Shown: one piece after another, positions 1 to 64,000 of the stretch
Position numbering within the stretch: position 1 is the first letter of the stretch
Layout: the number at the start of each line of letters is the position of its first letter
Assembly: GCA_944323995.1 (NCBI GenBank)
Contig: CALUUN010000001.1
Coordinates: forward strand, 124,001-188,000
From: Candidatus Gastranaerophilales bacterium
GTDB lineage: Bacteria > Cyanobacteriota > Vampirovibrionia > Gastranaerophilales > Gastranaerophilaceae
DNA length: 64,000 bases
Reading direction: 5' to 3'
Translations under genes and position numbers: made by a program
The notes under the pieces: generated by a model
Database searches by the model: none
What the model was told of the DNA's origin: nothing
The model's input: the letters and a program-made list of their open reading frames with translations, nothing else

Positions 1-483
1 ACATTATGCGACGAATTTATTAAGGGTGCAACAAGTTCCGGAAACATCTGCGAAAAAATTTTTCTTCGCGATAAAAAGATTAATTATTGCATGGGCTGCG
101 GAGTCTGCAACAATACACATAAATGCGTACAAAATGATGACATGGCAGAAGTCCTCGACAAAATGCTCGACGCTGATGTAATTGTTCTTGCAACGCCCGT
201 ATACTTTTACGCAATGGATGCACAGTTAAAAACACTTATAGACAGAACTGTTCCGCGCTATACAGAATTAACCGACAAAGAATTTTATTATATAATTACT
301 GCAGCGGACACAGAAATAAACAACATGCAGCGCGCAATAGAAGGTTTCAGAGGATTCACTCTGGACTGCCTTTCCGGCGCAAAAGAAAAAGGAATAATTT
401 ACGGCACGGGCGTATGGCAAAAAGGTGATGTATTAAACACTCCGCACATAAAAGAAGCCTTTGAAGCCGGCAAAAATGTATAA
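1..483 (+). CDS. Flavodoxin-like iron-sulfur flavoprotein, 5' truncated
   Basis: Likely an NADPH-dependent FMN reductase/flavodoxin-fold protein that passes electrons between a reduced cofactor and an unknown acceptor in the cytoplasm. The frame is open from base 1 (TLCDEFIKGA...), so the N-terminal FMN-binding loop lies outside the window. Visible is a compact cysteine cluster, CMGCGVCNNTHKC (CX2CX2CX5C), typical of iron-sulfur flavoproteins, followed by the VIVLATPVYFYAMDAQLKT segment that is conserved in this family (flavin-contacting loop and dimer region). It stops 15 nt before the DXS-like gene and probably shares its transcript. The physiological partner cannot be told from sequence. 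Confidence 0.8.
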   Translation, partial: TLCDEFIKGATSSGNICEKIFLRDKKINYCMGCGVCNNTHKCVQNDDMAEVLDKMLDADVIVLATPVYFYAMDAQLKTLIDRTVPRYTELTDKEFYYIITAADTEINNMQRAIEGFRGFTLDCLSGAKEKGIIYGTGVWQKGDVLNTPHIKEAFEAGKNV

Positions 484-498
484 GAAGGAGAAAAGACA

Positions 499-2253
499 AT
501 GAAAATATTAGATAAAGTAAACACCCCGCAAGATGTAAAACAACTTTCTGTTGATGAAATGAATAAACTCGCGGAAGAAATTCGTGAAGCTATTATAAAC
601 AGAGTAAACACTATAGGCGGCCACCTCGGCCCCGACCTCGGCATTGTTGAAGCGACAATCGCAATGCATTACGTGTTTAATTCCCCGAAAGATAAATTCA
701 TCTTTGATATTTCACACCAGTGCTACCCGCACAAAATTCTTACGGGAAGAAAACAGGGCTTTACAAACCCGCTTGAACACCCTGAAATTTCAGGCTACTC
801 AAACCCTAAAGAAAGCGCACATGATCACTTTGTAATCGGTCACACTTCAACTTCGGTAACACTTGCAACAGGCATGGCAAAAGCACGTGACCTGAAAGGT
901 GAAAAATCAAACATCATAGCACTTATCGGCGACGGTTCTTTAAGCGGCGGAGAAGCATTTGAAGGTTTTAATAATGCAGCTGTTTTAAACAGCAATATTA
1001 TCATAATCGTAAACGACAATGAAATGTCAATTGCCGAAAATCAAGGCGGGTTATATAAAAATCTCGCACTTTTGAGAGAAACAAACGGAACTGCCGAAAA
1101 CAATATCTTTACCGCAATGGGATTTGACTACTACTATGTTGAAGAAGGCAATAACGTCGAAAAATTAATAGAAACATTAAATGAAGTAAAAGACATTCAG
1201 CACCCTGTAGTTGTACATATTCACACTCTCAAAGGCAAAGGCTACAAACCTGCCGAGGAAGATAAAGAAACTTATCACTGGCAGCTTCCGGGATTTTTAA
1301 ATAAATCCGAAAACGCATCGCAAGCCGTTGAATCTTACAATTCAATCACAACTGATTATATACTTCAAAAACAAAAAGAAGGCATGCCGATTGTTTCAAT
1401 AACACCTGCGACACCGGGAGCAACCGAATACAGCAAAGATTACAGAAAATCTCTGGGCAAACATTTTACCGATGTCGGGATTGCAGAACAGCATGCGGTC
1501 GGCTACGCTTCAGGTATTGCAAAAAACGGCGGGAAAGCTGTTCTCGGCGTATTAAGTTCATTTGTACAAAGGGCTTATGACCAGCTTTCGCAGGATCTTG
1601 CGCTCAATAATTCACCCGCAACCATTCTTGTTTACTGGGGCGGAATTTCCAATGCGGATATGACACATCTGCAAACTTTTGACATTCCGCTGATAAGTAA
1701 CATTCCGAACATGGTTTATCTTGCACCGGCAAATAAAGAAGAATATCTTGCAATGCTCGACTGGTCGGTAAAACAAAACGATTACTCAACAGCCATAAGA
1801 GTTCCTTTCGGCCCGCTTGTATCAACCGGAATCAAAGACAATACGGATTATTCAATTTTAAACAAATTCAAAGTTGAAGAAAAAGGAGAAAAAATTGCGA
1901 TAATCGGAGTCGGAGACTTTTTGGAACCAGCAAAAGAAGTTAAGCTGGAAATCAAAAACAGACTTAACATCAACTCAACCCTGATTAATCCGAGATTTTT
2001 AACAGGAGTTGATACAGAACTACTGGATAGCTTAAAAAAAGATCACGAAATAGTAATAACACTGGAAAACGGCGTATTGGACGGAGGCTTCGGCGAAAAA
2101 ATCGCACGTTACTTTGGCCCGTCAAATATGAAGGTTCTTAACTACGGCGGCAAAAAAGAATTCACTGACAGAGTTCCGCTTGATGAGCTTTACAAACGCT
2201 ACAGACTGAAAAAAGAATTAATAACCGAAGATGTTGCAAAAATTATTGATTGA
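499..2253 (+). CDS. dxs: 1-deoxy-D-xylulose-5-phosphate synthase-like transketolase
   Basis: Thiamine-diphosphate enzyme expected to condense pyruvate and glyceraldehyde-3-phosphate into DXP, the first step of the MEP isoprenoid pathway. Visible: GGHLGPDLG near residue 40 (the catalytic-His region of DXS), DISHQCYPHKILTGR, the ThDP-binding GDGSLSGGEAFEGFN around residue 150, and DVGIAEQHAVGYASG with the conserved Glu in the pyrimidine domain, then a transketolase C-terminal domain. At 584 aa it is shorter than usual DXS (about 620). The segment equivalent to DRAG-VGADGPTHHG reads YWGGISNADMTHLQTFD, losing the DRAG arginine and one residue. It may be a second, diverged DXS. Start chosen by AAGGAG at good spacing. 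The flavoprotein gene is directly upstream. Confidence 0.82.
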   Translation: MKILDKVNTPQDVKQLSVDEMNKLAEEIREAIINRVNTIGGHLGPDLGIVEATIAMHYVFNSPKDKFIFDISHQCYPHKILTGRKQGFTNPLEHPEISGYSNPKESAHDHFVIGHTSTSVTLATGMAKARDLKGEKSNIIALIGDGSLSGGEAFEGFNNAAVLNSNIIIIVNDNEMSIAENQGGLYKNLALLRETNGTAENNIFTAMGFDYYYVEEGNNVEKLIETLNEVKDIQHPVVVHIHTLKGKGYKPAEEDKETYHWQLPGFLNKSENASQAVESYNSITTDYILQKQKEGMPIVSITPATPGATEYSKDYRKSLGKHFTDVGIAEQHAVGYASGIAKNGGKAVLGVLSSFVQRAYDQLSQDLALNNSPATILVYWGGISNADMTHLQTFDIPLISNIPNMVYLAPANKEEYLAMLDWSVKQNDYSTAIRVPFGPLVSTGIKDNTDYSILNKFKVEEKGEKIAIIGVGDFLEPAKEVKLEIKNRLNINSTLINPRFLTGVDTELLDSLKKDHEIVITLENGVLDGGFGEKIARYFGPSNMKVLNYGGKKEFTDRVPLDELYKRYRLKKELITEDVAKIID

Positions 2254-2275
2254 TTCATGCTATAATATTTAGAGT

Positions 2276-3577
2276 ATGAAAAGGTTATTAATTATTTTAA
2301 TATTAATCATCACATGCCCGGGCACAGTTCTGGGCATTAGTGATGTAAAAAAGGTATACCTTACCGAAGCCATTGACGCAGCTTTGAAAAACAATCTTGA
2401 TCTTCAGGCGGCACAACTTGAAGTGAATATTGCACAGAACAAAATAAAGACCGCAAACAGGCTCCAAAACCCTTCTGTCGGAGCGTTTTATTTTCTGGGT
2501 GCCGCAGGCAGAGGAGAGCCAAAACAAATAGGAATAAGCGAAGATATTGAAATCGCAAAACGCGGAGCCAGAAAAAATCTTGCAAAATCTAATCTGGAAC
2601 TTGTTGAAAAAAATGTTGCTTACACCAAATTTGACCTTAAAATGGATGTAAGAGAAGCATATATAAACCTTGTAGCCGCAAAGTCAGTTCTTGATACTCT
2701 TGAACAGCAAAAATCACTTCAGGAAGAACTTCTGGAAATCGCGGAAAACAGGGTAAAACAAAAAGAAGTTCCCGAAATTGATGTTATTCAGGCCGAAATT
2801 GCTCTTAACCAATTAATCACACAGGTTAATACGGCCAGAGTAAACGTGAATACAGCACTTGCCGACTTCAATAAAATAATTAACGACCCTAATAAAGTAG
2901 TTTACGACAGTAAAGATAAACTTTTTTCGGAAGAAAACAACTTTGCGGAAATGCTTACGCCGCCGCCTACATACAAGTTCCCGCCATTCAATACAATTAT
3001 TGAAAGGGCACTTGAAAACAGGTATGACATAAAAATTGCAAAACAGGAAATAGACCTTGCGGAAAAGAATTTGACCGTTGTTGCAAGACAGCGGATTCCG
3101 GACATATCAATAACCGGAGGATATGCTTACCAGCTCGGCAGATACTCTGACAGCGGCAATTTTAATAACGGAGCCTATGCCGGCGCAAGCCTTGTTAACA
3201 TCCCGTTATTTTACAACTACTCCCCTGAAATTCAAAATGCAGCATATAAAGTGCGACAGGCTGAATTGAAATATACTTCGGCAAAAAATAAAGCAATTAA
3301 AGATGTCAGTGCAGCCTACGAAAAATTTCTGACCGCTGTCGAAAATCTTAACTACTACGAAGACAAAATTCTAAAAAGTTCGGAAAAAATGATAGATATA
3401 TCAATGGACAGCTATGAACACGGCAAATCGGATATTACTGCGCTCATTGTAATGAAACAGGCATATAAATCAATTATAGTCGGCTACACCTATGCCTTGA
3501 GCGAATACTACAACAGCTGGACAAATTTCTTGAGAGAAACCAATGACGAAGATTTTGAACTGAATGAAGATGTGTAA
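2276..3577 (+). CDS. TolC-family outer membrane efflux protein
   Basis: Outer-membrane channel subunit expected to form a trimeric barrel with a periplasmic alpha-helical tunnel for type I secretion or RND/MFS-coupled efflux. A signal peptide is clear (MKRLLIILILIITCPGTVLG). Two OEP repeats follow, each with long Asn/Gln/Ala-rich helices and the typical ALKNNLDLQAAQLEV and ALENRYDIKIAKQEI openings of TolC repeats. Length 433 aa is normal. No membrane-fusion protein or inner-membrane pump is adjacent, so the partner is elsewhere. An extended -10 (TGCTATAAT, 2258-2266) sits 9 nt before the ATG and there is no ribosome-binding site, so the mRNA is probably leaderless. Confidence 0.85.
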   Translation: MKRLLIILILIITCPGTVLGISDVKKVYLTEAIDAALKNNLDLQAAQLEVNIAQNKIKTANRLQNPSVGAFYFLGAAGRGEPKQIGISEDIEIAKRGARKNLAKSNLELVEKNVAYTKFDLKMDVREAYINLVAAKSVLDTLEQQKSLQEELLEIAENRVKQKEVPEIDVIQAEIALNQLITQVNTARVNVNTALADFNKIINDPNKVVYDSKDKLFSEENNFAEMLTPPPTYKFPPFNTIIERALENRYDIKIAKQEIDLAEKNLTVVARQRIPDISITGGYAYQLGRYSDSGNFNNGAYAGASLVNIPLFYNYSPEIQNAAYKVRQAELKYTSAKNKAIKDVSAAYEKFLTAVENLNYYEDKILKSSEKMIDISMDSYEHGKSDITALIVMKQAYKSIIVGYTYALSEYYNSWTNFLRETNDEDFELNEDV

Positions 3578-3579
3578 AA

Positions 3580-4551
3580 ATCAATCCGCGTTATGAGCGA
3601 GCAAATATCGTTTTTAATTCAAAAACTGTAATACAAAATTACAATCAAAATCAACCGAGAGTACCAAAAGGCAATCCGAATGGCGGGCAGTTTTGCGGTA
3701 GTAATAAAGCTCATTATGCTTCTTATAATGATTTTGTTAATGAATTTTCTGATTATATAGAAGATGTACCAGAAGATTATAAAATCAGCGATGTAGAAGA
3801 AGTTAAGAAAGATTTAGGCGTTTCTGAAAATCAACCGAAAATAATTAAGACACCTATTGAAGAAGTTGAATTAAGGGCAGATAGGATTGAACACATCATA
3901 AACGGTGGCGGTGACGGACATTTGCCGGATAAAACACGTTACAAATGTATTAATAAAATGCTTGCAACTTTAGAAAGACCAAATATAATTGTCGGTTATG
4001 ACAATGGTAATAAAGGGTATTACAAGGTATTCAAGGGTGAAAATAAAAATAAAAATCAAATTGTTTCAATCCATAAAGATGAAAACGGTGATTTTGTTTA
4101 TACAGCAATGCCCTCTGATAAGGGTTCAAACTATTTTATAAAACAAATAAATAAAGGTAATATCCTATATAAAAAGGCAGCCGGCACTCAAAAGAATGCC
4201 GCTGTCAATAACATTATAACCGATAACCGAGAAAATTTCAACCCTGATATTAAGAATAATGTACAAAATGATAAGGAGCAGGACATGGCACTATTAGACG
4301 AACTTAAAAAACTGATTACTAAGGTCGAAAACGACAAAGGAGAAGATATGGACGACAACAAAGAAAAAATTGAAAACGAAAAAGTCGATAAGCGTAAACT
4401 TATTGACGAAGTAGCAGGCATTATGAAGTCTGCCGGGGCTGATGACGAAAAAATCAGAACAGCCAAAAATGGAAAAACTTGCTGCTGCAATTTATTAACA
4501 AATGTAAAAAGGGAATTAAGAAACACTTTGATAAATATTTTTACGCTCTAA
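3580..4551 (+). pseudogene. Prophage remnant: head-morphogenesis C-terminus with nuclease-like domain joined to scaffold/protease tail
   Basis: The frame is open from 3568 through 4551 but has no credible start codon; the first possible start with coding sequence downstream is TTG 3922, which is internal. The translated stretch contains VPKGNPNGGQF, a motif common near the C-terminus of phage minor-head/SPP1 gp7-type proteins. It is followed by an LRADRIEHIINGGGDGHLPD...YYKVFKG...IVSIHKDENGDFVYTAMP region like the phage-associated Barnase/EndoU/ColicinE5-type nuclease domains. Then comes DKRKLIDEVAGIMKSAGADDEKIRTA, resembling the end of phage prohead protease/scaffold (DUF2213-like) proteins. 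After 4460 the frame seems shifted, since the next frame gives KMEKLA as expected for that family. I read it as a deletion-fused, frameshifted remnant of two phage structural genes. Confidence 0.6.
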
Positions 4552-4577
4552 AATGAATGTAATCAGGAGATAAATTT

Positions 4578-4973
4578 ATGTTTGTGCACAGAATCAGTTT
4601 AGGAGCATTCAAAGGTCAAAAAATCCCAAACAAAGAAATCAGCCGCTGCAAAGACGGTACATTAAAAGAAACTCATTACGGCAAATTCGGACAAATAATC
4701 GAAGAAAAAACACTGCTTAGAGGACAACTAATAAAGGATAATATTTATCACTACGGGGCAAACGGCCAATACATCGGACACACAAAAAAATATTACGCCG
4801 ACGGCAATGAGTATACGGAAACTGTTATACATAATAACAATCAATCAACACGAACTGTTTATATAAACGGAAAAGTGACAAATCAAAAAACAATCTATCC
4901 GCCCAAAAACGAAGTTGAAGCGCCGCCGCTTGATATAGAAGAAACAGAAGAAAACTTTTTTCTGATCGGTTAA
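4578..4973 (+). CDS. Hypothetical protein with YwqK/MORN-like repeats
   Basis: A 131-residue protein with a good AGGAG ribosome-binding site 8 nt upstream. The middle holds short beta-rich repeats of the type GTLKETHYGKFGQI and GNEYTETVIHNNNQ, reminiscent of YwqK/MORN-like repeat proteins whose role is usually unknown. There is no signal peptide or membrane segment; the C-terminus is acidic. It lies between the prophage remnant and tRNA-Phe, so it could be phage cargo or an ordinary orphan. Function not recognised. Confidence 0.55.
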   Translation: MFVHRISLGAFKGQKIPNKEISRCKDGTLKETHYGKFGQIIEEKTLLRGQLIKDNIYHYGANGQYIGHTKKYYADGNEYTETVIHNNNQSTRTVYINGKVTNQKTIYPPKNEVEAPPLDIEETEENFFLIG

Positions 4974-4998
4974 CTGCTGCAATCAATCACAAAAAAAT

Positions 4999-5071
4999 TG
5001 CCGCAACTCGGAATTGAACCAAGGACACAGGGATTTTCAGTCCCTTGCTCTACCAACTGAGCTATTGCGGC
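4999..5071 (-). tRNA. tRNA-Phe(GAA)
   Basis: On the minus strand the 73-nt cloverleaf has acceptor GCCGCAA/TTGCGGC, D-stem GCTC/GAGC, anticodon stem AGGGA/TCCCT with loop CTGAAAA (anticodon GAA) and T-arm CTTGG-TTCAATT-CCGAG, discriminator A, no encoded CCA. It lies about 80 nt downstream of infC on the same strand and could be co-transcribed with it. Confidence 0.96.
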
Positions 5072-5152
5072 AATTAAATTATTCTAAGCATTCACTTGCG
5101 GCATGAGCCACATAAATAATTGTATCTGCTGAATTTGAAACGTCAAGAACTT

Positions 5153-5683
5153 TTATTGAGGTCCGAGATATAAAGTGACGTTTCTGCCTTCTAGCATAGG
5201 CTTTTTCTCTATTTGCAAGGGTTCCTCTTTCAAATCTTCAATAAATCTGTTTGCAAGATCGAACGCAAGCTCACTGTGCTGCATTTCACGGCCTCTGAGC
5301 ATTATAACGATTTTGACTTTATTCCCCTGACCGATAAATTTTTTGATATTGTTAATCCTGACCTGATAGTCATGGGTATCAATTTTATATCTGACTTTGA
5401 CTTCTTTTATTTCAACAACATGCTGCTTTTTCTTAGCTTCTTTTGCACGTTTTTCCAATTCGTACTTATATTTGCCGTAATTTAAAATTTTAGCTACCGG
5501 AGGTTCCTGATTAGGACTTATTAAAACCAGATCCAGATCGGCATCGTAAGCCATTTGTAAAGCTCTGGAAGTCGGCACAACTCCTCTGTTTTCGCCTTTA
5601 TCATCAATTAATCTCACTTCTTTTGAACGAATTCGTTCGTTCATAATTGCCTGATCCTTATTGTGTCTGTTATCGTTTGCTAT
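5153..5683 (-). CDS. infC: Translation initiation factor IF-3, probable ATA start
   Basis: IF-3 binds the 30S subunit, prevents premature 50S joining and checks start-codon selection. The N-domain (NERIRSKEVRLIDDKGENRGV), the YGKYKYELEKRAKEAKKK linker and the C-domain (VKIVIMLRGREMQHSELA, LYLGPQ end) are all present. The longer frame up to ATG 5737 runs through a likely promoter (TGCTATTAT) and has no SD. AAAAGGAGA at 5692-5700 sits 8 nt before an ATA codon at 5683-5681, which I take as the start (176 aa). ATG 5644 (MNERIR, 163 aa) is the alternative, with a weaker AAGGAT. Rare AUU/AUA-type starts are known for infC, where IF-3 regulates its own translation. The usual rpmI-rplT partners do not follow. 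Confidence 0.9.
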   Translation of the reverse strand: MANDNRHNKDQAIMNERIRSKEVRLIDDKGENRGVVPTSRALQMAYDADLDLVLISPNQEPPVAKILNYGKYKYELEKRAKEAKKKQHVVEIKEVKVRYKIDTHDYQVRINNIKKFIGQGNKVKIVIMLRGREMQHSELAFDLANRFIEDLKEEPLQIEKKPMLEGRNVTLYLGPQ

Positions 5684-5800
5684 TGTCCTGTCTCCTTTTA
5701 ACTTGTAGTACCTGCTTATAATAGCACAACATGTCAAAATTTGCTATATATTAAGCTAAAAGATTTATGTAACAAAATGTAAAAACAAATTTAACCACTC

Positions 5801-5825
5801 AAAACCCCGTAATGACAGGGTTTTT
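5801..5825. other. Small GC-stem hairpin in infC divergent region
   Basis: AAAACCC and GGGTTTT arms around a 10-nt loop, with a T-run on the plus strand. It lies between the divergent infC and the 40-aa ORF, where no gene ends. It may be an attenuator-like element in a 5' leader or chance. Evidence is weak. Confidence 0.3.
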
Positions 5826-5911
5826 AAAAATTCGGCAAAAAAATCATTAAAGTTTTCAAAAAATTAAACCGATAAAGAATATGTCAAACGAACAATATAG
5901 GAGTATTAAGT

Positions 5912-6034
5912 ATGATGATTGAAGCACAAGCTGAATTGTTAGGGATGAGCACAGAAGAGATTGACATGTCGTTACCGATACAAAAATTGTTTGACGAATG
6001 TCTTAACTTTATTTCAACTGCCAGCTTTGAGTAA
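5912..6034 (+). CDS. Small hypothetical protein (40 aa)
   Basis: Short frame MMIEAQAELLGMSTEE... ending in FISTASFE. It has AGGAG at proper distance from the ATG and a strong rho-independent terminator 20 nt after the stop, so it looks like a free-standing small gene. The protein is acidic and helical, with no signal peptide, no membrane segment and only one cysteine. No family is recognised; the phrase LLGMSTEEIDMSLPI suggests a small folded or partner-binding peptide, but that is only an impression. Coding status would need conservation or expression data. Confidence 0.45.
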   Translation: MMIEAQAELLGMSTEEIDMSLPIQKLFDECLNFISTASFE

Positions 6035-6053
6035 AGTTAAAACCTGAACGACT

Positions 6054-6084
6054 AAAAGGATAAACTTCGGTTTATCCTTTTTTA
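6054..6084 (+). terminator. Rho-independent terminator
   Basis: A 12-bp stem AAAAGGATAAAC/GTTTATCCTTTT with a TTCG tetraloop followed by a T-run. It ends the small ORF transcript just before the TPR gene. Confidence 0.85.
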
Positions 6085-6149
6085 TTGCAAAAGGCTATAT
6101 ACATATCCTCATTCTTGTATTAAAATAGAAACAAAATGAGGGATTTTTT

Positions 6150-8267
6150 ATGTGTAAAAGTTTAGGAAAAATTATAAAAGCCGTACTTATAACCGTTTTG
6201 CTGGCAAATTGCGCGCATGCCGGATTCAAGGAACACTATGATCTGGGGCAGGAATATCTGGCAAATTACCAGTATTCAGGCGCCATAACCGAATTTAAAA
6301 ACGCTTTACGCATAAATTATATGGACAATTCCGCAAGAATAGGGCTTATAAACTCTTACCTTGCCCGCGGAACCTATTACGGCAAAGAAGAAAGAGATTA
6401 TAAAAAAGCCGCAGATGATTATAGAAGCGCACTTTTTTACATGGTCTATTATCCGGCAAAACTCACCTCAACACAAGCAGCGCCTCAGGTTACCGGAAAC
6501 TTAAACAGATGCTTGAATGCAATAGGATTTGACACCTCACCTGCCAACCGTTTTGAAACGGCAAAACAGCTAAGAGCTGAAGGAAATTTTGCAGCGGCAG
6601 GGTATGAATTTAACCAGACACTTGCTGACAGAAATCTGCAAAAAGAAAGTTTTGAACAGGTCGGCGATATAATGAAACTCCTCGGCAACAATCAAAAAGC
6701 CGCAGAATACTACAGAAAAGCCATTGCCGTTTCACCGAATGATATTGATCTCAGATTATCTTACGCAAAAATGCTGGACAGCCTTGGCAATGAAGATGCG
6801 GCCGTTGTTGAATATAACTATATTTTAAGCAAAGTAAACGACAACAAAGAGGTTCTGTACGCGCTTGAAAGAATCTATAAAAAGAAACTGGAAAATTCCC
6901 CGAGCGATCCTGATATTACGGCAAATTTAGGTGCGATAATGCAAAAACAGGGCAACTTTGATGAAGCATTAATGTATTACCAAAAATCTGAATATCTTAA
7001 CCCGTCAAATATCAATACCCGCTTAAATGTCGGAACTTTATACCAGCAAAAAGGCGATTACAGAACAGCCATAAAGGCCTATGATTCTGTTTTAATCCTT
7101 TATCCTGATAATGTTAATGCGAATTTATATAAAGCGCAGGCAAATGCTGCGCTTGGCGACACAAAAGCCGCGATTTCAGGTTTCCAAAAGGTTATGTCGC
7201 TTGACCCTGCCAACTCACAGGCACAGGCGCAAATGCTTGAAGTAATCAAAGGCTCAATGACTATTAATGAGTTCATAACCTACGTAAAACGCAATATGGC
7301 GGCTTCAAATCCTGCCGAACTCTTCTACAGTTATGCACTTGATTTACATAAACAAAACAAACTGGCAGATGCAATAATCATCTATAATGAAGCTCTTAAA
7401 TTAAATCAAAACAATCCCGAGATTTTCATTAACCTTGCAATAGCGCAAAATCAAGCCGGTACACCCGATGCTGCCATAGAAACACTTAAAACCGCATCAG
7501 CAAAATTCCCCTCAAATACTCAAATTAAAGATGCTTTAAATTCCGTAAGCAAAGACCTTGTAAACAGCAAACTTGCAAAAGCGGCATCATACTATGATAT
7601 ACAGGATTACAAAACAGCCGCGGCAGAATATTTAAAAATCACCCCTGCTACGGCAGATTCAATGCTGGGCGCAGCATCAAGCTATCAGGCAATGGGCGAC
7701 ACAGACAATGCAATTATGTACTATCAAAAAGCACTGCAATTAAAACCCGTTGATTCTGATATTGCATACTACATTGCCGTACTTTACGCAGAAAAACAAG
7801 ACTGGGAAAATGCAAAAGCCTATCTTAACAAATCACTTGCAATAAACAAAAATAACGACAAAGCCGTTGACTTTATGCAGAGCGTAAACGAACAGATGAA
7901 TTTGCAAACACTTAACAAAGCAATTACGCTTTACGAATCGGAAAAATACGACCAGAGCTTGAAAATTCTGAATGAAGTTCTTGCAAAAGATGCCGCAAAT
8001 GCTTACGCATACTATTATCGCGGAATGATTTACGACGTAAAAGAAAAACGGCAGGAAGCAATAAATGACTTTTTAAAAGCGTATTCATTGAATAAAGAAT
8101 TTGAAATTTTAAATTACATGATAGCAATAGATTACGATGCTCTCGGTAACACAAAAGAAGCGTTAAAATACTATGAAATTTACGCAAATTCAAATGCCGC
8201 CGATGATGAATACAAACAGTACGCAAAAGACAGAGCAAACGAATTAAAACAAAATGCAGACCAATAA
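6150..8267 (+). CDS. Secreted multi-TPR repeat protein
   Basis: Exported scaffold protein of 705 aa made almost wholly of tetratricopeptide repeats (for example QGNFDEALMYYQKSEYLNPS, KGDYRTAIKAYDSVLILYPD, MGDTDNAIMYYQKALQLKP). Such arrays mediate protein-protein contacts, often in envelope assembly. An N-terminal signal peptide ending near ANCAHA is present; a cysteine lies there but the lipobox is poor. Start chosen by GAGGG upstream of the ATG. The 3' end overlaps dusB by 14 nt, indicating co-transcription and possibly translational coupling. The specific partner is unknown. Confidence 0.8.
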   Translation: MCKSLGKIIKAVLITVLLANCAHAGFKEHYDLGQEYLANYQYSGAITEFKNALRINYMDNSARIGLINSYLARGTYYGKEERDYKKAADDYRSALFYMVYYPAKLTSTQAAPQVTGNLNRCLNAIGFDTSPANRFETAKQLRAEGNFAAAGYEFNQTLADRNLQKESFEQVGDIMKLLGNNQKAAEYYRKAIAVSPNDIDLRLSYAKMLDSLGNEDAAVVEYNYILSKVNDNKEVLYALERIYKKKLENSPSDPDITANLGAIMQKQGNFDEALMYYQKSEYLNPSNINTRLNVGTLYQQKGDYRTAIKAYDSVLILYPDNVNANLYKAQANAALGDTKAAISGFQKVMSLDPANSQAQAQMLEVIKGSMTINEFITYVKRNMAASNPAELFYSYALDLHKQNKLADAIIIYNEALKLNQNNPEIFINLAIAQNQAGTPDAAIETLKTASAKFPSNTQIKDALNSVSKDLVNSKLAKAASYYDIQDYKTAAAEYLKITPATADSMLGAASSYQAMGDTDNAIMYYQKALQLKPVDSDIAYYIAVLYAEKQDWENAKAYLNKSLAINKNNDKAVDFMQSVNEQMNLQTLNKAITLYESEKYDQSLKILNEVLAKDAANAYAYYYRGMIYDVKEKRQEAINDFLKAYSLNKEFEILNYMIAIDYDALGNTKEALKYYEIYANSNAADDEYKQYAKDRANELKQNADQ

Positions 8268-9234
8268 AGTTAAAGAGCTTATAAAAACAGGTGTTTCGCT
8301 TGCGCCTATGGCCGGGATAACCGATTATGTTCTGAGAAGTCTTGTCAGAAAATATTCGACCGATTCACTGATTACAACAGAAATGATAAGTTCGGAATTT
8401 CTTGCGCAGACTCTAAAAGGCAGAAGCGGAACCGAAATTCTGAAACGCGATGAAAACCACAGCCCTATATCATATCAAATAAGCGGACATAAACCCGACT
8501 TGATGAAATTAGCAGCGCAAACCCTGTCGCCGCTTGCGGATATGATAGACATAAACATGGGCTGTCCGGTTAAAAAAGTTGTCGGCGGACAGGACGGATG
8601 CTCATTAATGCGCAATCCGAAACTTGCATCTGATCTGGTTAAAGCCGTAAAAGACGGAACCGATAAACCGGTGAGTGTAAAATTTAGACTCGGCTACACA
8701 ATGGATGAATTGAATTTTGTTGAATACGGACAAAAAATGCAAAACTCCGGTGCCGAATTTATAACAATCCATGCCAGAACGCGTTCTCAAATGTATTCGG
8801 GCAAAGCAGACTGGAAACTTGTGAAAAAATTAAAAGAAAATGTTGATATTCCGGTTTTTGTAAACGGAGATATAGTATCAATTGAAACTGCCGTTCAGGC
8901 ACTTGAAGAATCAAGCGCTGACGGTGTTGCAATAGGCCGTGGAATGCTCGGAGACCCGACACTTATAAAAAGGATTGAACATTATCTGAAAACGGGAGAA
9001 AAACTTCCGCCGCCTTTGATTGAAGAGCGTATAGCGCTTTTGAAATATCATATTGATGAAGAAATCAAACTCCGCGGCGAAAATGTCGGAATAAAATTCA
9101 TGAGGAAATTTTATCCGTATTATCTTTCCGGTTTCAAAAACGCTAAAGTTTTGCGCACACAGCTGGTGCTTGAAGAAGATTACGACAAAATCATACAGAC
9201 TCTGGAAAATCTTACATCCGCTCAGGTGCATTAA
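8254..9234 (+). CDS. dusB: tRNA-dihydrouridine synthase
   Basis: FMN-dependent reductase that converts uridine to dihydrouridine in tRNA D-loops. The Dus TIM-barrel signature is complete: SLAPMAGITDYVLRSL, INMGCPVKKVVGGQDGCSLM with the catalytic-cysteine region, ITIHARTRSQMYSGKADW, PVFVNGDI and GVAIGRGMLGDP. Length 326 aa is standard. The DusB subfamily is the best guess from IDINMGCPVKKV. The gene overlaps the upstream TPR gene and its 3' end overlaps the convergent argS by 23 nt. Confidence 0.92.
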   Translation: MQTNKVKELIKTGVSLAPMAGITDYVLRSLVRKYSTDSLITTEMISSEFLAQTLKGRSGTEILKRDENHSPISYQISGHKPDLMKLAAQTLSPLADMIDINMGCPVKKVVGGQDGCSLMRNPKLASDLVKAVKDGTDKPVSVKFRLGYTMDELNFVEYGQKMQNSGAEFITIHARTRSQMYSGKADWKLVKKLKENVDIPVFVNGDIVSIETAVQALEESSADGVAIGRGMLGDPTLIKRIEHYLKTGEKLPPPLIEERIALLKYHIDEEIKLRGENVGIKFMRKFYPYYLSGFKNAKVLRTQLVLEEDYDKIIQTLENLTSAQVH

Positions 9235-10951
9235 CCGCAAGCAAATCAAGAGCATTGTTTAAAACTGTCTTAACCGAGTAAACAAGAGCAAGACGCGCTT
9301 TTGTGAGTTCCTTATCGTCATTTATTACCCTGACTGAATTGTAGAATGAATGGAATTCAGAAGCCAGTTCCTGAACATAACGGCATATAGTGTAGACCTG
9401 TCTTGTTTTTGCGGAATTTTCAATCATTGATTTGTATTCTTCAAGTTTCAAAACGAGTTTTCTTCCGTCTTGAATATTACCGTTTAAAAGTGATTTATTG
9501 AAGTTTTCCACCAGATTTTTATATTCTTCTTCCGAAAGAATCGGAGGAACTGTTTTTCCTGTTTCCGTGTCAACTTTTTCCTGTGTAACATTTCTGATAA
9601 TTGAGCAGGCTCTTGCATGAGCGTATTGGACATAAAATACAGGGTTCTCATCCGAATTTGTTTTAGCTAGTTCAATATCAAAATCAAGAGTAGTGTCAAT
9701 ATTTCTCATTGACATCCAGAACCTTGTGGCATCGACACCGACCTCGTCAACCAAATCCTCGAGTGTAACCATGTTTTTACGTTTGCCCATACGGACTTCT
9801 TCACCGTTGACGACGAGATTAACAAGCTGTCCGAGAAGAATTTCAAGTTTATCGGGATCATAACCGAGCGCCTCAATTGAGGCTTTGACACGCGCAACAT
9901 AACCGTGATGGTCAGCGCCCCAGATATTAATCATTCTGTCAAATCCGCGCTGCAACTTGTCAATGTGGTACGCGATGTCGGCGGTAAGATAAGTATTTGA
10001 GCCGTCAGCCTTTTTAATTACTCTGTCTTGATCATCTCCGTAATCAGATGATTTAAACCAGTCGGCACCGTCTTTCTTGTAAATTTTTCCGCTGGCTTTG
10101 AGTTTATTAACACACTCATCAACTTTGCCTGAGTTATGCAGCGTAAGCTCAGAATAAAAGTTATCAAAATGAACTCTGAATTTTTCAAGAAGATCACGCT
10201 GAACCTTTTCCTCATAATCTTTTGCATAATCGCATAAAGTTTGCAAAGGTATCAAACTGACATCATTTTTGACCTGAATTAAAAGCCCGCTGTTATCAGC
10301 AATGAATTTTTTTGCAACAGGAATTAAATAATCACCCGGATAATAATTTTTTCTTTCAATTTCATCAGAAGGGAAATCCACATCCTCGCCGAGTTCCTGT
10401 CTGATACGTATGGCAAGCGAATTGCCGAGTTTTTGAATTTGTGAGCCTGCGTCGTTTATGTAAAATTCCTGATAAACTTCATGCCCGTAGAATTTCAAAA
10501 GGTTAGCAAGCACAGACCCCATAGCGGCCCAGCGGCCATGCCCGATATGGAACGGGCCTGTCGGGTTAGCTGAAACATATTCAAGAATTATTTTTTCTTT
10601 GTCGATTTTTTCAGGCTTGCCGAACAGTGATTTTTTAGCGAATATTTCATCAATCAGGTTTACCAGAAGAGTTTCTCCCGCCTTGAAGTTGATAAACCCT
10701 GCAATAACCGTATAATCATTGTCTTCTTTGTCTATAAATTCAACAATTGCCTGCGCAATCAAAGGCGGTGCGATTTTGGCACTGCGGGCAAGGGAGGAAA
10801 CATTCACGGCATAATCACCGAAATCAAGGTTTTTAGGCCTTTCCGCAACAAGAGTGCCTTTTGTATATTCAGTCATCTGCCCGAGTTTTCCGGCCTCAAT
10901 TGCTTTTTCAACCGCACTTTCGACTTTATTTAAAAAATAATCTTTTATCAT
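9212..10951 (-). CDS. argS: Arginyl-tRNA synthetase
   Basis: Class I synthetase charging tRNA-Arg. Present are the N-terminal additional domain, the HIGH motif in SANPTGPFHIGHGRWA, the catalytic core through INIWGADHHGYVARVKA and MGKRKNMVTLEDLV, and a C-terminal DALR anticodon-binding domain ending LLAVNAPERM. Length 579 aa is usual. GGAG lies 8 nt before the ATG. Two tRNA-Arg genes lie 4 kb away (14894-15042), probably by chance. Confidence 0.95.
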   Translation of the reverse strand: MIKDYFLNKVESAVEKAIEAGKLGQMTEYTKGTLVAERPKNLDFGDYAVNVSSLARSAKIAPPLIAQAIVEFIDKEDNDYTVIAGFINFKAGETLLVNLIDEIFAKKSLFGKPEKIDKEKIILEYVSANPTGPFHIGHGRWAAMGSVLANLLKFYGHEVYQEFYINDAGSQIQKLGNSLAIRIRQELGEDVDFPSDEIERKNYYPGDYLIPVAKKFIADNSGLLIQVKNDVSLIPLQTLCDYAKDYEEKVQRDLLEKFRVHFDNFYSELTLHNSGKVDECVNKLKASGKIYKKDGADWFKSSDYGDDQDRVIKKADGSNTYLTADIAYHIDKLQRGFDRMINIWGADHHGYVARVKASIEALGYDPDKLEILLGQLVNLVVNGEEVRMGKRKNMVTLEDLVDEVGVDATRFWMSMRNIDTTLDFDIELAKTNSDENPVFYVQYAHARACSIIRNVTQEKVDTETGKTVPPILSEEEYKNLVENFNKSLLNGNIQDGRKLVLKLEEYKSMIENSAKTRQVYTICRYVQELASEFHSFYNSVRVINDDKELTKARLALVYSVKTVLNNALDLLAVNAPERM

Positions 10952-11005
10952 TTAGCTTTCTCCGTAATATAATTCTATAAAATAATTATATTACAAACAT
11001 ACGAG

Positions 11006-11740
11006 CTAGAATTTTATCGGATAATCATCGGGAATTTTCCACCCGTTCAATTGGATAATCTTTGTGCAGTAAGCATTACCTTCGGACTTACCGCATCCGT
11101 ACAATGGATCATTAAGTAATGTATCCGTCAATTCCTCATCATTTTCGGGATAAACAATCTGACGGCAATTCTTTTCGGTATCCCAATAATCTTTTTTATC
11201 ACTCATATAGAAAAAGTACGGCACAAAGCCGGTTCCTTCGCCTAAATACGGAGAATTGCAAAATCTTTCTTTGGAGAGTTTATCGCCCGGCAATTTGTAG
11301 AATAAAAATATAAATGCATCTTTACCTATAAGCGTTGTATCATCAAGATACTTTTTCGCATCGGTATAAAAACACAAATGAATTGTGTCAGTTGTTGCTT
11401 CCGGCTGATATACAGAAAACATTGTTCCGTTTACAAGATAAATATTATACATTAAATCACTAACCTTTTCTGTTTTGACAACTTTTAAATATGAAGAAAG
11501 ATATTTATTAAAAAAGTCTTCGGCGTTATTATAACTCCACCCTGACTTACTTCCGTTCTCAATCTCAGACAGCCTGACAACCTCATTAATCATTGAATTA
11601 AACTGCGCAAGTTTTGTTTCAACCGATTTTTTATTATAATTTGATATTAAAACCGGCACCGTCAAAACAGCAACAACCCCGATAACCGCAAGCGTAATCA
11701 ATACTTCTGCAAGTGTAAACGCTCTTTTGTTAATTTCCAT
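11006..11740 (-). CDS. Type IV prepilin-like protein
   Basis: Minor pilin/pseudopilin-type protein. After the ATG (SD CGGAGGA, 5-6 nt upstream) comes a short basic leader MEINKRA and the prepilin peptidase motif A|FTLAEVLITLAVIGVVAVLTVPVL, with Glu at +5. Ala replaces the usual Gly before the cleavage site. The 244-aa mature region ends NGWKIPDDYP, a C-terminal pattern shared with prepilin B (DNWEFKDDYP). Several cysteines suggest disulfides in the exported head. Unlike prepilins A-C there is no G tract before the motif. The promoter (TTGCTT-N16-TATAAT) is embedded in a perfect palindrome. Confidence 0.82.
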   Translation of the reverse strand: MEINKRAFTLAEVLITLAVIGVVAVLTVPVLISNYNKKSVETKLAQFNSMINEVVRLSEIENGSKSGWSYNNAEDFFNKYLSSYLKVVKTEKVSDLMYNIYLVNGTMFSVYQPEATTDTIHLCFYTDAKKYLDDTTLIGKDAFIFLFYKLPGDKLSKERFCNSPYLGEGTGFVPYFFYMSDKKDYWDTEKNCRQIVYPENDEELTDTLLNDPLYGCGKSEGNAYCTKIIQLNGWKIPDDYPIKF

Positions 11741-11768
11741 AAATCCTCCGTTCGTAATAAATAATTTC

Positions 11769-11808
11769 AAAAACATGTATATTATACATGTTTTTATATA
11801 AAAAGCAA
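11769..11808 (-). promoter_or_regulatory. Promoter with perfect palindrome over the -10 box
   Basis: Minus-strand -35 TTGCTT (11803-11808), 16-nt spacer, -10 TATAAT (11781-11786). The -10 sits inside a 27-bp perfect inverted repeat (11769-11795; 13-bp arms AAAAACATGTATA, 1-nt centre). The symmetry suits a dimeric regulator that would block the prepilin promoter. Confidence 0.6.
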
Positions 11809-11875
11809 GTATATTCGTTTACATTCACCTGATATCGTTTACAATTCTTGATGCAATATATTAAAATTAGGTATT

Positions 11876-12106
11876 ATGTCAGAGGAATTGAACAACGAAT
11901 TTTTTAACGACATCAGAAATGAAATCCGCTCCTATATGGTCGCAAGAGGTCATACATATCAATCACTGTCAGAGCTTTTGAACAAGCGTTTCGGATTGAA
12001 ATGCACCGCACAAAGCATTAACAACAAACTTGCCCGCGGTTCTTTGAGATATGCGGATGCAAAACTTATCGCACAAGTTCTGGATTACAAAATTAAATGG
12101 GAATAG
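11876..12106 (+). CDS. Small helix-turn-helix protein (DUF6471-like)
   Basis: A 76-residue cytoplasmic protein resembling the DUF6471 family: IRSYMVARGHTYQSLSELLNKRFGLK followed by TAQSINNKLARGSLRYADAKLIAQVL, which fits a lambda-repressor-like HTH. It probably binds DNA or a protein partner; the target is unknown. The start has TTTACA-N18-TAAAAT (11838-11867) 8 nt upstream and only a weak AGG. It is divergent from the prepilin gene, whose promoter palindrome lies about 80 bp away, so autoregulation or pilin control is possible but unproven. Confidence 0.65.
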   Translation: MSEELNNEFFNDIRNEIRSYMVARGHTYQSLSELLNKRFGLKCTAQSINNKLARGSLRYADAKLIAQVLDYKIKWE

Positions 12107-12133
12107 ATAATTTGTTTGTAATATAATATTTGT

Positions 12134-13504
12134 ATGATAAATATTTCAAACATAGTTGACAGACTCCGTGAAATAATGGAAGATGAAACGCAGGATCAGC
12201 TGAAGGAAGAATTAAACAGCTATCACAGCGCGGATTTGGCCGATATATTTCAGGAATTAAAACCTGAAGAACGTCTTCAGTGTTTTAAGCTGCTTGATTT
12301 GGAAAAAGCAGCCGACTTAATGGAATATTTAACACCGCAGCTTCAGGTTGAATTATTGGGCGACATAGATGAAGAAGTTGCATCAAAAATTATTACAATG
12401 CTTCCGCATGACGCCGCAGCCGACGTTCTGGGTGACATGGAAGATGACGAGAGCGAAACATACTTAGACAAACTTCCGCATAAATTTTCGGCAGAAGTCA
12501 GAGAACTTTTAACATACAATGAGGATACCGCAGGCGGTATTATGAACCCGTCTGTTTTGACCGTAAATTGCGATATGACGGTTCAGGATGTTTTGAACTA
12601 CATTAGAATTAAAGCCGAGCAGGATAACATGGAACTTTACTATGTCTATGTTGTTGATAAACAAAGCCATCTTCTGGGTGTTGTATCTTTAAGAAGTCTT
12701 ATGACATCCCCTATCAACAAAAAAGTTGAGGACATAATGATTTCGGATATAGTAAAACTTCATGTTGATGATTATCAGGATTATATAGCTGACGTATTTA
12801 TGAAATACCAGTACAACGCCTTGCCTGTGGTTGATTTATACAACAGACTGAAAGGGATGATAACCTGGGATGATGTTCAAGACATTGTTGAAGAAGAAAC
12901 TACCGAAACGATTTACCAGTCATCAGGTATTTCAACCGAACTTGCGGACGAAGATGAAATCTTATCCGGCAATATATTAAATGCAATAAAAGCCCGTACA
13001 CCGTGGCTTTTCATAACTTTAATCGGTGAATTTATTGCGGTAAATGTTGCGCATCATTTTGATTCAACACTTTCTGCGCTGCCGGTTATCGCGATATTTA
13101 TGCCGCTTCTTGCAGGACTCGGCGGCAACATCGGAACCCAGAGCATTACGCTTATGGTGCGCGGGCTTTCGACAGGACAGGTTACATTGAGTTCCGCAAT
13201 GTATCATATTTTCAGAGAAATGCTTATCGGACTTTGTATCGGAATATTTTTCGGCACCGTGACAACACTTGTAACATGGGGCTGGCAGCATAATGTAGAA
13301 CTCGGAGTTGTTGTCGGAATTGCAATGGCAATTAATATGACAATGGCAACGGTTATCGGAACTTTTACTCCGTTTGCGCTGAAAACGGTTAATATAGACC
13401 CCGCAGTGGCCTCAGGCCCTGTTATTGCAACAACAATAGATGTTATCGGACTGGCGGTTTATTTTACGCTGGTTTCGACTTTTTTATTGAACGTAATAAG
13501 GTAA
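12134..13504 (+). CDS. mgtE: Magnesium transporter MgtE
   Basis: Inner-membrane Mg2+ channel gated by intracellular Mg2+. Domains in order: N-domain of helical MgtE repeats (residues 1-125, HSADLADIFQELKPEER), paired CBS domains (about 130-255, YVVDKQSHLLGVVSLRSL), connecting helix, and five transmembrane helices with the pore signature PLLAGLGGNIGTQS. Length 456 aa is typical. TATAAT (12122-12127) ends 6 nt before the ATG and there is no SD, so the transcript is likely leaderless. The LCP gene follows 7 nt later. Confidence 0.95.
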   Translation: MINISNIVDRLREIMEDETQDQLKEELNSYHSADLADIFQELKPEERLQCFKLLDLEKAADLMEYLTPQLQVELLGDIDEEVASKIITMLPHDAAADVLGDMEDDESETYLDKLPHKFSAEVRELLTYNEDTAGGIMNPSVLTVNCDMTVQDVLNYIRIKAEQDNMELYYVYVVDKQSHLLGVVSLRSLMTSPINKKVEDIMISDIVKLHVDDYQDYIADVFMKYQYNALPVVDLYNRLKGMITWDDVQDIVEEETTETIYQSSGISTELADEDEILSGNILNAIKARTPWLFITLIGEFIAVNVAHHFDSTLSALPVIAIFMPLLAGLGGNIGTQSITLMVRGLSTGQVTLSSAMYHIFREMLIGLCIGIFFGTVTTLVTWGWQHNVELGVVVGIAMAINMTMATVIGTFTPFALKTVNIDPAVASGPVIATTIDVIGLAVYFTLVSTFLLNVIR

Positions 13505-13511
13505 AAAAAAC

Positions 13512-14846
13512 ATGACAAATTTAACACAGGAAGAAAATACAGAGAAAAACCCTATTGATAATTATTTAAAAGAAGAAGAAAAAAGCAGAAAAGAGCAATC
13601 CGCATTTGTAAAAATACTCGCTTTGATAATAATAATTTTCATCGGCGGGGTATTTGCAATATTTTTATTTGCGGACAACCGGGAATTTTTGGAAAATCAA
13701 TTCGGACAGGATTCTTTTATAACCAAACTGTTTGTAAGATTAACTCAAAGCAATACAAACAAAGAAAAAGCGGAATTTTCTCTGCCGTTCGGCCCGAGAA
13801 AACAGAACATCCTGCTGTTGGGAGTTGATTCAAACGGTGAAGATTCAGACATCTGGGAAGGCACCAGAACGGATACAATCGTTGTTTTAAACATTGACCC
13901 GAAAAGCAAATCGCTTAACGCAATATCAATTCCGCGCGACAGCAAAGTATATCTTCCGGGAAACAACGGGATACAAAAGATTAATGCCGCACATGCAATA
14001 GGCGGTATTAAAATGACAATAAGAACAATAGAAGACACCCTCGGAATAAGAATTGACAAATACCTAATGGTTCACGATGAAGCCGTTAAAAAAATTGTTG
14101 AAGCACTGGGCGGTGTGGATATTTACGTTGAAAAGAATATGCACTACAACGACTACAGCGGCAACCTTCATATAAATTTAACAAAAGGCAGACATCACCT
14201 TAATGCGGATGAAGTTGTCGGATATCTCAGATTCCGCCATGACGCAATGGGTGATATAGGCAGAACACAGCGCCAGCAATGGTTTTTAAGAGGATTATTG
14301 CAAGAGATGCAAAAACCCGAAACCATTGCAAAAATTCCGGATATTCTTGCGGTTGCTAAAAAATACGTAAAAACCGACATGTCGCTTTATGAAATGTCAC
14401 AGTATGCCGCGCTCGCAAAACACTTTGACCTGAATAACATTGAAATTGCAACCCTTCCGGGAGCACCTAATAAAAAAGGATACACAAGCTACTGGATTTT
14501 GGATCCTGAAAAAACTCAGGAAGTCGTAAACAGATTAATATACAGGGAACGTGTAAAAAGCGACAAAACACAATATGCGGCAAGCGTAATGTACTCAAAC
14601 GACAGAGAATACGACAGCAAAACACTTATAGACCAACTGGAGGCCCTTAACATAGACGTAAAATGCACCGGAACCTCAAATGCGACACATGCGCAGTTTA
14701 TTGCACATACAAAAGAAGTTACACCGGAATTTTACAACTGGCTGAGGAAAAAAGTTCCGACAGTAAATTTCCGGCAGTTTGTGTACGATCCTGTTAATTA
14801 TTACTGTGCGGATACCGATTTTACAATTATTTTAACAGGTCAATAA
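13512..14846 (+). CDS. LytR-CpsA-Psr (LCP) family protein
   Basis: Membrane-anchored phosphotransferase of the LCP family, which attaches glycopolymers to peptidoglycan. One TM helix (about residues 36-58) follows a charged cytoplasmic N-terminus. The LCP catalytic domain shows ILLLGVDSNG, GTRTDTIVVLNIDP, AISIPRDSKVYLPG, INAAHAIGG and YLRFRHDAMGDIGRTQRQQ, with the Arg/Asp residues that bind the polyprenyl-pyrophosphate lipid. The C-terminus is a LytR_C domain. In a TolC-bearing organism this implies wall glycopolymers in a diderm envelope, as in cyanobacteria. The gene is tightly linked to mgtE. Confidence 0.9.
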   Translation: MTNLTQEENTEKNPIDNYLKEEEKSRKEQSAFVKILALIIIIFIGGVFAIFLFADNREFLENQFGQDSFITKLFVRLTQSNTNKEKAEFSLPFGPRKQNILLLGVDSNGEDSDIWEGTRTDTIVVLNIDPKSKSLNAISIPRDSKVYLPGNNGIQKINAAHAIGGIKMTIRTIEDTLGIRIDKYLMVHDEAVKKIVEALGGVDIYVEKNMHYNDYSGNLHINLTKGRHHLNADEVVGYLRFRHDAMGDIGRTQRQQWFLRGLLQEMQKPETIAKIPDILAVAKKYVKTDMSLYEMSQYAALAKHFDLNNIEIATLPGAPNKKGYTSYWILDPEKTQEVVNRLIYRERVKSDKTQYAASVMYSNDREYDSKTLIDQLEALNIDVKCTGTSNATHAQFIAHTKEVTPEFYNWLRKKVPTVNFRQFVYDPVNYYCADTDFTIILTGQ

Positions 14847-14850
14847 TAAA

Positions 14851-14879
14851 TAGACAAAACCCGTAAAATATGTTAGAAT
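14851..14879 (+). promoter_or_regulatory. Promoter of the tRNA-Arg pair
   Basis: TAGACA, exact 17-nt spacer, TAGAAT, ending 14 nt before the first tRNA. Confidence 0.75.
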
Positions 14880-14893
14880 AAAAGCATGAATAA

Positions 14894-14967
14894 GTGCCTG
14901 TAGCTCAGTCGAATAGAGCGTCGGTCTCCGAAGCCGAAGGTCACGGGTTTGAATCCCGTCAGGCATA
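14894..14967 (+). tRNA. tRNA-Arg(CCG)
   Basis: A 74-nt cloverleaf: acceptor GTGCCTG/CAGGCAT (terminal G-T), D-stem GCTC/GAGC, anticodon loop CTCCGAA giving anticodon CCG, T-arm ACGGG-TTTGAAT-CCCGT, discriminator A, no encoded CCA. Confidence 0.94.
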
Positions 14968-14968
14968 G

Positions 14969-15042
14969 GGGTTCGTAGCTCAGTAGGATAGAGCAACGGT
15001 TTCCTAAACCGGAGATCGCGGGTTCGACTCCCGCCGGGCCCT
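14969..15042 (+). tRNA. tRNA-Arg(CCT)
   Basis: Directly follows the first tRNA-Arg with a 1-nt gap. Acceptor GGGTTCG/CGGGCCC (two G-T pairs), D-stem GCTC/GAGC, anticodon loop TTCCTAA giving CCT, T-arm GCGGG-TTCGACT-CCCGC, no encoded CCA. The pair is probably one precursor transcript. Confidence 0.94.
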
Positions 15043-15095
15043 ATAGTTTTAAATATCTGCCGCGTCGGGCAAAAAGTTAACAGGAGTTTGGAGTT

Positions 15096-16562
15096 ATGTT
15101 TTTAAGAATTTTGAATGCAGTAAAAAATATCGGTCTTACAAGTATTATAATCAGCGCACTAATAATCGCCGTATTCGGGTTTGTAATTCTGGTGCTGCAA
15201 ACACCGAAACAAACCTATGCATTTCCGTCCGCACAGGGCTACGGAGCGTTCACCTCGGGCGGCAGATCCGGTGTCGTATATCATGTCAGAACACTTGAAG
15301 ATAACGACAAACTCGGTTCTCTGCGATATGCAATAAACCAGAAAGGCCCGCGGACAATCGTTTTTGACGTATCAGGAATTATTGAACTCAAATCTCCGCT
15401 TGTAATAAAAAATAATGACCTTACAATTGCAGGTCAAACCGCTCCGGGCGACGGAATCTGTATAAAAGATTTTCCGGTAATCATAGATGCGGACAACATT
15501 ATTATAAGATTTATGCGTTTCAGACTCGGCGATAAAACTGACGGAAGTTCACTTATCGTAAAAAACAGACACGACATAATTATCGACCACTGTTCGATGA
15601 GCTGGGCATCACAGGATAACGTTGCATTATACGAAAACCTGAAAATGACAATGCAATGGTGCATAATAAGCGAAGCTCTGAATAAAGGCTTGCGCAGCCA
15701 GGGGCTCGGTGCAACATTAGGCGGATACAGCGCAAGTTATCATCACAATTTGTTCGCCAGCAACCGCGACAGCAACCCCACTTTCTACAAAAGCACCCAC
15801 ACAAACAAATTATATCTTGAAACAATAGATTTCAGAAACAACGTGCTTTACAACTGGGGAACTTCATCAATAAACGGCTCTGATTCGGGAACTTATAACA
15901 TAGTAAACAATTACTACAAATTCGGCCCCGCAACTCAAATTGCCTCCAGAAGCCAGATTATTGAAATTCCGAGTGTAACAAAAAGCGGCATAGTATACGT
16001 AAGCGGCAACTACGTCCATACAAATCCGCTTCAAACAAACGACAACTGGATGGGAGTTTACCCGAATATGGACTATATTAAAACTTCCAAAAATCCTGTC
16101 CTGACACGTGCGGAATTCAGCCATGAACCGGTTTTAACCCAGAGTGCCGCAAGAGCTTACAAAAATGTACTTCAATTTGCCGGTGCCTCCGATAAACGCG
16201 ACTTTATAGATAACAGAATTGCTCTGGCCGTTGAAACTTATATTTCGGGCACCGCCAACAGCAAAGGTTTAATCACCTCACCGAATGAAGTTGAAGGCTA
16301 TCCTGAATACCGCAGCGATGTGCCGCTTGTTGATTCTGACGGCGACGGAATTCCGGACGACTGGGAATTTAATCACAACTTGAATCCTTATGACGGCGGC
16401 GACGGCAAAAGCATGACAAAATCAGGTTATACGAATCTTGAAATTTACCTGAACGGTCTTGTTGAAGATTTAGTCAAACGTCAAAACAGCAACGCGCTTC
16501 CTAATTTTGATATGCTTAAATTAATAGTTCAAGCAACGGCAAACAAATTCAAAGACCGCTAA
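15096..16562 (+). CDS. Secreted or membrane-anchored pectate lyase
   Basis: Right-handed beta-helix pectate lyase (polysaccharide lyase family 1-like) that cleaves polygalacturonate by beta-elimination. After a long N-terminal hydrophobic segment (residues 10-35; uncleaved anchor or signal ending TYA) comes AFPSAQGYGAFTSGGR, GSLRYAINQKGPRTIVFDVSG, LTIAGQTAPGDGICIKDFPV, IIIRFMRFRLGD, IIIDHCSMSWASQDN and HHNLFASNRDSNPTF, the conserved beta-helix steps and Ca2+-site region. The C-terminus has DSDGDGIPDDWE, a calcium-binding thrombospondin-3/dockerin-like repeat. This suggests growth on dietary plant pectin. The 3' end overlaps convergent thyX by 4 nt. Confidence 0.88.
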   Translation: MFLRILNAVKNIGLTSIIISALIIAVFGFVILVLQTPKQTYAFPSAQGYGAFTSGGRSGVVYHVRTLEDNDKLGSLRYAINQKGPRTIVFDVSGIIELKSPLVIKNNDLTIAGQTAPGDGICIKDFPVIIDADNIIIRFMRFRLGDKTDGSSLIVKNRHDIIIDHCSMSWASQDNVALYENLKMTMQWCIISEALNKGLRSQGLGATLGGYSASYHHNLFASNRDSNPTFYKSTHTNKLYLETIDFRNNVLYNWGTSSINGSDSGTYNIVNNYYKFGPATQIASRSQIIEIPSVTKSGIVYVSGNYVHTNPLQTNDNWMGVYPNMDYIKTSKNPVLTRAEFSHEPVLTQSAARAYKNVLQFAGASDKRDFIDNRIALAVETYISGTANSKGLITSPNEVEGYPEYRSDVPLVDSDGDGIPDDWEFNHNLNPYDGGDGKSMTKSGYTNLEIYLNGLVEDLVKRQNSNALPNFDMLKLIVQATANKFKDR

Positions 16563-17263
16563 AAACCTAACTGTTCTCTGGTTTTAACCCGTCCGCAGGA
16601 TTTGTCCTCGTCGCAAAATCCGAGCCGTTCACATTTGGGCACAAGATAAGGCTTAAGCCACGGTTCTTCCGCAACCAGCGCGTCACACATCATTTTAACC
16701 ATAGTGCGGATTTCGTATTGTGCACGCGTACAGAGCCTTAAATTTGCAAGGTGAATCATTTCTCTTAAATTTAAACTTGCAACAAGCGAACTTGCGGCTG
16801 CGTTCGGCAAAACAAATCTTGCGTCTTCAGCGGGAATTCCGGCTTCTACAAATTCCTGATACTGTTCCGAGATTTTATTCATAAAATCAACAAATTTCGA
16901 TTTTAAATTTTCATCACGCTCAATTGTCGGCGGGATTATGTAATCAAACTGGCCTTTTTCTTTAACATATCTTTGAGATTTCTGTGAAAAAGACATGTGT
17001 CTGTGTCTTACAAGCTGGTGCGTGCAGGCGCGGGAAACATTTGAAATGGCAAATGTAACCTGTATATGCTCAATTGTCGAATAGTGACCGGAAGATATAA
17101 CTCTTTCTATGAGCTTAAGCATTTTCGCTTCGTCATCCGCGCCGTTATAAATATTTATCGGATAGTCTGCGCTATAGCAGGTTCTGCAAGCTGTATAAAC
17201 AGTCTTGAGCATATTTTCTGGTTTTGAAATCAAATTAACTACCGGTTTATTATTTTCTCCCAT
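16559..17263 (-). CDS. thyX: FAD-dependent thymidylate synthase ThyX
   Basis: Makes dTMP from dUMP using methylene-THF and reduced FAD. The diagnostic ThyX motif RHRHMSFSQKSQRY (RHRxxSxxxxSxRY) is intact near residue 80. ANVSRACTHQLVR-type context and the LRLCTRAQYEIRTM segment also match. 234 aa is normal. SD AAGGAG lies 8 nt before the ATG. It sits downstream of rpmE but beyond a terminator, so expression may be separate. Confidence 0.95.
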   Translation of the reverse strand: MGENNKPVVNLISKPENMLKTVYTACRTCYSADYPINIYNGADDEAKMLKLIERVISSGHYSTIEHIQVTFAISNVSRACTHQLVRHRHMSFSQKSQRYVKEKGQFDYIIPPTIERDENLKSKFVDFMNKISEQYQEFVEAGIPAEDARFVLPNAAASSLVASLNLREMIHLANLRLCTRAQYEIRTMVKMMCDALVAEEPWLKPYLVPKCERLGFCDEDKSCGRVKTREQLGF

Positions 17264-17283
17264 TTCTTAATCTCCTTTTATAC

Positions 17284-17318
17284 AAAAAATGCAGCCCACA
17301 GTTTTTAACGGGGCTGCA
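17284..17318 (-). terminator. Rho-independent terminator after rpmE
   Basis: On the minus strand TGCAGCCC/GGGCTGCA (8 bp) is followed by a T-run. It lies between rpmE and the thyX start. Confidence 0.8.
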
Positions 17319-17342
17319 ATGTAATTTTTTTGCCGGCTATAT

Positions 17343-17549
17343 TTAAGCCTTTTTGCTGCCGTAACGTTTGTTAAATCTTTCAACTCTGCCTTCAGAGTCA
17401 AGGATTTTCTGCTGACCCGTATAGAACGGATGGCACTTGTTGCAGATTTCAACTGTAATGTTATCTACAACCGAGCCTGTTTCAATTTCGTTACCGCAAA
17501 CACATTTGATTGTTGTTTTCTTATAATCAGGATGTATTCCGTCTTTCAT
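17343..17549 (-). CDS. rpmE: 50S ribosomal protein L31, zinc-binding type
   Basis: 68-aa ribosomal protein. It carries the C+ zinc motif ([12 protein letters not shown] and [15 protein letters not shown]), so it is the zinc-dependent form. The ending [14 protein letters not shown] is typical. Confidence 0.96.
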
Positions 17550-17772
17550 TTTCTACCTCATTTCTTTTTATCAAGATTCCAAACTTGAATATTTCGACTA
17601 ACAATATTCTATTTCGCTAAATCCATAAAAGCAAGTGTTTTTTAAAAATAATTTCAAAAAAGTTCATGCAAACGCATGAGAAAAATCATGCAGCATTATT
17701 TAAAAGGTTGATGTAATTTTCAGCGGGATTTGAAATAATGTACAGGTAACCCGTTTTATAGGAAAAAAAATA

Positions 17773-17940
17773 ATGAATCTGCACGAAGAATGTTTATTAA
17801 GATATTTAAAATACCCTGATGATTTATCATATTCGACCGAAATATTAAAATTAAACAATTATATACTTGAAAAACGTTTTTTAATGAAAAATTTTGTTGC
17901 CAAATCTATGACAATCAGCTATACTGATGATATAAAATAG
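17773..17940 (+). CDS. Small hypothetical protein (55 aa)
   Basis: Frame MNLHEECLLRYLKYPDDLSY... ending in SYTDDIK, stopping 9 nt before the diguanylate-cyclase gene. A weak AGGA precedes the ATG. The peptide is charged and helical with no signal sequence. The context suggests co-transcription with the cyclase, but no family is recognised and it may be a non-coding leader. Confidence 0.4.
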   Translation: MNLHEECLLRYLKYPDDLSYSTEILKLNNYILEKRFLMKNFVAKSMTISYTDDIK

Positions 17941-17949
17941 GTTTGGGAC

Positions 17950-19728
17950 ATGCTGAAAAAAATCTTATATACACTCTGGATAGCAGTGTTTCTGCTATTT
18001 ATAATCTATACGGCAAAGAGTACAAATTTTAATACTTTTCTTGACGCGGTTGAAAACAAAACCTTTGATTTGCGGCAGAGTGTCATTGTCAAATCCGAAT
18101 ATAAAAAAGCAAACAAGGATATTGTCATTATAGCTATAGATGACGCAAGCTACGAATATATTCTTGACAAATACGGAGAATGGCCGCTTCCGCGTGATAT
18201 GTACGCAAAACTGATAGATTACATTGAAGCACAGCATCCGAAAAGCATCGCATTTGATTTAATGTTTGTAAAATCAATCAAATCAAAACCCGGTGCGGAT
18301 CAAAAACTTGCCGACGCATTTAAAAAATATGATAATGTATACACCGCAATGAATCTGGATAACCAATCCGCAGAATTAAGAATACCCGCGGAACTTCCGG
18401 CGTCATTGAGCGTTAACGTAAAAAATTATTCACAGGACATTGATTTTGATTCACTTTCATTTTTGAACTGCAGAACAATACTTCCCGAAATAATAAACTC
18501 AACCGATAACATCGGTATGATAAACGTATCGCGCGCCGAAGACGGTATAATAAGGAAAATGCCGATATTCGTAAAATATCAGGGCAAATACTATCCGCAG
18601 TTAGCTTTCAAACTCGGCATGGGCTTAATTCATGAAGACGAAGGCTACAATCCGCCGGAATTTATAATCGACAAAAATTCAAACCTGCTTTTGCATAACA
18701 GAAAAATATTTATAGACGAAGACGGAAGCGCCATCTTAAACTGGTACGGCCCCACCGGGACTTACCAGCAGATTCCGATGTACCGGCTAATCAGGGCTGT
18801 AGAAAACAAAGAGTCCGCACCGTACAATTTCAAAAACAAAATTGTTTATTTCGGAACAACCGCAGCGAGTCTTTTTGACATAAAAACCACACCGGTTGCA
18901 AAAGTTTATCCGGGAGTTGAAGTTCAGGCCACATACGTAAATAACCTTCTGGATAACAATTTTATCGCAAAAGTTGATAAATGGATTACGGTGCTTGCAG
19001 GTATAATATTGGCCGCAATAACGGGATATCTTGTAATAAATATTGCCTCGGCCGCAATTGTAACACTGTCATTTGTGTCCATGTATTCCGTATACATAAT
19101 GTTTGCCTATTTCATCATGAAATACCACAACCTGTGGATTGGAATTGTTTATCCTGTAATGCTCGGGATAATAATATTCATCTCGGCTTTTGTCGTAAAA
19201 TACATAATCAAATCACGCGACTTTGAGCAGCAGTATTTGCTTGCAACAACCGACGGGCTTACTGAACTGTATAACCACAGATATTTTCAGGAACAGATGA
19301 AAATGCAGGTTGAACAATCAAAACGTTATGAAACGCCGTTTTCATTGATAATTATTGACATTGACTTTTTCAAAAAATTCAACGACACATTCGGACATCA
19401 GGCGGGCGACGCTGTTTTAAGACAGGTTGCGCAGCTTTTAAAACAGAGTGTCCGTGCAACTGATATAGTATGCAGATACGGCGGAGAAGAAATGAGCATA
19501 ATTCTGCCCAACACTTCCAAGGAAATTTCCGTTTCAACAGCGGAAAAAATCTGTAAAAGGGTTGCGGCAAAACGTTTCAGACTGAATAACTATCAGGAAA
19601 GTAACGTTACGATAAGCCTCGGGGTGTCAAGTTTCCCGCAAGACGGTCAAACCCCGTCCGAAATTATTGACGCTGCGGACAAAAGGTTATATCAATCCAA
19701 AAACAACGGCAGAAATCAGGTAAATTAA
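17950..19728 (+). CDS. CHASE2-GGDEF diguanylate cyclase
   Basis: Membrane sensor making c-di-GMP. Layout: N-terminal TM (about residues 6-23), an extracytoplasmic CHASE2 domain (DIVIIAIDDASYEYI, GEWPLPRDMYAKLI, KSIAFDLMFVKS, IVYFGTTAASLFD), three TM helices (about 345-420), then a GGDEF domain from about 435. The active-site loop reads RYGGEEMSIILP, so GGEEM stands for GGDEF (Glu for Asp is common; final Met is unusual). A product-inhibition I-site RATD sits upstream. Activity is likely but not certain. c-di-GMP often controls pili and adhesion, relevant to the prepilins here. Confidence 0.88.
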   Translation: MLKKILYTLWIAVFLLFIIYTAKSTNFNTFLDAVENKTFDLRQSVIVKSEYKKANKDIVIIAIDDASYEYILDKYGEWPLPRDMYAKLIDYIEAQHPKSIAFDLMFVKSIKSKPGADQKLADAFKKYDNVYTAMNLDNQSAELRIPAELPASLSVNVKNYSQDIDFDSLSFLNCRTILPEIINSTDNIGMINVSRAEDGIIRKMPIFVKYQGKYYPQLAFKLGMGLIHEDEGYNPPEFIIDKNSNLLLHNRKIFIDEDGSAILNWYGPTGTYQQIPMYRLIRAVENKESAPYNFKNKIVYFGTTAASLFDIKTTPVAKVYPGVEVQATYVNNLLDNNFIAKVDKWITVLAGIILAAITGYLVINIASAAIVTLSFVSMYSVYIMFAYFIMKYHNLWIGIVYPVMLGIIIFISAFVVKYIIKSRDFEQQYLLATTDGLTELYNHRYFQEQMKMQVEQSKRYETPFSLIIIDIDFFKKFNDTFGHQAGDAVLRQVAQLLKQSVRATDIVCRYGGEEMSIILPNTSKEISVSTAEKICKRVAAKRFRLNNYQESNVTISLGVSSFPQDGQTPSEIIDAADKRLYQSKNNGRNQVN

Positions 19729-19742
19729 GAAAAGAGGTTTTT

Positions 19743-20429
19743 ATGAAAATCAAAATACTTTCAGCACTTTTAGCAATAATTTTTGCGGCACAAATTACAT
19801 TTGCGGCACCTTTTAACGCGAACGCAAAAACCAAAAGAATACCTGCCGGCACAAAATTTGAAATGAAACTTTTGACACCGGTTTCGACAATAACCAGCAC
19901 TGAAGGCGCTGAGTTTTCGGCGATGCTCATAACTGATCAGACATCGGATTCGGATGTAATTCTTCCGATGGGTTCGGTAGTACGCGGAACAATCAGCAAA
20001 ATTGTTCCGTCAAAAAGAATGTCAAAAGGTGCAATTGTATATATGGACTTTGATCATATTGTAACCCCTAACGGCAGACAGCTTCCGCTGACATTAAACA
20101 TCGTCGGCAGAACAGATTTAACCTATGACGGCGGAATTACTACAACAAAAGGATACGGTGATGCCTTTAAGCAAACCTGCCAAAAATCCGGTGAAATTGC
20201 CCGCGAATCAACTCAATGGGGATTTGATGTCGGAGAAGATTACTGGGGCGGGTATATGCAGATTTTAACCGTTCCTGTCGGAATAATCGGCGCAGGTCTC
20301 GGAACTGCAGGATATTTCGTATATGACGTTATCGCCGATATGATAAGAAAAGGAAAAGACGTCGAACTCAGCAAGGGTACAATTCTTAACGTAATTCTTG
20401 TTGAGCCTATTGATGTTCCCGTGATATAA
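19743..20429 (+). CDS. Secreted protein of unknown function
   Basis: A 228-aa protein with a signal peptide (cleavage near ITFAA). The beta-rich body IPAGTKFEMKLLTPVSTI...VILPMGSVVRGTISKIVPSKR resembles the TrbI/VirB10-like fold often found in periplasmic proteins. A glycine-rich hydrophobic stretch (VPVGIIGAGLGTAGYFVYDV) could touch a membrane. It starts 14 nt after the cyclase gene and ends 3 nt before the TPR gene, so the three form an operon, possibly a c-di-GMP-linked envelope function. No precise role can be assigned. Confidence 0.65.
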   Translation: MKIKILSALLAIIFAAQITFAAPFNANAKTKRIPAGTKFEMKLLTPVSTITSTEGAEFSAMLITDQTSDSDVILPMGSVVRGTISKIVPSKRMSKGAIVYMDFDHIVTPNGRQLPLTLNIVGRTDLTYDGGITTTKGYGDAFKQTCQKSGEIARESTQWGFDVGEDYWGGYMQILTVPVGIIGAGLGTAGYFVYDVIADMIRKGKDVELSKGTILNVILVEPIDVPVI

Positions 20430-20432
20430 ATT

Positions 20433-21362
20433 ATGTCAAAACTCGATAAAATAGAAGAATTACAAAATATTTTAAAAGATGACCCTTCTAATTTCCAGAT
20501 CAGAAGGCAGCTTGCGGTGCTTTTGCTGGATACCGGATTTGCGGAAGAATCTTTGCAGCATTTTTTATATCTTTCACAGATTTTTAAAGAGGACAGCGGA
20601 ATTTTTTACAACCTCGGGATTGTATATGAAAAATTAAAAGAATACAAAAAAGCTGAAGAAGCCTACTTAAAAGCTATAGAATACTCACCGGAAGAAGTTG
20701 ATGCAGCGTATAACCTCGGGCTTGTTTATATTGAATTGAAAGAATACGACAAGGCAATTTACTTTTTTAACAGAGTTCTGGAAACCGATGAAAAGGATTC
20801 AAACTCTTACTTTAATATCGGAATAGCAAACTTTAAAAAAGGCGATCTTATAGAAGCGATGGACAACTTTCAACGCACGGTTGATTTAAACGATGACGAT
20901 ATTTACGCACACTTTTATATCGGCAACATATACAAAGAATTCGGCGATAATGATTCAGCAGCGGATGAATTTCGCAAAGTGCTTGCTATCTCACCGGATT
21001 ACAGCTGGGCATATTACAATCTCGGCGTAATTGATTATGAAGCAGGCAATATTCAAGGCGCGCTTGAAAATCTTGAAAACACAATTGACTTAAACCCTAA
21101 AGATGTTGACGCGTATAAAATTTATATAAAAATAATCGCAAAAACCGGCGATTTTCAAACCGCAAATGACCTTGTCAAAACCGCACTCAAAAACTGCGGC
21201 GCAAACGGAGATCTGTTTTACATTTACGCACAGATTAAAAAACACCTGAAAGATTACGACGCCTACGCAAATTATCTTAACAAAGCACTTGAAAACAATG
21301 ACACTTTATCTGTTGCCCCGAAAATTGTAAAGAATGAACTTGATAAATTTTTAGCACAATAA
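20433..21362 (+). CDS. Cytoplasmic TPR repeat protein
   Basis: 309 aa with about seven consecutive tetratricopeptide repeats (FYNLGIVYEKLKEYKKAEEA, AAYNLGLVYIELKEYDKAI, SYFNIGIANFKKGDLIEAM, AHFYIGNIYKEFGDNDSAA). No signal peptide, so it is a cytoplasmic scaffold or adaptor. It is closely linked to the secreted protein upstream; proS follows 51 nt later. Confidence 0.8.
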   Translation: MSKLDKIEELQNILKDDPSNFQIRRQLAVLLLDTGFAEESLQHFLYLSQIFKEDSGIFYNLGIVYEKLKEYKKAEEAYLKAIEYSPEEVDAAYNLGLVYIELKEYDKAIYFFNRVLETDEKDSNSYFNIGIANFKKGDLIEAMDNFQRTVDLNDDDIYAHFYIGNIYKEFGDNDSAADEFRKVLAISPDYSWAYYNLGVIDYEAGNIQGALENLENTIDLNPKDVDAYKIYIKIIAKTGDFQTANDLVKTALKNCGANGDLFYIYAQIKKHLKDYDAYANYLNKALENNDTLSVAPKIVKNELDKFLAQ

Positions 21363-21413
21363 TTTTCAGCATGGTAAAATAGGGTGAAATACAGATAACG
21401 AGGAAAAATTTTT

Positions 21414-23150
21414 ATGAAAATGTCAAAACTATTTGTGCAAACCCAGAGAGAATTTCCCTCTGATGCCGAGGTAATTTCTCATAAAATGCTTGCACGCGCG
21501 GGTTATATAAGAAAACTCACATCAGGCGTATACAACTTTTTGCCTTTAATGTGGAGAGTATTGAAAAAAATAGAAACCATAGTTCGCGAAGAAATGGATT
21601 CGGCAGGTGCACAGGAACTTTTAATGCCGTTTGTACAGCCAAAAGAACTCTGGGAAGAATCAGGCAGATGGGATGCCTACGGAAAAGAACTTATGCGGCT
21701 TAAAGACCGCCATGACAGAATTATGTGCCTCGGCCCGACGCATGAAGAAGTTATAACCTCAATTGCACGTGACGGATTAAAATCATACAAACAGCTTCCT
21801 GTTAATTTATACCAGATTCAGTCAAAATTTCGTGACGAAGTCAGACCCAGATACGGACTTTTGAGAGGCCGCGAATTTATAATGAAAGACGCTTACAGCT
21901 TTGATATTGACGAAGCGGGGCTGGACAGAGAATACGAAAATATGGCCCGTGCATACAAAAGAATTTTTGACCGCTGCGGACTTGCAACAAAAATGGTTCA
22001 ATCGGATTCCGGTGCAATCGGCGGCTCGGTTTCGCACGAATTTATGGTAATCACCGACACTGATGCAGGAGAAAATGATGTTTTCTATTGCAACGACTGT
22101 GATTACGCTGCAAATTCAAACCATGCGGTTTCAAAACTTGCAGATGCGGTCACTGACGGCAGTGAATACTTTAACAAAACTGAAATCCTCGACACCCCGG
22201 GAACACATTCTATAGAAGAATTGAGCGCATTTTTAAAAATACCTTCGACACTTATTTTAAAAACCCTCGTCTATATAGTTGACAAAAAACCTGTTCTTGC
22301 GCTCATACGCGGCGACAGAACGGTTGAAGAAACAAAATTACTGAATGCCGCAGGCGGAATAGAAATAAGAATTGCATCGGGTGCGGAAATAGAAGAATTA
22401 ATGCAAAATAACGGCTTCAGCGCAGTTCCGGGATTTATCGGGCCTAAGGGGCTTAAAAACATTCCGGTGATAATTGATGAAACCGTACGCGGCATGAAAA
22501 ATTTCGTTGTCGGAATAAATCAAACCGACAAACACATGGTTGGCGCAAATCTTGATGATCTCGGACTTAACGAATTAAATTACCGTGACATAAGACTTGT
22601 GGAAGCAGGAGACATCTGCCCCGAATGCGGCAGACCGCTTTTTGTAACAAAAGGAATAGAAGTCGGAAATATTTTCAAACTCGGAACAAAATATTCAAAA
22701 CCGATGAACGCGGTATTTACCGACGAAAACGGGCAGACACACCCTTACATAATGGGCTGCTACGGGATAGGAATTTCAAGAACGGCTGCTGCTGCTGTTG
22801 AAGCGCACTATGATGAGCACGGCATAAAATGGCCGCTTGCCATTGCGCCTTATCATGTTATCGTAATTCCGGTCAGCACAAACGACGAACTGCAAATGTC
22901 AACGGCGCAAAAAATCTATGAAGATTTGCAAAAAGCCGGTGTTGAAGTTGTTCTTGATGACCGTGACGAAAGAGCCGGCGTCAAATTCAAAGACGCTGAT
23001 TTAATCGGATTTCCTTACAGAATTACGGTCGGCAGAACAATAACCGACGGACTTGTTGAATATAAAGTCAGAGAAACCGGCGAGCTTACCACGGTTACTC
23101 CGGAAAAAGCCGTAAATGACATTATTGAAATCGTAAAAACCATAAAATAA
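21414..23150 (+). CDS. proS: Prolyl-tRNA synthetase
   Basis: Class II synthetase charging tRNA-Pro, bacterial type with an editing insertion. Motif 1 region (SGVYNFLPLMWRVLKKIE), motif 2 (FRDEVRPRYGLLRGREFIMKD), the YbaK-like INS editing domain (about residues 220-380, FLKIPSTLILKTLVYI) and motif 3 (GCYGIGISRTAAAAVE) precede the anticodon-binding domain (YHVIVIPVSTN). Length 578 aa is standard. It abuts the convergent gtrA stop to stop. Confidence 0.95.
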   Translation: MKMSKLFVQTQREFPSDAEVISHKMLARAGYIRKLTSGVYNFLPLMWRVLKKIETIVREEMDSAGAQELLMPFVQPKELWEESGRWDAYGKELMRLKDRHDRIMCLGPTHEEVITSIARDGLKSYKQLPVNLYQIQSKFRDEVRPRYGLLRGREFIMKDAYSFDIDEAGLDREYENMARAYKRIFDRCGLATKMVQSDSGAIGGSVSHEFMVITDTDAGENDVFYCNDCDYAANSNHAVSKLADAVTDGSEYFNKTEILDTPGTHSIEELSAFLKIPSTLILKTLVYIVDKKPVLALIRGDRTVEETKLLNAAGGIEIRIASGAEIEELMQNNGFSAVPGFIGPKGLKNIPVIIDETVRGMKNFVVGINQTDKHMVGANLDDLGLNELNYRDIRLVEAGDICPECGRPLFVTKGIEVGNIFKLGTKYSKPMNAVFTDENGQTHPYIMGCYGIGISRTAAAAVEAHYDEHGIKWPLAIAPYHVIVIPVSTNDELQMSTAQKIYEDLQKAGVEVVLDDRDERAGVKFKDADLIGFPYRITVGRTITDGLVEYKVRETGELTTVTPEKAVNDIIEIVKTIK

Positions 23151-23561
23151 TTATTTGTGCGGTTTAAACGCAAAATACTTAAACAAAATGTATGTAATCA
23201 CGGACACAAGTCCGATTGCAATAAATTGTGCCGCATATGTATTCATAAATTTTACCAGAACTTCAATAATAAGCACATTCAGCAAATATCCGACAAACCA
23301 GCTTGAACAGCACTTTATATATTCTTTAAAGTAATTACCTTTTGTGCGGAAAACAAAAATTTTCTGGTTAAAATAAGAAAATACCGACGAAATTGCCCAC
23401 TGCAAAGCAACGCAAATTTGATAATATTCTTCGCCTATAATAAACAATGCAAGGGCAAAGATAATATACGAAATTGCTGCATTACAGCTGCCGATAATCA
23501 AATATCTTATCTTGTCGTCAATTTTAAACCAGAAATCGTATAAGTCCCTGAATTTCATCAA
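23151..23561 (-). CDS. GtrA family membrane protein
   Basis: 136 aa with four predicted TM helices and the GtrA signature KIRYLIIGSCNAAISYIIF and QWAISSVFSYFNQKIFVFR. GtrA-like proteins are thought to help move or use polyprenyl-linked sugars for cell-surface glycosylation. Its ATG overlaps the gatD stop by 4 nt, suggesting translational coupling and a shared wall-related task. Confidence 0.85.
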   Translation of the reverse strand: MMKFRDLYDFWFKIDDKIRYLIIGSCNAAISYIIFALALFIIGEEYYQICVALQWAISSVFSYFNQKIFVFRTKGNYFKEYIKCCSSWFVGYLLNVLIIEVLVKFMNTYAAQFIAIGLVSVITYILFKYFAFKPHK

Positions 23562-24292
23562 TAAGCCTTGCCTACGAGTAAGTTGTGCGCATTTAATTCA
23601 ATTGTATCATCAAGTTTTGACAATTTAATTTTTTCACCGTAGCGTTTTTCAAGCGCAAGTTCAAGCAGATAATCCGCAAAATGCGGATTTTTCGGAAGAA
23701 AAGAGCCGTGCAGATAAGTACCGAAAACGTTCTTAAAATGCGCGCCTTCGGTTTTATCTTTGCCGTTGTTGCCGTTTCCTGTTGAAACGACGGCAAGCGG
23801 CTTTGTATCACCTTGCAAGAATGTAAGACCGCTGTGGTTTTCAAACCCGACAAGCGTAGAAGGTTTTACAAGTTCAGTTTCTGCTGTAACGTTACCGATA
23901 AATCTTTTTTTGCCGGCAACGGTATAAGCATCAAGCAATGAAACCCCGTTCAATCTTTCTTTGTCGTGCGGTTGATAATAATGTCCGAAAAGCTGATAGC
24001 CGCCGCAAATTCCAAGAAAAACAGCACCTTTATCGCGCAAATCGTGCAAATATTCTTTGTTTTTAAAAAGTTCTGCCGCAACTTCCGCCTGCTGCTTGTC
24101 CTGACCGCCGCCGATAAAATACAAATCACAGTCCTGAATTTTATCGCCTGAATTAATCTCGCAAAATTCGACCTGAATTCCGCGCCATTCACAACGTCGG
24201 ACAAGAGTAATCACATTGCCGATATCACCGTAAAGATTCAGCAATTTAGGATAAAAATGCGCTATGGAAATTTTTAAATTCTTCTCTTCCAT
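23558..24292 (-). CDS. gatD: Lipid II isoglutaminyl synthase, glutamine amidotransferase subunit
   Basis: Type 1 glutamine amidotransferase of the GatD/CobQ-like family. It supplies ammonia to MurT for amidating the D-Glu of lipid II. Visible are LNLYGDIGNVITLVRRCEWRG, DLYFIGGGQDKQQ, the nucleophile in FLGICGGYQLFG, GFENHSG and GTYLHGSFLPKNP with the catalytic His. 244 aa is standard. The usual partner murT is not adjacent. TATAAT lies 6 nt before the ATG with no SD, so the mRNA is probably leaderless. Confidence 0.88.
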   Translation of the reverse strand: MEEKNLKISIAHFYPKLLNLYGDIGNVITLVRRCEWRGIQVEFCEINSGDKIQDCDLYFIGGGQDKQQAEVAAELFKNKEYLHDLRDKGAVFLGICGGYQLFGHYYQPHDKERLNGVSLLDAYTVAGKKRFIGNVTAETELVKPSTLVGFENHSGLTFLQGDTKPLAVVSTGNGNNGKDKTEGAHFKNVFGTYLHGSFLPKNPHFADYLLELALEKRYGEKIKLSKLDDTIELNAHNLLVGKAY

Positions 24293-24426
24293 AGCTTAAT
24301 TATATAACAAAAAAAGCAGTTAAATTCTTTCGCCTTAATCAAAATTTCAGTGTTTTGTCGGATTAGTAAATTCGACAGGCAAGCGGCAGCTATGTTGCAA
24401 CTACAAGCGCCGCGAATCGACTTAAA

Positions 24427-25718
24427 TCAGAATATTTTTATGGGTTCTTTTATTTTCATCCGACAGTCATTTACAACTTCTTTGCATATATCGTCCTGAA
24501 CTGTTGTACCGCAGTATTTGACTGATTTTATATAACCTGTTTTGCAGGCGGCTGTTTTGTAGCCGCTATCTGTCAAAAGAAGTTTTATCTCTCGTCTGCT
24601 GCCCGTGAACACATCATACATGACGTTTACCTTTAACTGTTCACCCGATGGTGCGAAAGTTTCCGCCGGCAGTATTTTCCCTGATTTTAAAAGATAATAA
24701 GGAACCACATCATCATTCAGTTTTCCTTTGCCGGAATTTCCGTCGGTATCTATATAGATTAAAAAGCCCGAGCGGTCGTCTTCTTGTTCAGCATCCGATA
24801 ATATCTCAATATCCTCATAATCTGAGCCGATATATAATTTCAAGCCGTTTGCAAGTTCTATATGAGGCGTCAAATTCTTAAAATTACCGCCCGGTACTGC
24901 TGCTTGAACGGTTGCGACAGGCACACTGCAATCGCTTTTGTATTTATTAAAAGTCTGTTCCAATTTTTGGCAGAATAATGTCGTGTAATCTATTTCCTCA
25001 GGGGCGCCATCATCTATGCACACCGCCTGAGTGGTGGCGTAGACACGACCAAATTTGTACCAGACCGTGTAAGAGCCGCCGAATTCGCGGTGATATGCAT
25101 CGTTCTTGTCGTATTCCATACTCGACCACAGCCCAAACGCGGGACTGGGTGAGTTGATAAATCCCATCGATATTGCCATGTCGTTATCTCTTAGGCCATC
25201 AACTGATACTCCGTAGCTTGTACTTATGGTTGTGCCGGGGTACAAAACTCTTGCCAATTGGTCTAACTGTTGCTGACTAGGTAAAGTGCCCCCCATATCA
25301 TGGCATGCTTTTACTGCACCTGCCCAGTAGTCACTACCGTAGTAACATTCACTTATTCCGAGTTCTCCTTTTTGTGCTTCACAATCAGATAAACTCATTG
25401 CTGTTGGATAAAACGGAGCAGTGAAACATGTTCCGTCACTTAATTCAATTGCACAATCTGCCTCTTCATCTTCTTCTTCATCCTTAAAAAACCCCGGAAT
25501 AACATTTGCGGAAATATTCCGCATAAATTCATACCCCATATATTGTGATGCATAATCGACTTTTTTAAATTTCTTTATTGTAACCGGCAAAGTCACAACC
25601 ACGATAACCGCAATGATAACAAGGGCTGCGACCAGCTCAGCGACCGTAAACCCTTGCCTGGAGAGGGTTGTATAACGCCCCCCCCCGAGAAACCTGTAAT
25701 ACTCTCTATTCCAGCCAT
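24427..25718 (-). CDS. Prepilin A: phase-variable prepilin with C-type-lectin-like domain (OFF by frameshift)
   Basis: The ATG at 25718 has AAGGAGG 4 nt upstream and a strong promoter, but reading from it passes a G9 tract (25678-25686) and enters the wrong frame; G10 would join it to the pilin frame. The pilin part has QG|FTVAELVAALVIIAVIVVV (Gly/Phe cleavage site, Glu +5). Between Cys codons at about 25453 and 25020 lies a lectin-like domain (CAIELSDGTCFTAPFYPT, KACHDMGGTLPSQQQLDQL, LWSSMEY, AVCI) closely related to that of prepilin C. A further C-terminal domain contains IYIDTDGNSGKGKLNDD, as seen in other minor pilins. An alternative longer frame from 25770 bypasses the shift but lacks an SD and starts within the promoter. 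Likely a surface adhesin. Confidence 0.75.
25678..25686 (-). repeat. G9 homopolymer tract in prepilin A
   Basis: Nine consecutive C on the plus strand (G on the coding strand), 33 nt after the ATG and upstream of the prepilin motif. A candidate contingency tract: G10 or G7 restores the frame. Confidence 0.85.
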
Positions 25719-25741
25719 TCAGCCTCCTTCGTAACATGTTT

Positions 25742-25770
25742 ATTATATCAAATTTTGCAAAGTTATGCAA
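25742..25770 (-). promoter_or_regulatory. Promoter of prepilin A
   Basis: TTGCAT (25765-25770), 17-nt spacer, TATAAT (25742-25747) on the minus strand. It overlaps the divergent tatD promoter, so the two probably compete for RNA polymerase. Confidence 0.8.
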
Positions 25771-25782
25771 CCGTGTTATAAT
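25755..25782 (+). promoter_or_regulatory. Leaderless promoter of tatD
   Basis: TTGCAA (25755-25760), 16-nt spacer, TATAAT (25777-25782). The ATG of tatD follows after 7 nt, close to the expected transcription start. Confidence 0.8.
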
Positions 25783-25789
25783 TTTTTGT

Positions 25790-26551
25790 ATGAAAAATTA
25801 CCTGATTGATACACATGCCCACATAGATATGCTCGAAAATACGGAAAATGCAGTGCAAGAAGCCTATGATAACGGCGTAAAAAAAATAATTCTGCCCTGT
25901 GCATACCCCAAAGACATTAAAAAAATTTACGATATTGCCTTAACATACGGTAATGTTTACGCTCTTTTAGGTGTTCACCCCTCGGAAGCAAAAGACTGGA
26001 GCGACGATTTAGCCTGCGAAATAAAAGAACTTGCAAAACACCCGAAAATTAAAGGAATTGGCGAAATCGGACTAGATTATTACTGGGACAAGAGTTTCAA
26101 CGATATTCAAAAAGAGGTCTTTATAAAACAAATAAAACTTGCGAACGAGCTTAACCTCCCGATATGTGTTCATGACAGAGAAGCACACAAAGATACTTTT
26201 GATATATTATCAGAATTCAATCAAGGTTCAACCGTTGTAATGCACTGTTTCTCAGGCAGCGCAGAATTTGCAAAAGAATGCGTTAAAAAAGGCTGGTACC
26301 TTGCTCTCGGAGGTGTTGTAACATTTAAAAACGCCGTAAAAATGAAAGAAGTTGCCGCGGAAATACCGCTTGAAAACCTTTTGCTTGAAACCGACAGCCC
26401 GTATCTCACACCTGTTCCGTTCAGAGGAAAAGAAAACCGGCCGGCTTACGTGAAATATGTTGCCGAAGAAATCGCAAAAATCAGAAATCTGGATATTGAA
26501 TTTATAGCTCAAATAACCGCACAAAACGCAGAAAAGGTGTTTAATATATGA
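25790..26551 (+). CDS. tatD: TatD family metal-dependent hydrolase
   Basis: TIM-barrel metallo-DNase of the TatD/YcfH family. Metal ligands and motifs: IDTHAHID, GIGEIGLDYYWD, CVHDREAHKDT, VMHCFSGS and LLETDSPYLTPVPFRGKEN. The start at 25790 (MKNYLIDTHAH, 253 aa) is chosen because it begins 7 nt after a TATAAT; the in-frame ATG 25736 lies inside the promoter. The stop overlaps the tlyA start (ATGA), so the two are co-expressed. Confidence 0.93.
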   Translation: MKNYLIDTHAHIDMLENTENAVQEAYDNGVKKIILPCAYPKDIKKIYDIALTYGNVYALLGVHPSEAKDWSDDLACEIKELAKHPKIKGIGEIGLDYYWDKSFNDIQKEVFIKQIKLANELNLPICVHDREAHKDTFDILSEFNQGSTVVMHCFSGSAEFAKECVKKGWYLALGGVVTFKNAVKMKEVAAEIPLENLLLETDSPYLTPVPFRGKENRPAYVKYVAEEIAKIRNLDIEFIAQITAQNAEKVFNI

Positions 26552-27357
26552 AAAAAGAACGGCTTGACAAATACCTGACAGATCTTGGATATTTTGAGAC
26601 AAAAAGCAAAGCCTCGGCAGCAATTATTGCGGGACATGTCAAAATTAACGACGAATACATTACAAAAGCCGGCTTCCAAATCAATCCTGACAAAGAATAC
26701 CAAATAGAAGTAAAATCAATGCCGTACGTTTCCCGCGGCGGCTTCAAACTCCAAAAAGCACTTGACACATTTGATGTAAATGTAAAAGAGCGCGTATGCT
26801 TTGATGCCGGCGCCTCGACAGGCGGATTTACAGATTGCCTCTTGCAGCACGGGGCAAAATTCGTTTACGCAGTTGATGTCGGTTACGGCCAGCTTGACTG
26901 GAAAGTCCGCTCGGACAATCGCGTTAAAACAATTGAGAGAACTAATCTGAAAAATTGCGATTTTAAAGATATTTATGACGAAAAAGATGAAATAGCTGAC
27001 CTGCTGGTAAGTGATTTGTCATTTATTTCGCTGACAAGAGTGCTTGAAAATCTGAAAAAACTGCTTAATCCGGAGTTTCACGAAATGATATGTCTTATAA
27101 AACCGCAGTTTGAAGCCGGCAAAGACAAAGTCGAAAAAGGCGGAGTTGTAAAAGACAAATCAACACACCAATCAGTCATAGAAAATGTAATCAATTGTGC
27201 GCTTGAGCTGGGATATGCAATAAAGGGTTTAACCTATTCCTCAATAAAAGGTCCCTCGGGAAATATTGAATACCTTGTATGGCTTTCGACCGAAAACACA
27301 AGCCAACCTTATGACATAACCCAAACAGTAAATCAGGCGTTTGAAAAACTAAATTAA
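26548..27357 (+). CDS. tlyA: TlyA family rRNA methyltransferase/hemolysin A
   Basis: SAM-dependent 2'-O-methyltransferase acting on ribosomal RNA (C1409/C1920 in studied bacteria). N-terminal S4 RNA-binding domain (RLDKYLTDLGYFETKSKASAAI) and an FtsJ/RrmJ-like Rossmann fold: YVSRGGFKLQKAL, FDAGASTGGFTDCLL (SAM loop), VDVGYGQLDWKVR, DLSFISL and LIKPQFEAGK with the catalytic Lys. 269 aa is normal. Translationally coupled to tatD. Confidence 0.93.
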   Translation: MKKERLDKYLTDLGYFETKSKASAAIIAGHVKINDEYITKAGFQINPDKEYQIEVKSMPYVSRGGFKLQKALDTFDVNVKERVCFDAGASTGGFTDCLLQHGAKFVYAVDVGYGQLDWKVRSDNRVKTIERTNLKNCDFKDIYDEKDEIADLLVSDLSFISLTRVLENLKKLLNPEFHEMICLIKPQFEAGKDKVEKGGVVKDKSTHQSVIENVINCALELGYAIKGLTYSSIKGPSGNIEYLVWLSTENTSQPYDITQTVNQAFEKLN

Positions 27358-27358
27358 A

Positions 27359-27775
27359 CTACTTCACCGGAAGAACAACAGGTTTTACGCTGCCGTTAAG
27401 CTCAATATATTTAAAAAGATTCAAAACTATCCCCGGCTGGAAATAATAAACATTGTTGGCCGGAGTTACTCTCAGCAAAGAATTTTTTGAATCAAGTTTA
27501 ACAACAGATGCCAAAAATTCTTTGTTTACCGCATTAAACAAAATATATCCGGTTTTGGATTGAATTTCGTCTATTTGAAATCGGTTTGCATTAATACCGG
27601 CAATCGTTAAGTAAAAAAGATTTTCCGCATCTATATTAAATATTTTGGTACACTGTTCAAACGGAACATTCTGGACGGTAACAAGAGTGCTTAAATTAAC
27701 CGGTTCGCAATTAACCCTGCAAACAGTAAATATAAAACATGCTGAAACTAATAAAACTCTTATAATTCTTGCCAT
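27359..27775 (-). CDS. Secreted protein of unknown function
   Basis: 138 aa with a signal peptide (RVLLVSACFIFTVCRVNC). The body, VNLSTLVTVQNVPFEQCTKIFNI...GYILFNAVNKEFLASVVKLD, looks like a small alpha/beta periplasmic domain. The start overlaps the polA stop by 16 nt, so it is the last gene of the tig-clpP-clpX-polA group. No family recognised. Confidence 0.6.
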   Translation of the reverse strand: MARIIRVLLVSACFIFTVCRVNCEPVNLSTLVTVQNVPFEQCTKIFNIDAENLFYLTIAGINANRFQIDEIQSKTGYILFNAVNKEFLASVVKLDSKNSLLRVTPANNVYYFQPGIVLNLFKYIELNGSVKPVVLPVK

Positions 27776-30627
27776 GTAGCACCTACGTTAATATCTACCA
27801 CAAGCGGAACAGCAAGCGGCTGACCGAGTTCCATAGCCTCTGTCACAACCTCTTTCAACAAAGGCACCTCAGATTTTAAGGCTTCCAAAACAAGTTCATC
27901 ATGCACCTGCATAATCAATTTTGACTGCAGATTGCTGCTTTTTAATTTTTTATCCAGATCAACCATCGCAAGTTTTATTAAATCAGCAGCCGCACCCTGC
28001 ATCGGATGATTTATTGCAGCACGTTTGCCGAAATCCCGTACATTTGAATTGGAACTTGTTAAGGCTGCACCAAGATAACGTTTTCTTCCGAATATTGTTT
28101 CAACATACCCTCTTTCTTCGGCAAGGTTGACCATATTTTGCATATATTCCTTGACTTTTGGATAAGTTGCAAAATATCTGTCTATAAAGTTTTCTGCCTC
28201 GTCAAACGAAATATTGAGCGCTTTGGCAAGCCCGTATTTACTTTGGCCGTAAACAATACCGAAATTTACCGCTTTTGCTTTATAACGCATTTTTCTGGTA
28301 ACCTCCGACAAAGGCACATCAAAAACTTTTGAGGCGGTAATTGTATGGATATCAACACCTGACTTGAAGGCTTCAATCAAGTTTTCATCACCTGATACGT
28401 GCGCCAGAAGCCTCAATTCAATCTGTGAATAATCCGCCGAGAAAATAACCGATGTTGACCTGTTTGCCGGCACAAACGCTTTTCTTATTTTGTTGCCTTC
28501 ATCAGTTCTTACCGGAATATTCTGCAAATTGGGATTTGAAGATGACAAACGGCCCGTAGCTGTAGTTGTCTGATTATATGTTGTATGAATACGGCCGTCT
28601 ATTGAATCAATCAATTTCGGCAAAGCATCAGTGTATGTTGATTTCAGTTTTGAATATTTTCTGAACAACAAAATAAGCCTTGCAATTTCATGTTCGCCCG
28701 AAAGCTCTTCCAAAACTTCCGCATTTGTGGAATATCTGGTTTTCGGACGTTTTTTTAACGGCGGAATCTTTAGTTTATCAAAAAGAACATCCGCAACCTG
28801 TTTTGGCGAGGCAATATTGAATGCTTCACCCGCAATTTTATAAACCTGAAATTCAATACTGCGTATCTCGTCGCCTATGGTTTTTGACAAGTTGCGTAAA
28901 TATTTGACATCAACAGAAACACCCTCGTACTCCATATTCGCAAGAATAATTGTCAAAGGCATTTCCATCTCATAAAGAATTTTAAGCTCTTTATCATCAA
29001 GTGTCTTAATCCAGAATTTTGTAAGTTCAAAAATTGTGGTCAAGATATCCGAAGTATACACCAGCGCATTTTCAACAGAAACATTGATTATAGAAACATT
29101 AGTTTTTGAAGCTCTTGAATACGGAACAATTTCATTCATTATATGATCAACATTTTCAATTGCCTGTACCTCAATGCTGTGCGTACGGCTCGGATCTTTT
29201 ACGTAACTTGCAAGCAGAGTGTCAAAAACAATTCCCTGCAAATCAACGCCGAGAGAACGCAAAAAATTGTGTTCGGTCTTTGCTTCATGAGTAATTTTTT
29301 TAATATCCGGATTCTCAAAAACAGGCTTCAATGCATTTATAACAACATCCTGCGGAAGCTGATTCTCTATAAAATGCCCTACCGGAATATAAAACGTTTT
29401 TGTCACTGAACCGCCCGATTCTTTAAAATGCACCTTATCATCAGCCGAAAAATCATCGTTAAATCCTATTGCAAGTCCGTACAAAGTACCGCTTATCGCA
29501 CTTGTGACGTCACATTCGCTGCGAAACGCAAAAAGAGTTTTTGTTTTTAAAACATCCGCAAGAGCCTCAAGGTCGGTTGAATCCGTAATGAGCTTTGCAT
29601 CATATTTAAAATCGACTTTATTAATTTCAGCCCTCACTGCATCGGAAAATAATCCGAGCTGCTGCTGTCCCGCAAGCGGAATTGCCATATCCGGAACATT
29701 ATTTTTTTCAGGTAAAATTTTACCGTCGTTCCTGAATGAAGCCATAATCACATCAATATTTTTCAAAAAACTGAAAAACTGAACCTCTTTCAAAAAAGCA
29801 GAAACTTTTGCCGGATCCGGCAAAGTAAGGTCTGCACCCGAAAAATCAAAATCTATGTTCACATCACGAATAATTGTTGCAAGTTTGTAACTCAATCTTG
29901 CAATATCCGCATCACGCTCCAGCGAGAGCCTTACACTTTTGTTATGCACGCTGTCGATATTATCAAGAACATTCTGCAAAGTGCCGAAACGCTCGAGTAA
30001 TCTGACGGCAGTCTTGCACCCCACACCTTTTACACCCGGAATATTATCAGAAGAATCTCCGCACAAACCTTTATAATCTATTACCTGACCGGGATAAACA
30101 CCCAATTTTTCGTGAACTTCATTCCAGCCGTATTCTTTTAATTCACCTTTTGAAGGAATAATAACCTTAACACACCCTTCTTTATCAACAAGCTGAAAAG
30201 AGTCCTGATCACCAGTTAATATCAAAACTTTATGCCCCATTTCACAGGCGCGTTTAGAAATTGTGCCGATAACATCGTCCGCCTCAAAACCGGCCTTTGT
30301 ATAAATAGGAATGTTAAATGCATTCAATCCCTCAAAAATGAGCGACATTTGAGAGCGCAGACTGTCCGGCATATCATCACGGTTCGCTTTATATTCAGGA
30401 TACATATCAACCCTGAAAGTTTTGCGGCTTACATCAAACGCAACACCGATAGCATCCGGATGAACTTTTTTATTTTTCAATAAATCAAAAAGTGCCTTAA
30501 AAAAACCGAAAACCGCCCAGGTCGGAGTTCCGGAAGATGTTTTCATATTTGTACGCTCAAGAGCATAGAACTGCCTGAATGCCAGAGCATGACCGTCAAC
30601 AAGTAATAAAGTTTTTCCTTTTCCCAT
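27760..30627 (-). CDS. polA: DNA polymerase I
   Basis: Replication/repair polymerase with an N-terminal 5'-3' exonuclease (LLLVDGHALAFRQFYAL, GFEADDVIGTI, GDQDSFQLV, DNIPGVKGVG), a central exonuclease-like domain and a family A polymerase (motif A DYSQIELRLLAH, motif B RKMRYKAKAVNFGIVYG, motif C MQVHDELVLE). In the central domain the DxE motif reads FAFRSECD, so the first metal-binding Asp is Arg, and the second-motif Asp appears to be Glu (AKTEHNFL). Proofreading is probably lost or weak. ATG 30627 (MGKGKTLLLVDG, 955 aa) is preferred over TTG 30639. It starts 18 nt after clpX stops. Confidence 0.95.
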   Translation of the reverse strand: MGKGKTLLLVDGHALAFRQFYALERTNMKTSSGTPTWAVFGFFKALFDLLKNKKVHPDAIGVAFDVSRKTFRVDMYPEYKANRDDMPDSLRSQMSLIFEGLNAFNIPIYTKAGFEADDVIGTISKRACEMGHKVLILTGDQDSFQLVDKEGCVKVIIPSKGELKEYGWNEVHEKLGVYPGQVIDYKGLCGDSSDNIPGVKGVGCKTAVRLLERFGTLQNVLDNIDSVHNKSVRLSLERDADIARLSYKLATIIRDVNIDFDFSGADLTLPDPAKVSAFLKEVQFFSFLKNIDVIMASFRNDGKILPEKNNVPDMAIPLAGQQQLGLFSDAVRAEINKVDFKYDAKLITDSTDLEALADVLKTKTLFAFRSECDVTSAISGTLYGLAIGFNDDFSADDKVHFKESGGSVTKTFYIPVGHFIENQLPQDVVINALKPVFENPDIKKITHEAKTEHNFLRSLGVDLQGIVFDTLLASYVKDPSRTHSIEVQAIENVDHIMNEIVPYSRASKTNVSIINVSVENALVYTSDILTTIFELTKFWIKTLDDKELKILYEMEMPLTIILANMEYEGVSVDVKYLRNLSKTIGDEIRSIEFQVYKIAGEAFNIASPKQVADVLFDKLKIPPLKKRPKTRYSTNAEVLEELSGEHEIARLILLFRKYSKLKSTYTDALPKLIDSIDGRIHTTYNQTTTATGRLSSSNPNLQNIPVRTDEGNKIRKAFVPANRSTSVIFSADYSQIELRLLAHVSGDENLIEAFKSGVDIHTITASKVFDVPLSEVTRKMRYKAKAVNFGIVYGQSKYGLAKALNISFDEAENFIDRYFATYPKVKEYMQNMVNLAEERGYVETIFGRKRYLGAALTSSNSNVRDFGKRAAINHPMQGAAADLIKLAMVDLDKKLKSSNLQSKLIMQVHDELVLEALKSEVPLLKEVVTEAMELGQPLAVPLVVDINVGATWQEL

Positions 30628-30645
30628 ACACAATCCCAAAAAACG

Positions 30646-31947
30646 TTATGCAATAATTTCTTCGGTACCGTCATTCCTTTTTGTAGGAAGCTGAATTAAT
30701 TCCGCTGAATTTCTGTTTCTGACAGCGTCTGCCGTAACAACGTATTTTTCCATATTTTCTTTTGTCGGAACATCATACATTACATCAAGCATAATTTCTT
30801 CAACAATAGATCTCAAAGCACGGGCACCGGTTTTACGTTTCATAGCTTCCTGCGCAATCAAATCAATTGCTTCGGGCTCAAATTCCAAATCTACCCCGTC
30901 CATTTTCAACAGACACTGATACTGTTTAACAATAGCATTTTTAGGCTCGGTTAAAATCATCTTCAATGTCTTTTCGTTCAACTGATCAAGAACTGCGTAA
31001 GTCGGGATACGTCCGATAAATTCAGGAATCAAACCGAATTTCAAAAGATCTTCGGGCTGCAATTTTTTCAAAAGTTTATTCGCGTTAGCTTCTTTTTCAG
31101 CCTGCGACATCGGAGGTTTTGCGCCAAAACCTACTGTATTGCCTTCACCGGCTCTGCGTTCAACAATTTTTTCAAGACCTACGAACGCACCGCCTACAAT
31201 AAACAAGATATTGCTTGTGTCGATTTCAATAAATTCCTGATGCGGATGCTTTCTGCCGCCTTGCGGAGGAACATGCGCAACAGTACCTTCTATCATCTTC
31301 AATAAAGCCTGCTGAACACCTTCACCCGATACATCACGGGTTATTGAAGTATTTTCGGATTTTCTTGAAATTTTATCAATTTCATCAATATAAATAATAC
31401 CGCGTTCGGCTTTTGAAGCGTCAAATTCAGCGTTCTGATAAAGTCTTAACAAAATATTTTCAACGTCATCACCCACATAGCCTGCCTCCGTCAAAGTAGT
31501 TGCATCGGCAACGGCAAAAGGCACGTCAAGCATTTTAGCAAGGGTCTGTGCAAGCAGAGTTTTACCTGAACCTGTCGGCCCGACAAGCAGGATGTTTGAT
31601 TTTTGGATTTCAACATCATCTTTTGCCGATTTATTGTGTTTTAAACGTTTGTAATGGTTATAAACCGCAACTGACAGCACTTTTTTAGCTTCATCCTGCC
31701 CTACAATATACTGGTCAAGATATTCTTTTATTTCGTGCGGTTTCGGAATCGGTTTTTCGCCGGATTCTTGAGTTTCTCCGTTTTCTTTGTCTTTGGATTC
31801 GAAAAATTCTTCATCAAGAATCTCGTTACAAAGTTCAACGCACTCATCACAAATATAAACCTCGGGACCCGCGATTAATTTTTTAACCTGATCCTGTGAT
31901 TTACCGCAAAATGAACATTTTAATCTGCTGTCATCATGTTTTGGCAT
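30646..31947 (-). CDS. clpX: ATP-dependent Clp protease ATP-binding subunit ClpX
   Basis: AAA+ unfoldase that feeds substrates to ClpP. N-terminal C4 zinc domain ([20 protein letters not shown]), Walker [10 protein letters not shown], Walker B IIYIDEID, pore loop [14 protein letters not shown]-type ClpP contact region [12 protein letters not shown], and sensor 2 [11 protein letters not shown]. 433 aa. It lies 15 nt after clpP, the usual pairing. ssrA-tagged proteins (see smpB) are expected substrates. Confidence 0.97.
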
Positions 31948-31962
31948 TACATACTCTCCAAC

Positions 31963-32556
31963 TTAACCTTTTACGACGTCACGTGACACAACTTTATCAA
32001 TCATACCGTACTCAAGTGCTTCCTGCGGTGTCATAATATAGTCACGGTCTGTATCTTTTTCAATCTTTTTCAAAGATTGACCGGTATTTGCGGCAAGAAT
32101 TTCGTTAAGGCTTTTCTTAATTCTGATAATTTCAGCCGCCTGAATTTCAATATCGGTAGCCTGCCCCTGTGCACCGCCTAAAGGCTGGTGGATTAAAACT
32201 CTTGAATGCGGCAGAGCCATTCTCTTGCCTTTTGTACCTGCAGCAAGAAGGAATGCACCCATTGAAGCTGCCTGTCCCAAACAAATTGTGGAAACATCGG
32301 CTCTTATGTGCTGCATTGTATCATAAATAGCAAAACCAGCAGTTACGCTTCCGCCGGGGCTGTTAATGTACAACATGATATCTTTTTCCGGATTCTCACT
32401 ATCCAGCAGCAACATTTGCGCAACGATTAAATTCGCAACCATATCATCAATCGGAGTACCTAAAAATATAATACGCTCTCTCAAAAGTCTTGAGAATATA
32501 TCAAAGGAACGCTCTCCGCGACTTGATTGTTCAATTACCACAGGTACAAAACTCAT
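31963..32556 (-). CDS. clpP: ATP-dependent Clp protease proteolytic subunit
   Basis: Serine protease of the ClpXP barrel. The catalytic triad is visible: Ser in [14 protein letters not shown], His in [14 protein letters not shown], and Asp in [13 protein letters not shown]. 197 aa is standard. Order tig-clpP-clpX on the minus strand is the classic quality-control cluster. Confidence 0.97.
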
Positions 32557-32595
32557 GATTTAATTTCCTTTCTTATAACTATTATAAACTTTTAT

Positions 32596-33921
32596 TTACT
32601 TTGCTTCAACTTTTGCCTTTTTTGGAGCAACAATCTCAACAGTATTGTTGGCAACAAGAAAATCTCTTACTTTGTCATTCAAAGCCTGTTGAGAGATAGA
32701 ACCGAGCATATCGGGATTTTGACCGAGCTGTTTTAAAACATCCTGCTGCTGCATACCGTATACTGCTGCAAGTTCTGCAAACTTATGTTCCAAATCCTTC
32801 TGCTCAAGTTTTATATTTTCTGTTTTTGCAATCTTGTCAATAACAAGAGAATTTTTAATTCTGTTTGCAGCATCTTCTTTCAAAGTTTCAAGAAGATGAT
32901 CCTGACCGCCCTGTGATTTAACCAGAGTATCCCAGTCAATTCCCTGATAAGCAAGTCTTTGCTTGTAATCAGCTTCCAGAGATTGAACCTCTCTCATAAT
33001 CATGGATTCAGGAATATCAACTTTTGAAGCATCAATAACAGTTTTGAAAATTTCATTTTCGCAGCTCTGCTTATTTGTTCTTTCTCTTTGAGTTTCAAGG
33101 TATTTTTTAATATCTTCTTTCAGGTCATCAACAGTCTTGAACGGGCCTACTTTTTGCGCAAAGCTGTCGTTCAATTCCGGAAGAACTCTTTCTTTGATTT
33201 CGTGAATTTTAATTTTAAAAGTTGCCGGCTGGCCTTTTAATTTTTCATCATGATATTCTTCGGGGAAAGTCACGTTAATTTCAAATTCGTCATTAACGTT
33301 TTTGCCCACGATTTGTTCTGCAAAACCGGGGATGAAATTTGAATTACCGAGGTCGAGCGAATAATTTTTACCTTCGCCGCCTGCGATTTTTTCACCGTTT
33401 GAATAGCCTTCAAAATCAATTACCGCAATATCTTTATCACTTGCTGCGCGATCGACAACAAGCTCAAGTGTTGAATGCTGTCTTAACAAATTATCAATTG
33501 ATTTTTGTTCCGCATCTTCAGGAATCGGAGAATCATCAACTTTGAGATTCAACCCTTTATAATCACCGAGAGTAACTTCAGGTCTTGTTTCAACAAGAAC
33601 TTTTACGGATAAATCCTTGCCGAGTTCAAAATCATAAGATGTAACAGACGGCTGTGTAATTACGTCAAGTTTATTTTCTTCAATCGCCTGAGCAATAGTA
33701 CGCGGCATCAAAGATTCAATAGCTTCAATTTTAATTCTTTCGACCCCAACATGTTTTTCAACGATAGCACGCGGTGCTTTGCCTTTTCTGAATCCGTCGA
33801 TGTTTACGTACTGAGAAATTCTGCCGACCGCTCTGTTATAAGCGTCCGCAGCTTCTTTTGCCGGAATTGTAATTTCCATATTTACGGTATTTTCTTTACC
33901 TTTTTCAAGTGTTACTTTCAT
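32596..33921 (-). CDS. tig: Trigger factor
   Basis: Ribosome-bound chaperone with peptidyl-prolyl isomerase activity. N-terminal ribosome-binding domain with GFRKGKAPRAIVEKHVG (the GFRxGxxP signature), a central FKBP-type PPIase (AVIDFEGYSNGEKIAGGEGKNYSLDLG) and a long C-terminal helical arm. ATG 33921 (MKVTLEKGKEN, 441 aa) is preferred: AAGGAT, 6 nt before it, is itself part of the upstream in-frame ATG at 33936. First gene of the tig-clpP-clpX-polA group. Confidence 0.95.
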   Translation of the reverse strand: MKVTLEKGKENTVNMEITIPAKEAADAYNRAVGRISQYVNIDGFRKGKAPRAIVEKHVGVERIKIEAIESLMPRTIAQAIEENKLDVITQPSVTSYDFELGKDLSVKVLVETRPEVTLGDYKGLNLKVDDSPIPEDAEQKSIDNLLRQHSTLELVVDRAASDKDIAVIDFEGYSNGEKIAGGEGKNYSLDLGNSNFIPGFAEQIVGKNVNDEFEINVTFPEEYHDEKLKGQPATFKIKIHEIKERVLPELNDSFAQKVGPFKTVDDLKEDIKKYLETQRERTNKQSCENEIFKTVIDASKVDIPESMIMREVQSLEADYKQRLAYQGIDWDTLVKSQGGQDHLLETLKEDAANRIKNSLVIDKIAKTENIKLEQKDLEHKFAELAAVYGMQQQDVLKQLGQNPDMLGSISQQALNDKVRDFLVANNTVEIVAPKKAKVEAK

Positions 33922-34075
33922 AGTTAAATCCTTCATAATTCATGTAATATCTTATCAGATTATACATCAAAAAAGAATATGTGCAAGTCATTCAAAGGGA
34001 TGAAATCGCATATAAACAGGCTTAATACAAACCTGAAAAACACATGCCCGAATTTTATGCTAAAATAGAATTTAT

Positions 34076-34747
34076 ATGGTAAGACTTATCAATAACAAAA
34101 ACATAGGCAAACTGGCCGAGCTTGTTTACAGAATACTGAGAATACAGGAAATATTCACCCACATAAAAGAGGTAAACAACCCTTTAATATCTCCCTGTAT
34201 ATATGCCATGTGGCACGAAAACCAGCTGTGTATACACGGCATAGAAGATAAAGCACACCTGAATGTATTAATAAGCAATTCGGCAGACGGTGAAATTATC
34301 GCAAGAACGGTCGAAAAGTGGGGATTTCGCGTTGTAAGAGGTTCATCTGCAAGAAAAGGATGCGTAACTTCCACTATGCAGCTTATAACGCGGTTAAAAG
34401 AAGGTGAATGTGCAGCCATAATGGTTGACGGCCCGAGAGGCCCCCTGCACAAAGTAAAAGGAGGAGCGATAAAACTTGCAAAAGAAACCGGCGCTCCGAT
34501 TATTCCGATGCACTGGTATTCACCGCAAAAAACATTTATTACACTGCCCTCCTGGGATAAAATGCGCGCACCTTTCGGAGATTGCAAAATCATAAACCTA
34601 TACGGCGAACCCATTTACGCCGGCGAAAACGATTCGGATGAAGATATTGCGCAAAAATTAAAAGCATCGCTGCAAGAGCTTGCAAAGCGTGCTCCCGAAG
34701 AATACCAAAAAGCCAGGAAGTTAAAACTATGGAAGAAAAAACGATAA
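34076..34747 (+). CDS. DUF374 lysophospholipid acyltransferase-like protein
   Basis: 223 aa. It matches the DUF374/LPLAT-like group: IYAMWHENQLCI, LISNSADGEIIARTVEKWGFRVVRGSS, GECAAIMVDGPRGPLHKVKGGAI and LAKETGAPIIPMHWY. Family members are predicted acyltransferases, including the Kdo2-lipid A-type transfer group, acting at the inner membrane face; the acyl acceptor is unknown. An extended -10 (TGCTAAAAT) ends 9 nt before the ATG with no SD. It overlaps the nitrilase gene by 19 nt. Confidence 0.82.
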   Translation: MVRLINNKNIGKLAELVYRILRIQEIFTHIKEVNNPLISPCIYAMWHENQLCIHGIEDKAHLNVLISNSADGEIIARTVEKWGFRVVRGSSARKGCVTSTMQLITRLKEGECAAIMVDGPRGPLHKVKGGAIKLAKETGAPIIPMHWYSPQKTFITLPSWDKMRAPFGDCKIINLYGEPIYAGENDSDEDIAQKLKASLQELAKRAPEEYQKARKLKLWKKKR

Positions 34748-35550
34748 ATATATCGGCTGTCCAAATGTGCGCCGAAACCGGCAGCAAAGAAGCCAATTTT
34801 GAAAAATTAAAAAAACTTCTGGCAAATATTAAAAAAACAGATGTAATAGTATTACCGGAAGTCTGGGCTGTCGGATGGTCTTGCGCGGATTTCAGAAAAA
34901 ATGCCGAAGAAATTGAAACAAGCGAAACTGTTGAATTCCTGTCCGAAATTGCCCGTACTTTTAACGCAAACATTATCGGCGGAAGTTTTATAAGAAAAAC
35001 AAAAGACGGAATTTATTACAACAGTTGTCCGGTTCTTAACCGTGACGGCAAAACGGTTGCTCTATACGATAAAAACCATCTTTATTCGTACTACGGCTGT
35101 GATGAAGGGAAATTTGTAACAGCCGGCAAAAATCCTGTCATGGTAAATCTTGACGGAATAAATTTCGGCCTTACAATTTGTTACGATATAAGATTTCCCG
35201 AAATTTACAGAGCATACAGAAAAGCAGGTGCTGACGTTTTAATAAATTGTGCGGCCTGGGCATCGACCAAACCTGTTCCGTGGGAGATGATGACAAAATC
35301 CAGAGCAATTGAAAATCAAACTTTTACGGCAGCAGTGAACCAGTTCGGTCCGATGAAAAATAATGAAACAAACCTTGGACATTCAAGGATTATTGATTAT
35401 AATGGGAATGTGCTTTCTGAAATTTCAGACGGCGAAGGTGTAATTCAAGCCGATTTGAATTTCAATGAAATGTACGCGTTCAGGGAAAAATGTACTGTGT
35501 TAAAAGATATTAAAGAGTCTTATGAGGTAAAAATATGCGGAAATTATTAA
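34729..35550 (+). CDS. Carbon-nitrogen hydrolase (nitrilase superfamily)
   Basis: Amidase-type enzyme with the Glu-Lys-Cys triad: E in VIVLPEVWAVGW, K in LYDKNHLYSYYG, C in LTICYDIRFPEIYR. 273 aa, closest in pattern to the omega-amidase/NitB branch, which removes ammonia from alpha-keto amides such as 2-oxoglutaramate. The exact substrate is not certain. It overlaps both neighbours, so it sits in an acyltransferase-hydrolase-dacB operon. Confidence 0.85.
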   Translation: MEEKTINISAVQMCAETGSKEANFEKLKKLLANIKKTDVIVLPEVWAVGWSCADFRKNAEEIETSETVEFLSEIARTFNANIIGGSFIRKTKDGIYYNSCPVLNRDGKTVALYDKNHLYSYYGCDEGKFVTAGKNPVMVNLDGINFGLTICYDIRFPEIYRAYRKAGADVLINCAAWASTKPVPWEMMTKSRAIENQTFTAAVNQFGPMKNNETNLGHSRIIDYNGNVLSEISDGEGVIQADLNFNEMYAFREKCTVLKDIKESYEVKICGNY

Positions 35551-36875
35551 ACTTATTTATTGCGTTGTTACTTACGGCATCGGCAGTTAATGCGGCAAGC
35601 ATTGACAAAGCGCTGTCGGAATCCGACATAAACACCGGCGCCGTTTCAATTTCTGTCAGAGATACCGAAACAGGAAAAGTATTATACGAATTGAACAGTA
35701 AAAAACCGGTTAATCCCGCATCTACTCTGAAAATTTTAACACTCACCGCATCTTTGGACGAATTGGGAAAAGATTACGAATTTTCAACTGATTTATATCA
35801 AAATAAGGAAAACGAACTCTTTATTAAACTTGGCGCAGACCCGTTTTTAAAAGCAGGCGATTTGAGAAAACTTCTTAATACAGCCAAAACAAAAAATATT
35901 GTTGAACCGAAAGCAATCTACATTGACGACACCATTGTCGATAAAACCGAATGGGGCGAAGGCTGGCAGTGGGATGACGACCTGAACCCGCTTATGCCGA
36001 AATTCGGAGCATATAATATTGACGAAAACCTCTTAACAATAACGGTTGTTCCGACAGCAAAAGGTGCGCCGGCGGAAATAAAACTTGATGTATTTTATCC
36101 GACTACTTTTATGAATCTTGTAACAACAGGCGACAGCAGCGAAATTAAAATCAGCAGAAACAATAACATCGCGCCTGATGTTTTGACAATAGAAGGAACT
36201 GTCAAAAACCAAATTAAACAAGAAATACCGGTTAACCACCTGAAAAGATACTTCAGACTCAGACTTGAAGATGCAATTCGCGCCGAAAAAATAGAATACT
36301 ACGGCGCCTTTGCGGAAAAAGAATTACCGTCGGGAAATATCTCTCTTGTTGAAACAGTTAAACACCCGATTGAAGATGCGGTTAGCGAAATTATGCTGAA
36401 CAGCAACAATATGGCTGCAGAATCTTTATTTAAGATTGCGGGCGGACATTATGCAAAAACAACAGGAAGCGCCCAAAATGCCGTTGAAATGCTGTTTGCC
36501 TATCTGGATAAAATCGGTCTGAATTCTTCCGACATAAAAGTAGTTGACGGAAGCGGAGTTTCCAAAAATAATCTGGCAACTTCCGATTTTATGACCTCGT
36601 TTTTAACCGCACAATATAAAATTTCTCCCGATTATCCAAAAATGTTTGCTCCGGCAGGCGAAGGCACTCTCACAAACAGAATGTTGTACTTCGGTGACAA
36701 ACTCAGAGCTAAAACCGGAACTCTTTCCGATGTCAGTGCGATTACTGGCTACATCACGACAGTTAAAGGGAAAGTTCTTGCTTTTAATATTATGATTAAC
36801 GACGCAAAATCAAAACCGTCGGAAAAGAAAATGCTTGAAGAATATATCTTAAGAGCAATACAGATTTCATACTAA
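35535..36875 (+). CDS. dacB: D-alanyl-D-alanine carboxypeptidase/endopeptidase (PBP4 family)
   Basis: Periplasmic penicillin-binding protein (peptidase S13) that trims and opens peptidoglycan crosslinks. Signal peptide MRKLLNLFIALLLTASAVNA, then the three active-site motifs: SxxK in NPASTLKIL, SxN in LNSNNMAAES, KTG in RAKTGTLSDVSAITGY. 446 aa matches the S13 family with its inserted domains. Overlaps the nitrilase gene by 16 nt. Confidence 0.93.
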   Translation: MRKLLNLFIALLLTASAVNAASIDKALSESDINTGAVSISVRDTETGKVLYELNSKKPVNPASTLKILTLTASLDELGKDYEFSTDLYQNKENELFIKLGADPFLKAGDLRKLLNTAKTKNIVEPKAIYIDDTIVDKTEWGEGWQWDDDLNPLMPKFGAYNIDENLLTITVVPTAKGAPAEIKLDVFYPTTFMNLVTTGDSSEIKISRNNNIAPDVLTIEGTVKNQIKQEIPVNHLKRYFRLRLEDAIRAEKIEYYGAFAEKELPSGNISLVETVKHPIEDAVSEIMLNSNNMAAESLFKIAGGHYAKTTGSAQNAVEMLFAYLDKIGLNSSDIKVVDGSGVSKNNLATSDFMTSFLTAQYKISPDYPKMFAPAGEGTLTNRMLYFGDKLRAKTGTLSDVSAITGYITTVKGKVLAFNIMINDAKSKPSEKKMLEEYILRAIQISY

Positions 36876-36888
36876 AAAAAACTTAAAA

Positions 36889-38292
36889 TTACTCAGCCTG
36901 CTTTTTTTCAGGTTTATACGCAATATAAGCAAACGTAAGACATGCTGCGCCGAACAGAATTCCAAACCCCATTGTGGTATGGTAAGCATTTAAAAATGCC
37001 GTTTCATAGGGCTGCGAATGCGAAAGGAAAAATTCTCTGAATTCTTCAAAAAGGGTAATTGTCACGGCAACCCCGAGAATATTACCCATATTTCTCGATA
37101 ATGCAAGAATACCGCTTGCAATACCCAGATCTTTTTTGTGAACGCTTGTCATTATTGCGTTATTGGAAGGCGACTGGAACAAGCCGTTTCCTATCCCCAT
37201 AATTCCCGATGCAAGCACAATTTCCCACATCGGAGTTGTTGTATTAAAAGTTGAAAATATGATTAAAGCCGTGATATAAACAACAGGCCCTGCAATTGTC
37301 AAATATCTGCTGCCGTATTTGCCTGCCAGACTTCCGCTTATCGGTGCCGCAAATGATAAAGTAAGCGAATATGGTAAAATCAACAGCCCTGATGTAAAAG
37401 CATCAAGTTTTAATATTTCCATCAGATAAAACGGCAAAAGTATGCTGTTTGTAAACATTGCCATATAAGAGCACATTACGGCAAGATTGCCGAAAGTAAA
37501 AGGTTTTATATGAAATATTGAAAAATTAATCAGCGGATAATTTATTCTGTGATCTCTTATATAAAACATACTACCGAAAACCAGTGTTATAACACCGAGA
37601 GCTACAATTTTGAACGAAGTCCAGCCCCACTGATAACCTTGAGATATCGCAAGCAAAAGCGCAAAAAGACTTACCGTAAAATACAAAAAACCTTTGTAAT
37701 CAAATTTGAAACTTTTAACTTTTGTAACATGCGACGGCAAAATTCTCCACGCGTAATAAGCACCTGCAATTGCAACCGGAATACACGGCACAAAAACGGC
37801 ATGCCAGTCAAATTTATTAATAAGCATACCGCCGATTGCAGGCCCGAGCATACCGCCTATTGCAACAAGACAACCGTTCAGGCCGAGAGCTTTGCCTCTG
37901 CGGGCGTTTTTGAAAATCGTTGCTATAATTGCCTGAGCGTTTGAAAGCATAACCGATGCCCCGAGGGCTTCCACACACCTTGATATAATCAGCATTAAAT
38001 AATTTTGTGACAAAAAACTTGAAAGTGCTCCTGCGGCAAATATCAAAAATCCGATTGAATAAAGTTTATTTTTCGGGAATATATCACCGAGTTTTCCGAA
38101 AAAGGGCAAAAATATAGTTAATGTCAACATATAACCTACCATGACCCACTGGATTTGAGAAAGCGTTACACCGAGGTCTTTAGCAATGGGATAAAGAGCA
38201 AGACTCACCGTTGACGAATCCAGCATGGCAATAAAATTACCGATTGCCGTAACAATAAACATTGTCCACTTTATTTCTTTTGCCGTTGACAT
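36889..38292 (-). CDS. MFS drug exporter, DHA2 (EmrB/QacA) family
   Basis: Proton-driven exporter with about 14 predicted TM helices. MFS motif A appears in FFGKLGDIFPKNKLYSIGF, and motif C-type sequence in LGPAIGGMLINKF. The N-terminal AIGNFIAMLDSSTVSLALYPIAKDL is the DHA2 hallmark. Start at 38292 (MSTAKEIKW, 467 aa) with AGGA upstream, rather than the longer frame from 38367. No periplasmic adaptor is adjacent. Substrate unknown. Confidence 0.88.
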   Translation of the reverse strand: MSTAKEIKWTMFIVTAIGNFIAMLDSSTVSLALYPIAKDLGVTLSQIQWVMVGYMLTLTIFLPFFGKLGDIFPKNKLYSIGFLIFAAGALSSFLSQNYLMLIISRCVEALGASVMLSNAQAIIATIFKNARRGKALGLNGCLVAIGGMLGPAIGGMLINKFDWHAVFVPCIPVAIAGAYYAWRILPSHVTKVKSFKFDYKGFLYFTVSLFALLLAISQGYQWGWTSFKIVALGVITLVFGSMFYIRDHRINYPLINFSIFHIKPFTFGNLAVMCSYMAMFTNSILLPFYLMEILKLDAFTSGLLILPYSLTLSFAAPISGSLAGKYGSRYLTIAGPVVYITALIIFSTFNTTTPMWEIVLASGIMGIGNGLFQSPSNNAIMTSVHKKDLGIASGILALSRNMGNILGVAVTITLFEEFREFFLSHSQPYETAFLNAYHTTMGFGILFGAACLTFAYIAYKPEKKQAE

Positions 38293-38349
38293 AGTAATCC
38301 TATTATAATATTTGCGTAAAAAATAGTAAAGTAAATTAAGTTTGTAATG

Positions 38350-38378
38350 TTGCCAATATCGTAACAATAGGGTATAAT
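38350..38378 (+). promoter_or_regulatory. Promoter of the pilin/tail-fibre chimera
   Basis: TTGCCA (38350-38355), 17-nt spacer, TATAAT (38373-38378), then 23 nt to the ATG with GGGGGA as ribosome-binding site. Confidence 0.8.
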
Positions 38379-38401
38379 GAATTTAATGGGGGATATTGAT
38401 T

Positions 38402-39634
38402 ATGAAAAGTATTAAGAATAAAGCCGGATTTACTCTTGCCGAAATGATGGTCGTAATGCTCATATTAACAATCATACTTGCGGCATTTGCACCGTTTATG
38501 ACCAAAAGGAGGACTGTTGATACATCAAGCCCGTGGCGTTATGCAAGCAATAATTCAGATATTTATTACGGACTTGCGACAGATCAAACCGCCATGCTCG
38601 GACAAAACACAAAGGATTCCGCAGATCCGGAAAATAAATTCACAATAAGAACAACGGATTCAAATCAGTATCATATACTGTTTAAGGATACAAGCAGTAT
38701 TCTGGGTGCATTGAATTTATCTTCAAGCAACTTAATACTCGGCAACCGCGCTGTTTATAACAATTCTCCCGGAAGCTATGTGACGGCTTTCGGCATGGGG
38801 GCGCTTTCAAACAGCTCAGGTTCAGCAAACACCGCACTCGGTTATGCGGCCCTGCAGCAAAATACAGGCGGTGCAAATAACACCGCAATAGGATATCAGG
38901 CATGCCTTAACGTTACGGGTTCCAACAAAACATGTATCGGCGCAAATTCAGGCCCTGATGCAGGGGTTCCGATTGCAACGGACACAACGGACGCGGTTTA
39001 TCTCGGAAATGTTAACAGCACGGTGTATATTCCCGGTAACCTGATTGTCGGCGGTTCAATCATTGCAAACAACAACACTTATCTAGGAAAAGACACTGCA
39101 GGAAATAACGTTATTTACATCGGATTTAACGGAGTTCCGTTCGGACGCACACTGCAATATGATGCGGCCTCTTCGCAGCTTGTACAGGGCGGAGTTATGG
39201 ATACAACCGTTTTCAATTACACGGAACAGTTTTCCGACAAACGCTTGAAAAATATTACGGGCGAAAATAAATCCGGTCTTGACCAAATTCGTGAGCTGAA
39301 AGTTTATAACTATACTTTCAAAAACGATAAAGACAAAAAGCCGCAGGTCGGTGTAATCGCACAGGATCTGCAAAAAATATTCCCGGATGCGGTACGCGAA
39401 GGTCTTGGCGGCTATCTTATGATCAGGCAGGATGATATGTTTTATGCAATGGTTAATTCAATAAAACAGCTTGATATGTTTGTTCAGGGGATAATTAACG
39501 AACTCAAAGCAACACTTGAAAAAATTACGGGTCTGGACGAAAGAATAAAAGTTCTTGAAGAAGAAAACAAATCTTTGAAAGAAGAACTCTCACAGATTAA
39601 TAAAAGACTTGAAGAATTGGAAGAAGATGACTAA
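38402..39634 (+). CDS. Prepilin fused to tail-fibre repeats and peptidase S74 chaperone
   Basis: A 410-aa chimera. Residues 1-37: prepilin leader MKSIKNKAG|FTLAEMMVVMLILTII (Gly9/Phe10 cleavage, Glu14). About 110-185: glycine/asparagine repeats of the NTALGYAALQQNTGGANNTA type, as in phage tail fibres and YadA-like heads. About 278-375: a peptidase S74 intramolecular chaperone domain (SDKRLKNITGENKSGL...YKNDKDKKPQVGVIAQ-like, IFPDAVREG), with Ser278 and Lys283 in the spacing of the Ser-Lys self-cleavage dyad. 365-410: coiled coil. S74 domains normally trimerise and then cut themselves off spikes. The product is probably a trimeric surface fibre delivered by the type IV pilus machinery. A TTG at 38396 is in frame but not preferred. 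Confidence 0.85.
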   Translation: MKSIKNKAGFTLAEMMVVMLILTIILAAFAPFMTKRRTVDTSSPWRYASNNSDIYYGLATDQTAMLGQNTKDSADPENKFTIRTTDSNQYHILFKDTSSILGALNLSSSNLILGNRAVYNNSPGSYVTAFGMGALSNSSGSANTALGYAALQQNTGGANNTAIGYQACLNVTGSNKTCIGANSGPDAGVPIATDTTDAVYLGNVNSTVYIPGNLIVGGSIIANNNTYLGKDTAGNNVIYIGFNGVPFGRTLQYDAASSQLVQGGVMDTTVFNYTEQFSDKRLKNITGENKSGLDQIRELKVYNYTFKNDKDKKPQVGVIAQDLQKIFPDAVREGLGGYLMIRQDDMFYAMVNSIKQLDMFVQGIINELKATLEKITGLDERIKVLEEENKSLKEELSQINKRLEELEEDD

Positions 39635-39660
39635 AAAAACTCCCTTTCGGGAGTTTTTTT
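39635..39660. terminator. Bidirectional terminator
   Basis: ACTCCC-TTTC-GGGAGT stem flanked by A-run and T-run, between the convergent chimera gene and glmU. It overlaps the last codon of glmU. Confidence 0.85.
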
Positions 39661-40927
39661 AATGTTTAATCCAGTTTTCTATAACTTTGAGCGGTGCTCT
39701 GGTAATCGCAAGCGCCCACGCTTTAATATCTTTTGTTATAACAGCACCGGCCGCAACATTTGCACCTTCTTCTATAGTAACCGGAGCCACAAGGACGGCA
39801 TTTGAACCGATTTTGACATTATCTTTCAAAACGGTTTTGCTTTTAACATTTGTTATCGGGTTAAAATTCGCCGTAATTGTTCCGGCGCCGATATTCACAT
39901 GAGAACCGAGTTCGCTGTCGCCGATGTAGGAAAGATGTCCGGCATTTGTATTAGAATCTATTCTTGACTTTTTAACCTCGACAAAGTTTCCGATTTTAAC
40001 ATTGTCAGCGATTTCCACACCGCCTCTAAAATGTGCAAACGGGCCTATTTTACAGTTTTTTCCTATTTTATTTTTACCCTCAAGGTAAGTTGACGGATAA
40101 ATTATTGTATCCGCACCGATTTCAGTATCTTGAGAAATCCATGTGCAAGACGGATCAACAATGGTTACACCGTTATCCATAAGTTCATCCATTTTACGGT
40201 TATTCATCATTTTTGCAGCCTGCGCAAGGTGTTTGCGTGAATTTATCCCGTAAATTTCCTCGTTATTTTCAAGGACATAAGCATTAACCTTGAGAGCTTT
40301 TGACTTAGCCCAGCCAATAATATCCGTTAAGTAATATTCGCCCTGCGCATTATCATTTTTCAACTCCGAAAAAGCTGTTTTGAGTTTCGGCCAGTTAAGG
40401 CAATAAATTCCGGCATTTATTTCTTTTACGGCCAGTTGTTCGGGTGTTGCATCTTTTGCCTCAACAATACATTTAAGGCTGTTGTCTTTTTCCCTTATAA
40501 TTCTGCCGAGTTTTTCGGGGTCATCAAAAATCGCACTCATAATTGTTAAATCCGAATTCAAACCGTTATGGTATTCAACAAATTTTTTAAGAGTTTCTTC
40601 TCTGATGAGCGGAATATCACCGTTCAGGATTATCACCAATCCGTCGAAATCTTCAAGGTACGGACAAACCATTGAAACGGCATGCCCCGTGCCTAATTGC
40701 GGGGTTTGCAAAACCGTTTTTGCGGATGAATAGTTATCCTTTACATATTTTTCAACTTCTTCCGCACAATGACCTACGATTACAAAAGATTCTGACGCAA
40801 TATTTTTGACACTGTCCAGAATATACCCGAGCAAGGTTTTATCCATGATTTTATGCAAAACTTTCGGGGTATCCGATTTCATTCTTGTGCCTTTTCCGGC
40901 AGCTAAAATTATTGATTTAATTTTCAT
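39659..40927 (-). CDS. glmU: Bifunctional GlmU (GlcN-1-P acetyltransferase/GlcNAc-1-P uridyltransferase)
   Basis: Makes UDP-GlcNAc for peptidoglycan and glycolipids. N-terminal nucleotidyltransferase with LAAGKGTRMKSDTPKVLH, GTGHAV and NGDIPLI; C-terminal left-handed beta-helix acetyltransferase with hexapeptide repeats (GKNCKIGPFAHFRGGVEI, KIGNFVEVKKS, GHLSYIGDSELG, NIGAGTITANF). 422 aa is a little shorter than the 450-460 usual, mainly at the C-terminus, but catalytic regions are intact. SD AAAGGAG is well placed. Confidence 0.93.
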   Translation of the reverse strand: MKIKSIILAAGKGTRMKSDTPKVLHKIMDKTLLGYILDSVKNIASESFVIVGHCAEEVEKYVKDNYSSAKTVLQTPQLGTGHAVSMVCPYLEDFDGLVIILNGDIPLIREETLKKFVEYHNGLNSDLTIMSAIFDDPEKLGRIIREKDNSLKCIVEAKDATPEQLAVKEINAGIYCLNWPKLKTAFSELKNDNAQGEYYLTDIIGWAKSKALKVNAYVLENNEEIYGINSRKHLAQAAKMMNNRKMDELMDNGVTIVDPSCTWISQDTEIGADTIIYPSTYLEGKNKIGKNCKIGPFAHFRGGVEIADNVKIGNFVEVKKSRIDSNTNAGHLSYIGDSELGSHVNIGAGTITANFNPITNVKSKTVLKDNVKIGSNAVLVAPVTIEEGANVAAGAVITKDIKAWALAITRAPLKVIENWIKH

Positions 40928-41008
40928 CTTAATCCGCTCCTTTGCTATTTATTGTAGCACAAGAATAATCTTAGAGCGCTAATAACATCTTTGTTATATA
41001 ATCTTTTT

Positions 41009-42058
41009 ATGGAACAGAGCAAGAAAAAAGCTGTTGTAGCAATGAGCGGCGGTGTTGACAGTTCGGTCGCGGCATTGATTTTAAAACAAAAGGGTTATGA
41101 AGTCATAGGCCTGACCGGCAAAATGCTTAATACTCCTGCGGCTGAAACCGTATGCAATAATGCAAAACGGGTTGCGGACAAGTTAGGTATAGAATTTCAT
41201 ATTCTGGATGCTTCGGAAAAATTTCAAAAACATGTAATAGATTATTTTGAAACCTCATACGCTGAAGGTAAAACCCCGAACCCGTGCATTATGTGCAACC
41301 GGTTCATAAAATGGGGCGAACTTTTTGATTACGCAATAAATGAGCTTGGGGCTGATATTTTTGCAACAGGCCATTACGCCGATATAAGATGCGATAACGG
41401 AATTTACAAACTCTATCCGGCACGCGATGCACAAAAAGACCAATTGTATTTTTTGCACAGATTGGGACAAAAACAGCTTTCAAAAACAGTTTTTCCGCTC
41501 TGCGGATTTGATAAAACGCAGGTAAAAAATATTGCAATTGATTTTGACCTGCCGCCAAAAGACTCAAAAGAAAGCCAGGACATCTGTTTTATCACAAAAC
41601 CGAATACGACAAAAAAATACCTGATTGAAAAATTCGGGATAAAACGCGGCGATTTTATAGAAATCGGCACCGGTAAAAAATTAGGAACACACGACGGAAG
41701 CTATCAATACACAATAGGACAAAGAAAGGGTATAGGAATTTCCGCCCCGTATCCTTTGTATGTTATTGATATTGATTCTGAAAAAAATATTGTTTATCTT
41801 GGCAAAGAAGAAGACAATTACAAAACGCGGCTTGCGTTAAAAGACATTAACTTAACTTATCCTGTTGCGGAAAAAGAATTTGACGCTTTTGTTAAAATCA
41901 GATACAACATGCCTGCAAAAAAAGCAAAGTGCAAACTGCTTGACGATTTAGCGGAAATTGAATTTTACGAACCGGTAAATTCCGTCACATCAGGACAATC
42001 GGGTGTTATGTACGATACAAATGACGGACATTTGATAGGCGGCGGCATTGTCATATAA
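41009..42058 (+). CDS. mnmA: tRNA-specific 2-thiouridylase MnmA
   Basis: Installs the 2-thio group on U34 of tRNA-Lys/Glu/Gln. PP-loop AMSGGVDSSVAALI, active Cys in PNPCIMCNRFIKWG, second Cys in SKESQDICFI, and the TIGQRKGIGI segment are all present. ATG 41009 (349 aa) lies 6 nt after TATAAT (40997-41002) with no SD, a leaderless arrangement. TTG 40991 in the same frame precedes the -10 and is unlikely. Confidence 0.94.
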   Translation: MEQSKKKAVVAMSGGVDSSVAALILKQKGYEVIGLTGKMLNTPAAETVCNNAKRVADKLGIEFHILDASEKFQKHVIDYFETSYAEGKTPNPCIMCNRFIKWGELFDYAINELGADIFATGHYADIRCDNGIYKLYPARDAQKDQLYFLHRLGQKQLSKTVFPLCGFDKTQVKNIAIDFDLPPKDSKESQDICFITKPNTTKKYLIEKFGIKRGDFIEIGTGKKLGTHDGSYQYTIGQRKGIGISAPYPLYVIDIDSEKNIVYLGKEEDNYKTRLALKDINLTYPVAEKEFDAFVKIRYNMPAKKAKCKLLDDLAEIEFYEPVNSVTSGQSGVMYDTNDGHLIGGGIVI

Positions 42059-42109
42059 CTTGTAAAATATTTTTTAAGGGTGTATTATATTTTGGAAGGG
42101 AGAAGGTGT

Positions 42110-43528
42110 ATGTATAACCCGAAATCTTTAGAAGCCGAAGAGTTTATTTGTCATGAAGAAATTCTTGACACGCTTGATTATGCGGAAAAAAATAAAAACA
42201 ATATTGAACTTGTTGAAAAAATACTTGAAAAAGCAAAATTAAAAAAAGGATTATCACACCGCGAAGCCTCGGTTTTGCTTGCCTGTGAACTTGAGGACAA
42301 AAACGCCGAGATTTTTGCGCTGGCAGAACAGATTAAAAAAGATTTTTACGGAAACAGAATTGTGCTGTTTGCGCCTTTATACCTTTCAAATTACTGCGTT
42401 AACGGATGCGTTTACTGTCCTTATCATTTTAAAAACAAACACATACCGCGCAAAAAATTATCACAGGAAGATATTAAAAACGAAGTTATTGCACTTCAGG
42501 ATATGGGACACAAACGTCTTGCAATAGAAGCAGGCGAAGATCCGGTTAACAACCCTATTGAATACATTCTTGAATCAATAAACACTATTTACAATATCAA
42601 ACACAAAAACGGAGCCATAAGACGTGTTAACGTTAATATTGCGGCCACTACGGTTGAAAATTACAGAAAACTCCACCAAGCCGGAATAGGAACCTATATC
42701 CTGTTTCAGGAAACCTATCACAAAGAAAGCTACGAAAAACTCCACCCGACAGGCCCGAAACATAATTACAAATGGCATACCGAAGCAATGGACAGAGCAA
42801 TGCAGGGCGGTATTGATGACGTAGGTCTGGGTGTTTTGTACGGACTTGAATCCTACAGATACGAGTTTGCAGGACTTTTAATGCATGCAGAGCATCTGGA
42901 AGCGGTTCACGGAGTCGGCCCGCATACAATAAGTGTTCCGAGAATTAAAAAAGCGGACGATATTGACCCTGAAACTTTTGACAACGGAATTGACGACGAC
43001 ACATTTGCGAAAATCGTTGCCTGCATAAGAATAGCGGTTCCGTACACAGGCATGATAGTTTCCACAAGAGAAACCGAAGAATGCAGAAAACGCATCTTAA
43101 AACTCGGAATTTCTCAGATTTCAGGCGGCTCAAAAACAAGCGTCGGCGGATATTTTAACCCGATGCCGGACAGCGATGATTCGGCACAGTTTGATGTTTC
43201 GGACAGACGTCCGCTTGATGATGTCATAAGATGGCTTATGGAAATGGGTTATGTGCCGAGTTTTTGCACAGCCTGCTACAGAAGCGGCAGAACAGGCGAC
43301 AGATTTATGGAAATCTGCAAACAGCAGCAGATTCATAACTTCTGCCACCCGAATGCTCTAATGACTCTAAAAGAATACCTTGAAGATTACGCCTCCGACC
43401 AAACTAAAAAAGTCGGGTACGAACTTATCAATAAAGAAGTTGAACTTCTTGAAGATAATAATATAAAATTAACAGTAAAAGATAATTTATGCAAAATTGA
43501 AGACGGGTTAAGAGATTTTGTATTTTAA
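42110..43528 (+). CDS. hydG: [FeFe]-hydrogenase maturase HydG (radical SAM tyrosine lyase)
   Basis: Radical SAM enzyme that splits tyrosine to give CO and CN- ligands for the hydrogenase H-cluster. The SAM cluster motif is NYCVNGCVYCPYH (CX3CX2C). The C-terminal auxiliary-cluster motif FCTACYRSGRTGDRFMEIC...NFCHPNALMTL (CX2CX22C) separates HydG from ThiH. 472 aa from ATG 42110 (AGAAGG upstream) fits; GTG 42080 is less likely. HydE, HydF and the hydrogenase are not in this window, so they lie elsewhere. Implies fermentative H2 metabolism. Confidence 0.94.
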   Translation: MYNPKSLEAEEFICHEEILDTLDYAEKNKNNIELVEKILEKAKLKKGLSHREASVLLACELEDKNAEIFALAEQIKKDFYGNRIVLFAPLYLSNYCVNGCVYCPYHFKNKHIPRKKLSQEDIKNEVIALQDMGHKRLAIEAGEDPVNNPIEYILESINTIYNIKHKNGAIRRVNVNIAATTVENYRKLHQAGIGTYILFQETYHKESYEKLHPTGPKHNYKWHTEAMDRAMQGGIDDVGLGVLYGLESYRYEFAGLLMHAEHLEAVHGVGPHTISVPRIKKADDIDPETFDNGIDDDTFAKIVACIRIAVPYTGMIVSTRETEECRKRILKLGISQISGGSKTSVGGYFNPMPDSDDSAQFDVSDRRPLDDVIRWLMEMGYVPSFCTACYRSGRTGDRFMEICKQQQIHNFCHPNALMTLKEYLEDYASDQTKKVGYELINKEVELLEDNNIKLTVKDNLCKIEDGLRDFVF

Positions 43529-43623
43529 AGAAGGAGTTGCAGACACGTTTGTTGATGAAAAACTTGCCGACCTTGCGAATAATCAGAAGTTTTTGCACAA
43601 TCTGGTTCTGTTGTAAATTTTTC

Positions 43624-43652
43624 TTGCAAACAATTTGAAAAGCTGGTATAAT
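43624..43652 (+). promoter_or_regulatory. Promoter of prepilin B
   Basis: TTGCAA (43624-43629), 17-nt spacer, TATAAT (43647-43652), near consensus, 34 nt before the SD-preceded ATG. Confidence 0.8.
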
Positions 43653-43686
43653 AAAGTTTATGGAAAAGAAAACGGAGGGAAAACAA

Positions 43687-44492
43687 ATGGCCAAAAATGC
43701 AGACTACATCACATCCTTGAGCGGGGGGGGGGGGGCTGTAAATCAGCTTCACGCGCTGAATACAGCAGTTTAATAACCCCGAAAGTTAAATCCGCATTTA
43801 CTTTAGCGGAAGTATTAATTACTCTTGCAATAATCGGCATTGTCGCAGCAATGACAATACCAGCTCTGGTAACTTCGTATCAGAAAAAGATTACAGCAGT
43901 TCGAGTAAAAAAGGCATATGCGGAACTGGTTCAAGTAATTAAGCTGTCAGAAGTGGATAATGGCAATATGGCAGCTTGGGATTTTGGAACTTACAATGAT
44001 GTAAATGAAACAAGGAAATTTTTAGAAAAATATATCTTACCATATTATAAAAATATTACGGAATGCAGTACGGGCAAGGATTATTCATGTGGTTATCCGG
44101 TAAGTGCTGCGGGGGTTAATTATCAGCTTGATAACGGCCTTGGCTTATCTTTTTTGAAAGATTTCAGCAAAAAGACAATTTATATAAATATTTCTCTTAG
44201 TACAAATAAGGGTGAAAATACTCTTTTAGGGCGTGACGCTTTTTATTTTGAAGTAGCAGACGGGAAAGTTTTTCCGGCAGGCTGGTACAACGGAATAACA
44301 CGTGAAGCAATATTAAATGATAGTTTTGTGCCGCCTTGGGATACCGGAGAAATTACATACATTTTTGCATGCAAAAAACTTCCTAAAGATGAAGAAGATC
44401 TGGAAGAAAATATTATATATGAATACAGACACGGTTGTACAGCGTTATTGTTTCTCGATAATTGGGAATTTAAGGATGATTATCCATGGTAG
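43687..44492 (+). CDS. Prepilin B: phase-variable prepilin (OFF by frameshift)
   Basis: ATG 43687 follows CGGAGGG by 7 nt and a consensus promoter. After 12 codons (MAKNADYITSLS) it enters G13 (43723-43735) and, in the given sequence, runs to a stop after 16 further codons. With G14 or G11 it would join the pilin frame: SAFTLAEVLITLAIIGIVAAM. Ala precedes the Phe at the cleavage site, as in the 11006-11740 prepilin, and the C-terminal LDNWEFKDDYP also matches that protein. The head holds several cysteines. A TTG at 43635 in the pilin frame lies within the promoter and is not a plausible start. The 3' end overlaps the convergent formyltransferase gene by 13 nt. Confidence 0.78.
43723..43735 (+). 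repeat. G13 homopolymer tract in prepilin B
   Basis: Thirteen G in a row in an AT-rich region, 36 nt after the ATG. The longest of the three tracts; G14 or G11 gives the ON frame. Confidence 0.88.
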
Positions 44493-45448
44493 TAAAAAGG
44501 GTGAAATTTTTCACCCTCTTCTTTTGCAAGTTTTATACAAAAACCTGTAAAAATCGGTAACCCGTAAAGTTTGAGCCCGCTCATTTTAACTGCGATACCG
44601 TCTTTGCAGCAAATTGTCAAAGAGCGGGTTTTAGGGCATTTTGCAATAATTTCACCGGGCATGCCGGTTTTATCTGTCAAACGGGCTTTGTATGGATTAA
44701 CGATAAAAAACATTTTCTCATAAGTTATATACGCCGGAAGGTAAGGATAAAGCGCTCTGATTGTACGGAGGATTTCGTCAGATGTTTGGGATTTAAAATC
44801 AAGCATTTTCTCGTCGCCCGTAATATTCGGGAAATAGCTTGCCTCATTTTCATTCTGGATTCTTTCCTGAACAATTCCCGCATTAAGTTTTTTCAACAAT
44901 TCACAGGTAATAATCCTTGCCGCAAAAACCGTTTTTGACTTTAATTCTTTTGCCGTATCAACAGGCAGAATGTCAATTTTTTGCTGAGCCAGAATCGGGC
45001 CCGCATCAAGTTTTTCGGTTATCAAATGGAACGTAACGCCTGATTGTTTTTCGCCGTGAAGAATTGTTTGGATATAAGGATTCGGGCCTCTGTATGCCGG
45101 CAATAGCGACGGATGAACATTTATTGCCGCAATTTTTGGAATATCAAATATCTCTTTTTTAAGTTTTTCACCCCAGGTACCGACGAGCATTATATCCGGA
45201 TTTAATTTTAAAAGTTCCTTTTTAAACTCTTTTGAATTTGCAGATTTACACTTAATTTCATATAGTTTACGCTCTTTAATCATAGTAACTTCGGGCGAAC
45301 TTTTGAAAAAATCTGACAAAAAGAGGTTGAACGGATGAATAGATGTTCTTTCATGCCTGAACACGCCTGCAATTTCAAAGCCGGCATCATTTACGCCTTC
45401 AATAAGGTTTGCAAGCATTTCACCTTTGCCTAAAATTACAACTTTCAT
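44480..45448 (-). CDS. Formyltransferase family protein (Fmt-like)
   Basis: 322 aa, folate-dependent formyltransferase fold: MKVVILGKGEMLANLIEGV, AINVHPSLLPAYRGPNPYIQ with the catalytic Asn/His, and GVTFHLITEKLDAGPILAQ with the catalytic Asp, then an Fmt C-terminal-like domain. It could be methionyl-tRNA formyltransferase, which would be needed for initiation, but the N-terminal loop (LGKGEM instead of the usual GTPxFA) and GPNPYI instead of GAAPI diverge from Fmt. A sugar- or amine-formylating paralogue is possible. SD AGGAG is good. smpB is 9 nt upstream. Confidence 0.72.
   Translation of the reverse strand: MKVVILGKGEMLANLIEGVNDAGFEIAGVFRHERTSIHPFNLFLSDFFKSSPEVTMIKERKLYEIKCKSANSKEFKKELLKLNPDIMLVGTWGEKLKKEIFDIPKIAAINVHPSLLPAYRGPNPYIQTILHGEKQSGVTFHLITEKLDAGPILAQQKIDILPVDTAKELKSKTVFAARIITCELLKKLNAGIVQERIQNENEASYFPNITGDEKMLDFKSQTSDEILRTIRALYPYLPAYITYEKMFFIVNPYKARLTDKTGMPGEIIAKCPKTRSLTICCKDGIAVKMSGLKLYGLPIFTGFCIKLAKEEGEKFHPFYYHG
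44495..44524 (+). terminator. Terminator after prepilin B
   Basis: AGGGTGAAA/TTTCACCCT stem followed by a T-rich run, just after the prepilin stop. It lies inside the 3' part of the convergent gene. Confidence 0.7.
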
Positions 45449-45457
45449 AAACCGCTC

Positions 45458-45910
45458 CTAATATCTTATTTTAGATGCTCTTTCGATTTCTCTTTTCTGG
45501 TCTTTTTTAGCCAGATCATCGCGTTTGTCATGGAGTTTTTTACCTTTGGCAAGCCCGATTTCCACTTTTGCAAGACTTCCTGAGAAAAACACTTCAAGAG
45601 GCACTATTGTATAATTTTCTTTTTTAACTTTGCTTTGAAGTTTAAGGATTTCTTTTTTGGTTAAAAGAAGTTTTCTGGTGCGTTCTGGATCTTTGTTATA
45701 TCTGTTGCCCTGCTCATAAGGCGATATGTGGCATTTGTAGAGAAAAATTTCATTATCTTCAATTTTGCAAAAACTGTCTTTAAGATTTATTGCATTATTT
45801 CGTATGGATTTTATTTCGGTACCGGACAGAACAATACCGGCTACATATTTTTCAAAAATTGTGTAGTCGTGGAATGCTTTTCTGTTTGTAGTTACAACTT
45901 TTCTGTCCAT
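45458..45910 (-). CDS. smpB: SsrA-binding protein SmpB
   Basis: Delivers tmRNA to stalled ribosomes for trans-translation. NRKAFHDYTIFEKYVAGIVLSGTEIKSIR, the KDSFCKIEDNEIFLYKCHISPYEQGN core and the basic C-terminal tail (KKLHDKRDDLAKKDQKREIERA) are characteristic. 150 aa. TATAAT lies 6 nt before the ATG with no SD, so it is probably leaderless. The tmRNA gene was not found in this window. Confidence 0.96.
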   Translation of the reverse strand: MDRKVVTTNRKAFHDYTIFEKYVAGIVLSGTEIKSIRNNAINLKDSFCKIEDNEIFLYKCHISPYEQGNRYNKDPERTRKLLLTKKEILKLQSKVKKENYTIVPLEVFFSGSLAKVEIGLAKGKKLHDKRDDLAKKDQKREIERASKIRY

Positions 45911-45917
45911 AAACCGA

Positions 45918-46889
45918 TTATAACATGGATTGATGCAAAAAGCATTTTACGAAATGTGAATCCGTAATACGCGATTGAGGCGGAATTTTTTCTCTGCAAA
46001 CAGGCATGCAATAAGGGCATCTGGTGTGGAACTTGCAGCCAGCGGGTAAATCAGCCGGAGAGGGCAAATCACCTTCAAGCACAATTTTTTCTTCCGTATT
46101 TCCCGTAATCTGCGGGACTGAACTTAAAAGAGCCTTTGTATAGGGGTGTTCAGGAGCGAAAAATATTTCATCCGTTTTGCCAAGTTCAATAATCTCCCCG
46201 AGATACATAATCGCAACACGGTCTGCAAGGTATTTTATAACGCTCATATCATGCGATATAAACAAAAACGTCAGATTGTAATCTTCTTTTAACTCTTTTA
46301 ACAGATTAATAATCTGTGCTTGAATACTCACATCCAGCGCACTGACGGGCTCATCCGCGAGAATAAATTCAGGGTTCAAAACGAGCGCACGCGCGATTGC
46401 GATTCTCTGCCGCTGGCCGCCCGAAAACTCATGCGGATAAAGTTTAAGGCATTCTCTGTCGAGTCCTGTTTTTTCTATAGTTTTGTAAATTATTTTTTCA
46501 ATTTCATTTTCATCAAAATCCGTATTAATCTTGAGGGGCTCTTTTAGTGTGTCAAAAATTTTCATCTTCGGATCAAGGCTTGAATACGGGTTTTGAAAAA
46601 TCATCTGGACTTTTTTGCGGAAATTTTTCAGCTCTGATTTATTCATAGTGAAAATATTTTCGTCTTGAAATTTTATTTCGCCGGATTTAGCATTTTCAAG
46701 AAGGATAATTGCTTTTGCAAGCGTTGACTTGCCGCATCCGGATTCACCGGCAACCGCAAGGATTTCACCTTTTTTGATATCAAGGGAAAGATTATTCACC
46801 GCATGGATCGCCTGCGTTTGACCTAAAAATCCTTTTTTGGATTTGTATTCGACAAATAAATTTTTTATTTCCAGAAGATTATCCGACAT
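45918..46889 (-). CDS. oppF: Oligopeptide/dipeptide ABC transporter ATP-binding protein
   Basis: Energises uptake of peptides (or nickel) by an Opp/Dpp-type importer. Walker A AGESGCGKSTLAK, signature SGGQRQRIAIARAL, Walker B FILADEPVSALDVS, H-loop FISHDMSVI, and the OppF-type C-terminal cluster CKFHTRCPYCMPVC that may hold an iron-sulfur site. 323 aa. The permeases, binding protein and OppD partner are not adjacent. Confidence 0.9.
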   Translation of the reverse strand: MSDNLLEIKNLFVEYKSKKGFLGQTQAIHAVNNLSLDIKKGEILAVAGESGCGKSTLAKAIILLENAKSGEIKFQDENIFTMNKSELKNFRKKVQMIFQNPYSSLDPKMKIFDTLKEPLKINTDFDENEIEKIIYKTIEKTGLDRECLKLYPHEFSGGQRQRIAIARALVLNPEFILADEPVSALDVSIQAQIINLLKELKEDYNLTFLFISHDMSVIKYLADRVAIMYLGEIIELGKTDEIFFAPEHPYTKALLSSVPQITGNTEEKIVLEGDLPSPADLPAGCKFHTRCPYCMPVCREKIPPQSRITDSHFVKCFLHQSML

Positions 46890-46932
46890 AAACCTATTAT
46901 TTTATAAAAACAAAAGTTATAAAAACCCCTGA

Positions 46933-47532
46933 TCAGTCAATTTCGCGTCTGCCTTCAATAGCTTTGGCAAGCGTAATTTCATCGGCATACTCAAGGTCAG
47001 CACCGACCGGAAGCCCGAAAGCGATTCTCGAAACCTTTATTCCGAAAGGTTTTATAAGTTTTGTTAAATAAAGACTTGTAGCCTCGCCTTCAACAGACGG
47101 AGGAAGCGCAAGAATAATTTCCTGCACTTCTTCAGCTGTCAACCGGCCTAACAATTCTTTTATCCTTATATCATCCGCTCCTATACCGTCCATGGGAGAT
47201 ATAAGCCCTTGCAGCACATGATAAAGCCCTTTGTATTCGTTTGTTTTTTCAATCGCAATAAGGTCTTTTGTTTCCGCAACAACACATATAACCGAACGGT
47301 CGCGTTTGGGCGAAGTGCAGATTTCGCAAGGGCTTTCGGAGGAAATATTGAAACAGATTTCGCAAGTTTTAGTATTTTCTTTTGCGTCAATCATTGCCTG
47401 TGCAAATTTGTGCACCTCACCCGCAGGCATTCTTAATAAATAAAACGCCATGCGCTGTGCCGATTTCGGGCCTATAGAAGGGAATTTTTGAAAATGTTCT
47501 ATAAGCGCTGCTATTGATTTAGGATAAATCAT
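46933..47532 (-). CDS. recR: Recombination mediator RecR
   Basis: Acts with RecO/RecF to load RecA at gaps. N-terminal HhH (FQKFPSIGPKSAQRMAFYL), C4 zinc finger (CEICFNISSESPCEIC), Toprim domain (ICVVAETKDLIAIEKTNEY, ILALPPSVEGEATSLYL) and the C-terminal RIAFGLPVGADLEYADEITLA. 199 aa. Start overlaps the ybaB stop by 1 nt (TAATG). Confidence 0.96.
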   Translation of the reverse strand: MIYPKSIAALIEHFQKFPSIGPKSAQRMAFYLLRMPAGEVHKFAQAMIDAKENTKTCEICFNISSESPCEICTSPKRDRSVICVVAETKDLIAIEKTNEYKGLYHVLQGLISPMDGIGADDIRIKELLGRLTAEEVQEIILALPPSVEGEATSLYLTKLIKPFGIKVSRIAFGLPVGADLEYADEITLAKAIEGRREID

Positions 47533-47864
47533 TAAAACAATCCCGGAATATTAATACCGCCGGTTACGGATTTCATTTTTTCTTCCATAAGTTTTGTGGC
47601 TTTAATGCTGGCCTGCAAAATAGCGGTTGTAACAATGTCTTCAACCATCTCAACAACTTCGGGATCGACATTTTCGGGATGATCCGGATCAAGAGCGGCC
47701 GGTGTCATTTTTATTGACTTAAATTTGCCCTGGCCGTCACATGTTACAACAACGGCACCGCCTGCTGCCTCTCCGGTAACTTCGGTTTTAGAAAGCTCGT
47801 CTTGTGTGTCTTTGAGCTTTTTTTGTAAATTCTGTGCCTGTTTCATCATTTGCATAATATTCAT
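47532..47864 (-). CDS. YbaB/EbfC family nucleoid-associated protein
   Basis: 110-aa DNA-binding protein usually encoded next to recR, as here. MMKQAQNLQKKLKDTQDEL, VTCDGQGKFKSIKM and DIVTTAILQASIKATKLMEEKM are conserved. It binds DNA and may compact or bookmark it. GGAGGAG precedes the ATG. Confidence 0.94.
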   Translation of the reverse strand: MNIMQMMKQAQNLQKKLKDTQDELSKTEVTGEAAGGAVVVTCDGQGKFKSIKMTPAALDPDHPENVDPEVVEMVEDIVTTAILQASIKATKLMEEKMKSVTGGINIPGLF

Positions 47865-48002
47865 GTTTTTACTCCTCCACTTAGTCTTGTAATCTTTACT
47901 ATAACACTTTTTGAGAAATAATGCAAGAAGTCGTTAAGTATACAGGTTGGAAATACTTTGCCGCAATAATCCGATACAGACGTAAGTCCGACGTGGTAAT
48001 CG

Positions 48003-48018
48003 CATTGCCGCGGCAATG
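48003..48018. repeat. 16-bp perfect palindrome
   Basis: CATTGCCGCGGCAATG, in the 259-bp gap between ybaB and prepilin C. It is GC-rich compared with the surroundings. Purpose unknown; could be a protein-binding site or part of a mobile/IMH-type structure. Confidence 0.6.
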
Positions 48019-48066
48019 ATATGCCTGAAAACTCCCTCCCACCCTTGAGGAGCAAAGCGAACCAAC

Positions 48067-48105
48067 AGCAATAGCCTCTCCCCTTATGGGAGAGGCTATT
48101 GCTGC
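48067..48105. repeat. 17-bp stem inverted repeat 3' of prepilin C
   Basis: Arms CAGCAATAGCCTCTCCC and GGGAGAGGCTATTGCTG around a 5-nt loop, 18 nt beyond the prepilin C stop. No T-run follows on the minus strand, so it is a poor rho-independent terminator. DGR target genes carry a hairpin just 3' of the variable region that aids retrohoming, and position and size fit that. Confidence 0.7.
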
Positions 48106-48123
48106 GTCTTGACAACAACCGTT

Positions 48124-49241
48124 CTATTCCGCCAAGCACACCGCCGGACTGTCGCTGTAGTAGCGGATGCTGGTCATCCGGAACGTGCACATGATGCCGA
48201 AGTGGCGGATGTACGCGATGTCCTTGCTGCGCTCCTCACTCGACCACAGCCAAAAGTCGAAGCTGGGAGAGGTGATGAACTTCCATTCAATTGCCAGGTC
48301 GTTGTCTCTGCTGCCCCAGCTTGTTGTATCATCAGTGTAGATTGTTTTACCGGGGTACAAATCTCTTGCTAATTGGTCTAACTGTTCCTGACTCGGTAAA
48401 CTTGAACCCATATCTTTACATGCTTTTACTGCGCCACCCCAGAAATCATCATATCCATCTCTACAATCTGTTATGCCAAGTTCTGATTGTCTTTCTATGC
48501 ATTCTGCATGGCTTAATGCTGTTGGATAGAAAGGTGCAGTAAAACATGTTCCGTCACTTAATTCTATTGCACAGTTGCTGCCTTCTAATGCAATATTTCC
48601 TATATCTCTTAAGTCATCACCTCTATTATTCGGATTCTTAAATCCGTCTACGTCATATAATATGGCTAAACAATCATTTACACCTATGCTTTCTTTTCCT
48701 ATTGTTATTTTGTTATTGTTATATGGGTCTTGAGTACAGGACGGATTATATGCTATTACTCCGTTTACACCGTTTGCAAACTGTACTGCTACCGTATTTG
48801 TATCCCAGTCGTTTTGTCCGAAGTTTTTAGCTTTTTTAACTTTAGACATGTCAACTTCTTCATCACCCCAGGTTACGGTATCAGCAAAGCATGTTGTTAT
48901 ATCATCGTTATCACATATTCTTGTTATCTTAATATGTTTAGATAATTCATCAACAAACGCTTCGGTTGTTGTATAACCTGCCAAGGTTCCTTGAACATTC
49001 ATAACTTTTAATGCTTCACCGAGTTTTCTCTGGAATACTTGTGATGCAGTGTTCCATGCTCTTTCCTGATAGTTCTGAATTAATGTCGGGATAGTCAGTG
49101 CCGCAACTATACCGATTATTGCCAAGGTAATTAAAACCTCCGCAAGCGTAAAACCTTTACTCCTAAATACCCCGAAACCCGCACGGTGAGAGCTTAAAGA
49201 AGTACCCCCCCCCATTTAGGCTGAAATCCACTATTCATCAT
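48124..49241 (-). CDS. Prepilin C: phase-variable prepilin with C-type-lectin-like, DGR-type variable domain (OFF by frameshift)
   Basis: ATG 49241 follows AAAGGGG by 8 nt and a consensus promoter. Reading from it enters G9 (49205-49213) and meets a stop soon after; G10 would connect it to KG|FTLAEVLITLAIIGIVAAL. An ATG at 49215 abutting the tract is in the pilin frame at G9 but has no SD. The pilin domain covers the first 200 or so codons. Then a lectin-like domain (CAIELSDGTCFTAPFYPTA, GGAVKACKDMGSSLPSQEQ, FWLWSSEE, AYIRHF, SPAVCL) runs to the stop. Its last 50 codons are GC-rich and mostly end in C or G, unlike the rest of the gene, as in DGR variable regions. Likely a diversifiable surface adhesin. 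Confidence 0.78.
48127..48290 (-). other. Candidate DGR variable region in prepilin C
   Basis: Coding strand from near TTC-ATC-ACC to the stop. Nearly all codons end in C or G, and over half are XXC (CGC, AGC, GAC, ATC, TAC, CAC, TTC, GGC, TGC), as expected when AAC template codons are randomised at A. The conserved scaffold WLWSSEE and PAVCL flanks it. The tail shares GGCGGTGTGC with prepilin A, a possible IMH-like element. Confidence 0.6.
49205..49213 (-). repeat. G9 homopolymer tract in prepilin C
   Basis: Nine C on the plus strand, between the SD-preceded ATG and the prepilin motif. G10 or G7 restores the frame. Confidence 0.85.
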
Positions 49242-49284
49242 ACTTTTAGCCCCTTTCGTTGTTCATGTGTCGTACTACTGTTTT

Positions 49285-49313
49285 AATATAGCATTTTTTT
49301 CTGTTTTTGGCAA
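49285..49313 (-). promoter_or_regulatory. Promoter of prepilin C
   Basis: Minus strand TTGCCA (49308-49313), 17-nt spacer, TATATT (49285-49290). Confidence 0.75.
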
Positions 49314-49377
49314 GTGCTTAATTTTAATATATTTTTACAATTCGCATTACAAAATAAATCATGTTACACTATAGGTT

Positions 49378-50235
49378 ATGGAACCTTTGGTAAGTATTAT
49401 AACAACAACACACAATATTGTGGAAAACGGTCAGGCGGATGACTTCAGCCTTCTTGTGACTCTGCTTGATATGCAAACCTATCCGAATATTGAGCATATT
49501 ATTATTGACAATGCATCAACGGATGATACGGTCGTGCTGTTAAAAGATTACAAAAACAAAGGTTACATAAATTTCTATTCAGAACCCGACACGGGCAAAT
49601 TTAACGGCTATAACAAAGGTATTCTGAGAGCCAAGGGGAAATATATATCATTTATCAGCTGTGATGACTTTTACCACGACATCACGGCAATTCGTGACCT
49701 TGTTACCCTTATGGAAGCCGAAAATGCGGATTTTTCGTTTTCTCCGGCGTATTGCAGACACCCTGAAGGATATGTATTTTTGTTTGCACCTGCAATGTAC
49801 AACACGTTTCAGGTAATGCCATGCCCGAGGCAAAGCATGTTCTTTAAAAAATCTGTGCTTGAAAAAGAAAATTACTTTGACGAAAAATTCAAACTGATGG
49901 CTGATTACGACTTGATTTTAAGGCTCGTACTCAAAAAATACAAAGGAATTTATTTTGACGGGAATTACACAACCTACAAAGCAGGACAGGTTTTGACAAA
50001 CGAAGCAGAGCGCGGAAACAACGAAGCAAAAATGATTTTCCACAAAAATTACAAAACGCTCTATCCGCTTAACAACGAGGTTCTGGACAAAATGGTGAAC
50101 ATCTCGGAATTTCCGAAAGAATTGCTGAACAAACTTGCAACAAGATTTCCGGATGAGGACAGGGATTTGTTTTTCGAACGCTGTGAACAAATGCATCAGC
50201 TCAGACTTGAAGCATACAGGCAGCGCAATCAATAA
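49378..50235 (+). CDS. Glycosyltransferase family 2
   Basis: 285 aa GT-A fold enzyme transferring sugar from an NDP-sugar to a surface glycan or lipid carrier. VSIITTTHNI, IEHIIIDNASTDDT, GKFNGYNKGILRAKGKYISFISCDDFY (DxD-like metal site) and PCPRQSMFFKKSV are typical. Acceptor and donor unknown. TGTTACACT (extended -10) ends 7 nt before the ATG with no SD. The oxidoreductase and CDP-alcohol transferase that follow suggest surface polysaccharide or lipid synthesis. Confidence 0.87.
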   Translation: MEPLVSIITTTHNIVENGQADDFSLLVTLLDMQTYPNIEHIIIDNASTDDTVVLLKDYKNKGYINFYSEPDTGKFNGYNKGILRAKGKYISFISCDDFYHDITAIRDLVTLMEAENADFSFSPAYCRHPEGYVFLFAPAMYNTFQVMPCPRQSMFFKKSVLEKENYFDEKFKLMADYDLILRLVLKKYKGIYFDGNYTTYKAGQVLTNEAERGNNEAKMIFHKNYKTLYPLNNEVLDKMVNISEFPKELLNKLATRFPDEDRDLFFERCEQMHQLRLEAYRQRNQ

Positions 50236-50268
50236 TTTTGGTATATTATAATAAAAAAGGGATATAAA

Positions 50269-51273
50269 ATGACTGAACAAAAAATAGCGGTTATCGGCTG
50301 CGGATTATGGGGAAGAAACATCGTCAGAAATTTTCACAACCTGAATGTTCTGGAAATGGTCTGCGATATTGATGAAGATAATATTGCAAAAATCAGGGAA
50401 ACCTACCCTGATTTAAAAATCACAAAAGATTTTAACGACATAATTAACAACCCCGAAATAACTTCGGTTGCGGTTGTTACACCGAGCCACACGCATTACA
50501 AAATGGTTAAGGCCATGCTTGAGGCCGGAAAAAATGTTTACGTTGAAAAACCGATTTCGACTGTTGCTCAGGAAGCAAAAGATTTGAAAGATCTTGCCGA
50601 TAAAAAAGGACTCGTTTTAATGGTCGGACATCTGCTTTTATACCATCCGGCCGTAAACAGATTAAAAATGCTTATTGAAGAAGGCATGCTCGGCGATATT
50701 GTGTACGCGCAAAGCGACAGGCTTAACGTAAATTATTTTAAAAACGACAGAAGTGTTATGTGGGATTTAGCCCCGCATGACGTTTCCATGATGAGTTATG
50801 TTATCGGCAAAGAACCCGTAAAAATTCTCTCAGCAATCGGCAGTTCAACCGACAGAAACGAAATTATGGACATAACCCACCTTGTAATCGAATTTGAGGA
50901 CGGGGTTATCGGACATATTACGGACAGCTGGATTACACCGAGAAAACACGTTCAGCTCCTTGTCAGAGGAACTAAAGCAACCGCAATTCTCGACGATACC
51001 CTGCCCGATCACAAACTTACGATTTATGATAATTTCAGCGCTGATAATACAAAAAATATTACGCTGGATTACCTTGAAATAGAACCGCTTAAACTTGAAT
51101 GCCAGCATTTCATCAGCTGCTGCGAATCAGGCAAAAAAGCCCGTTCTGACGGTGATAACGGTTTTATGGTAACAAAAATTCTTGAACAGGCTGAAAAAAT
51201 GATGCTCGGCGACAGAGCTAAAAAACTTGATCAGGTTGATTTCGGGCTTTCAAGAGTAAAACAGCATTTATAA
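50269..51273 (+). CDS. Gfo/Idh/MocA family oxidoreductase
   Basis: NAD(P)-dependent sugar dehydrogenase. Rossmann motif AVIGCGLWGRNIVRNF, VVTPSHTHYKM, AGKNVYVEKPIS with the catalytic Lys, and the C-terminal half MWDLAPHDVSMMSYV. 334 aa. Next to a GT2 enzyme it is likely to modify a nucleotide sugar (such as 3-dehydrogenation of UDP-GlcNAcA); substrate not provable. Confidence 0.86.
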   Translation: MTEQKIAVIGCGLWGRNIVRNFHNLNVLEMVCDIDEDNIAKIRETYPDLKITKDFNDIINNPEITSVAVVTPSHTHYKMVKAMLEAGKNVYVEKPISTVAQEAKDLKDLADKKGLVLMVGHLLLYHPAVNRLKMLIEEGMLGDIVYAQSDRLNVNYFKNDRSVMWDLAPHDVSMMSYVIGKEPVKILSAIGSSTDRNEIMDITHLVIEFEDGVIGHITDSWITPRKHVQLLVRGTKATAILDDTLPDHKLTIYDNFSADNTKNITLDYLEIEPLKLECQHFISCCESGKKARSDGDNGFMVTKILEQAEKMMLGDRAKKLDQVDFGLSRVKQHL

Positions 51274-51287
51274 ATAAGGAGAAAATC

Positions 51288-51887
51288 ATGGCGAATTTTA
51301 TATCAATTTTCAGAATATTTGTTGCGTTTCTGGCAGTATATTTATTGTTCATACCAGCAACCTGGGCTTATGTGATTGCGTTTGTATTAACAGTAATCGC
51401 GTTTATCCTTGACGGTGTTGACGGATATGTGGCAAGAAAATTCAACGAAGCCTCTCAACTGGGGTCAGTCCTTGATATTATGGGCGACAGAATTGTTGAA
51501 GCAACATACTGGATTATTTTTGCGGTATTAGGATGGCTTAGTCCGATTTTCCCGATAATCTGTATAGCAAGAGCGTTTACAACGGACAGTCTGAGAAGCG
51601 TTGCACTCGCTCAGGGTTACACCGCGTTCGGCGAAACTTCAATGCAGTCAAGTAAAATCGGCAAATTCATCTGCGCTTCAAAATTTATGAGAATAAGCTA
51701 TGCGGTGGCTAAAGTTGCGGCATTTATTTTGATAATCGCCGCCAACACTCCGGGATTTGAAATTTATCCGGCATTTGACACAATGAACATGATTGCGGTA
51801 ACTTTTGCCTGGATTGCCATTATATTCTGTGTTGTCAGAGGAATTCCGGTAGTTGCGGAAAGCAAAAAATTATTCGAGAAAAAGTAA
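51288..51887 (+). CDS. CDP-alcohol phosphatidyltransferase
   Basis: Integral membrane enzyme with the signature DGVDGYVARKFNEASQLGSVLDIMGDRIVE (DX2DGX2ARX8GX3DX3D) near residue 45 and about six TM segments. It probably makes phosphatidylglycerophosphate or a related phospholipid (PgsA-like), but other alcohol acceptors are possible. 199 aa. AAGGAG upstream; the stop shares bases with the trmL start. Confidence 0.86.
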   Translation: MANFISIFRIFVAFLAVYLLFIPATWAYVIAFVLTVIAFILDGVDGYVARKFNEASQLGSVLDIMGDRIVEATYWIIFAVLGWLSPIFPIICIARAFTTDSLRSVALAQGYTAFGETSMQSSKIGKFICASKFMRISYAVAKVAAFILIIAANTPGFEIYPAFDTMNMIAVTFAWIAIIFCVVRGIPVVAESKKLFEKK

Positions 51888-52330
51888 TGTTTAACATCGT
51901 GCTTTATGAACCTGAAATTCCGCAAAACACCGGAAACATCGCAAGATTATGCGCCTGCACCGGTGCAAGCCTTTATCTTGTCGGCAAACTTGGATTTTCA
52001 CTTTCAAGTAAATACACAAAACGTGCCGGTCTTGACTACTGGGACAGCGTTGACATCCATAAAATTGATACTATGGATGAACTGCTTGAAGCACATAAAG
52101 ACGCTGATTTTTATTATCTGACAACCAAAACGGACAAATTGTATACCGATATAAAATTCAAAGACGGCGATTTTTTGGTGTTCGGGCCTGAAACACGCGG
52201 ACTTCCCGAAAAATATGTAAAAGATAAAAACGCTCTGACAATTCCGATGAAAGAAGGGCAAAGAAGCCTTAATCTTTCAAATTCGGTCGCAATCGTATTA
52301 TATGAGGCTATAAGACAAAATGGACTTTAA
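51887..52330 (+). CDS. trmL: tRNA (cytidine(34)-2'-O)-methyltransferase TrmL
   Basis: SPOUT-class methyltransferase acting on the wobble base of tRNA-Leu. FNIVLYEPEIPQNTGNIARLCA, LIKP-equivalent KLGFSLSSKYTKRAGLDYWD, LVFGPETRGLPEKY and RSLNLSNSVAIVLYEA (knotted SAM site) are diagnostic. 147 aa. Overlaps nnrD by 11 nt. Confidence 0.93.
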   Translation: MFNIVLYEPEIPQNTGNIARLCACTGASLYLVGKLGFSLSSKYTKRAGLDYWDSVDIHKIDTMDELLEAHKDADFYYLTTKTDKLYTDIKFKDGDFLVFGPETRGLPEKYVKDKNALTIPMKEGQRSLNLSNSVAIVLYEAIRQNGL

Positions 52331-53120
52331 ATTACCCGAAAGAATTCAGGACTCACACAAAGGAACTTACGGCAAAGTGTTAAACGTTGCCGGTTCAAAA
52401 TACATGCCGGGTGCGGCATATCTTTCAAGCGTTTCCGCGCTCAAAATCGGCTGCGGATACTGTTTTCTTGCATCAGAAGAAAGCGTTTTGCACACAGTTG
52501 CAGCCCAAACTCAAAATGTTGTCTTTGTACCTTTAAAAGATATTAAAAAACAGTTAAAAACAGCTGATGTTTTATCTGTGGGATGCGGACTTTCGACTTC
52601 AGACAAAGCGAAAAATATTTTCAAAACAGCAATAAATTCCGCCGGAAATATCCCTGTTGTAATCGACGCGGACGGATTAAACATACTTATCCGGGCAAAT
52701 GTTAATCTTCCGGAAAAACTGATTTTGACCCCGCACCCAAAAGAAGCCGCAAGACTTTTAAATACATCTGTTGAAAATATTCTGAACGATAAAGTTAAAA
52801 GCGCAAAAGAAATTTCTGAAAAATATAACTGCACAACTGTTTTAAAAGGACACAGAACGGTTGTCTGCTCAAAAGATTTTGAAATTTATATAAACGAAAC
52901 AGGCTGCAGCGCGCTTGCAAAAGCCGGCAGCGGAGATGTTCTGACCGGCATGATTGCAGGACTTCTTGCACAAAAAATGCCGCTGTATGATGCGGCAAAA
53001 ACAGGAGTATATCTCCACGGATTATGCGGAGAATTTGCAGCAAAAGAGCTTACCGAATACGGAGTAATGGCGTCCGATTTGATAAGCTCTATACCTTTTG
53101 TTATCCGAAATATTCTATAA
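52320..53120 (+). CDS. nnrD: ADP/ATP-dependent NAD(P)H-hydrate dehydratase
   Basis: Repairs damaged NAD(P)H hydrates; YjeF C-terminal ribokinase-like fold. HKGTYGKVLNVAGSKYMPGAA, VLSVGCGLSTS, DADGLNIL, LTPHPKEAARL and the active-site GSGDVLTGMIAGLLAQ. 266 aa. The N-terminal epimerase domain often fused to it (nnrE) is absent here. It overlaps the small convergent gene by 20 nt. Confidence 0.93.
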   Translation: MDFKLPERIQDSHKGTYGKVLNVAGSKYMPGAAYLSSVSALKIGCGYCFLASEESVLHTVAAQTQNVVFVPLKDIKKQLKTADVLSVGCGLSTSDKAKNIFKTAINSAGNIPVVIDADGLNILIRANVNLPEKLILTPHPKEAARLLNTSVENILNDKVKSAKEISEKYNCTTVLKGHRTVVCSKDFEIYINETGCSALAKAGSGDVLTGMIAGLLAQKMPLYDAAKTGVYLHGLCGEFAAKELTEYGVMASDLISSIPFVIRNIL

Positions 53121-53331
53121 TATGTTCAACTAATTCGGCAACTTTTTTTGCTTCTTCTTCTTTGGCTTTTTTCTTTTTAGCCGCTTCTTTTTCAGCTTCT
53201 TCTACGAGTGATTGAGCTGAATCATATAGATATTCGTGGGTTTTGCTTGCTTTTTGTGGGGCAATTTTAGGGATTAAATCCGTATCACTTACAAATTTTG
53301 CTGCGCAATTCGGCAAAAAACTTACTTTCAT
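53101..53331 (-). CDS. Small basic/acidic coiled-coil protein
   Basis: 76 aa from ATG 53331 (AAGGAG upstream). N-terminus MKVSFLPNCAAKFV, then a Lys/Glu/Ala-rich stretch EEAEKEAAKKKKAKEEEAKK that should be a single charged helix. No signal peptide. Unknown role; low-complexity composition limits any inference. Confidence 0.55.
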   Translation of the reverse strand: MKVSFLPNCAAKFVSDTDLIPKIAPQKASKTHEYLYDSAQSLVEEAEKEAAKKKKAKEEEAKKVAELVEHIIEYFG

Positions 53332-53439
53332 ATTTTTCTCCTTTTTGTTATACAAATATTAATGCGCGTAAATCCAGGAATTGCTAAAAAATTTTTTTAA
53401 AATTTACAATAGTTAATAATGCAGAATCAAGATAAAGAA

Positions 53440-54558
53440 TCAGCATCCGGTCAGTTTACCCATTACAACTCTTTTTTCGGCACCTGTGCAGGACGGAAGA
53501 TTATTCGGAATATTATACCATCTGCAATAACCCAGAAGCGCAAACGCCATTACTTCTTTAAAATTATTTGAAATTCCGTAATCTTCATGGGTTTTCAGTT
53601 TAATATGGCGCGGAAGATAAGACCTCAAAAATTTCATAAGCGCAGGGTTGTATGCACCGCCGCCGCCTATTATAACTTCTTCTATATCTGTATCTACAAA
53701 TCTTTCATAAGCCGAGGCAATCGTTTTTGCCGTAAGTGCCGTAACTGTTGCTATAATATCTTTCGGGTTTTCGGGCCCGAATTTAAGTGCATTTTCTATA
53801 TAAACAGGCGAAAAGTATTCCCGGCCGGTTGTTTTGGGAGGATTTTTAAAATAGTATTCATCCTGCATAAGACAATCAAGCCAGCTTTCGGAAACATTAC
53901 CCGATGCTGCAATCATACCGTCATTATCAAAAGGTTTGTTGAAAAATTTATTCATGCAGTAATCAATTATGATATTTCCCGGGCCGGTGTCAAATCCAAA
54001 GGTTTCTTTTTCTTTTGAAATAACCGTAACGTTTGAAATTCCGCCGATATTCTGGATTGCAAGATTGCGGCCCTTAAACCATTTTTCATCCGCAAAACAA
54101 ACCAATGGCGCTCCCTGCCCGCCTGCTGCAATATCTGCTTGTCTGAAGTCAGATATAACCGGACATCCGGTTTCTTTTGCAATAACAGCACTTTCGCCGA
54201 TTTGCAGCGTACTTTTTAAAGAAATTCCGTCAAGGCTTTCATCAAAAGGATAATGATAAACCGTCTGACCGTGGCTTGAAATAAAATCAGGCTTGCCGAA
54301 TTCCGATATCAAAACCTGACAGGCATCTGCAAAACACTTTCCGACAGCAAAATTCATCCGGCAAATATCTTTCACTGACGCTTCGCCTCTGAAAATTTGA
54401 AAAAGTTTTGCTCTTATATGTACAGGATATTTGTAATTAATCCCCGATATAAGCCGGCATGACAAATCAGGCATGACCTCGCACAAACCTGCATCAATAC
54501 TGTCGCACGAGGTTCCCGACATTAAAGCTATAACTCTTTTGGACTCAAGTTCTTCCAT
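53440..54558 (-). CDS. anmK: Anhydro-N-acetylmuramic acid kinase
   Basis: Recycles peptidoglycan anhMurNAc by cleavage and phosphorylation to MurNAc-6-P. VIALMSGTSCDSIDAGLCEV, ISSHGQTVYHYPF, VISDFRQADIAAGGQGAPLV, NIGGISNVTVI and GFDTGPGNIIIDY are all present, with the ATP-grasp of the actin-like fold. 372 aa from ATG 54558. TATTAT lies 6 nt upstream and no SD is visible, so it is probably leaderless. Confidence 0.93.
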   Translation of the reverse strand: MEELESKRVIALMSGTSCDSIDAGLCEVMPDLSCRLISGINYKYPVHIRAKLFQIFRGEASVKDICRMNFAVGKCFADACQVLISEFGKPDFISSHGQTVYHYPFDESLDGISLKSTLQIGESAVIAKETGCPVISDFRQADIAAGGQGAPLVCFADEKWFKGRNLAIQNIGGISNVTVISKEKETFGFDTGPGNIIIDYCMNKFFNKPFDNDGMIAASGNVSESWLDCLMQDEYYFKNPPKTTGREYFSPVYIENALKFGPENPKDIIATVTALTAKTIASAYERFVDTDIEEVIIGGGGAYNPALMKFLRSYLPRHIKLKTHEDYGISNNFKEVMAFALLGYCRWYNIPNNLPSCTGAEKRVVMGKLTGC

Positions 54559-54572
54559 ATCTGTATAATATA

Positions 54573-54601
54573 AAAAAGCTTGTAAATACACAAGCTTTTT
54601 A
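54573..54601. other. Hairpin at the anmK promoter
   Basis: AAAAAGCTTGT/ACAAGCTTTTT palindrome overlapping the anmK promoter (TTGTGT-N17-TATTAT on the minus strand). It could be an operator or, on the plus strand, a terminator-like fold. Confidence 0.4.
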
Positions 54602-54962
54602 AAACTATCCCTCTCCCAAAATTAAATTTTCCTTCCTAAATAATAATCCCTAATCAACGCTATCCCTCTTTTTCGCCATCACCTCTGTTTCTCATACTTT
54701 CAACTGTATATCCGGTAGCCGTTAAGCTGATGATATTAATGTAAAACTAAGTTACGGATTTGACAAGCAAAAAAAAATTATTAATTGTTTACAATTGACC
54801 ATGCCCCTATATTTTTTGCGGAAAAATTCAAGTTCTTAAATCTTAATGAAGAAAATTTAATGAAATTAAGTTAATTTTTGGCGTTTTTTTAGTTGACAAA
54901 GGAAAATTACGAAAAAATAAAAAAGCATGCCTTGGAACAAAAATTTGTAGTAAAATAAGAGT
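54602..54962. other. AT-rich intergenic gap
   Basis: About 360 bp between divergent anmK and the first WYL gene. I see no ORF of note and no RNA fold. A/T runs are frequent. A -10-like TAAAAT ends 6 nt before the WYL ATG. Confidence 0.5.
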
Positions 54963-55904
54963 ATGAAAGAATTTATGCAAAATGAAAAAGTGACATATAA
55001 TCTTATGTCATTTACGGCGTTTAAGTCGATGCTGTTGTTTTCGTATCTGCTTGAAGCCCCGCGCTCTTATGCGGAAATCCGCGACTATTTTGCACAGCAA
55101 AAATATCTAAAAGAAACTATTTCAATTGATACTCTGCGCGTGTACATCAACTCGCTTGAAAGATTAGGCTGCGAAATTGTACGCGGTAAAAAAGCCGAAG
55201 GCTCAAAATATAAACTTTTAAAACATCCTTTTACTCTGAAAATCAGCGATGAAAACGCAAAAAGTATTATAAAAGTGTTCAAAAGCATTTTAAAATCAAT
55301 TGAAATTGATGATTTACTCTCAATAACAAAATTTTTCGACAAAATAGCGAACGCAACCGAAAATCCGGAACTTAAAGAAACTCTTGAAAATATTTCACCG
55401 CTCAAAAAAATAGATCCGGAAATTTTAAAAATGCTGATTATTGCGTGCCGCAAAAATGATGAGATTTCAATCCTGTACCAATCACCGGCTTCGGGATTAA
55501 AGAATATTGATGTCTTACCGGAAAAACTCACCGTCACTAACGGAAAAGTCTATCTGTACGGTACAAGTCCTAACTACAGCAATACAGCAAGATTTCTTGT
55601 CAACAGGATAAAAGAAAAACCGGTGACCAAATTGCAAAAAACAATCAAACCCAAAGCCGATCCGGTTATCATAGGATGCGAATTGTACGACAAAACAATC
55701 CCGCTTCTTGAAAACGAAAAAATAATATCCGAAGATGAAAACAAATTAACCATAGAAATAACATCGGTTAATAAATTTACCGCACGTCAGAGAATCCTGT
55801 CATTGGGACGGGATTGCAAAGTATTGTATCCTCAATCTTTCAAGGAGGATATCATTTCGGCTTTGAACAAAATGAAGGAGAAATACATTGCAGAAGAAGT
55901 TTAA
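54963..55904 (+). CDS. WYL-domain transcriptional regulator (1)
   Basis: 313 aa. N-terminal winged helix (MSFTAFKSMLLFSYLLEAP...TLRVYINSLERLGCEIVRGKK) and a C-terminal WYL-like domain (ISILYQSPASGLKNIDVLPEKLTVTNGKVYLYG). WYL proteins sense nucleotides or other ligands and regulate DNA damage or defence genes. Leaderless start: TAAAAT then 6 nt then ATG. It overlaps a second, weaker paralogue by 17 nt, like the PafB-PafC pair of Actinobacteria. Confidence 0.75.
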   Translation: MKEFMQNEKVTYNLMSFTAFKSMLLFSYLLEAPRSYAEIRDYFAQQKYLKETISIDTLRVYINSLERLGCEIVRGKKAEGSKYKLLKHPFTLKISDENAKSIIKVFKSILKSIEIDDLLSITKFFDKIANATENPELKETLENISPLKKIDPEILKMLIIACRKNDEISILYQSPASGLKNIDVLPEKLTVTNGKVYLYGTSPNYSNTARFLVNRIKEKPVTKLQKTIKPKADPVIIGCELYDKTIPLLENEKIISEDENKLTIEITSVNKFTARQRILSLGRDCKVLYPQSFKEDIISALNKMKEKYIAEEV

Positions 55905-56805
55905 AGAAAAATATAACGAAGGCTGCATAAAAGTTTTCACTATAATTAAACTGCTTTACGAAGACAGAGCATACTATGACGATGTTATGGCAGTATTTAT
56001 GACCGAAGGCGATAAAGAAAAACAGCATGTCATGCTGAACAAATTCTTAAATACTCTGAAAATTTTCGGACTTAAAATTGTAAAAACCAACAACCAGTAT
56101 AAACTTTTAAACAATCCGTTTCCGGTACCGTTTGATTTTGACGACATAAAATCGGTAAACTGCTTTGAAAAATATTACAATGCACTGCCGGAAGGCAAAC
56201 TTAAAAACAGTCTGAAACTATTTCTTGACACCGTAAAGGAAAGATTTAACGATCAGGCAAACGAAATGCTTTTAACAATGGAATCTACCGATAAAGCAGA
56301 CTTTTCATTCTACTTTGCAGACAGGAGAGAACAAATCGACCGCTGCGAAAAAGTATGCCGCGACAGCTTTAAAATCAATTTGAAATATCTTGATAACAAT
56401 GAAGAAATTTCAGTATTTTGTATTCCCAAACAAATGATTTATGAAAACAAACAGGCACTTTTAAGGGTGTACAAAATCAGCGAATGCGAGATAGCCGATA
56501 TTCCGGTTCCAAAAATAACCGAGATAGAACAGCTTCCTACAATAAAAGCCGGTCTTGAGGTTCCTAAAGTCGTAACTTACAAAATAACCGGCAGACTTTC
56601 AAATGCATATATTTTGAAAGAGAATGAATATATGCGCGAACAGCTGCCTGACGGTTCTAAAATTATCGTGAATAAGGGTGAACCGACAGAACAGCTGTTG
56701 AAAAGGCTTTTGAGATACGATTATGACTGCACCGTTCTGGCTCCGAAAGAACTGAGAACAAAAATGATATCGCTTATAAACGATACGCTGAAAAATTACG
56801 CCTGA
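55888..56805 (+). CDS. WYL-domain transcriptional regulator (2)
   Basis: 305 aa, TTG start with AAGGAG 7 nt upstream (the SD lies inside the end of the first gene). It has the same layout as the previous protein: N-terminal winged-helix-like KVFTIIKLLYEDRAYYDDVMAVF, and a diverged WYL-like half (ISVFCIPKQMIYENKQALLRVYKIS). The pair probably forms a heteromeric regulator. Target genes unknown; dnaE lies directly downstream. Confidence 0.7.
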   Translation: MQKKFKEKYNEGCIKVFTIIKLLYEDRAYYDDVMAVFMTEGDKEKQHVMLNKFLNTLKIFGLKIVKTNNQYKLLNNPFPVPFDFDDIKSVNCFEKYYNALPEGKLKNSLKLFLDTVKERFNDQANEMLLTMESTDKADFSFYFADRREQIDRCEKVCRDSFKINLKYLDNNEEISVFCIPKQMIYENKQALLRVYKISECEIADIPVPKITEIEQLPTIKAGLEVPKVVTYKITGRLSNAYILKENEYMREQLPDGSKIIVNKGEPTEQLLKRLLRYDYDCTVLAPKELRTKMISLINDTLKNYA

Positions 56806-56859
56806 AATTTTTTTTAACATTAAAAGTAATTTGAAATCTTGTGTGCTAACATAGAATAT

Positions 56860-59800
56860 ATGAACAGACCTTACGTACCGTTACACCTGCACAGTGAATA
56901 TTCCTTATTGGACGGGGCAATAAGGGTCAAAGAGTTGTGCGAATTTGCAAAAGAAAACAACATGCCGGCAGTTGCAATAACAGATCACGGTGTGATGTAT
57001 TCCGCGATAGAGTTTTACCGCGTTGCAAAGGAAACCGGTATTAAAGCGCTTATAGGCTGTGAATTTTACGTCCATGACGGTGATATTCATGAAAAAAATG
57101 CCTCGCATAATCCTTTGTATCACCTTGTTTTAATTGCAAAAGATAAAACAGGTTATATGAACCTTGTAAAACTGGTTTCTATCGCGCACTGCGAAGGCAT
57201 GTATTATAAACCCAGAATAAATTTTGAACTTCTGGAAAAATATCATGACGGTTTAATTTGCAGTTCCGCCTGCCTCGGCGGTGAAGTGCTGCAGAACCTT
57301 CTGAATAAAAATTACGAAGGCGCAAAAGAAGCTGCAAAAAAATATAAAGACCTGTTCGGCGAAGATTATTATATTGAGCTTCAGGATCACGGACTTGAAG
57401 AACAAAAAAGAACAAATCCTGATTTGATAAAAATCGCAAAAGAGCTTGATATAAAAATGATTATTACAAACGACTCTCATTATCTGCGAAAAGAAGATGC
57501 CGACTGGCATGACACGCTTTTATGCCTGCAGACAAACGCATTAAAAGATGACCCGAACCGGTTCCATTTTCCGAATAACGAATTTTACGTAAAAACGCCC
57601 GACGAACTCCGCGACGCTTTCAGATGGCTTGACAGCGAAACTTTTGACCAGTGTATACAAAACACTGTTGATATAGCCGAACAGTGCCACCTGACGCTTC
57701 TGGGCGAAAAAAGTCCTCTGCCGTATTACGAAGTTCCCAAAGGACACACCGCAGAAAGTTATCTTGATTTAAAAGTACACGAAGGCTTAAAAGCCAGATA
57801 CGGAGATATTCCTCCCGAAATTGAAAAACGTGTAAAATACGAACTCGGAATTATTGAGCAGATGGGATTTTCCGCCTACTTTTTAATCACATGGGATTTT
57901 ATACACTTTGCAAAAACGCACGATATTCCGGTAGGCCCCGGCAGAGGCTCTGCTGCAGGATCAGTTGTCGCCTACGCACTCGGAATTACAGACCTTGACC
58001 CGATTGAACATCACCTGTTGTTTGAAAGATTCTTAAACCCCGAACGATACAGCATGCCTGATGTCGATATCGACTTTTGTATTGAGCGCCGCGGCGAAGT
58101 AATAGATTACGTAACACAAAAATACGGAGCGGATAAAGTCTGCCAGATTATCACATTCGGAACTTATGCCGCAAAAGCCGCAATGAAAGGTGTTGCAAGA
58201 GTATTTAACATTCCGTTTGCAAGAAGTAATTATCTTTCATCTTTAATTCCCGCAGAACCCAAAGCCAAAATTGAAGATGCACTGAAACCGGGAATGGAAC
58301 TGAAAAAACTCTATGATGAAGATCCTGAAGTCAAAAAACTTGTGGATATGGCAAAAGCCATTGAAGGGATTAAAAATAACGTGGGCACCCACGCCGCAGG
58401 TGTTATCATTTCTCACAAACCGCTCAACGAAATTGTTCCGGTACAACCCTCAAAAGACGGTATTATAGTAACCGAATATCCTATGGCTGACCTTGAAAAA
58501 CTCGGGCTTTTGAAAATGGACTTTCTTGGATTGAGAAACTTAACAATGATTTCCAAGACCATGAAACTTATAAAACAACGCCGCGGCATAGAATTTGATA
58601 TAAATAAAATTCCTCTTGATGACAAAGAAACATACGAAATGCTTGAATCAGGCGACACTGACGGTGTCTTTCAGCTTGAATCAACAGGGATGAAAAAACT
58701 TGTAAAAGATTTAAAGCCTGACGTATTTGAAGATTTGGGCGCTCTTGTTGCACTGTTCCGTCCGGGCCCGCTTGAATCCGGCATGGTTCAGGATTTCGTT
58801 GAAAGAAAACACGGAAGGCAAAAAATCAGTTACGCACACCCGCTTTTGGAACCCGTATTAAAAGATACCTACGGCACAATCGTTTATCAGGAACAGATTA
58901 TGCAGGTGTTTCAGGTGCTGGCGGATTATACCCTCGGTCAGGCAGACATGGTTCGCCGTATGATGGGTAAGAAAAAGCTGGATGAAATGGCGCAGCAAAA
59001 AGGCAAGTTTATAGAAGGTGCCGCAAGACACGGGATGAGTGCAAAAGATGCCGCTGCCTTGTTTGAACAAATTGAAAAGTTTGCGTCTTACTGTTTTAAC
59101 AGATCGCATTCGGCTGCTTACGCTTTTGTAGCTTATCAGACAGCATATTTAAAATGCCATTATAAAGTGGAATATCTTTCATGTCTTTTATCAAGCGTTT
59201 CAAGCGATCAGGATAAAACACAGCTTTATATAGAAGAAGCACAGAAAAACGGAATAAAAGTAATGCCGCCCGATATAAACAAATCGTACGCGGAATTTGC
59301 GCCTGACGGAAATAATATCAGATTCGGGCTTGCATCAATAAAGCAGGTCGGCGAAGTTGTTGTTGAGGCTATTATAAAAGAACGCGAAGCAAACGGCGAA
59401 TATAAATCAATATATGATTTTTGCAAACGCGTTGATCCCAAATGCACAAATAAGCGTGTAATGGAAGGATTAATTAAATCCGGTGCATTTTCAAATATTG
59501 AAAAAAGCAGAAAACAGCTTCTTGAAAATCTTGAATACATAGTTTCAACCGCAAACAAAGAAGCTCAAGCCAAAGAACTCGGGCAGGTAAGTCTTTTTGC
59601 GGGCCTGCAGGACAGTGAAGATTTTGCTGGAACAAAATTCCAACTGTCAGGAAGCGATGAAGAATTTGACCAGCGCCAGCTGCAAAATTTTGAAAAAGAA
59701 TTTTTGGGATTTTACGTAACAAGCCATCCGCTTTCAACAATCCGCGACAAGCTGCCGTTTTTGATGACGCATAAAATTACCGAGATTGCGGGACTTCCGA

Positions 59801-60327
59801 ATGACAAAGTGGTAACAATATGCGGCTTGATAACAACCGCCCGGCAAATCCCGACAAAAAAAGATCCGACAAAATTCATAAAATTTGTAACGGTAGAAGA
59901 TTTAACAGGAAAAATTGAAGTGGTGTGCTTCAATAACAAACTTGCGGACTTCGGAACATTTTTAGAACCCGAACAGCGCGTAATAATTTCCGGCAAAGTA
60001 AGCAAACGCAGCGAAGAAGAAGCCGCATCAATAATAGTGGATTCGGTAAAACCCGTTGATAATTCAAACATATTTACAATTGAAATAAAAGACGAACTTA
60101 AATATGAAGAATTAATTCTCCTCAAACAGATACTATGCGCTTACGCCGGTTCTGATCCCGTAATATTAAAGCTAAAAGACGAAAATTCCGAAGTCAAAGT
60201 TCTGACAGCCTCAATGTTCTGGGTGGATTCTTGTAACGACCTTGTAAATAAAATAGAACAAAAATTCAAAGACAGAATTACGGTTAACGTAAAATCTCTT
60301 GATAACACGGAAGAAAAGGCTGCATAA
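56860..60327 (+). CDS. dnaE: DNA polymerase III subunit alpha
   Basis: Replicative polymerase catalytic subunit. N-terminal PHP domain (PLHLHSEYSLLDGAIRVKEL, AITDHGVMYSAIEFY, ITNDSHYLRKEDADWHD), the polymerase core with PGRGSAAGSVVAYALGI and PDVDIDFCIERRGEVIDYV (catalytic Asp), tandem HhH, and an OB-fold (VVTICGLITTARQIPTKKD). 1155 aa from ATG 56860 is typical of DnaE1. Extended -10 (TGCTAACAT) lies 7 nt before the ATG and no SD is seen. TTG 56839 in frame precedes the -10. Confidence 0.96.
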   Translation: MNRPYVPLHLHSEYSLLDGAIRVKELCEFAKENNMPAVAITDHGVMYSAIEFYRVAKETGIKALIGCEFYVHDGDIHEKNASHNPLYHLVLIAKDKTGYMNLVKLVSIAHCEGMYYKPRINFELLEKYHDGLICSSACLGGEVLQNLLNKNYEGAKEAAKKYKDLFGEDYYIELQDHGLEEQKRTNPDLIKIAKELDIKMIITNDSHYLRKEDADWHDTLLCLQTNALKDDPNRFHFPNNEFYVKTPDELRDAFRWLDSETFDQCIQNTVDIAEQCHLTLLGEKSPLPYYEVPKGHTAESYLDLKVHEGLKARYGDIPPEIEKRVKYELGIIEQMGFSAYFLITWDFIHFAKTHDIPVGPGRGSAAGSVVAYALGITDLDPIEHHLLFERFLNPERYSMPDVDIDFCIERRGEVIDYVTQKYGADKVCQIITFGTYAAKAAMKGVARVFNIPFARSNYLSSLIPAEPKAKIEDALKPGMELKKLYDEDPEVKKLVDMAKAIEGIKNNVGTHAAGVIISHKPLNEIVPVQPSKDGIIVTEYPMADLEKLGLLKMDFLGLRNLTMISKTMKLIKQRRGIEFDINKIPLDDKETYEMLESGDTDGVFQLESTGMKKLVKDLKPDVFEDLGALVALFRPGPLESGMVQDFVERKHGRQKISYAHPLLEPVLKDTYGTIVYQEQIMQVFQVLADYTLGQADMVRRMMGKKKLDEMAQQKGKFIEGAARHGMSAKDAAALFEQIEKFASYCFNRSHSAAYAFVAYQTAYLKCHYKVEYLSCLLSSVSSDQDKTQLYIEEAQKNGIKVMPPDINKSYAEFAPDGNNIRFGLASIKQVGEVVVEAIIKEREANGEYKSIYDFCKRVDPKCTNKRVMEGLIKSGAFSNIEKSRKQLLENLEYIVSTANKEAQAKELGQVSLFAGLQDSEDFAGTKFQLSGSDEEFDQRQLQNFEKEFLGFYVTSHPLSTIRDKLPFLMTHKITEIAGLPNDKVVTICGLITTARQIPTKKDPTKFIKFVTVEDLTGKIEVVCFNNKLADFGTFLEPEQRVIISGKVSKRSEEEAASIIVDSVKPVDNSNIFTIEIKDELKYEELILLKQILCAYAGSDPVILKLKDENSEVKVLTASMFWVDSCNDLVNKIEQKFKDRITVNVKSLDNTEEKAA

Positions 60328-60335
60328 AAAAACAC

Positions 60336-60363
60336 TTGCAAAAAAAAATTGCTCATGTATAAT
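60336..60363 (+). promoter_or_regulatory. Promoter of tRNA-Gly
   Basis: TTGCAA, 16-nt spacer, TATAAT (60358-60363), 18 nt before the tRNA. Confidence 0.75.
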
Positions 60364-60381
60364 AAGAATACGGCAGAAAAT

Positions 60382-60453
60382 GCGGGGGTAATTCAGTGGT
60401 AGAATGCTTCCTTGCCAAGGAAGATGTCGCGAGTTCGAGCCTCGTCTCCCGCT
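60382..60453 (+). tRNA. tRNA-Gly(GCC)
   Basis: 72 nt: acceptor GCGGGGG/CTCCCGC, D-stem ATTC/GAAT, anticodon stem CTTCC/GGAAG with loop TTGCCAA (GCC), T-arm GCGAG-TTCGAGC-CTCGT, discriminator T. Its 3' end is partly repeated about 185 bp downstream. Confidence 0.95.
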
Positions 60454-60491
60454 AATTAAAAAGACCCACCTTATGGTGGGTCTTTTTAATT
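60454..60491. terminator. Terminator after tRNA-Gly
   Basis: Perfect inverted repeat with AAGACCCACC/GGTGGGTCTT core, TTAT loop and T-run. Confidence 0.85.
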
Positions 60492-60500
60492 AGCTGAGAT
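60464..60500 (+). repeat. 37-bp direct repeat, copy 1
   Basis: Exact copy of 60642-60678. Covers the second part of the tRNA-Gly terminator plus TTAGCTGAGAT. Confidence 0.85.
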
Positions 60501-60641
60501 AATGGATTGACGAAGCCTTTTTGCGAGTTGCGCGAGGGAGCTGAGGCTGGAGCGCTTTTGCGTTTGTGATGAAATCACATTAGCAAAACGCGGAATGCCG
60601 TTACTCGCGACCGAGCAAGACACGAGCCTCGTCTTCTGTTA
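60501..60641. other. GC-rich insert between direct repeats
   Basis: About 140 bp, visibly richer in GC than its surroundings, no ORF. Contains an imperfect hairpin (GCGTTTGTGATGAAATCAC...GCAAAACGC) and, near 60622, CGAGCCTCGTCT, which matches the tRNA-Gly 3' end. Confidence 0.5.
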
Positions 60642-60678
60642 ACCCACCTTATGGTGGGTCTTTTTAATTAGCTGAGAT
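60642..60678 (+). repeat. 37-bp direct repeat, copy 2
   Basis: Second copy of the tRNA-Gly terminator region, preceded by the tRNA-like CGAGCCTCGTCTTCTGTT. It may be an attachment-site duplicate. Confidence 0.85.
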
Positions 60679-60751
60679 GAAAATTACCATCCTAAATATT
60701 TAACAAATTTTACAAAAAGACATATTAAAAAAAATATTATAGAATAAAGAA

Positions 60752-62476
60752 ATGGAAGAATTGAAAAAGCGGTTATATAAAATTTTGTTAATTTTGCTTG
60801 CCGTGTTGGTTATAATTTTCGCAGTTTTGCAGGCAAGCGGGAATTTATATATATTTTTATCAACAACACCGGATAATAACACTGCAGCCTTTAAATATAC
60901 CGCAAAAATTTCAAAAGACATAAACAACATTTTTGAAAATTCAATAAAGGGCCTCCGCAAATATTTTCCTGACGCAAAATTAATATACACAAACGCATAC
61001 GGCTCCGGATTTTTAAAAAACAACCTGACAGCAGGTGATTTTGACTACAGTGCCGGAATTTATACCGGCGAATTTCAATATACGGGAAATAACAGTGCGG
61101 AAATTGCAAAACAAATTATAAAAATGTCCGAACTTCATCAGGCAAGCCTTTACAGCAGCTTGCAGAATTCGGGATTTTATATCGCACACTTGCCGCGACC
61201 GGAAATCAAAAACCGCAGAACAGATTCTGACATAGACTTTATTCAAATGTCGCTTAAAAATACCCTTTCCGGCCGCCCGTACAAAATAAAAACAAAAAAC
61301 GGGATTTTTATAATGGATGCCGATGAAATTATGCTGCCTGACTATGATTATATAAAATTATACAGCAGGGATGTTTCTTACGGAAAGACTTACCGCAAAA
61401 TAATGCGCGAAATCTCAATTTCTGTATACTACAGTTTTGATTTAATAAATCAAGGCAAAAAAACAAGAATAACTATGCTTCCAGAGACATCACTGGGCAA
61501 AAGGCTTTACAAACCGCAGGACAGATATTTTGTGCAGAATGTCTACACGGGTTCCGGTTCCTTAAAATACCTGATTAACACAATGGGACAAATGAACAAA
61601 AAAAATTATTTTGATACACGTATGATAAATTACTTTCAGCACTTTACACTAAATGAATATGGAAACAGCCGGCTTTCGATAAGTCCTGTAAAAGCCGCAA
61701 AAAGGCTTTTGCAATGCACCGGACTTCTGCGCCCGATTTTGCCGGACAAAGCCGCAAAAGAAATAACATCAAAAGTTCATAAAGCACTTTCAAATCCTAC
61801 AGTTGCGCTGATTAACGACTATTACAACGCCAACGGAATCTTATACGATATTACGCAGCATGACCTGCTTTATGAGAGCATGAAAAAAGAGAAAGAAATT
61901 TCAAGACTGCTGAACGATATGGAAAAAATTCTCACCGAAATGATTAACGACAGAAATTTTACATACGCTGAACTAAAACCCCTTTTTAATTATCAAAAAG
62001 CGATAAACAACGAAGAAAATCTTAAACAGTATATTCATAAGCACTTTAAAGAAACCGACGACTACCTTAAACTTCTAATGTACAAAAAAATGCCCGAGGG
62101 CAAAAACTTTAACGGCTACATGCTTTATTTAAACAAAATCCTTGAAACAGCGGGTATATACAATATAAAAATGTACAATGACCGTCCGCATCACGTCTAT
62201 GTATTCAAAGATAATCTGCCGGCAAAAATAAACATAAACGCCCTGACAAAAATGAACAACATATATTTCACCAACATGTTTGATAAAGACACTGAAATTG
62301 AATATATGGAAGCAAAAGATTTTTACGGCAATACAAAAGATTTGGGCTACATCTGGCTTCGCCATAATCCGAATAAACTTGAAGATGATATATTTAACGA
62401 AATCAAAAAACTTATGCAAAAAGACAAATACAGATTTCACCTGAGAATATACACAGGCAAGATGAAAAACTCTTGA
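60752..62476 (+). CDS. Large membrane-anchored protein of unknown function
   Basis: 574 aa with one N-terminal TM helix (KILLILLAVLVIIFAVLQASG) and a long extracytoplasmic alpha/beta region rich in Tyr, Asn and Lys. Motif-like stretches include SGRPYKIKTKNGIFIMDADEI and TKDLGYIWLRHNP. There is no obvious enzyme motif or repeat. The gene starts in the AT-rich zone after the tRNA-Gly direct repeat and ends next to the tRNA-Thr promoter. No family recognised; a species- or group-specific envelope protein. Confidence 0.6.
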   Translation: MEELKKRLYKILLILLAVLVIIFAVLQASGNLYIFLSTTPDNNTAAFKYTAKISKDINNIFENSIKGLRKYFPDAKLIYTNAYGSGFLKNNLTAGDFDYSAGIYTGEFQYTGNNSAEIAKQIIKMSELHQASLYSSLQNSGFYIAHLPRPEIKNRRTDSDIDFIQMSLKNTLSGRPYKIKTKNGIFIMDADEIMLPDYDYIKLYSRDVSYGKTYRKIMREISISVYYSFDLINQGKKTRITMLPETSLGKRLYKPQDRYFVQNVYTGSGSLKYLINTMGQMNKKNYFDTRMINYFQHFTLNEYGNSRLSISPVKAAKRLLQCTGLLRPILPDKAAKEITSKVHKALSNPTVALINDYYNANGILYDITQHDLLYESMKKEKEISRLLNDMEKILTEMINDRNFTYAELKPLFNYQKAINNEENLKQYIHKHFKETDDYLKLLMYKKMPEGKNFNGYMLYLNKILETAGIYNIKMYNDRPHHVYVFKDNLPAKININALTKMNNIYFTNMFDKDTEIEYMEAKDFYGNTKDLGYIWLRHNPNKLEDDIFNEIKKLMQKDKYRFHLRIYTGKMKNS

Positions 62477-62501
62477 CATTAAGTTTTTTTCTTAATAGAA
62501 T
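62473..62501 (+). promoter_or_regulatory. Promoter of the tRNA-Thr/Thr/Tyr cluster
   Basis: TTGACA (62473-62478), 17-nt spacer, TAGAAT (62496-62501). It overlaps the end of the preceding gene. Confidence 0.8.
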
Positions 62502-62513
62502 AAGACATGTGAC

Positions 62514-62585
62514 GCCGGCATAGCTCAACGGTAGAGCAACGGTTTTGTAAACCGTAGGTTGTAGGTTCGATTCCTATTGCCGGCT
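62514..62585 (+). tRNA. tRNA-Thr(TGT)
   Basis: 72 nt: acceptor GCCGGCA/TGCCGGC, D-stem GCTC/GAGC, anticodon stem ACGGT/ACCGT with loop TTTGTAA (TGT), T-arm with TTCGATT loop, discriminator T. Confidence 0.95.
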
Positions 62586-62605
62586 GTTTGCCTAGATGAG
62601 CAAAA

Positions 62606-62677
<72 letters not shown>

Positions 62678-62694
62678 ATTTTTGAAAATTTAAT

Positions 62695-62780
<86 letters not shown>

Positions 62781-62811
62781 TACTTCTCCTTGAATGTATG
62801 CAAAAATTGTT

Positions 62812-62840
62812 AAAATCGGATATTTATATCCGATTTTTTA
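62812..62840 (+). terminator. Terminator of the tRNA cluster
   Basis: AAATCGGATAT/ATATCCGATTT stem with T-run. Confidence 0.85.
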
Positions 62841-63039
62841 TTTAGTAATCTATATTTTAATGTCCAATCTGTTGTTACTACAATAATCTGTCGGTTGGGC
62901 ATACTTGAATTGTCACCTAAAAACAGTAATCAACAGGACGAATTTAACTTTTGTCCGCTTTAATTCTTCCAAAAAATGTATTTACTCCTTTTGGAAGTAT
63001 TATAAAACAAAACAAGATATCAAACAACAGATTTATAAT
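62841..63039. other. Intergenic gap
   Basis: About 200 bp with no gene. A 9-bp inverted repeat CTTCCAAAA/TTTTGGAAG (62966-62997) has no clear role. Confidence 0.45.
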
Positions 63040-63067
63040 TTGCGATAAACCCCGTTCGCAGTATAAT
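63040..63067 (+). promoter_or_regulatory. Leaderless promoter of the MmcQ/YjbR gene
   Basis: TTGCGA (63040-63045), 16-nt spacer, TATAAT (63062-63067); the ATG follows 6 nt later. Confidence 0.75.
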
Positions 63068-63073
63068 AAATGT

Positions 63074-63403
63074 ATGAACAAATCCGAACTTATTAAAACA
63101 TGTCTGATTTCAGATGATGCAGTTGAAACCTATCCGTTCAAGGATGACAAATACGGTAAAATCCCGATTTTACGGCACAAAAGCAACGGCAAATGGTTTG
63201 CGCTTATATTTTATCTTGACAAAAAATTGTGTATAAATCTAAAGTGCGACCCGCATCATTCAGCAATTTTAAGAGATTTATATCCGTTTATAACTCCGGC
63301 ATGGCACATGAATAAAGTCCACTGGATAAAAGTTGAAGTGGACAAAACACCCGTTGATATGCTGAAAGAACTCATTGAAGAAAGTTTTGAACTGACAAAA
63401 TAA
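63074..63403 (+). CDS. MmcQ/YjbR family protein
   Basis: 109 aa. MNKSELIKTCLISDDAVETYPFKDD, KIPILRHKSNGKWFALIF, LNLKC-like INLKCDPHHSAILRDLYP and TPAWHMNKVHWIKVEV are the family hallmarks. YjbR has a double-wing fold suggested to bind DNA; role poorly known. The long frame upstream to 62951 passes through the promoter, so ATG 63074 is chosen; its mRNA would be leaderless. Confidence 0.88.
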   Translation: MNKSELIKTCLISDDAVETYPFKDDKYGKIPILRHKSNGKWFALIFYLDKKLCINLKCDPHHSAILRDLYPFITPAWHMNKVHWIKVEVDKTPVDMLKELIEESFELTK

Positions 63404-63434
63404 AACCTCCCGTTTAAGGAAGGTTTTATTTTTT
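63397..63434. terminator. Bidirectional terminator
   Basis: AATAAAACCT/AGGTTTTATT arms with flanking A and T runs, between convergent YjbR and ddh genes. Confidence 0.8.
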
Positions 63435-63449
63435 AAGTTTTTCAGTTTC

Positions 63450-64000
63450 TTACAACATAGTTTTTCTCAATTCTTCGGAAGATTTCGGACTGAGATAAGC
63501 CGGCGCGATATCAAACACTGTTTTGCAGCCTGATTGGCCTTCTTTATACAACCTGTATGCAGCTCTTGCGTACGCAACAAGTACGCTTGACGTAAATCCG
63601 GGGTTTGAATCGAGTTTAAGGCTGTATTCAATAATGTGTTTTTCCTCTTTATTGAACCCTGTTGCACCTGATCTTAAAACAAAACCGCCGTGCGGAATTC
63701 CGCTGTGATTTTTCTTTAATTCTTCTTCGGTAATAAAGTGGACCGTTGTATCATAGTCAGAAAAATAGTTCGGCATAGTAACTATTTCGTGTTCTACCTG
63801 TTTTGGGTCTGCACCTTCTTCCAACACGACAAAACATTCTCTTGTATGCTTTTCTCGGGTTGAAAGAACAGGATTTTCGCCGTTTTTAACCGATTGCAGC
63901 GCTTTTTCTACCGGAACTGTGTACTGTTTTGCATCTTTTACACCCTTAATGCGTCTTATCGCATCCGAATGTCCCTGGCTGACACCTCTGCCCCAGAATG
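63450..64000 (-). CDS. ddh: meso-Diaminopimelate D-dehydrogenase, C-terminal part
   Basis: NADPH-dependent enzyme interconverting tetrahydrodipicolinate and meso-DAP for lysine and peptidoglycan. The frame is open to the window edge, so the N-terminal Rossmann domain is missing. WGRGVSQGHSDAIRRI (substrate loop), PNYFSDYDTTVHFI, GIPHGGFVLRSGATG and FTSSVLVAYARAAYRL are conserved in Ddh. The single-step Ddh route is typical of some anaerobes. Confidence 0.93.
   Translation of the reverse strand, partial: FWGRGVSQGHSDAIRRIKGVKDAKQYTVPVEKALQSVKNGENPVLSTREKHTRECFVVLEEGADPKQVEHEIVTMPNYFSDYDTTVHFITEEELKKNHSGIPHGGFVLRSGATGFNKEEKHIIEYSLKLDSNPGFTSSVLVAYARAAYRLYKEGQSGCKTVFDIAPAYLSPKSSEELRKTML

Follow-up and report, generated by a model that had tools for sequence, protein, structure and literature searches.

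Where does translation of prepilin A begin, if the Shine-Dalgarno (SD)-preceded ATG upstream of it lies in another frame? The gene lies in a 64,000-nucleotide stretch of DNA from a Candidatus Gastranaerophilales bacterium (assembly GCA_944323995.1, contig CALUUN010000001.1, positions 124,001 to 188,000), hereafter the window. A run of nine G residues stands between this ATG and the prepilin frame. We propose that replication slippage at such runs causes phase variation in a set of pilins diversified by retroelements, whose members would be OFF by default and one insertion away from ON. From the sequence comparisons described below, we put the probability of this reading at about 0.74.

The prepilin A locus

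A sequence-only reading of this locus had placed ATG 25718 4 nt past AAGGAGG, and both the spacing (CTGA, 25722-25719) and the coordinates proved exact. The G9 run begins 32 bases past the A of this ATG. Reading from ATG 25718 at G9 misses the prepilin and stops after 41 aa, against 416 aa in the prepilin frame, so the computed frames agree with the earlier claim that G9 puts the SD-preceded start out of frame. They also bear out that a tract of either G10 or G7 would fuse the two.

Between the tract and the prepilin signal motif, the prepilin frame contains no start codon, and only two starts lie upstream in that frame, TTG 25770 and ATG 25737. Position 25770 is the first base of the −35 box, TTGCAT. 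ATG 25737 has no SD and lies 19 nt upstream of ATG 25718; as it follows TATAAT by only 5 nt, transcription probably starts at this ATG or downstream of it. The positions of both rival starts, in the promoter or the vicinity of the transcription start, had been given correctly, with 25770 being a TTG.

The promoter itself was read by eye (Table 1). A TG sits one base 5' of TATAAT, and both boxes and their spacing are also kept in a paralogue, L062. The promoter was absent from the output of a consensus promoter scanner because TTGCAT matches TTGACA at only three of six positions. On the other strand, a neighbouring gene that looks, from its sequence, like a TatD-type hydrolase (25736-26551, +) is divergent from prepilin A, and the promoter regions of the two genes overlap. 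Upstream of L006, a tract-free orthologue in genome G002, the sequence is similar to that at this junction.

Table 1. Positions of the features discussed in the text (window coordinates, except for the two retroelements)
Feature	Position	Strand	Details
Promoter of prepilin A	25742..25770	-	TTGCAT 25770-25765, 17-nt spacer, TATAAT 25747-25742; read by eye
SD and start codon	25716..25729	-	AAGGAGG 25729-25723, ATG 25718-25716; out of prepilin frame
G9 tract	25678..25686	-	Presumed site of slippage; ATG 25718 in prepilin frame at G10 or G7
Prepilin A open frame	24427..25677	-	3' of tract, 416 aa, RYTTLSRQGFTVAELV... / RYTTLSRQGFTVAELVAALVIIAVIVVVTLPV...
Prepilin signal motif of prepilin A	25636..25653	-	GFTVAE; sequence and TIGR02532
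Diverged variable-region-like stretch of prepilin A	25008..25140	-	Mismatches at 23/45 template adenines vs 19/88 elsewhere, p 6e-4
Gene B, second gated prepilin	43687..44492	+	GGAGG-8nt-ATG 43687; G13 43723-43735; frame open to 44492
Gene C, third gated prepilin	48124..49241	-	SD-ATG 49241; G9 49213-49205; OFF, one base short
C-terminal variable region of gene C	48134..48255	-	20/25 differences at template adenines, Fisher p 2e-7
First retroelement (L088)	G000:C19:20200-25618		Avd 2098-2469 (PF22296, bAvd); template ~2673-2807; RT 2995-4191
Second retroelement (L089)	G000:C8:54000-58771		RT 2504-3619; Avd-like 3596-3976 (-); template near 4046-4217 (-)

Prepilin A scored 16.8 bits with TIGR02532 (cut-off, 16.3) and carries a class III signal, consisting of a GFxxxE motif and a hydrophobic helix. 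With the Pfam N_methyl model it fell under the cut-off, and genes B and C were over it. Residues 71-225 are predicted to adopt a C-type-lectin fold (pLDDT mostly >90), and the best structural matches of this region were the folds of Bd2740 (8oks; Z 9.5), EMS16 (Z 8.4), intimin (Z 8.1), and BDCA2 (Z 8.0), as well as that of Mtd, a retroelement-diversified protein (Z 6.9). Foldseek alone returned no matches for prepilin A at E ≤ 0.001. Outside residues 71-225 the model was poor. The C-terminal domain is conserved in orthologues.

Comparison with relatives located both the change and the start. The paralogue A' (L062), 74% identical to prepilin A, has the same SD, ATG, leader, and promoter boxes; between the SD and a point within the transmembrane segment, the two differ only at the tract, G9C versus G7AC. 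Two other leaders, with a single mismatch in 85 flanking bases, carry G10 and G12, and one leader cluster of genome G010 comprises 13 copies that are off by one base (one short) and three in frame; such length variation in near-identical sequence was seen between paralogues. The genome of prepilin A also encodes a third, tract-free paralogue, L249, which starts with AGGAG..ATG MFNKKKKSAFTISEL. Another paralogue, L250 (G005:C1:67000-69000), resembles a decayed, point-mutated tract kept in frame (ATTCGGGGAGTGGACGAC / CGGGGAGTGGACGAC) and is perhaps a locked-ON allele. In tract-free orthologues from other species, the SD-ATG directly precedes the prepilin motif. By these comparisons, the SD-ATG is the true start.

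Gated prepilins and their retroelements

Overlapping G8 words number 10 in the window, where 0.35 would be expected. They fall in three tracts, those of prepilin A and of genes B and C (Table 1), and each tract has an SD-preceded ATG before it and a prepilin signal after it. Gene B is OFF by being one base short, its readable tract lengths being 11 or 14. Across the whole genome, from which we read the stretches around tracts, there are 31 runs of G≥9, compared with ~1.3 expected from the window dinucleotides. An SD-ATG lies upstream of all 31, and a complete prepilin frame lies downstream of 28, the remaining three being contig-end fragments. The tracts are placed where a single-base change would switch the frame of one gene, they are enriched beyond chance, and they are concentrated in one functional class. 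All tract lengths reported here are those of the assembly consensus.

The paralogues of this large prepilin family contain long near-identical stretches. Seven contigs of G000 (C2, C3, C14, C20, C25, C26, and C27) terminate within or close to a leader that carries a tract. Such ends are expected if repeated leaders break the assembly, and some members of the family are therefore incomplete.

Relatives of the prepilin family, found by an alignment query of a named genome collection, belong to Candidatus Gastranaerophilales, non-photosynthetic gut Cyanobacteria; all named relatives found are metagenome-assembled. Long G runs were present in all 16 genomes of the genus (11 to 102 apiece), and an exact G9 occurred at least once in 40 of 60 genomes in the family. 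Among the tract-bearing stretches that we read from other species and genera, most have an SD-ATG on the 5' side and a prepilin motif on the 3' side; a few tracts outside the genus gave no SD-ATG/prepilin call. The gated layout was found in more than 100 genes overall. This recurrence, together with the paralogues and tract-free orthologues described above, supports at sequence level the G9 OFF/G10 ON switch that the sequence-only reading had implied. A search of viral contigs for the exact leader patterns found none.

In some prepilin leaders, C runs replace G runs. Leaders gated by C8-C11 were observed in L159, L162, L173, L205, L208, L213, L091, L121, L131, and L139, most of them one base short. 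We had considered the 'CGGGGGGGGG' tracts of G010 and G005, which have no open frame on the G strand, as a separate class; most of them turned out to be poly-C prepilin leaders on the opposite strand.

The genome encodes two reverse transcriptases (RTs), each accompanied by an Avd-like protein and a template repeat. For the first template, we found nine variable regions with mismatches concentrated at adenines (Fisher p 3e-4 to 7e-9), including that of gene C, and the genes holding these regions are tract-gated prepilins. The second template matches variable regions in other gated prepilins (L057, L069, L070, and L058); in three genes, 14-18 of 20-24 mismatches lay at A. The corresponding stretch in prepilin A has diverged, so this gene may be an old target and perhaps no longer a retroelement target. 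The first retroelement is complete, and the two prepilin genes flanking it share a leader with an in-frame G10 and are among the few ON copies; the copy adjoining the RT is L088:475-1767.

These features suggest how the switch might operate. Ribosomes would initiate at ATG 25718 and, at G9, would meet an out-of-frame stop, leaving no prepilin (OFF). If replication slipped and the tract gained one G or lost two, the leader would be fused to the prepilin (ON), giving a type IV pilin-like protein with a C-type-lectin-fold domain. As the same tract hinge would act on many genes of one pilin family, many of which would also be diversified by the two retroelements, a cell would possess a set of variant lectin pilins, most of them silent, and slippage would expose a few of them at once. 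Because the usual OFF length is one below ON, the ON state would arise by one insertion into a longer, presumably less stable tract. The lectin domains of silent copies could meanwhile be diversified by the retroelements. We infer that slippage occurs in living populations and that the ON state is unstable, and the products would probably be displayed on the pilus surface and bind ligands there.

The one-base-short bias and competing explanations

We counted 119 distinct tracts that have a strong SD: 81 were one base short, 20 were one over, and 18 were in frame. When the majority state of each leader cluster was counted, 36 clusters were one short, eight were one over, 10 were in frame, and four were tied. 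The one-short excess by cluster gave p 6e-7 (2e-4 to 6e-8 at other thresholds), values that serve as a guide since related leaders are not independent. In genus G037, 10 tracts were read, nine of them located via a fixed-spacing pattern; eight were G10, which is one base short, and a G11 copy was in frame. With G10 as the usual length and G11 as the readable length in this genus, the bias does not follow from a favoured absolute length. The same observation weakens the idea that G9 is a mutational resting length. That G9 is common to many copies of one leader type could mean low mutability at that length.

Both wrong frames usually close soon after the tract. OFF frames met a stop within five codons past the tract in 76% of one-short and 68% of one-over cases (~25% if random), and 84 of the 101 OFF genes had no alternative SD-preceded start in the prepilin frame. 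In the MAKNADYITSLS leader class of the genome studied here, tract lengths of 10, 12, and 13 were present, and the readable lengths, 11 or 14, were absent. Free drift would predict a smaller excess of one particular off state than was observed, which leaves room for models based on programmed recoding or a silent reservoir.

Programmed recoding is the main rival, because it too would favour one-short tracts. Under this explanation, the tract would stay fixed at one base below the readable length, and −1 ribosomal frameshifting or G addition by RNA polymerase (transcriptional slippage) would yield a small but constant fraction of product, so that all copies are expressed at a low level. The dominance of the one-short state across leader types, G and C tracts, lengths of 9, 10, 12, and 13, and genera fits a −1 frameshift or a +1 nt slippage. 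However, the 20 cases that are one over and the 18 in frame are not what such a mechanism would favour, and early stops close both wrong frames, not just one. In addition, the lengths of 10, 12, and 13 place both off states inside one leader class, which weakens the idea that every copy relies on the same programmed −1 shift. We consider recoding unlikely.

A silent-cassette reservoir, in which OFF copies act as gene-conversion donors to a few expressed copies, appears quite improbable. In Neisseria, type IV pilin varies by gene conversion from pilS to pilE, and the silent pilS copies lack their own expression signals. Prepilin A likewise belongs to a type IV pilin family with many silent copies; the size of this family, its long near-identical stretches, the few in-frame copies, and the existence of ungated copies would all fit such a reservoir. 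Unlike pilS, however, the copies here have their own SD and start codon: OFF copies retain SD, ATG, and leader, and gene A also retains its promoter. Moreover, near-identical leaders differ in tract length, and a single class includes some in-frame copies.

We give still less weight to homopolymer errors in sequencing or assembly, with the true tracts being in frame. Reference tract lengths can indeed be wrong or mixed: in Bifidobacterium breve, a tract annotated as G11 was measured as ~37% G11 and 60% G12 (PMC9187656), which shows that reference lengths can mislead. However, several genomes assembled independently of one another share the same off state, errors would not select one state regardless of absolute length, and the tracts are far above their expected number and are placed in prepilin leaders. 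Least probable of all is that translation begins at another codon of the prepilin frame, be it ATG 25737, TTG 25770, or a non-canonical one, and that the G run is simply coding: although an in-frame ATG does lie just upstream of ATG 25718, it has no SD and adjoins TATAAT, the TTG lies inside the −35 box, the gated paralogue retains the SD at the equivalent of ATG 25718, and most OFF genes lack an alternative SD start.

Relation to known systems and implications

Slippage-driven phase variation thus remains our preferred reading, and parts of it have counterparts elsewhere. In Campylobacter and Neisseria, the genes gated by poly-G tracts are diverse. Unlike in these bacteria, essentially all long tracts here lie in one gene family and at a single place in it, the leader ahead of the prepilin peptidase site, with most of them one base short. 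The likeness is that the contingency loci of Campylobacter and Neisseria also comprise many G tracts per genome that gate surface-related genes by frame (PMC6321876, PMC5953494).

The nearest documented case is the switch of B. breve, where, as here, a G tract lies between the secretion signal and the rest of a pilin of a gut commensal. In the sortase-dependent pili of that species (bbr_0113 and bbr_1889), the tract splits the pilin signal from the body and slippage restores the frame; in mice, the apparently pilus-permitting tract length was enriched (PMC9187656). B. breve differs in being an actinobacterium with sortase pili, one or two loci per genome, and no retroelement, whereas dozens of copies are gated here.

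The retroelements of Bordetella phage (Mtd) and of Bacteroides have a pair of template and variable repeats, adenine-specific change, an RT, Avd, and a target with a C-type-lectin fold, as here. Type V tip pilins are retroelement targets in Bacteroides, as far as the account of Macadangdang et al. 2024 in PMC12632263 goes; on that account the Bacteroides targets are type V pilins, whereas those here are type IV pilin-like prepilins. We found no report of poly-G gating of retroelement targets, nor of so many gated targets. For Gastranaerophilales, literature that mostly excluded subscription papers and preprints contained no report of phase variation, of retroelement-diversified pilins, or of both combined. 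The notable features of the present system are its scale, its coupling to retroelements, and its one-base-short default.

More tentatively, the pilin set may be order-wide, with many members diversified by retroelements and the set held exactly one nucleotide short by G or C tracts. Expression might then occur via programmed recoding, transcriptional slippage, or a deliberately asymmetric slippage switch with a stable OFF and an unstable ON state, and hypervariable lectin pilins would undergo diversification in the silent state, with a few being exposed at any one time.

The one-short bias is directly testable using existing metagenome reads. We also predict that many surface-variant genes in metagenome assemblies of this kind are misannotated, being recorded as truncated or given wrong starts. 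If our reading is true, a gut lineage of Gastranaerophilales joins two diversity engines on one pilin family, namely hypermutation of the lectin domain and gating by poly-G or poly-C tracts.

Follow-up and report, generated by a model that had tools for sequence, protein, structure and literature searches.

Layout of the prepilin B locus

The locus raises the question of how a prepilin gene comes to be translated if the start codon of its leader lies, across a run of 13 guanines, in a different reading frame. The preliminary description of the 64 kb stretch analysed (hereafter the window) had proposed slipped-strand ON/OFF switching: ATG 43687, preceded by a Shine-Dalgarno (SD) sequence and a promoter, would lead to an early stop at G13, while G14 or G11 would fuse it to the pilin. 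We located each of these elements as described:

43624..43652, + strand: sigma70-type promoter TTGCAA-N17-TATAAT, 5' of the leader; 10/12 matches, extended -10 (TG before the -10)
43673..43679, + strand: Shine-Dalgarno sequence CGGAGGG, read from the sequence
43687..43773, + strand: leader ORF at G13, 28 aa and then a stop, by translation the OFF product; leader type found in ten genome copies
43723..43735, + strand: G13 tract, proposed to act as the switch, with G11 or G14 as the ON lengths; paralogous copies have G10 (2) and G12 (7)
43736..43784, + strand: remainder of the extended prepilin leader behind the tract, reading CKSASRAEYSSLITPK in the ON frame; conserved within the leader-A cassette
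43785..44492, + strand: body of prepilin B, VKSAFTLAEV..., 235 aa and stop; N_methyl / TIGR02532; not a target of a diversity-generating retroelement (DGR)
44498..44517, + strand: terminator-like hairpin 3' of the pilin gene, from the sequence

The leader covers 36 nt from ATG 43687 to the start of the tract. At G13, translation from this ATG yields MAKNADYITSLSGGGGAVNQLHALNTAV followed by a stop, 16 codons after the tract start, and both G11 and G14 restore the frame, joining the pilin to ATG 43687 as one continuous protein. Read backwards, the prepilin frame (...GGGGCKSASRAEYSSLITPKVKSAFTLAEV...) stays open across G13 with the tract-spanning peptide ...RGGGGCKSASRAEYSSLITPKVKSAFTLAEVLITLAIIGIV.... 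A change of the tract by a single unit toggles this otherwise intact ORF, as is characteristic of an SSR phase-variable contingency locus. Between the G13 tract and the prepilin motif of this locus there is no in-frame ATG, GTG or TTG. The sole upstream start in the pilin frame, TTG 43635, was discarded because it lies inside the promoter, between -35 and -10, ahead of the transcript from that promoter. Prepilin B scores above the cut-off for both PF07963 and TIGR02532 and carries a class III signal motif, (G/A)FTLxE, with a hydrophobic stretch; as expected for type IV prepilins, a prepilin peptidase is encoded in the genome (PF01478 at C5:16329-16718).

In the reading that we favour, to which we assign a probability of roughly 0.7, contingency loci of the slipped-strand type, placed in the extended leader of the prepilins, would gate a mostly-OFF pilin repertoire. 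The promoter 5' of the leader would drive transcription, ATG 43687 would serve as the translation start, and slipped-strand mispairing during replication would add or remove G's. Anatomy and frames are seen in the sequence, and the switching and its rate are inferred. At G11 or G14 the ribosome would remain in the pilin frame, and at G10, G12 or G13 translation would end soon after the tract and yield no pilin. In relatives, the usual setting is G9 for OFF and G10 for ON. With this setting, a single cell would produce only a small part of a large pilin repertoire, and rare ON variants would be present in populations. The expected prepilin-peptidase site (before FTLAEV) is located 3' of the tract, so that the same mature pilin should result from any in-frame length once the leader is, presumably, cleaved off.

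G tracts in the window and the genome

As the preliminary description had suspected, G runs of such length are hardly compatible with chance. The window has a GC content of 39% and contains three runs of at least 9 G, equal to 7 overlapping G9 matches, compared with 0.02 expected from dinucleotide shuffles. All three precede prepilin genes (43723 +, 49205 - and 25678 -), and tracts longer than chance, in or before an ORF, are one of the features that characterise SSR contingency loci. The features of the two further tracts are:

49205..49213, - strand: second tract, G9, leader MMNSGFQPK with ATG at 49241; OFF, ON = G10
48124..49164 (as DGR target, 48124-49215), - strand: prepilin gene that follows the second tract; its variable region, ~48134-48255, has the template repeat (TR) on contig C19 as template
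25678..25686, - strand: third tract, G9, leader MAGIESITGF with ATG at 25718, prepilin motif GFTVAELVAALVII; OFF, ON = G10

A further prepilin-type protein of the window (38396-39634, +) carries a Peptidase_S74 intramolecular chaperone domain, which is usual in phage tail fibres.

Beyond the window, the draft assembly of this genome (1.75 Mb, 35 contigs) encodes 82 prepilin genes by PF07963 matches and contains about 40 runs of at least 8 G, about 30 of which sit 30-290 nt 5' of an N_methyl/prepilin motif. The prepilin B locus is one of these roughly 30. The preliminary description concerned one gene, and our data suggest a system that extends across the family.

The leaders in this genome fall into several unrelated sequences, namely MAKNADYITSLS (tract length 10-13), MMNSGFQPK (9), MFKxVKKCK (9), MKQSKALQIAN (7-9), MSENLIYKS (10) and singletons. 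Every leader type is preceded by an SD sequence, and most by a good promoter. Leader A, the leader of prepilin B, occurs in ten copies that share a common sequence from ~60 nt before to ~75 nt after the tract, followed by differing pilins. Seven copies have G12, two G10 and one, prepilin B, G13; none of the ten is ON. A uniform tract, or a frame broken by other mutations, had been named as evidence against a switch. Neither was seen: tract length varies among the copies, and the pilin frame shows no break elsewhere. Start, tract, frame, intact downstream gene, near-identical paralogous leaders at G10, G12 and G13, and a like organisation in many sister genomes all fit the slipped-strand reading.

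One might speculate that leader and tract serve mainly as a recombination cassette, leaders and bodies being exchanged by gene conversion with the frame effect secondary. The same leader (A ~135 nt, B ~145 nt) is indeed found before different pilin bodies, several leaders occur for one pilin type, and several contigs of the assembly terminate at a tract. However, contig ends are an assembly effect to be expected where leaders are repeated, and gene conversion explains neither the purity of the tract, nor the conserved frame, nor why ON equals G10 in unrelated leaders of other genomes. We consider this scenario very unlikely.

The leader-A pattern, searched in 15 same-genus genomes, was found in the own genome only, and the leader-B pattern had no match in the genome contig collection. 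Two tract patterns were without a match among viral contigs, so that no second same-species allele came from there. In the leader-B copies an ATG directly adjoins the tract and, at G9, is in frame with the pilin, so that these pilins could have weak starts independent of the tract.

Reading frames, starts and promoters across loci

Across genomes we collected 157 loci with an SD-preceded start and a prepilin motif. In 143 of them the frame of the motif is open back into the tract, over an interval of up to 165 codons, compared with 18.1 +/- 3.3 expected; these 143 were used for all counts of switch state. Substitutions after the tract, taken from nearest pairs and sorted by codon position of the ON frame, are concentrated at the third position (115 vs 83 and 84), and more of the post-tract changes are synonymous in the ON frame (65) than in the other frames (36 and 40). 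The ON-frame peptide is recognisably conserved as GGG(A/T)TPLSR..SKGF in most relatives. Judged by these comparisons, the pilin frame is indeed meant to join the leader.

These data also bear on the trivial explanations that the true tract is in frame and was misassembled or misread, or that the gene is dead. Homopolymers can be miscounted, and the assembly is a draft. However, frame offsets of the same kind are found at many loci of independently assembled genomes, the downstream pilin genes are intact with an open ON frame, and Illumina sequencing is reported to read poly-G tracts of such size accurately (PMC6321876). An artefact or decayed pseudogene is thus hardly credible.

The SD-preceded starts lie 18-51 nt 5' of the tract and are ATG in 138/143 loci. 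Upstream of the leader starts, a promoter score of at least 10/12 was reached at 74/141 loci, in comparison to ~6 in shuffles. An in-frame ATG follows the tract in 75/143 loci, mostly 8-10 codons before the motif. About 43 loci of relatives (e.g., L114, L116, L140, L153, L172) have, within the leader frame, a promoter close to consensus (TTGACN-N17-TATAAT) and, ~6 nt past its -10, an in-frame ATG. Such an internal promoter with in-frame ATG inside the leader frame is absent from the own genome. At the ~43 loci a leaderless short prepilin transcript is possible, and pilin production may bypass the leader in some relatives.

Tract lengths and switch state

If tract length were random with respect to frame, one third of the loci should be ON, while only 13/143 are (p ~1e-11). 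One additional base would be needed in 111/143 loci, and one fewer or two more in 19/143. The ON length equals 10 (mod 3) in 122/143 loci, and most carry G9. Tract lengths of relatives are unimodal with a sharp peak at G9 and tails at G8, G10 and G11; a sample picked by G9 comprised 37 G9, 10 G10 and one G11. The poly-G tracts of Campylobacter show a comparable distribution with 53% at length 9 and 26% at length 10 (PMC6321876).

Among disjoint nearest pairs the tract length is identical in 19/24 and different in 5/24. Indels within the tract are in modest excess over indels in the flanks (p = 0.10 for disjoint pairs, 0.04 for the own genome). Pairwise instability of the tract is suggestive, not overwhelming. 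A consensus derived from metagenome assemblies would conceal minority tract lengths, and where G9 is favoured in a mixed population, it would read G9 nearly everywhere; consequently, uniform G9 alone does not refute switching. Near-uniform G9 also fits selection for keeping most pilins off.

The same numbers invite a second explanation, programmed recoding. The tract would be a fixed slippery site at which a -1 ribosomal frameshift or transcriptional slippage (+G) joins the leader to the pilin, with a constant low output from the G9 allele and no switching of the DNA length. The requirement for exactly one extra base in these 111/143 loci would fit this idea, as would the strong preference for G9. 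Furthermore, the length of the leader before the tract varies mostly by multiples of three, and the zero frame stops at most 15 nt past the tract in 109/130 OFF loci. However, no single shift serves all loci. A fixed single offset does not hold across the 143 loci but for the G9 majority only, and within leader A the G10 and G13 copies need +1, while the G12 copies mostly need the opposite. In addition, near-identical copies differ in length, and G10 ON alleles as well as the G8 and G11 tails exist. We regard programmed recoding, the main rival, as unlikely. A related scenario can be envisioned in which G9 is a conserved recoding site, with pilins family-wide one base out of frame and produced at low level via slippage of ribosome or RNA polymerase, G10 giving full expression and two retroelements rewriting many tips; it appears rather unlikely to us. 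Slipped-strand switching remains the reading we prefer.

Distribution among relatives

Runs of at least 9 G were present in 15/15 same-genus genomes, with 11 to 102 apiece, and the leaders in sister genomes are other than leader A. Order-wide, among 117 genomes, members of the same family possess 0-176 such runs per genome and the six other families 0-6. Across 29 genomes the number of runs tracks the number of prepilins (Spearman 0.70). The main exception is G120, a family member with 58 runs of at least 9 G but only 10 prepilins. In this genome the runs (loci L292-L299) fall in other genes, among them several with resemblance to glycan or acyltransferase genes, the usual contingency targets; one run is shared by two tandem paralogues, as G10 and G9.

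Using the tract plus its commonest following sequence as a pattern, 90 matches were obtained in named genomes. Nearly all belong to Candidatus Gastranaerophilales or uncultured MAGs. A single Symploca match (L197) was set aside as it is without a prepilin motif nearby. When runs of relatives were sampled by G9 alone, a prepilin motif was found within 600 nt in 41/48, further ones being of a poly-C or longer-spacer type. In the poly-C versions of relatives (L252, L255, L263, L271, L112, L121, L130), C9-C10 stands behind leaders of the type MEKVIxKAVQQV, and a prepilin motif is located behind the poly-C at L252, L255, L263, L271 and L130.

Diversity-generating retroelements

The own genome encodes two reverse transcriptases, with DGR sites at G000:C19 (L017 2438-6154) and G000:C8 (L289). 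One of them is located together with an Avd protein, a template repeat and a pair of prepilins, both with a leader that is ON at G10. In total, 29 dispersed prepilins are DGR targets, 20 matching TR1 and 9 matching TR2, and many of them also stand behind G tracts. Mismatches between template repeat and variable region (VR) affect 43-47% of the template adenines and 3-8% of the other bases, which is the adenine-specific signature of DGRs. The prepilin behind the second window tract (48124-49215) is such a target. For prepilin B, a TR match with adenine-specific substitutions at the 3' end was not found. A number of 29 remote targets is unusually high for DGRs.

Relation to known systems

Similar poly-G loci are known from Campylobacter, where PhasomeIt detected 5-81 phase-variable genes (PMC6321876). 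Both systems share G tracts within reading frames, tract lengths that peak at 9-10, large numbers of loci in a genome and ON/OFF states based on frame. In contrast, the present system belongs to another phylum, has the majority of its tracts in one gene family, the prepilins, in most of the genomes surveyed, and is strongly biased toward OFF; in number, up to 176 runs of at least 9 G per genome within the family compare with these 5-81 phase-variable genes.

A second parallel comes from Neisseria. Its opa genes encode outer-membrane proteins and carry pentameric CTCTT repeats in the signal-peptide coding region. In addition, the pilus component pilC is phase-variable through poly-G, and pilE changes by gene conversion from silent loci. 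There are about 11 dispersed phase-variable opa genes (PMC3745409). Like opa, the prepilins with tracts are paralogues of a predicted surface protein encoded at scattered sites, and each would have a repeat switch of its own in a region that is removed from the mature protein. Unlike opa, the repeat is a G homopolymer, the switch lies in a prepilin leader and the members are many more. Poly-G switching of a pilus component and variant pilins are shared with pilC and pilE, respectively, but in contrast to pilE, whole separate pilin genes would be gated here.

Retroelement-altered pilins of gut bacteria have been described for Bacteroides as well, where a DGR mutates the sequence of tip pilins of type V (reviewed in PMC12632263). 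The targets described here differ in being type IV-like prepilins, 29 in number and dispersed, served by two DGRs and in many cases placed behind G tracts.

Our search of the open literature returned no account of poly-G switched pilins of such kind, and no paper on DGRs in Gastranaerophilales or Melainabacteria or on phase variation in Gastranaerophilales, although absence from a search is no proof. While the mechanism class, SSR phase variation, is known, the lineage, the scale, the placement in the leader, the OFF bias and the overlap with DGR targets appear to be new. Gastranaerophilales are common, little-cultured gut relatives of cyanobacteria, and they would possess a large and seemingly undescribed phase-variable repertoire, presumably displayed on the cell surface and presumably of benefit to the cell. 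One protein class would be subject to two generators of diversity, on/off switching by G tracts and rewriting of tips by retroelements. In practice, genome annotation will miss or mis-start many such pilin genes.

Sequence elements around the tract

In long leaders of the own genome, e.g., C10:14079, C13:6896 and C9:52914, REP-like palindromes (GTCATTGCGAGGAGCGAAGCGACGTCGCAATC; CCCTCTACC...GGGAGAGGGTGGCACGCAGTGCCGGGTGAGGGTC) have been inserted downstream of the tract and ahead of the prepilin motif without closing the ON frame. By eye, the SD sequence (AGAGGAG) of many leaders was furthermore seen to be often complementary to a CTCCTCT right after the tract, e.g., at G000:C4:121026. An SD-masking hairpin formed by this pairing is possible, but CTCCT also codes for the conserved TPL peptide, and the complementarity may simply follow from these codons.

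Follow-up and report, generated by a model that had tools for sequence, protein, structure and literature searches.

A prepilin gene with a lectin-like end as a candidate remote target of a DGR in a gut Gastranaerophilales genome

In the DGR of the Bordetella phage BPP-1 (brt, avd, TR, mtd), a reverse transcriptase (RT) and Avd act in the adenine-biased transfer of sequence from a template repeat (TR) to a variable repeat (VR), the target has a C-terminal lectin fold, and a hairpin lies 3' of the VR (PMC3240598). This hairpin is needed for efficient homing, and in phage examples it is found 4-34 bp from the VR (PMC3240598). In DGRs of Cyanobacteria, a related phylum, CLec targets lie remote from the retroelement and carry the VR at their 3' end, and cruciforms were proposed to activate these remote targets (PMC7517822). 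Several cellular targets, diversified in trans, have been described in Thiohalocapsa PB-PSB1 (PMC10907252), and DGR targets with DUF1566 have been linked to putative pilins and to CLec, according to the account that PMC6642488 gives with citation of an earlier survey.

We analyzed a 64,000-nt stretch (the window) of a Candidatus Gastranaerophilales genome, together with relevant stretches from the rest of that genome, which has 35 contigs, a size of 1.75 Mb and a completeness of 99.9%. From sequence comparisons, the window gene at 48124-49215 appears to be one of at least 31 dispersed gene ends that two DGRs rewrite at chosen adenines.

The window prepilin and its lectin-like end

The gene and its parts are as follows.
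48124-49215, minus strand: predicted type IV prepilin gene, 363 aa, putative remote DGR target of the template repeat TR1 (open reading frame, PF07963, TIGR02532, TR1 match)
49096-49164, minus strand: prepilin class III signal or N-methylation motif K-GFTLAEVLITLAIIGIVAALTIP, residues 18-40 (Pfam PF07963)
48127-48579, minus strand: predicted C-terminal C-type-lectin-like domain, 151 aa (AlphaFold model and Foldseek)
48132-48255, minus strand: variable repeat, equivalent to TR1 positions 7-130 (adenine-biased match to TR1)

Profile searches support the prepilin assignment (PF07963 N_methyl, E=5e-7; TIGR02532 over its cut-off), and the class III signal includes GFTLAE and a hydrophobic N-terminus. 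The first-pass annotation had proposed that this prepilin ends in a DGR-type variable lectin domain, a proposal now supported by both a domain model and an adenine-biased match to TR1. A full-length model (pTM 0.49) was of low quality except in the lectin domain and gave only weak Foldseek matches, so the 151-aa domain was modeled alone (AlphaFold pLDDT 96.7, pTM 0.90). Its best match was the C-type lectin of Bd2740 (8oks; prob 0.99, TMt 0.67), followed by intimin, formylglycine-generating enzyme, CD72 and Link modules; E-values were weak throughout, the best being 0.087. The matched folds are members or relatives of the C-type-lectin fold, and the model supports such a fold for 48127-48579. 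Sequence and profile searches with the domain gave no Pfam, PHROG or PDB match. The gene has its VR, of about 41 codons, at the 3' end of a sequence with a C-type-lectin-like fold, as judged from fold matches with weak E-values.

The description of a GC-rich gene end dominated by XXC codons on an AT-richer gene is borne out by counts per block. Codons 326-364 have a GC3 of 0.86-0.96 and a GC content of 0.59-0.62, versus 0.16-0.44 and 0.32-0.52 over codons 1-300, and XXC codons account for 43-64% of the two final blocks versus 8-24% of blocks before codon 300. A template had been anticipated for 48127-48290; TR1, located on a different contig (C19), matches 48132-48255, inside that stretch. Most differences between the VR and TR1 fall at template adenines, as had been predicted, with 21/43 of these changed but only 5/81 of the other positions (Fisher p=7e-8). 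The C-terminal end of the open reading frame is FWLWSSEERSKDIAYIRHFGIMCTFRMTSIRYYSDSPAVCLAE, and the corresponding reading of TR1 is FWLWSSEEYSKNNAYNRNFNSTNTNRNNNNRNNSNNQAVCLG. Among VRs, the TR1 3' block GGCGGTGTGCTT is almost without change and is a candidate for a G/C-rich, IMH-type 3' border.

The window holds a second gene of this kind.
24427-25770, minus strand: second prepilin (TIGR02532 just over cut-off), with the same lectin domain in an internal rather than C-terminal position; probable eroded former target
25008-25140, minus strand: degenerate VR of the second prepilin, without a hairpin on its 3' side

This paralogous domain had been said to match in the scaffold and to differ at the same positions. 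The scaffold match stands, but the differences are not restricted to template adenines: relative to TR1, 24/46 adenines and 19/88 other sites are changed. Because it differs also at non-adenine sites, the gene looks like an eroded former target. We rejected it as a current target on the basis of the 19/88 changes, the internal position of the VR and the lack of a 3' hairpin.

Two retroelement cassettes and their repeats

A reverse transcriptase, which the first-pass annotation had suggested looking for, was found twice (RVT_1; RT1 at C19:23446-24120 and RT2 at C8:56686-57366), each time with an Avd-family gene and a template repeat next to it. The motifs IGNLTSQ and YVDD were read from both translations, and RT1 matches the PDB entry 8ub7, 'Reverse transcriptase' (3e-37), which we take to be the BPP-1 enzyme. 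Both Avd proteins exceed the PF22296 bAvd cut-off but not the stricter one of NF033474. The best-supported identity of Avd1 comes from PHROG, where it matches 'Avd protein of DGR' (3e-27); a sequence search of the PDB gave no match for it. On contig C19, a prepilin with a VR, Avd1, TR1 (L002:923-1059), RT1 and a further prepilin follow one another on a single strand; on C8, TR2 and Avd2 lie on the strand opposite to RT2.

Adenine-tolerant alignment of TR1 and TR2 to about 58 prepilin loci identified at least 31 clean VRs (21 for TR1 and 10 for TR2). These are dispersed in the genome, lie nearly all in prepilins, and are each distinct from all others. For TR1, 391/907 adenines were changed versus 89/1751 other sites (p=5e-125), and for TR2, 178/380 versus 39/1030 (p=1e-78). 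The two target sets are separate, as the other template scores far lower for each clean VR. Two eroded TR1-like VRs were found besides the 31, the one at 25008-25140 in the window and one at C4:76994. Some VR loci are truncated by a contig end, and the VR of one target (C11:7316) contains a stop codon, so not all 31 targets are shown as intact genes. The count is nonetheless likely a lower bound, since the contig ends C7, C23, C30 and C8 carry the 3' flank of TR2-type targets.

The frequency of change depends on the context of the adenine. In both template sets, change affects 54-65% of the adenines that sit in AA runs and only 7-10% of isolated ones, the latter barely above non-adenine sites; either selection or sequence-context-dependent mutagenesis may account for this. 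Compared with TR1, VRs at three loci (L056, L070, L055) contain insertions that preserve the reading frame (6, 9 and 12 nt), possibly due to slippage in AAC repeats.

The RT sequence search revealed relatives in other Candidatus Gastranaerophilales MAGs. One (G016, the genome of locus L120) has its own template and about 21 VRs (421/920 adenines and 64/1779 other sites changed), and a second (G012) also has its own template (243/492 and 88/804). In a third (G013), no TR1- or TR2-like template was found beside the RT. A lectin-type domain occurs in 10/10 genus members searched; those that lack an RT have 1-7 copies, so the domain is not dependent on the retroelement.

Hairpins, leaders and the pilus context

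The best explanation, and one that we consider very probable on sequence grounds, is a dispersed DGR system that acts in trans on prepilins. Together with Avd, the RT would copy TR1 RNA from contig C19 and introduce errors at adenines; the mutated cDNA would replace the 3' end of the 48124-49215 gene, probably aided by a stem-loop just downstream of the VR. The same cassette would serve at least 20 further dispersed targets, and the second cassette, on C8, at least 10. With at least 31 targets under two cassettes, the cell would hold a large repertoire of prepilins with differing binding faces. Current DGR activity, in-trans homing as the cause of the pattern and a function of the hairpins are what we infer from these comparisons.

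The position of this stem-loop is as follows.
48066-48104, minus strand: perfect hairpin with a 17-bp stem and 5-nt loop, 27 nt 3' of the window VR; candidate DGR target-site hairpin

Its core, CCTCTCCC-N5-GGGAGAGG, is present in 30 copies genome-wide (0 for a reversed control), and this is the only copy in the window. By coordinate comparison, 26 of the 30 are situated 3' of a VR at a distance of up to about 300 bases; the remaining four are at contig ends bearing the 3' flank of TR2 targets. More generally, a stem of at least 8 bp occurs within 160 nt 3' of 23/33 VR genes versus 6/47 other window genes. The spacing between hairpin and VR ranges from 14 to about 170 nt, wider than the 4-34 bp of phage DGRs. 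Many hairpins are paired and inverted, 138-139 bp apart, and form a REP/MITE-like element of about 160 bp that occurs in both orientations (examples 3' of VR genes are C2:46529-46688 and C11:1189-1347). Given the variable spacing and the inverted pairs, the hairpins could instead be a mobile REP/MITE-like element, or a terminator co-duplicated with the genes, that has no role in homing. We give this reading a substantial probability, somewhat short of even. Against it, G016 has hairpins of other sequence directly 3' of many VRs, and some abut the VR, a position that resembles that of the required BPP-1 hairpin (PMC3240598).

The leader of the window gene contains a poly-G tract.
49205-49213, minus strand: G9 tract in the leader, immediately 3' of an ATG; candidate for phase variation

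G/C runs of at least 7 occur only three times in the window (at 25678, 43723 and 49205), each time as a poly-G in a prepilin leader, and poly-G tracts are present in 22/59 prepilin loci. The length of the tract sets the upstream start codon that is read in frame. This suggests phase variation as an extra on/off layer, with homopolymer assembly error as another possible source. Repeat-derived sequence is also translated within some prepilin leaders, giving leaders with as many as about 90 residues ahead of FTLAE (e.g., L002:2955-3230). A scheme in which surface variation has two layers, poly-G on/off switching and the rewriting in trans of at least 31 hairpin-marked lectin ends by two DGRs, giving a gut Gastranaerophilales cell an unusually large repertoire of variable pilins, is tentative, with a probability somewhat short of even.

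The targets may be displayed on pili, where a role of the lectin ends in adhesion or recognition is plausible. Alternatively, they could be DGR-diversified yet function off pili, as pseudopilins or as sensors in another pathway. Export and pilus assembly are steps that we infer here, which leaves room for such a role, and DGR targets of Cyanobacteria and Thiohalocapsa have been proposed to be regulators or sensors (PMC7517822, PMC10907252). We consider it unlikely, although worth keeping in view, given the class III prepilin signal on the 48124-49215 protein and the presence in the genome of PilB/PilT-type ATPase-family proteins (four T2SSE-family matches over cut-off).

Probable overwriting by the templates

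If diversification in trans of prepilin ends is the correct reading, it could nevertheless be a thing of the past, with VRs diversified long ago and a retroelement that is now a relic. About 5% of non-adenine sites are changed in TR1 VRs, including five in the window VR; this is more than expected from one recent copying event, so some TR1 VRs have drifted or derive from an older template. The eroded VRs (25008-25140 and C4:76994), the stop codon inside the VR at C11:7316 and the presence of an RT in only 5/16 genus members fit the same view. We nevertheless judge it improbable, because both RTs and both Avd genes are full-length open frames, 9/10 TR2 VRs have only 1-6 non-adenine changes in 103, and non-adenine sites of VRs are better conserved than the adjoining scaffold, as expected under continued overwriting. 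In the 300-base stretch that precedes the VR, TR1 paralogues differ by 34% on average (closest pair 12%) and TR2 paralogues by 27% (closest pair 14%). Within VRs, mean pairwise divergence is 54% (TR1) and 51% (TR2) at adenine sites versus 12% and 6% at non-adenine sites, where it can be 0. In one pair of loci (L073 and L076), the scaffold differs by 14%, VR adenine sites by 58% and VR non-adenine sites by 0%. A VR frame that is better conserved than the rest of the gene, yet holds more variable adenines, is consistent with a single template having been copied repeatedly, and the low non-adenine divergence is as expected if templates overwrite the VRs in trans. Part of this conservation could also stem from selection on the lectin frame.

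Ordinary divergence of a multigene family by diversifying selection or gene conversion, without a retroelement, might be considered given the large prepilin family, but we rejected it as scarcely credible, since 43-47% of template adenines but 4-5% of other sites are changed (p<1e-77), and the genome contains RT, Avd and TR.

Comparison with known systems

Remote DGR targets, genomes with many targets and targets linked to pilins are each already known (PMC7517822, PMC10907252, PMC6642488). The closest solved fold, Bd2740 (8OKS), is likewise a C-type lectin that ends a surface fiber of Bdellovibrio; it is not a pilin, and the part of PMC10769870 that concerns this fiber tip does not describe it as a DGR target. 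DUF1566 targets differ in that a genome-wide dispersed repertoire is not part of the description drawn from PMC6642488, and the window domain has no Pfam match; the same source also mentions larger repeat counts, but its main example, as presented there, has few adenine changes. A literature search, with several key DGR surveys outside its scope, found no DGRs in Gastranaerophilales or Melainabacteria. As described in PMC8144416, the largest survey of cellular DGRs was a contig-based search in which remote targets were undetectable, so dispersed systems such as this one would be missed.

The genome differs from described systems mainly in the number and kind of targets. BPP-1 has one cis target in a phage, whereas here two cassettes are present and at least 31 targets are dispersed over the chromosome. 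Most cyanobacterial targets are predicted to be regulatory proteins of the cytosol, with 121 diversified genes spread over many genomes (PMC7517822), whereas here the targets are prepilins and at least 31 VRs occur in a single genome. Among the cellular systems with adenine-biased repeats in the literature examined, Thiohalocapsa PB-PSB1 is the largest, with nine loci, 15 targets, which are putative conflict-system sensors, and 21 VRs (PMC10907252); we claim no record. The mechanism is a known one, of which this genome seems to have an unusually large, pilin-focused version, in which remote targets far outnumber cis targets, and the set is also found in related gut species. It offers a natural system in which to ask how a single template gets to so many targets, whether these are marked by hairpins, and what gut Gastranaerophilales attach to.
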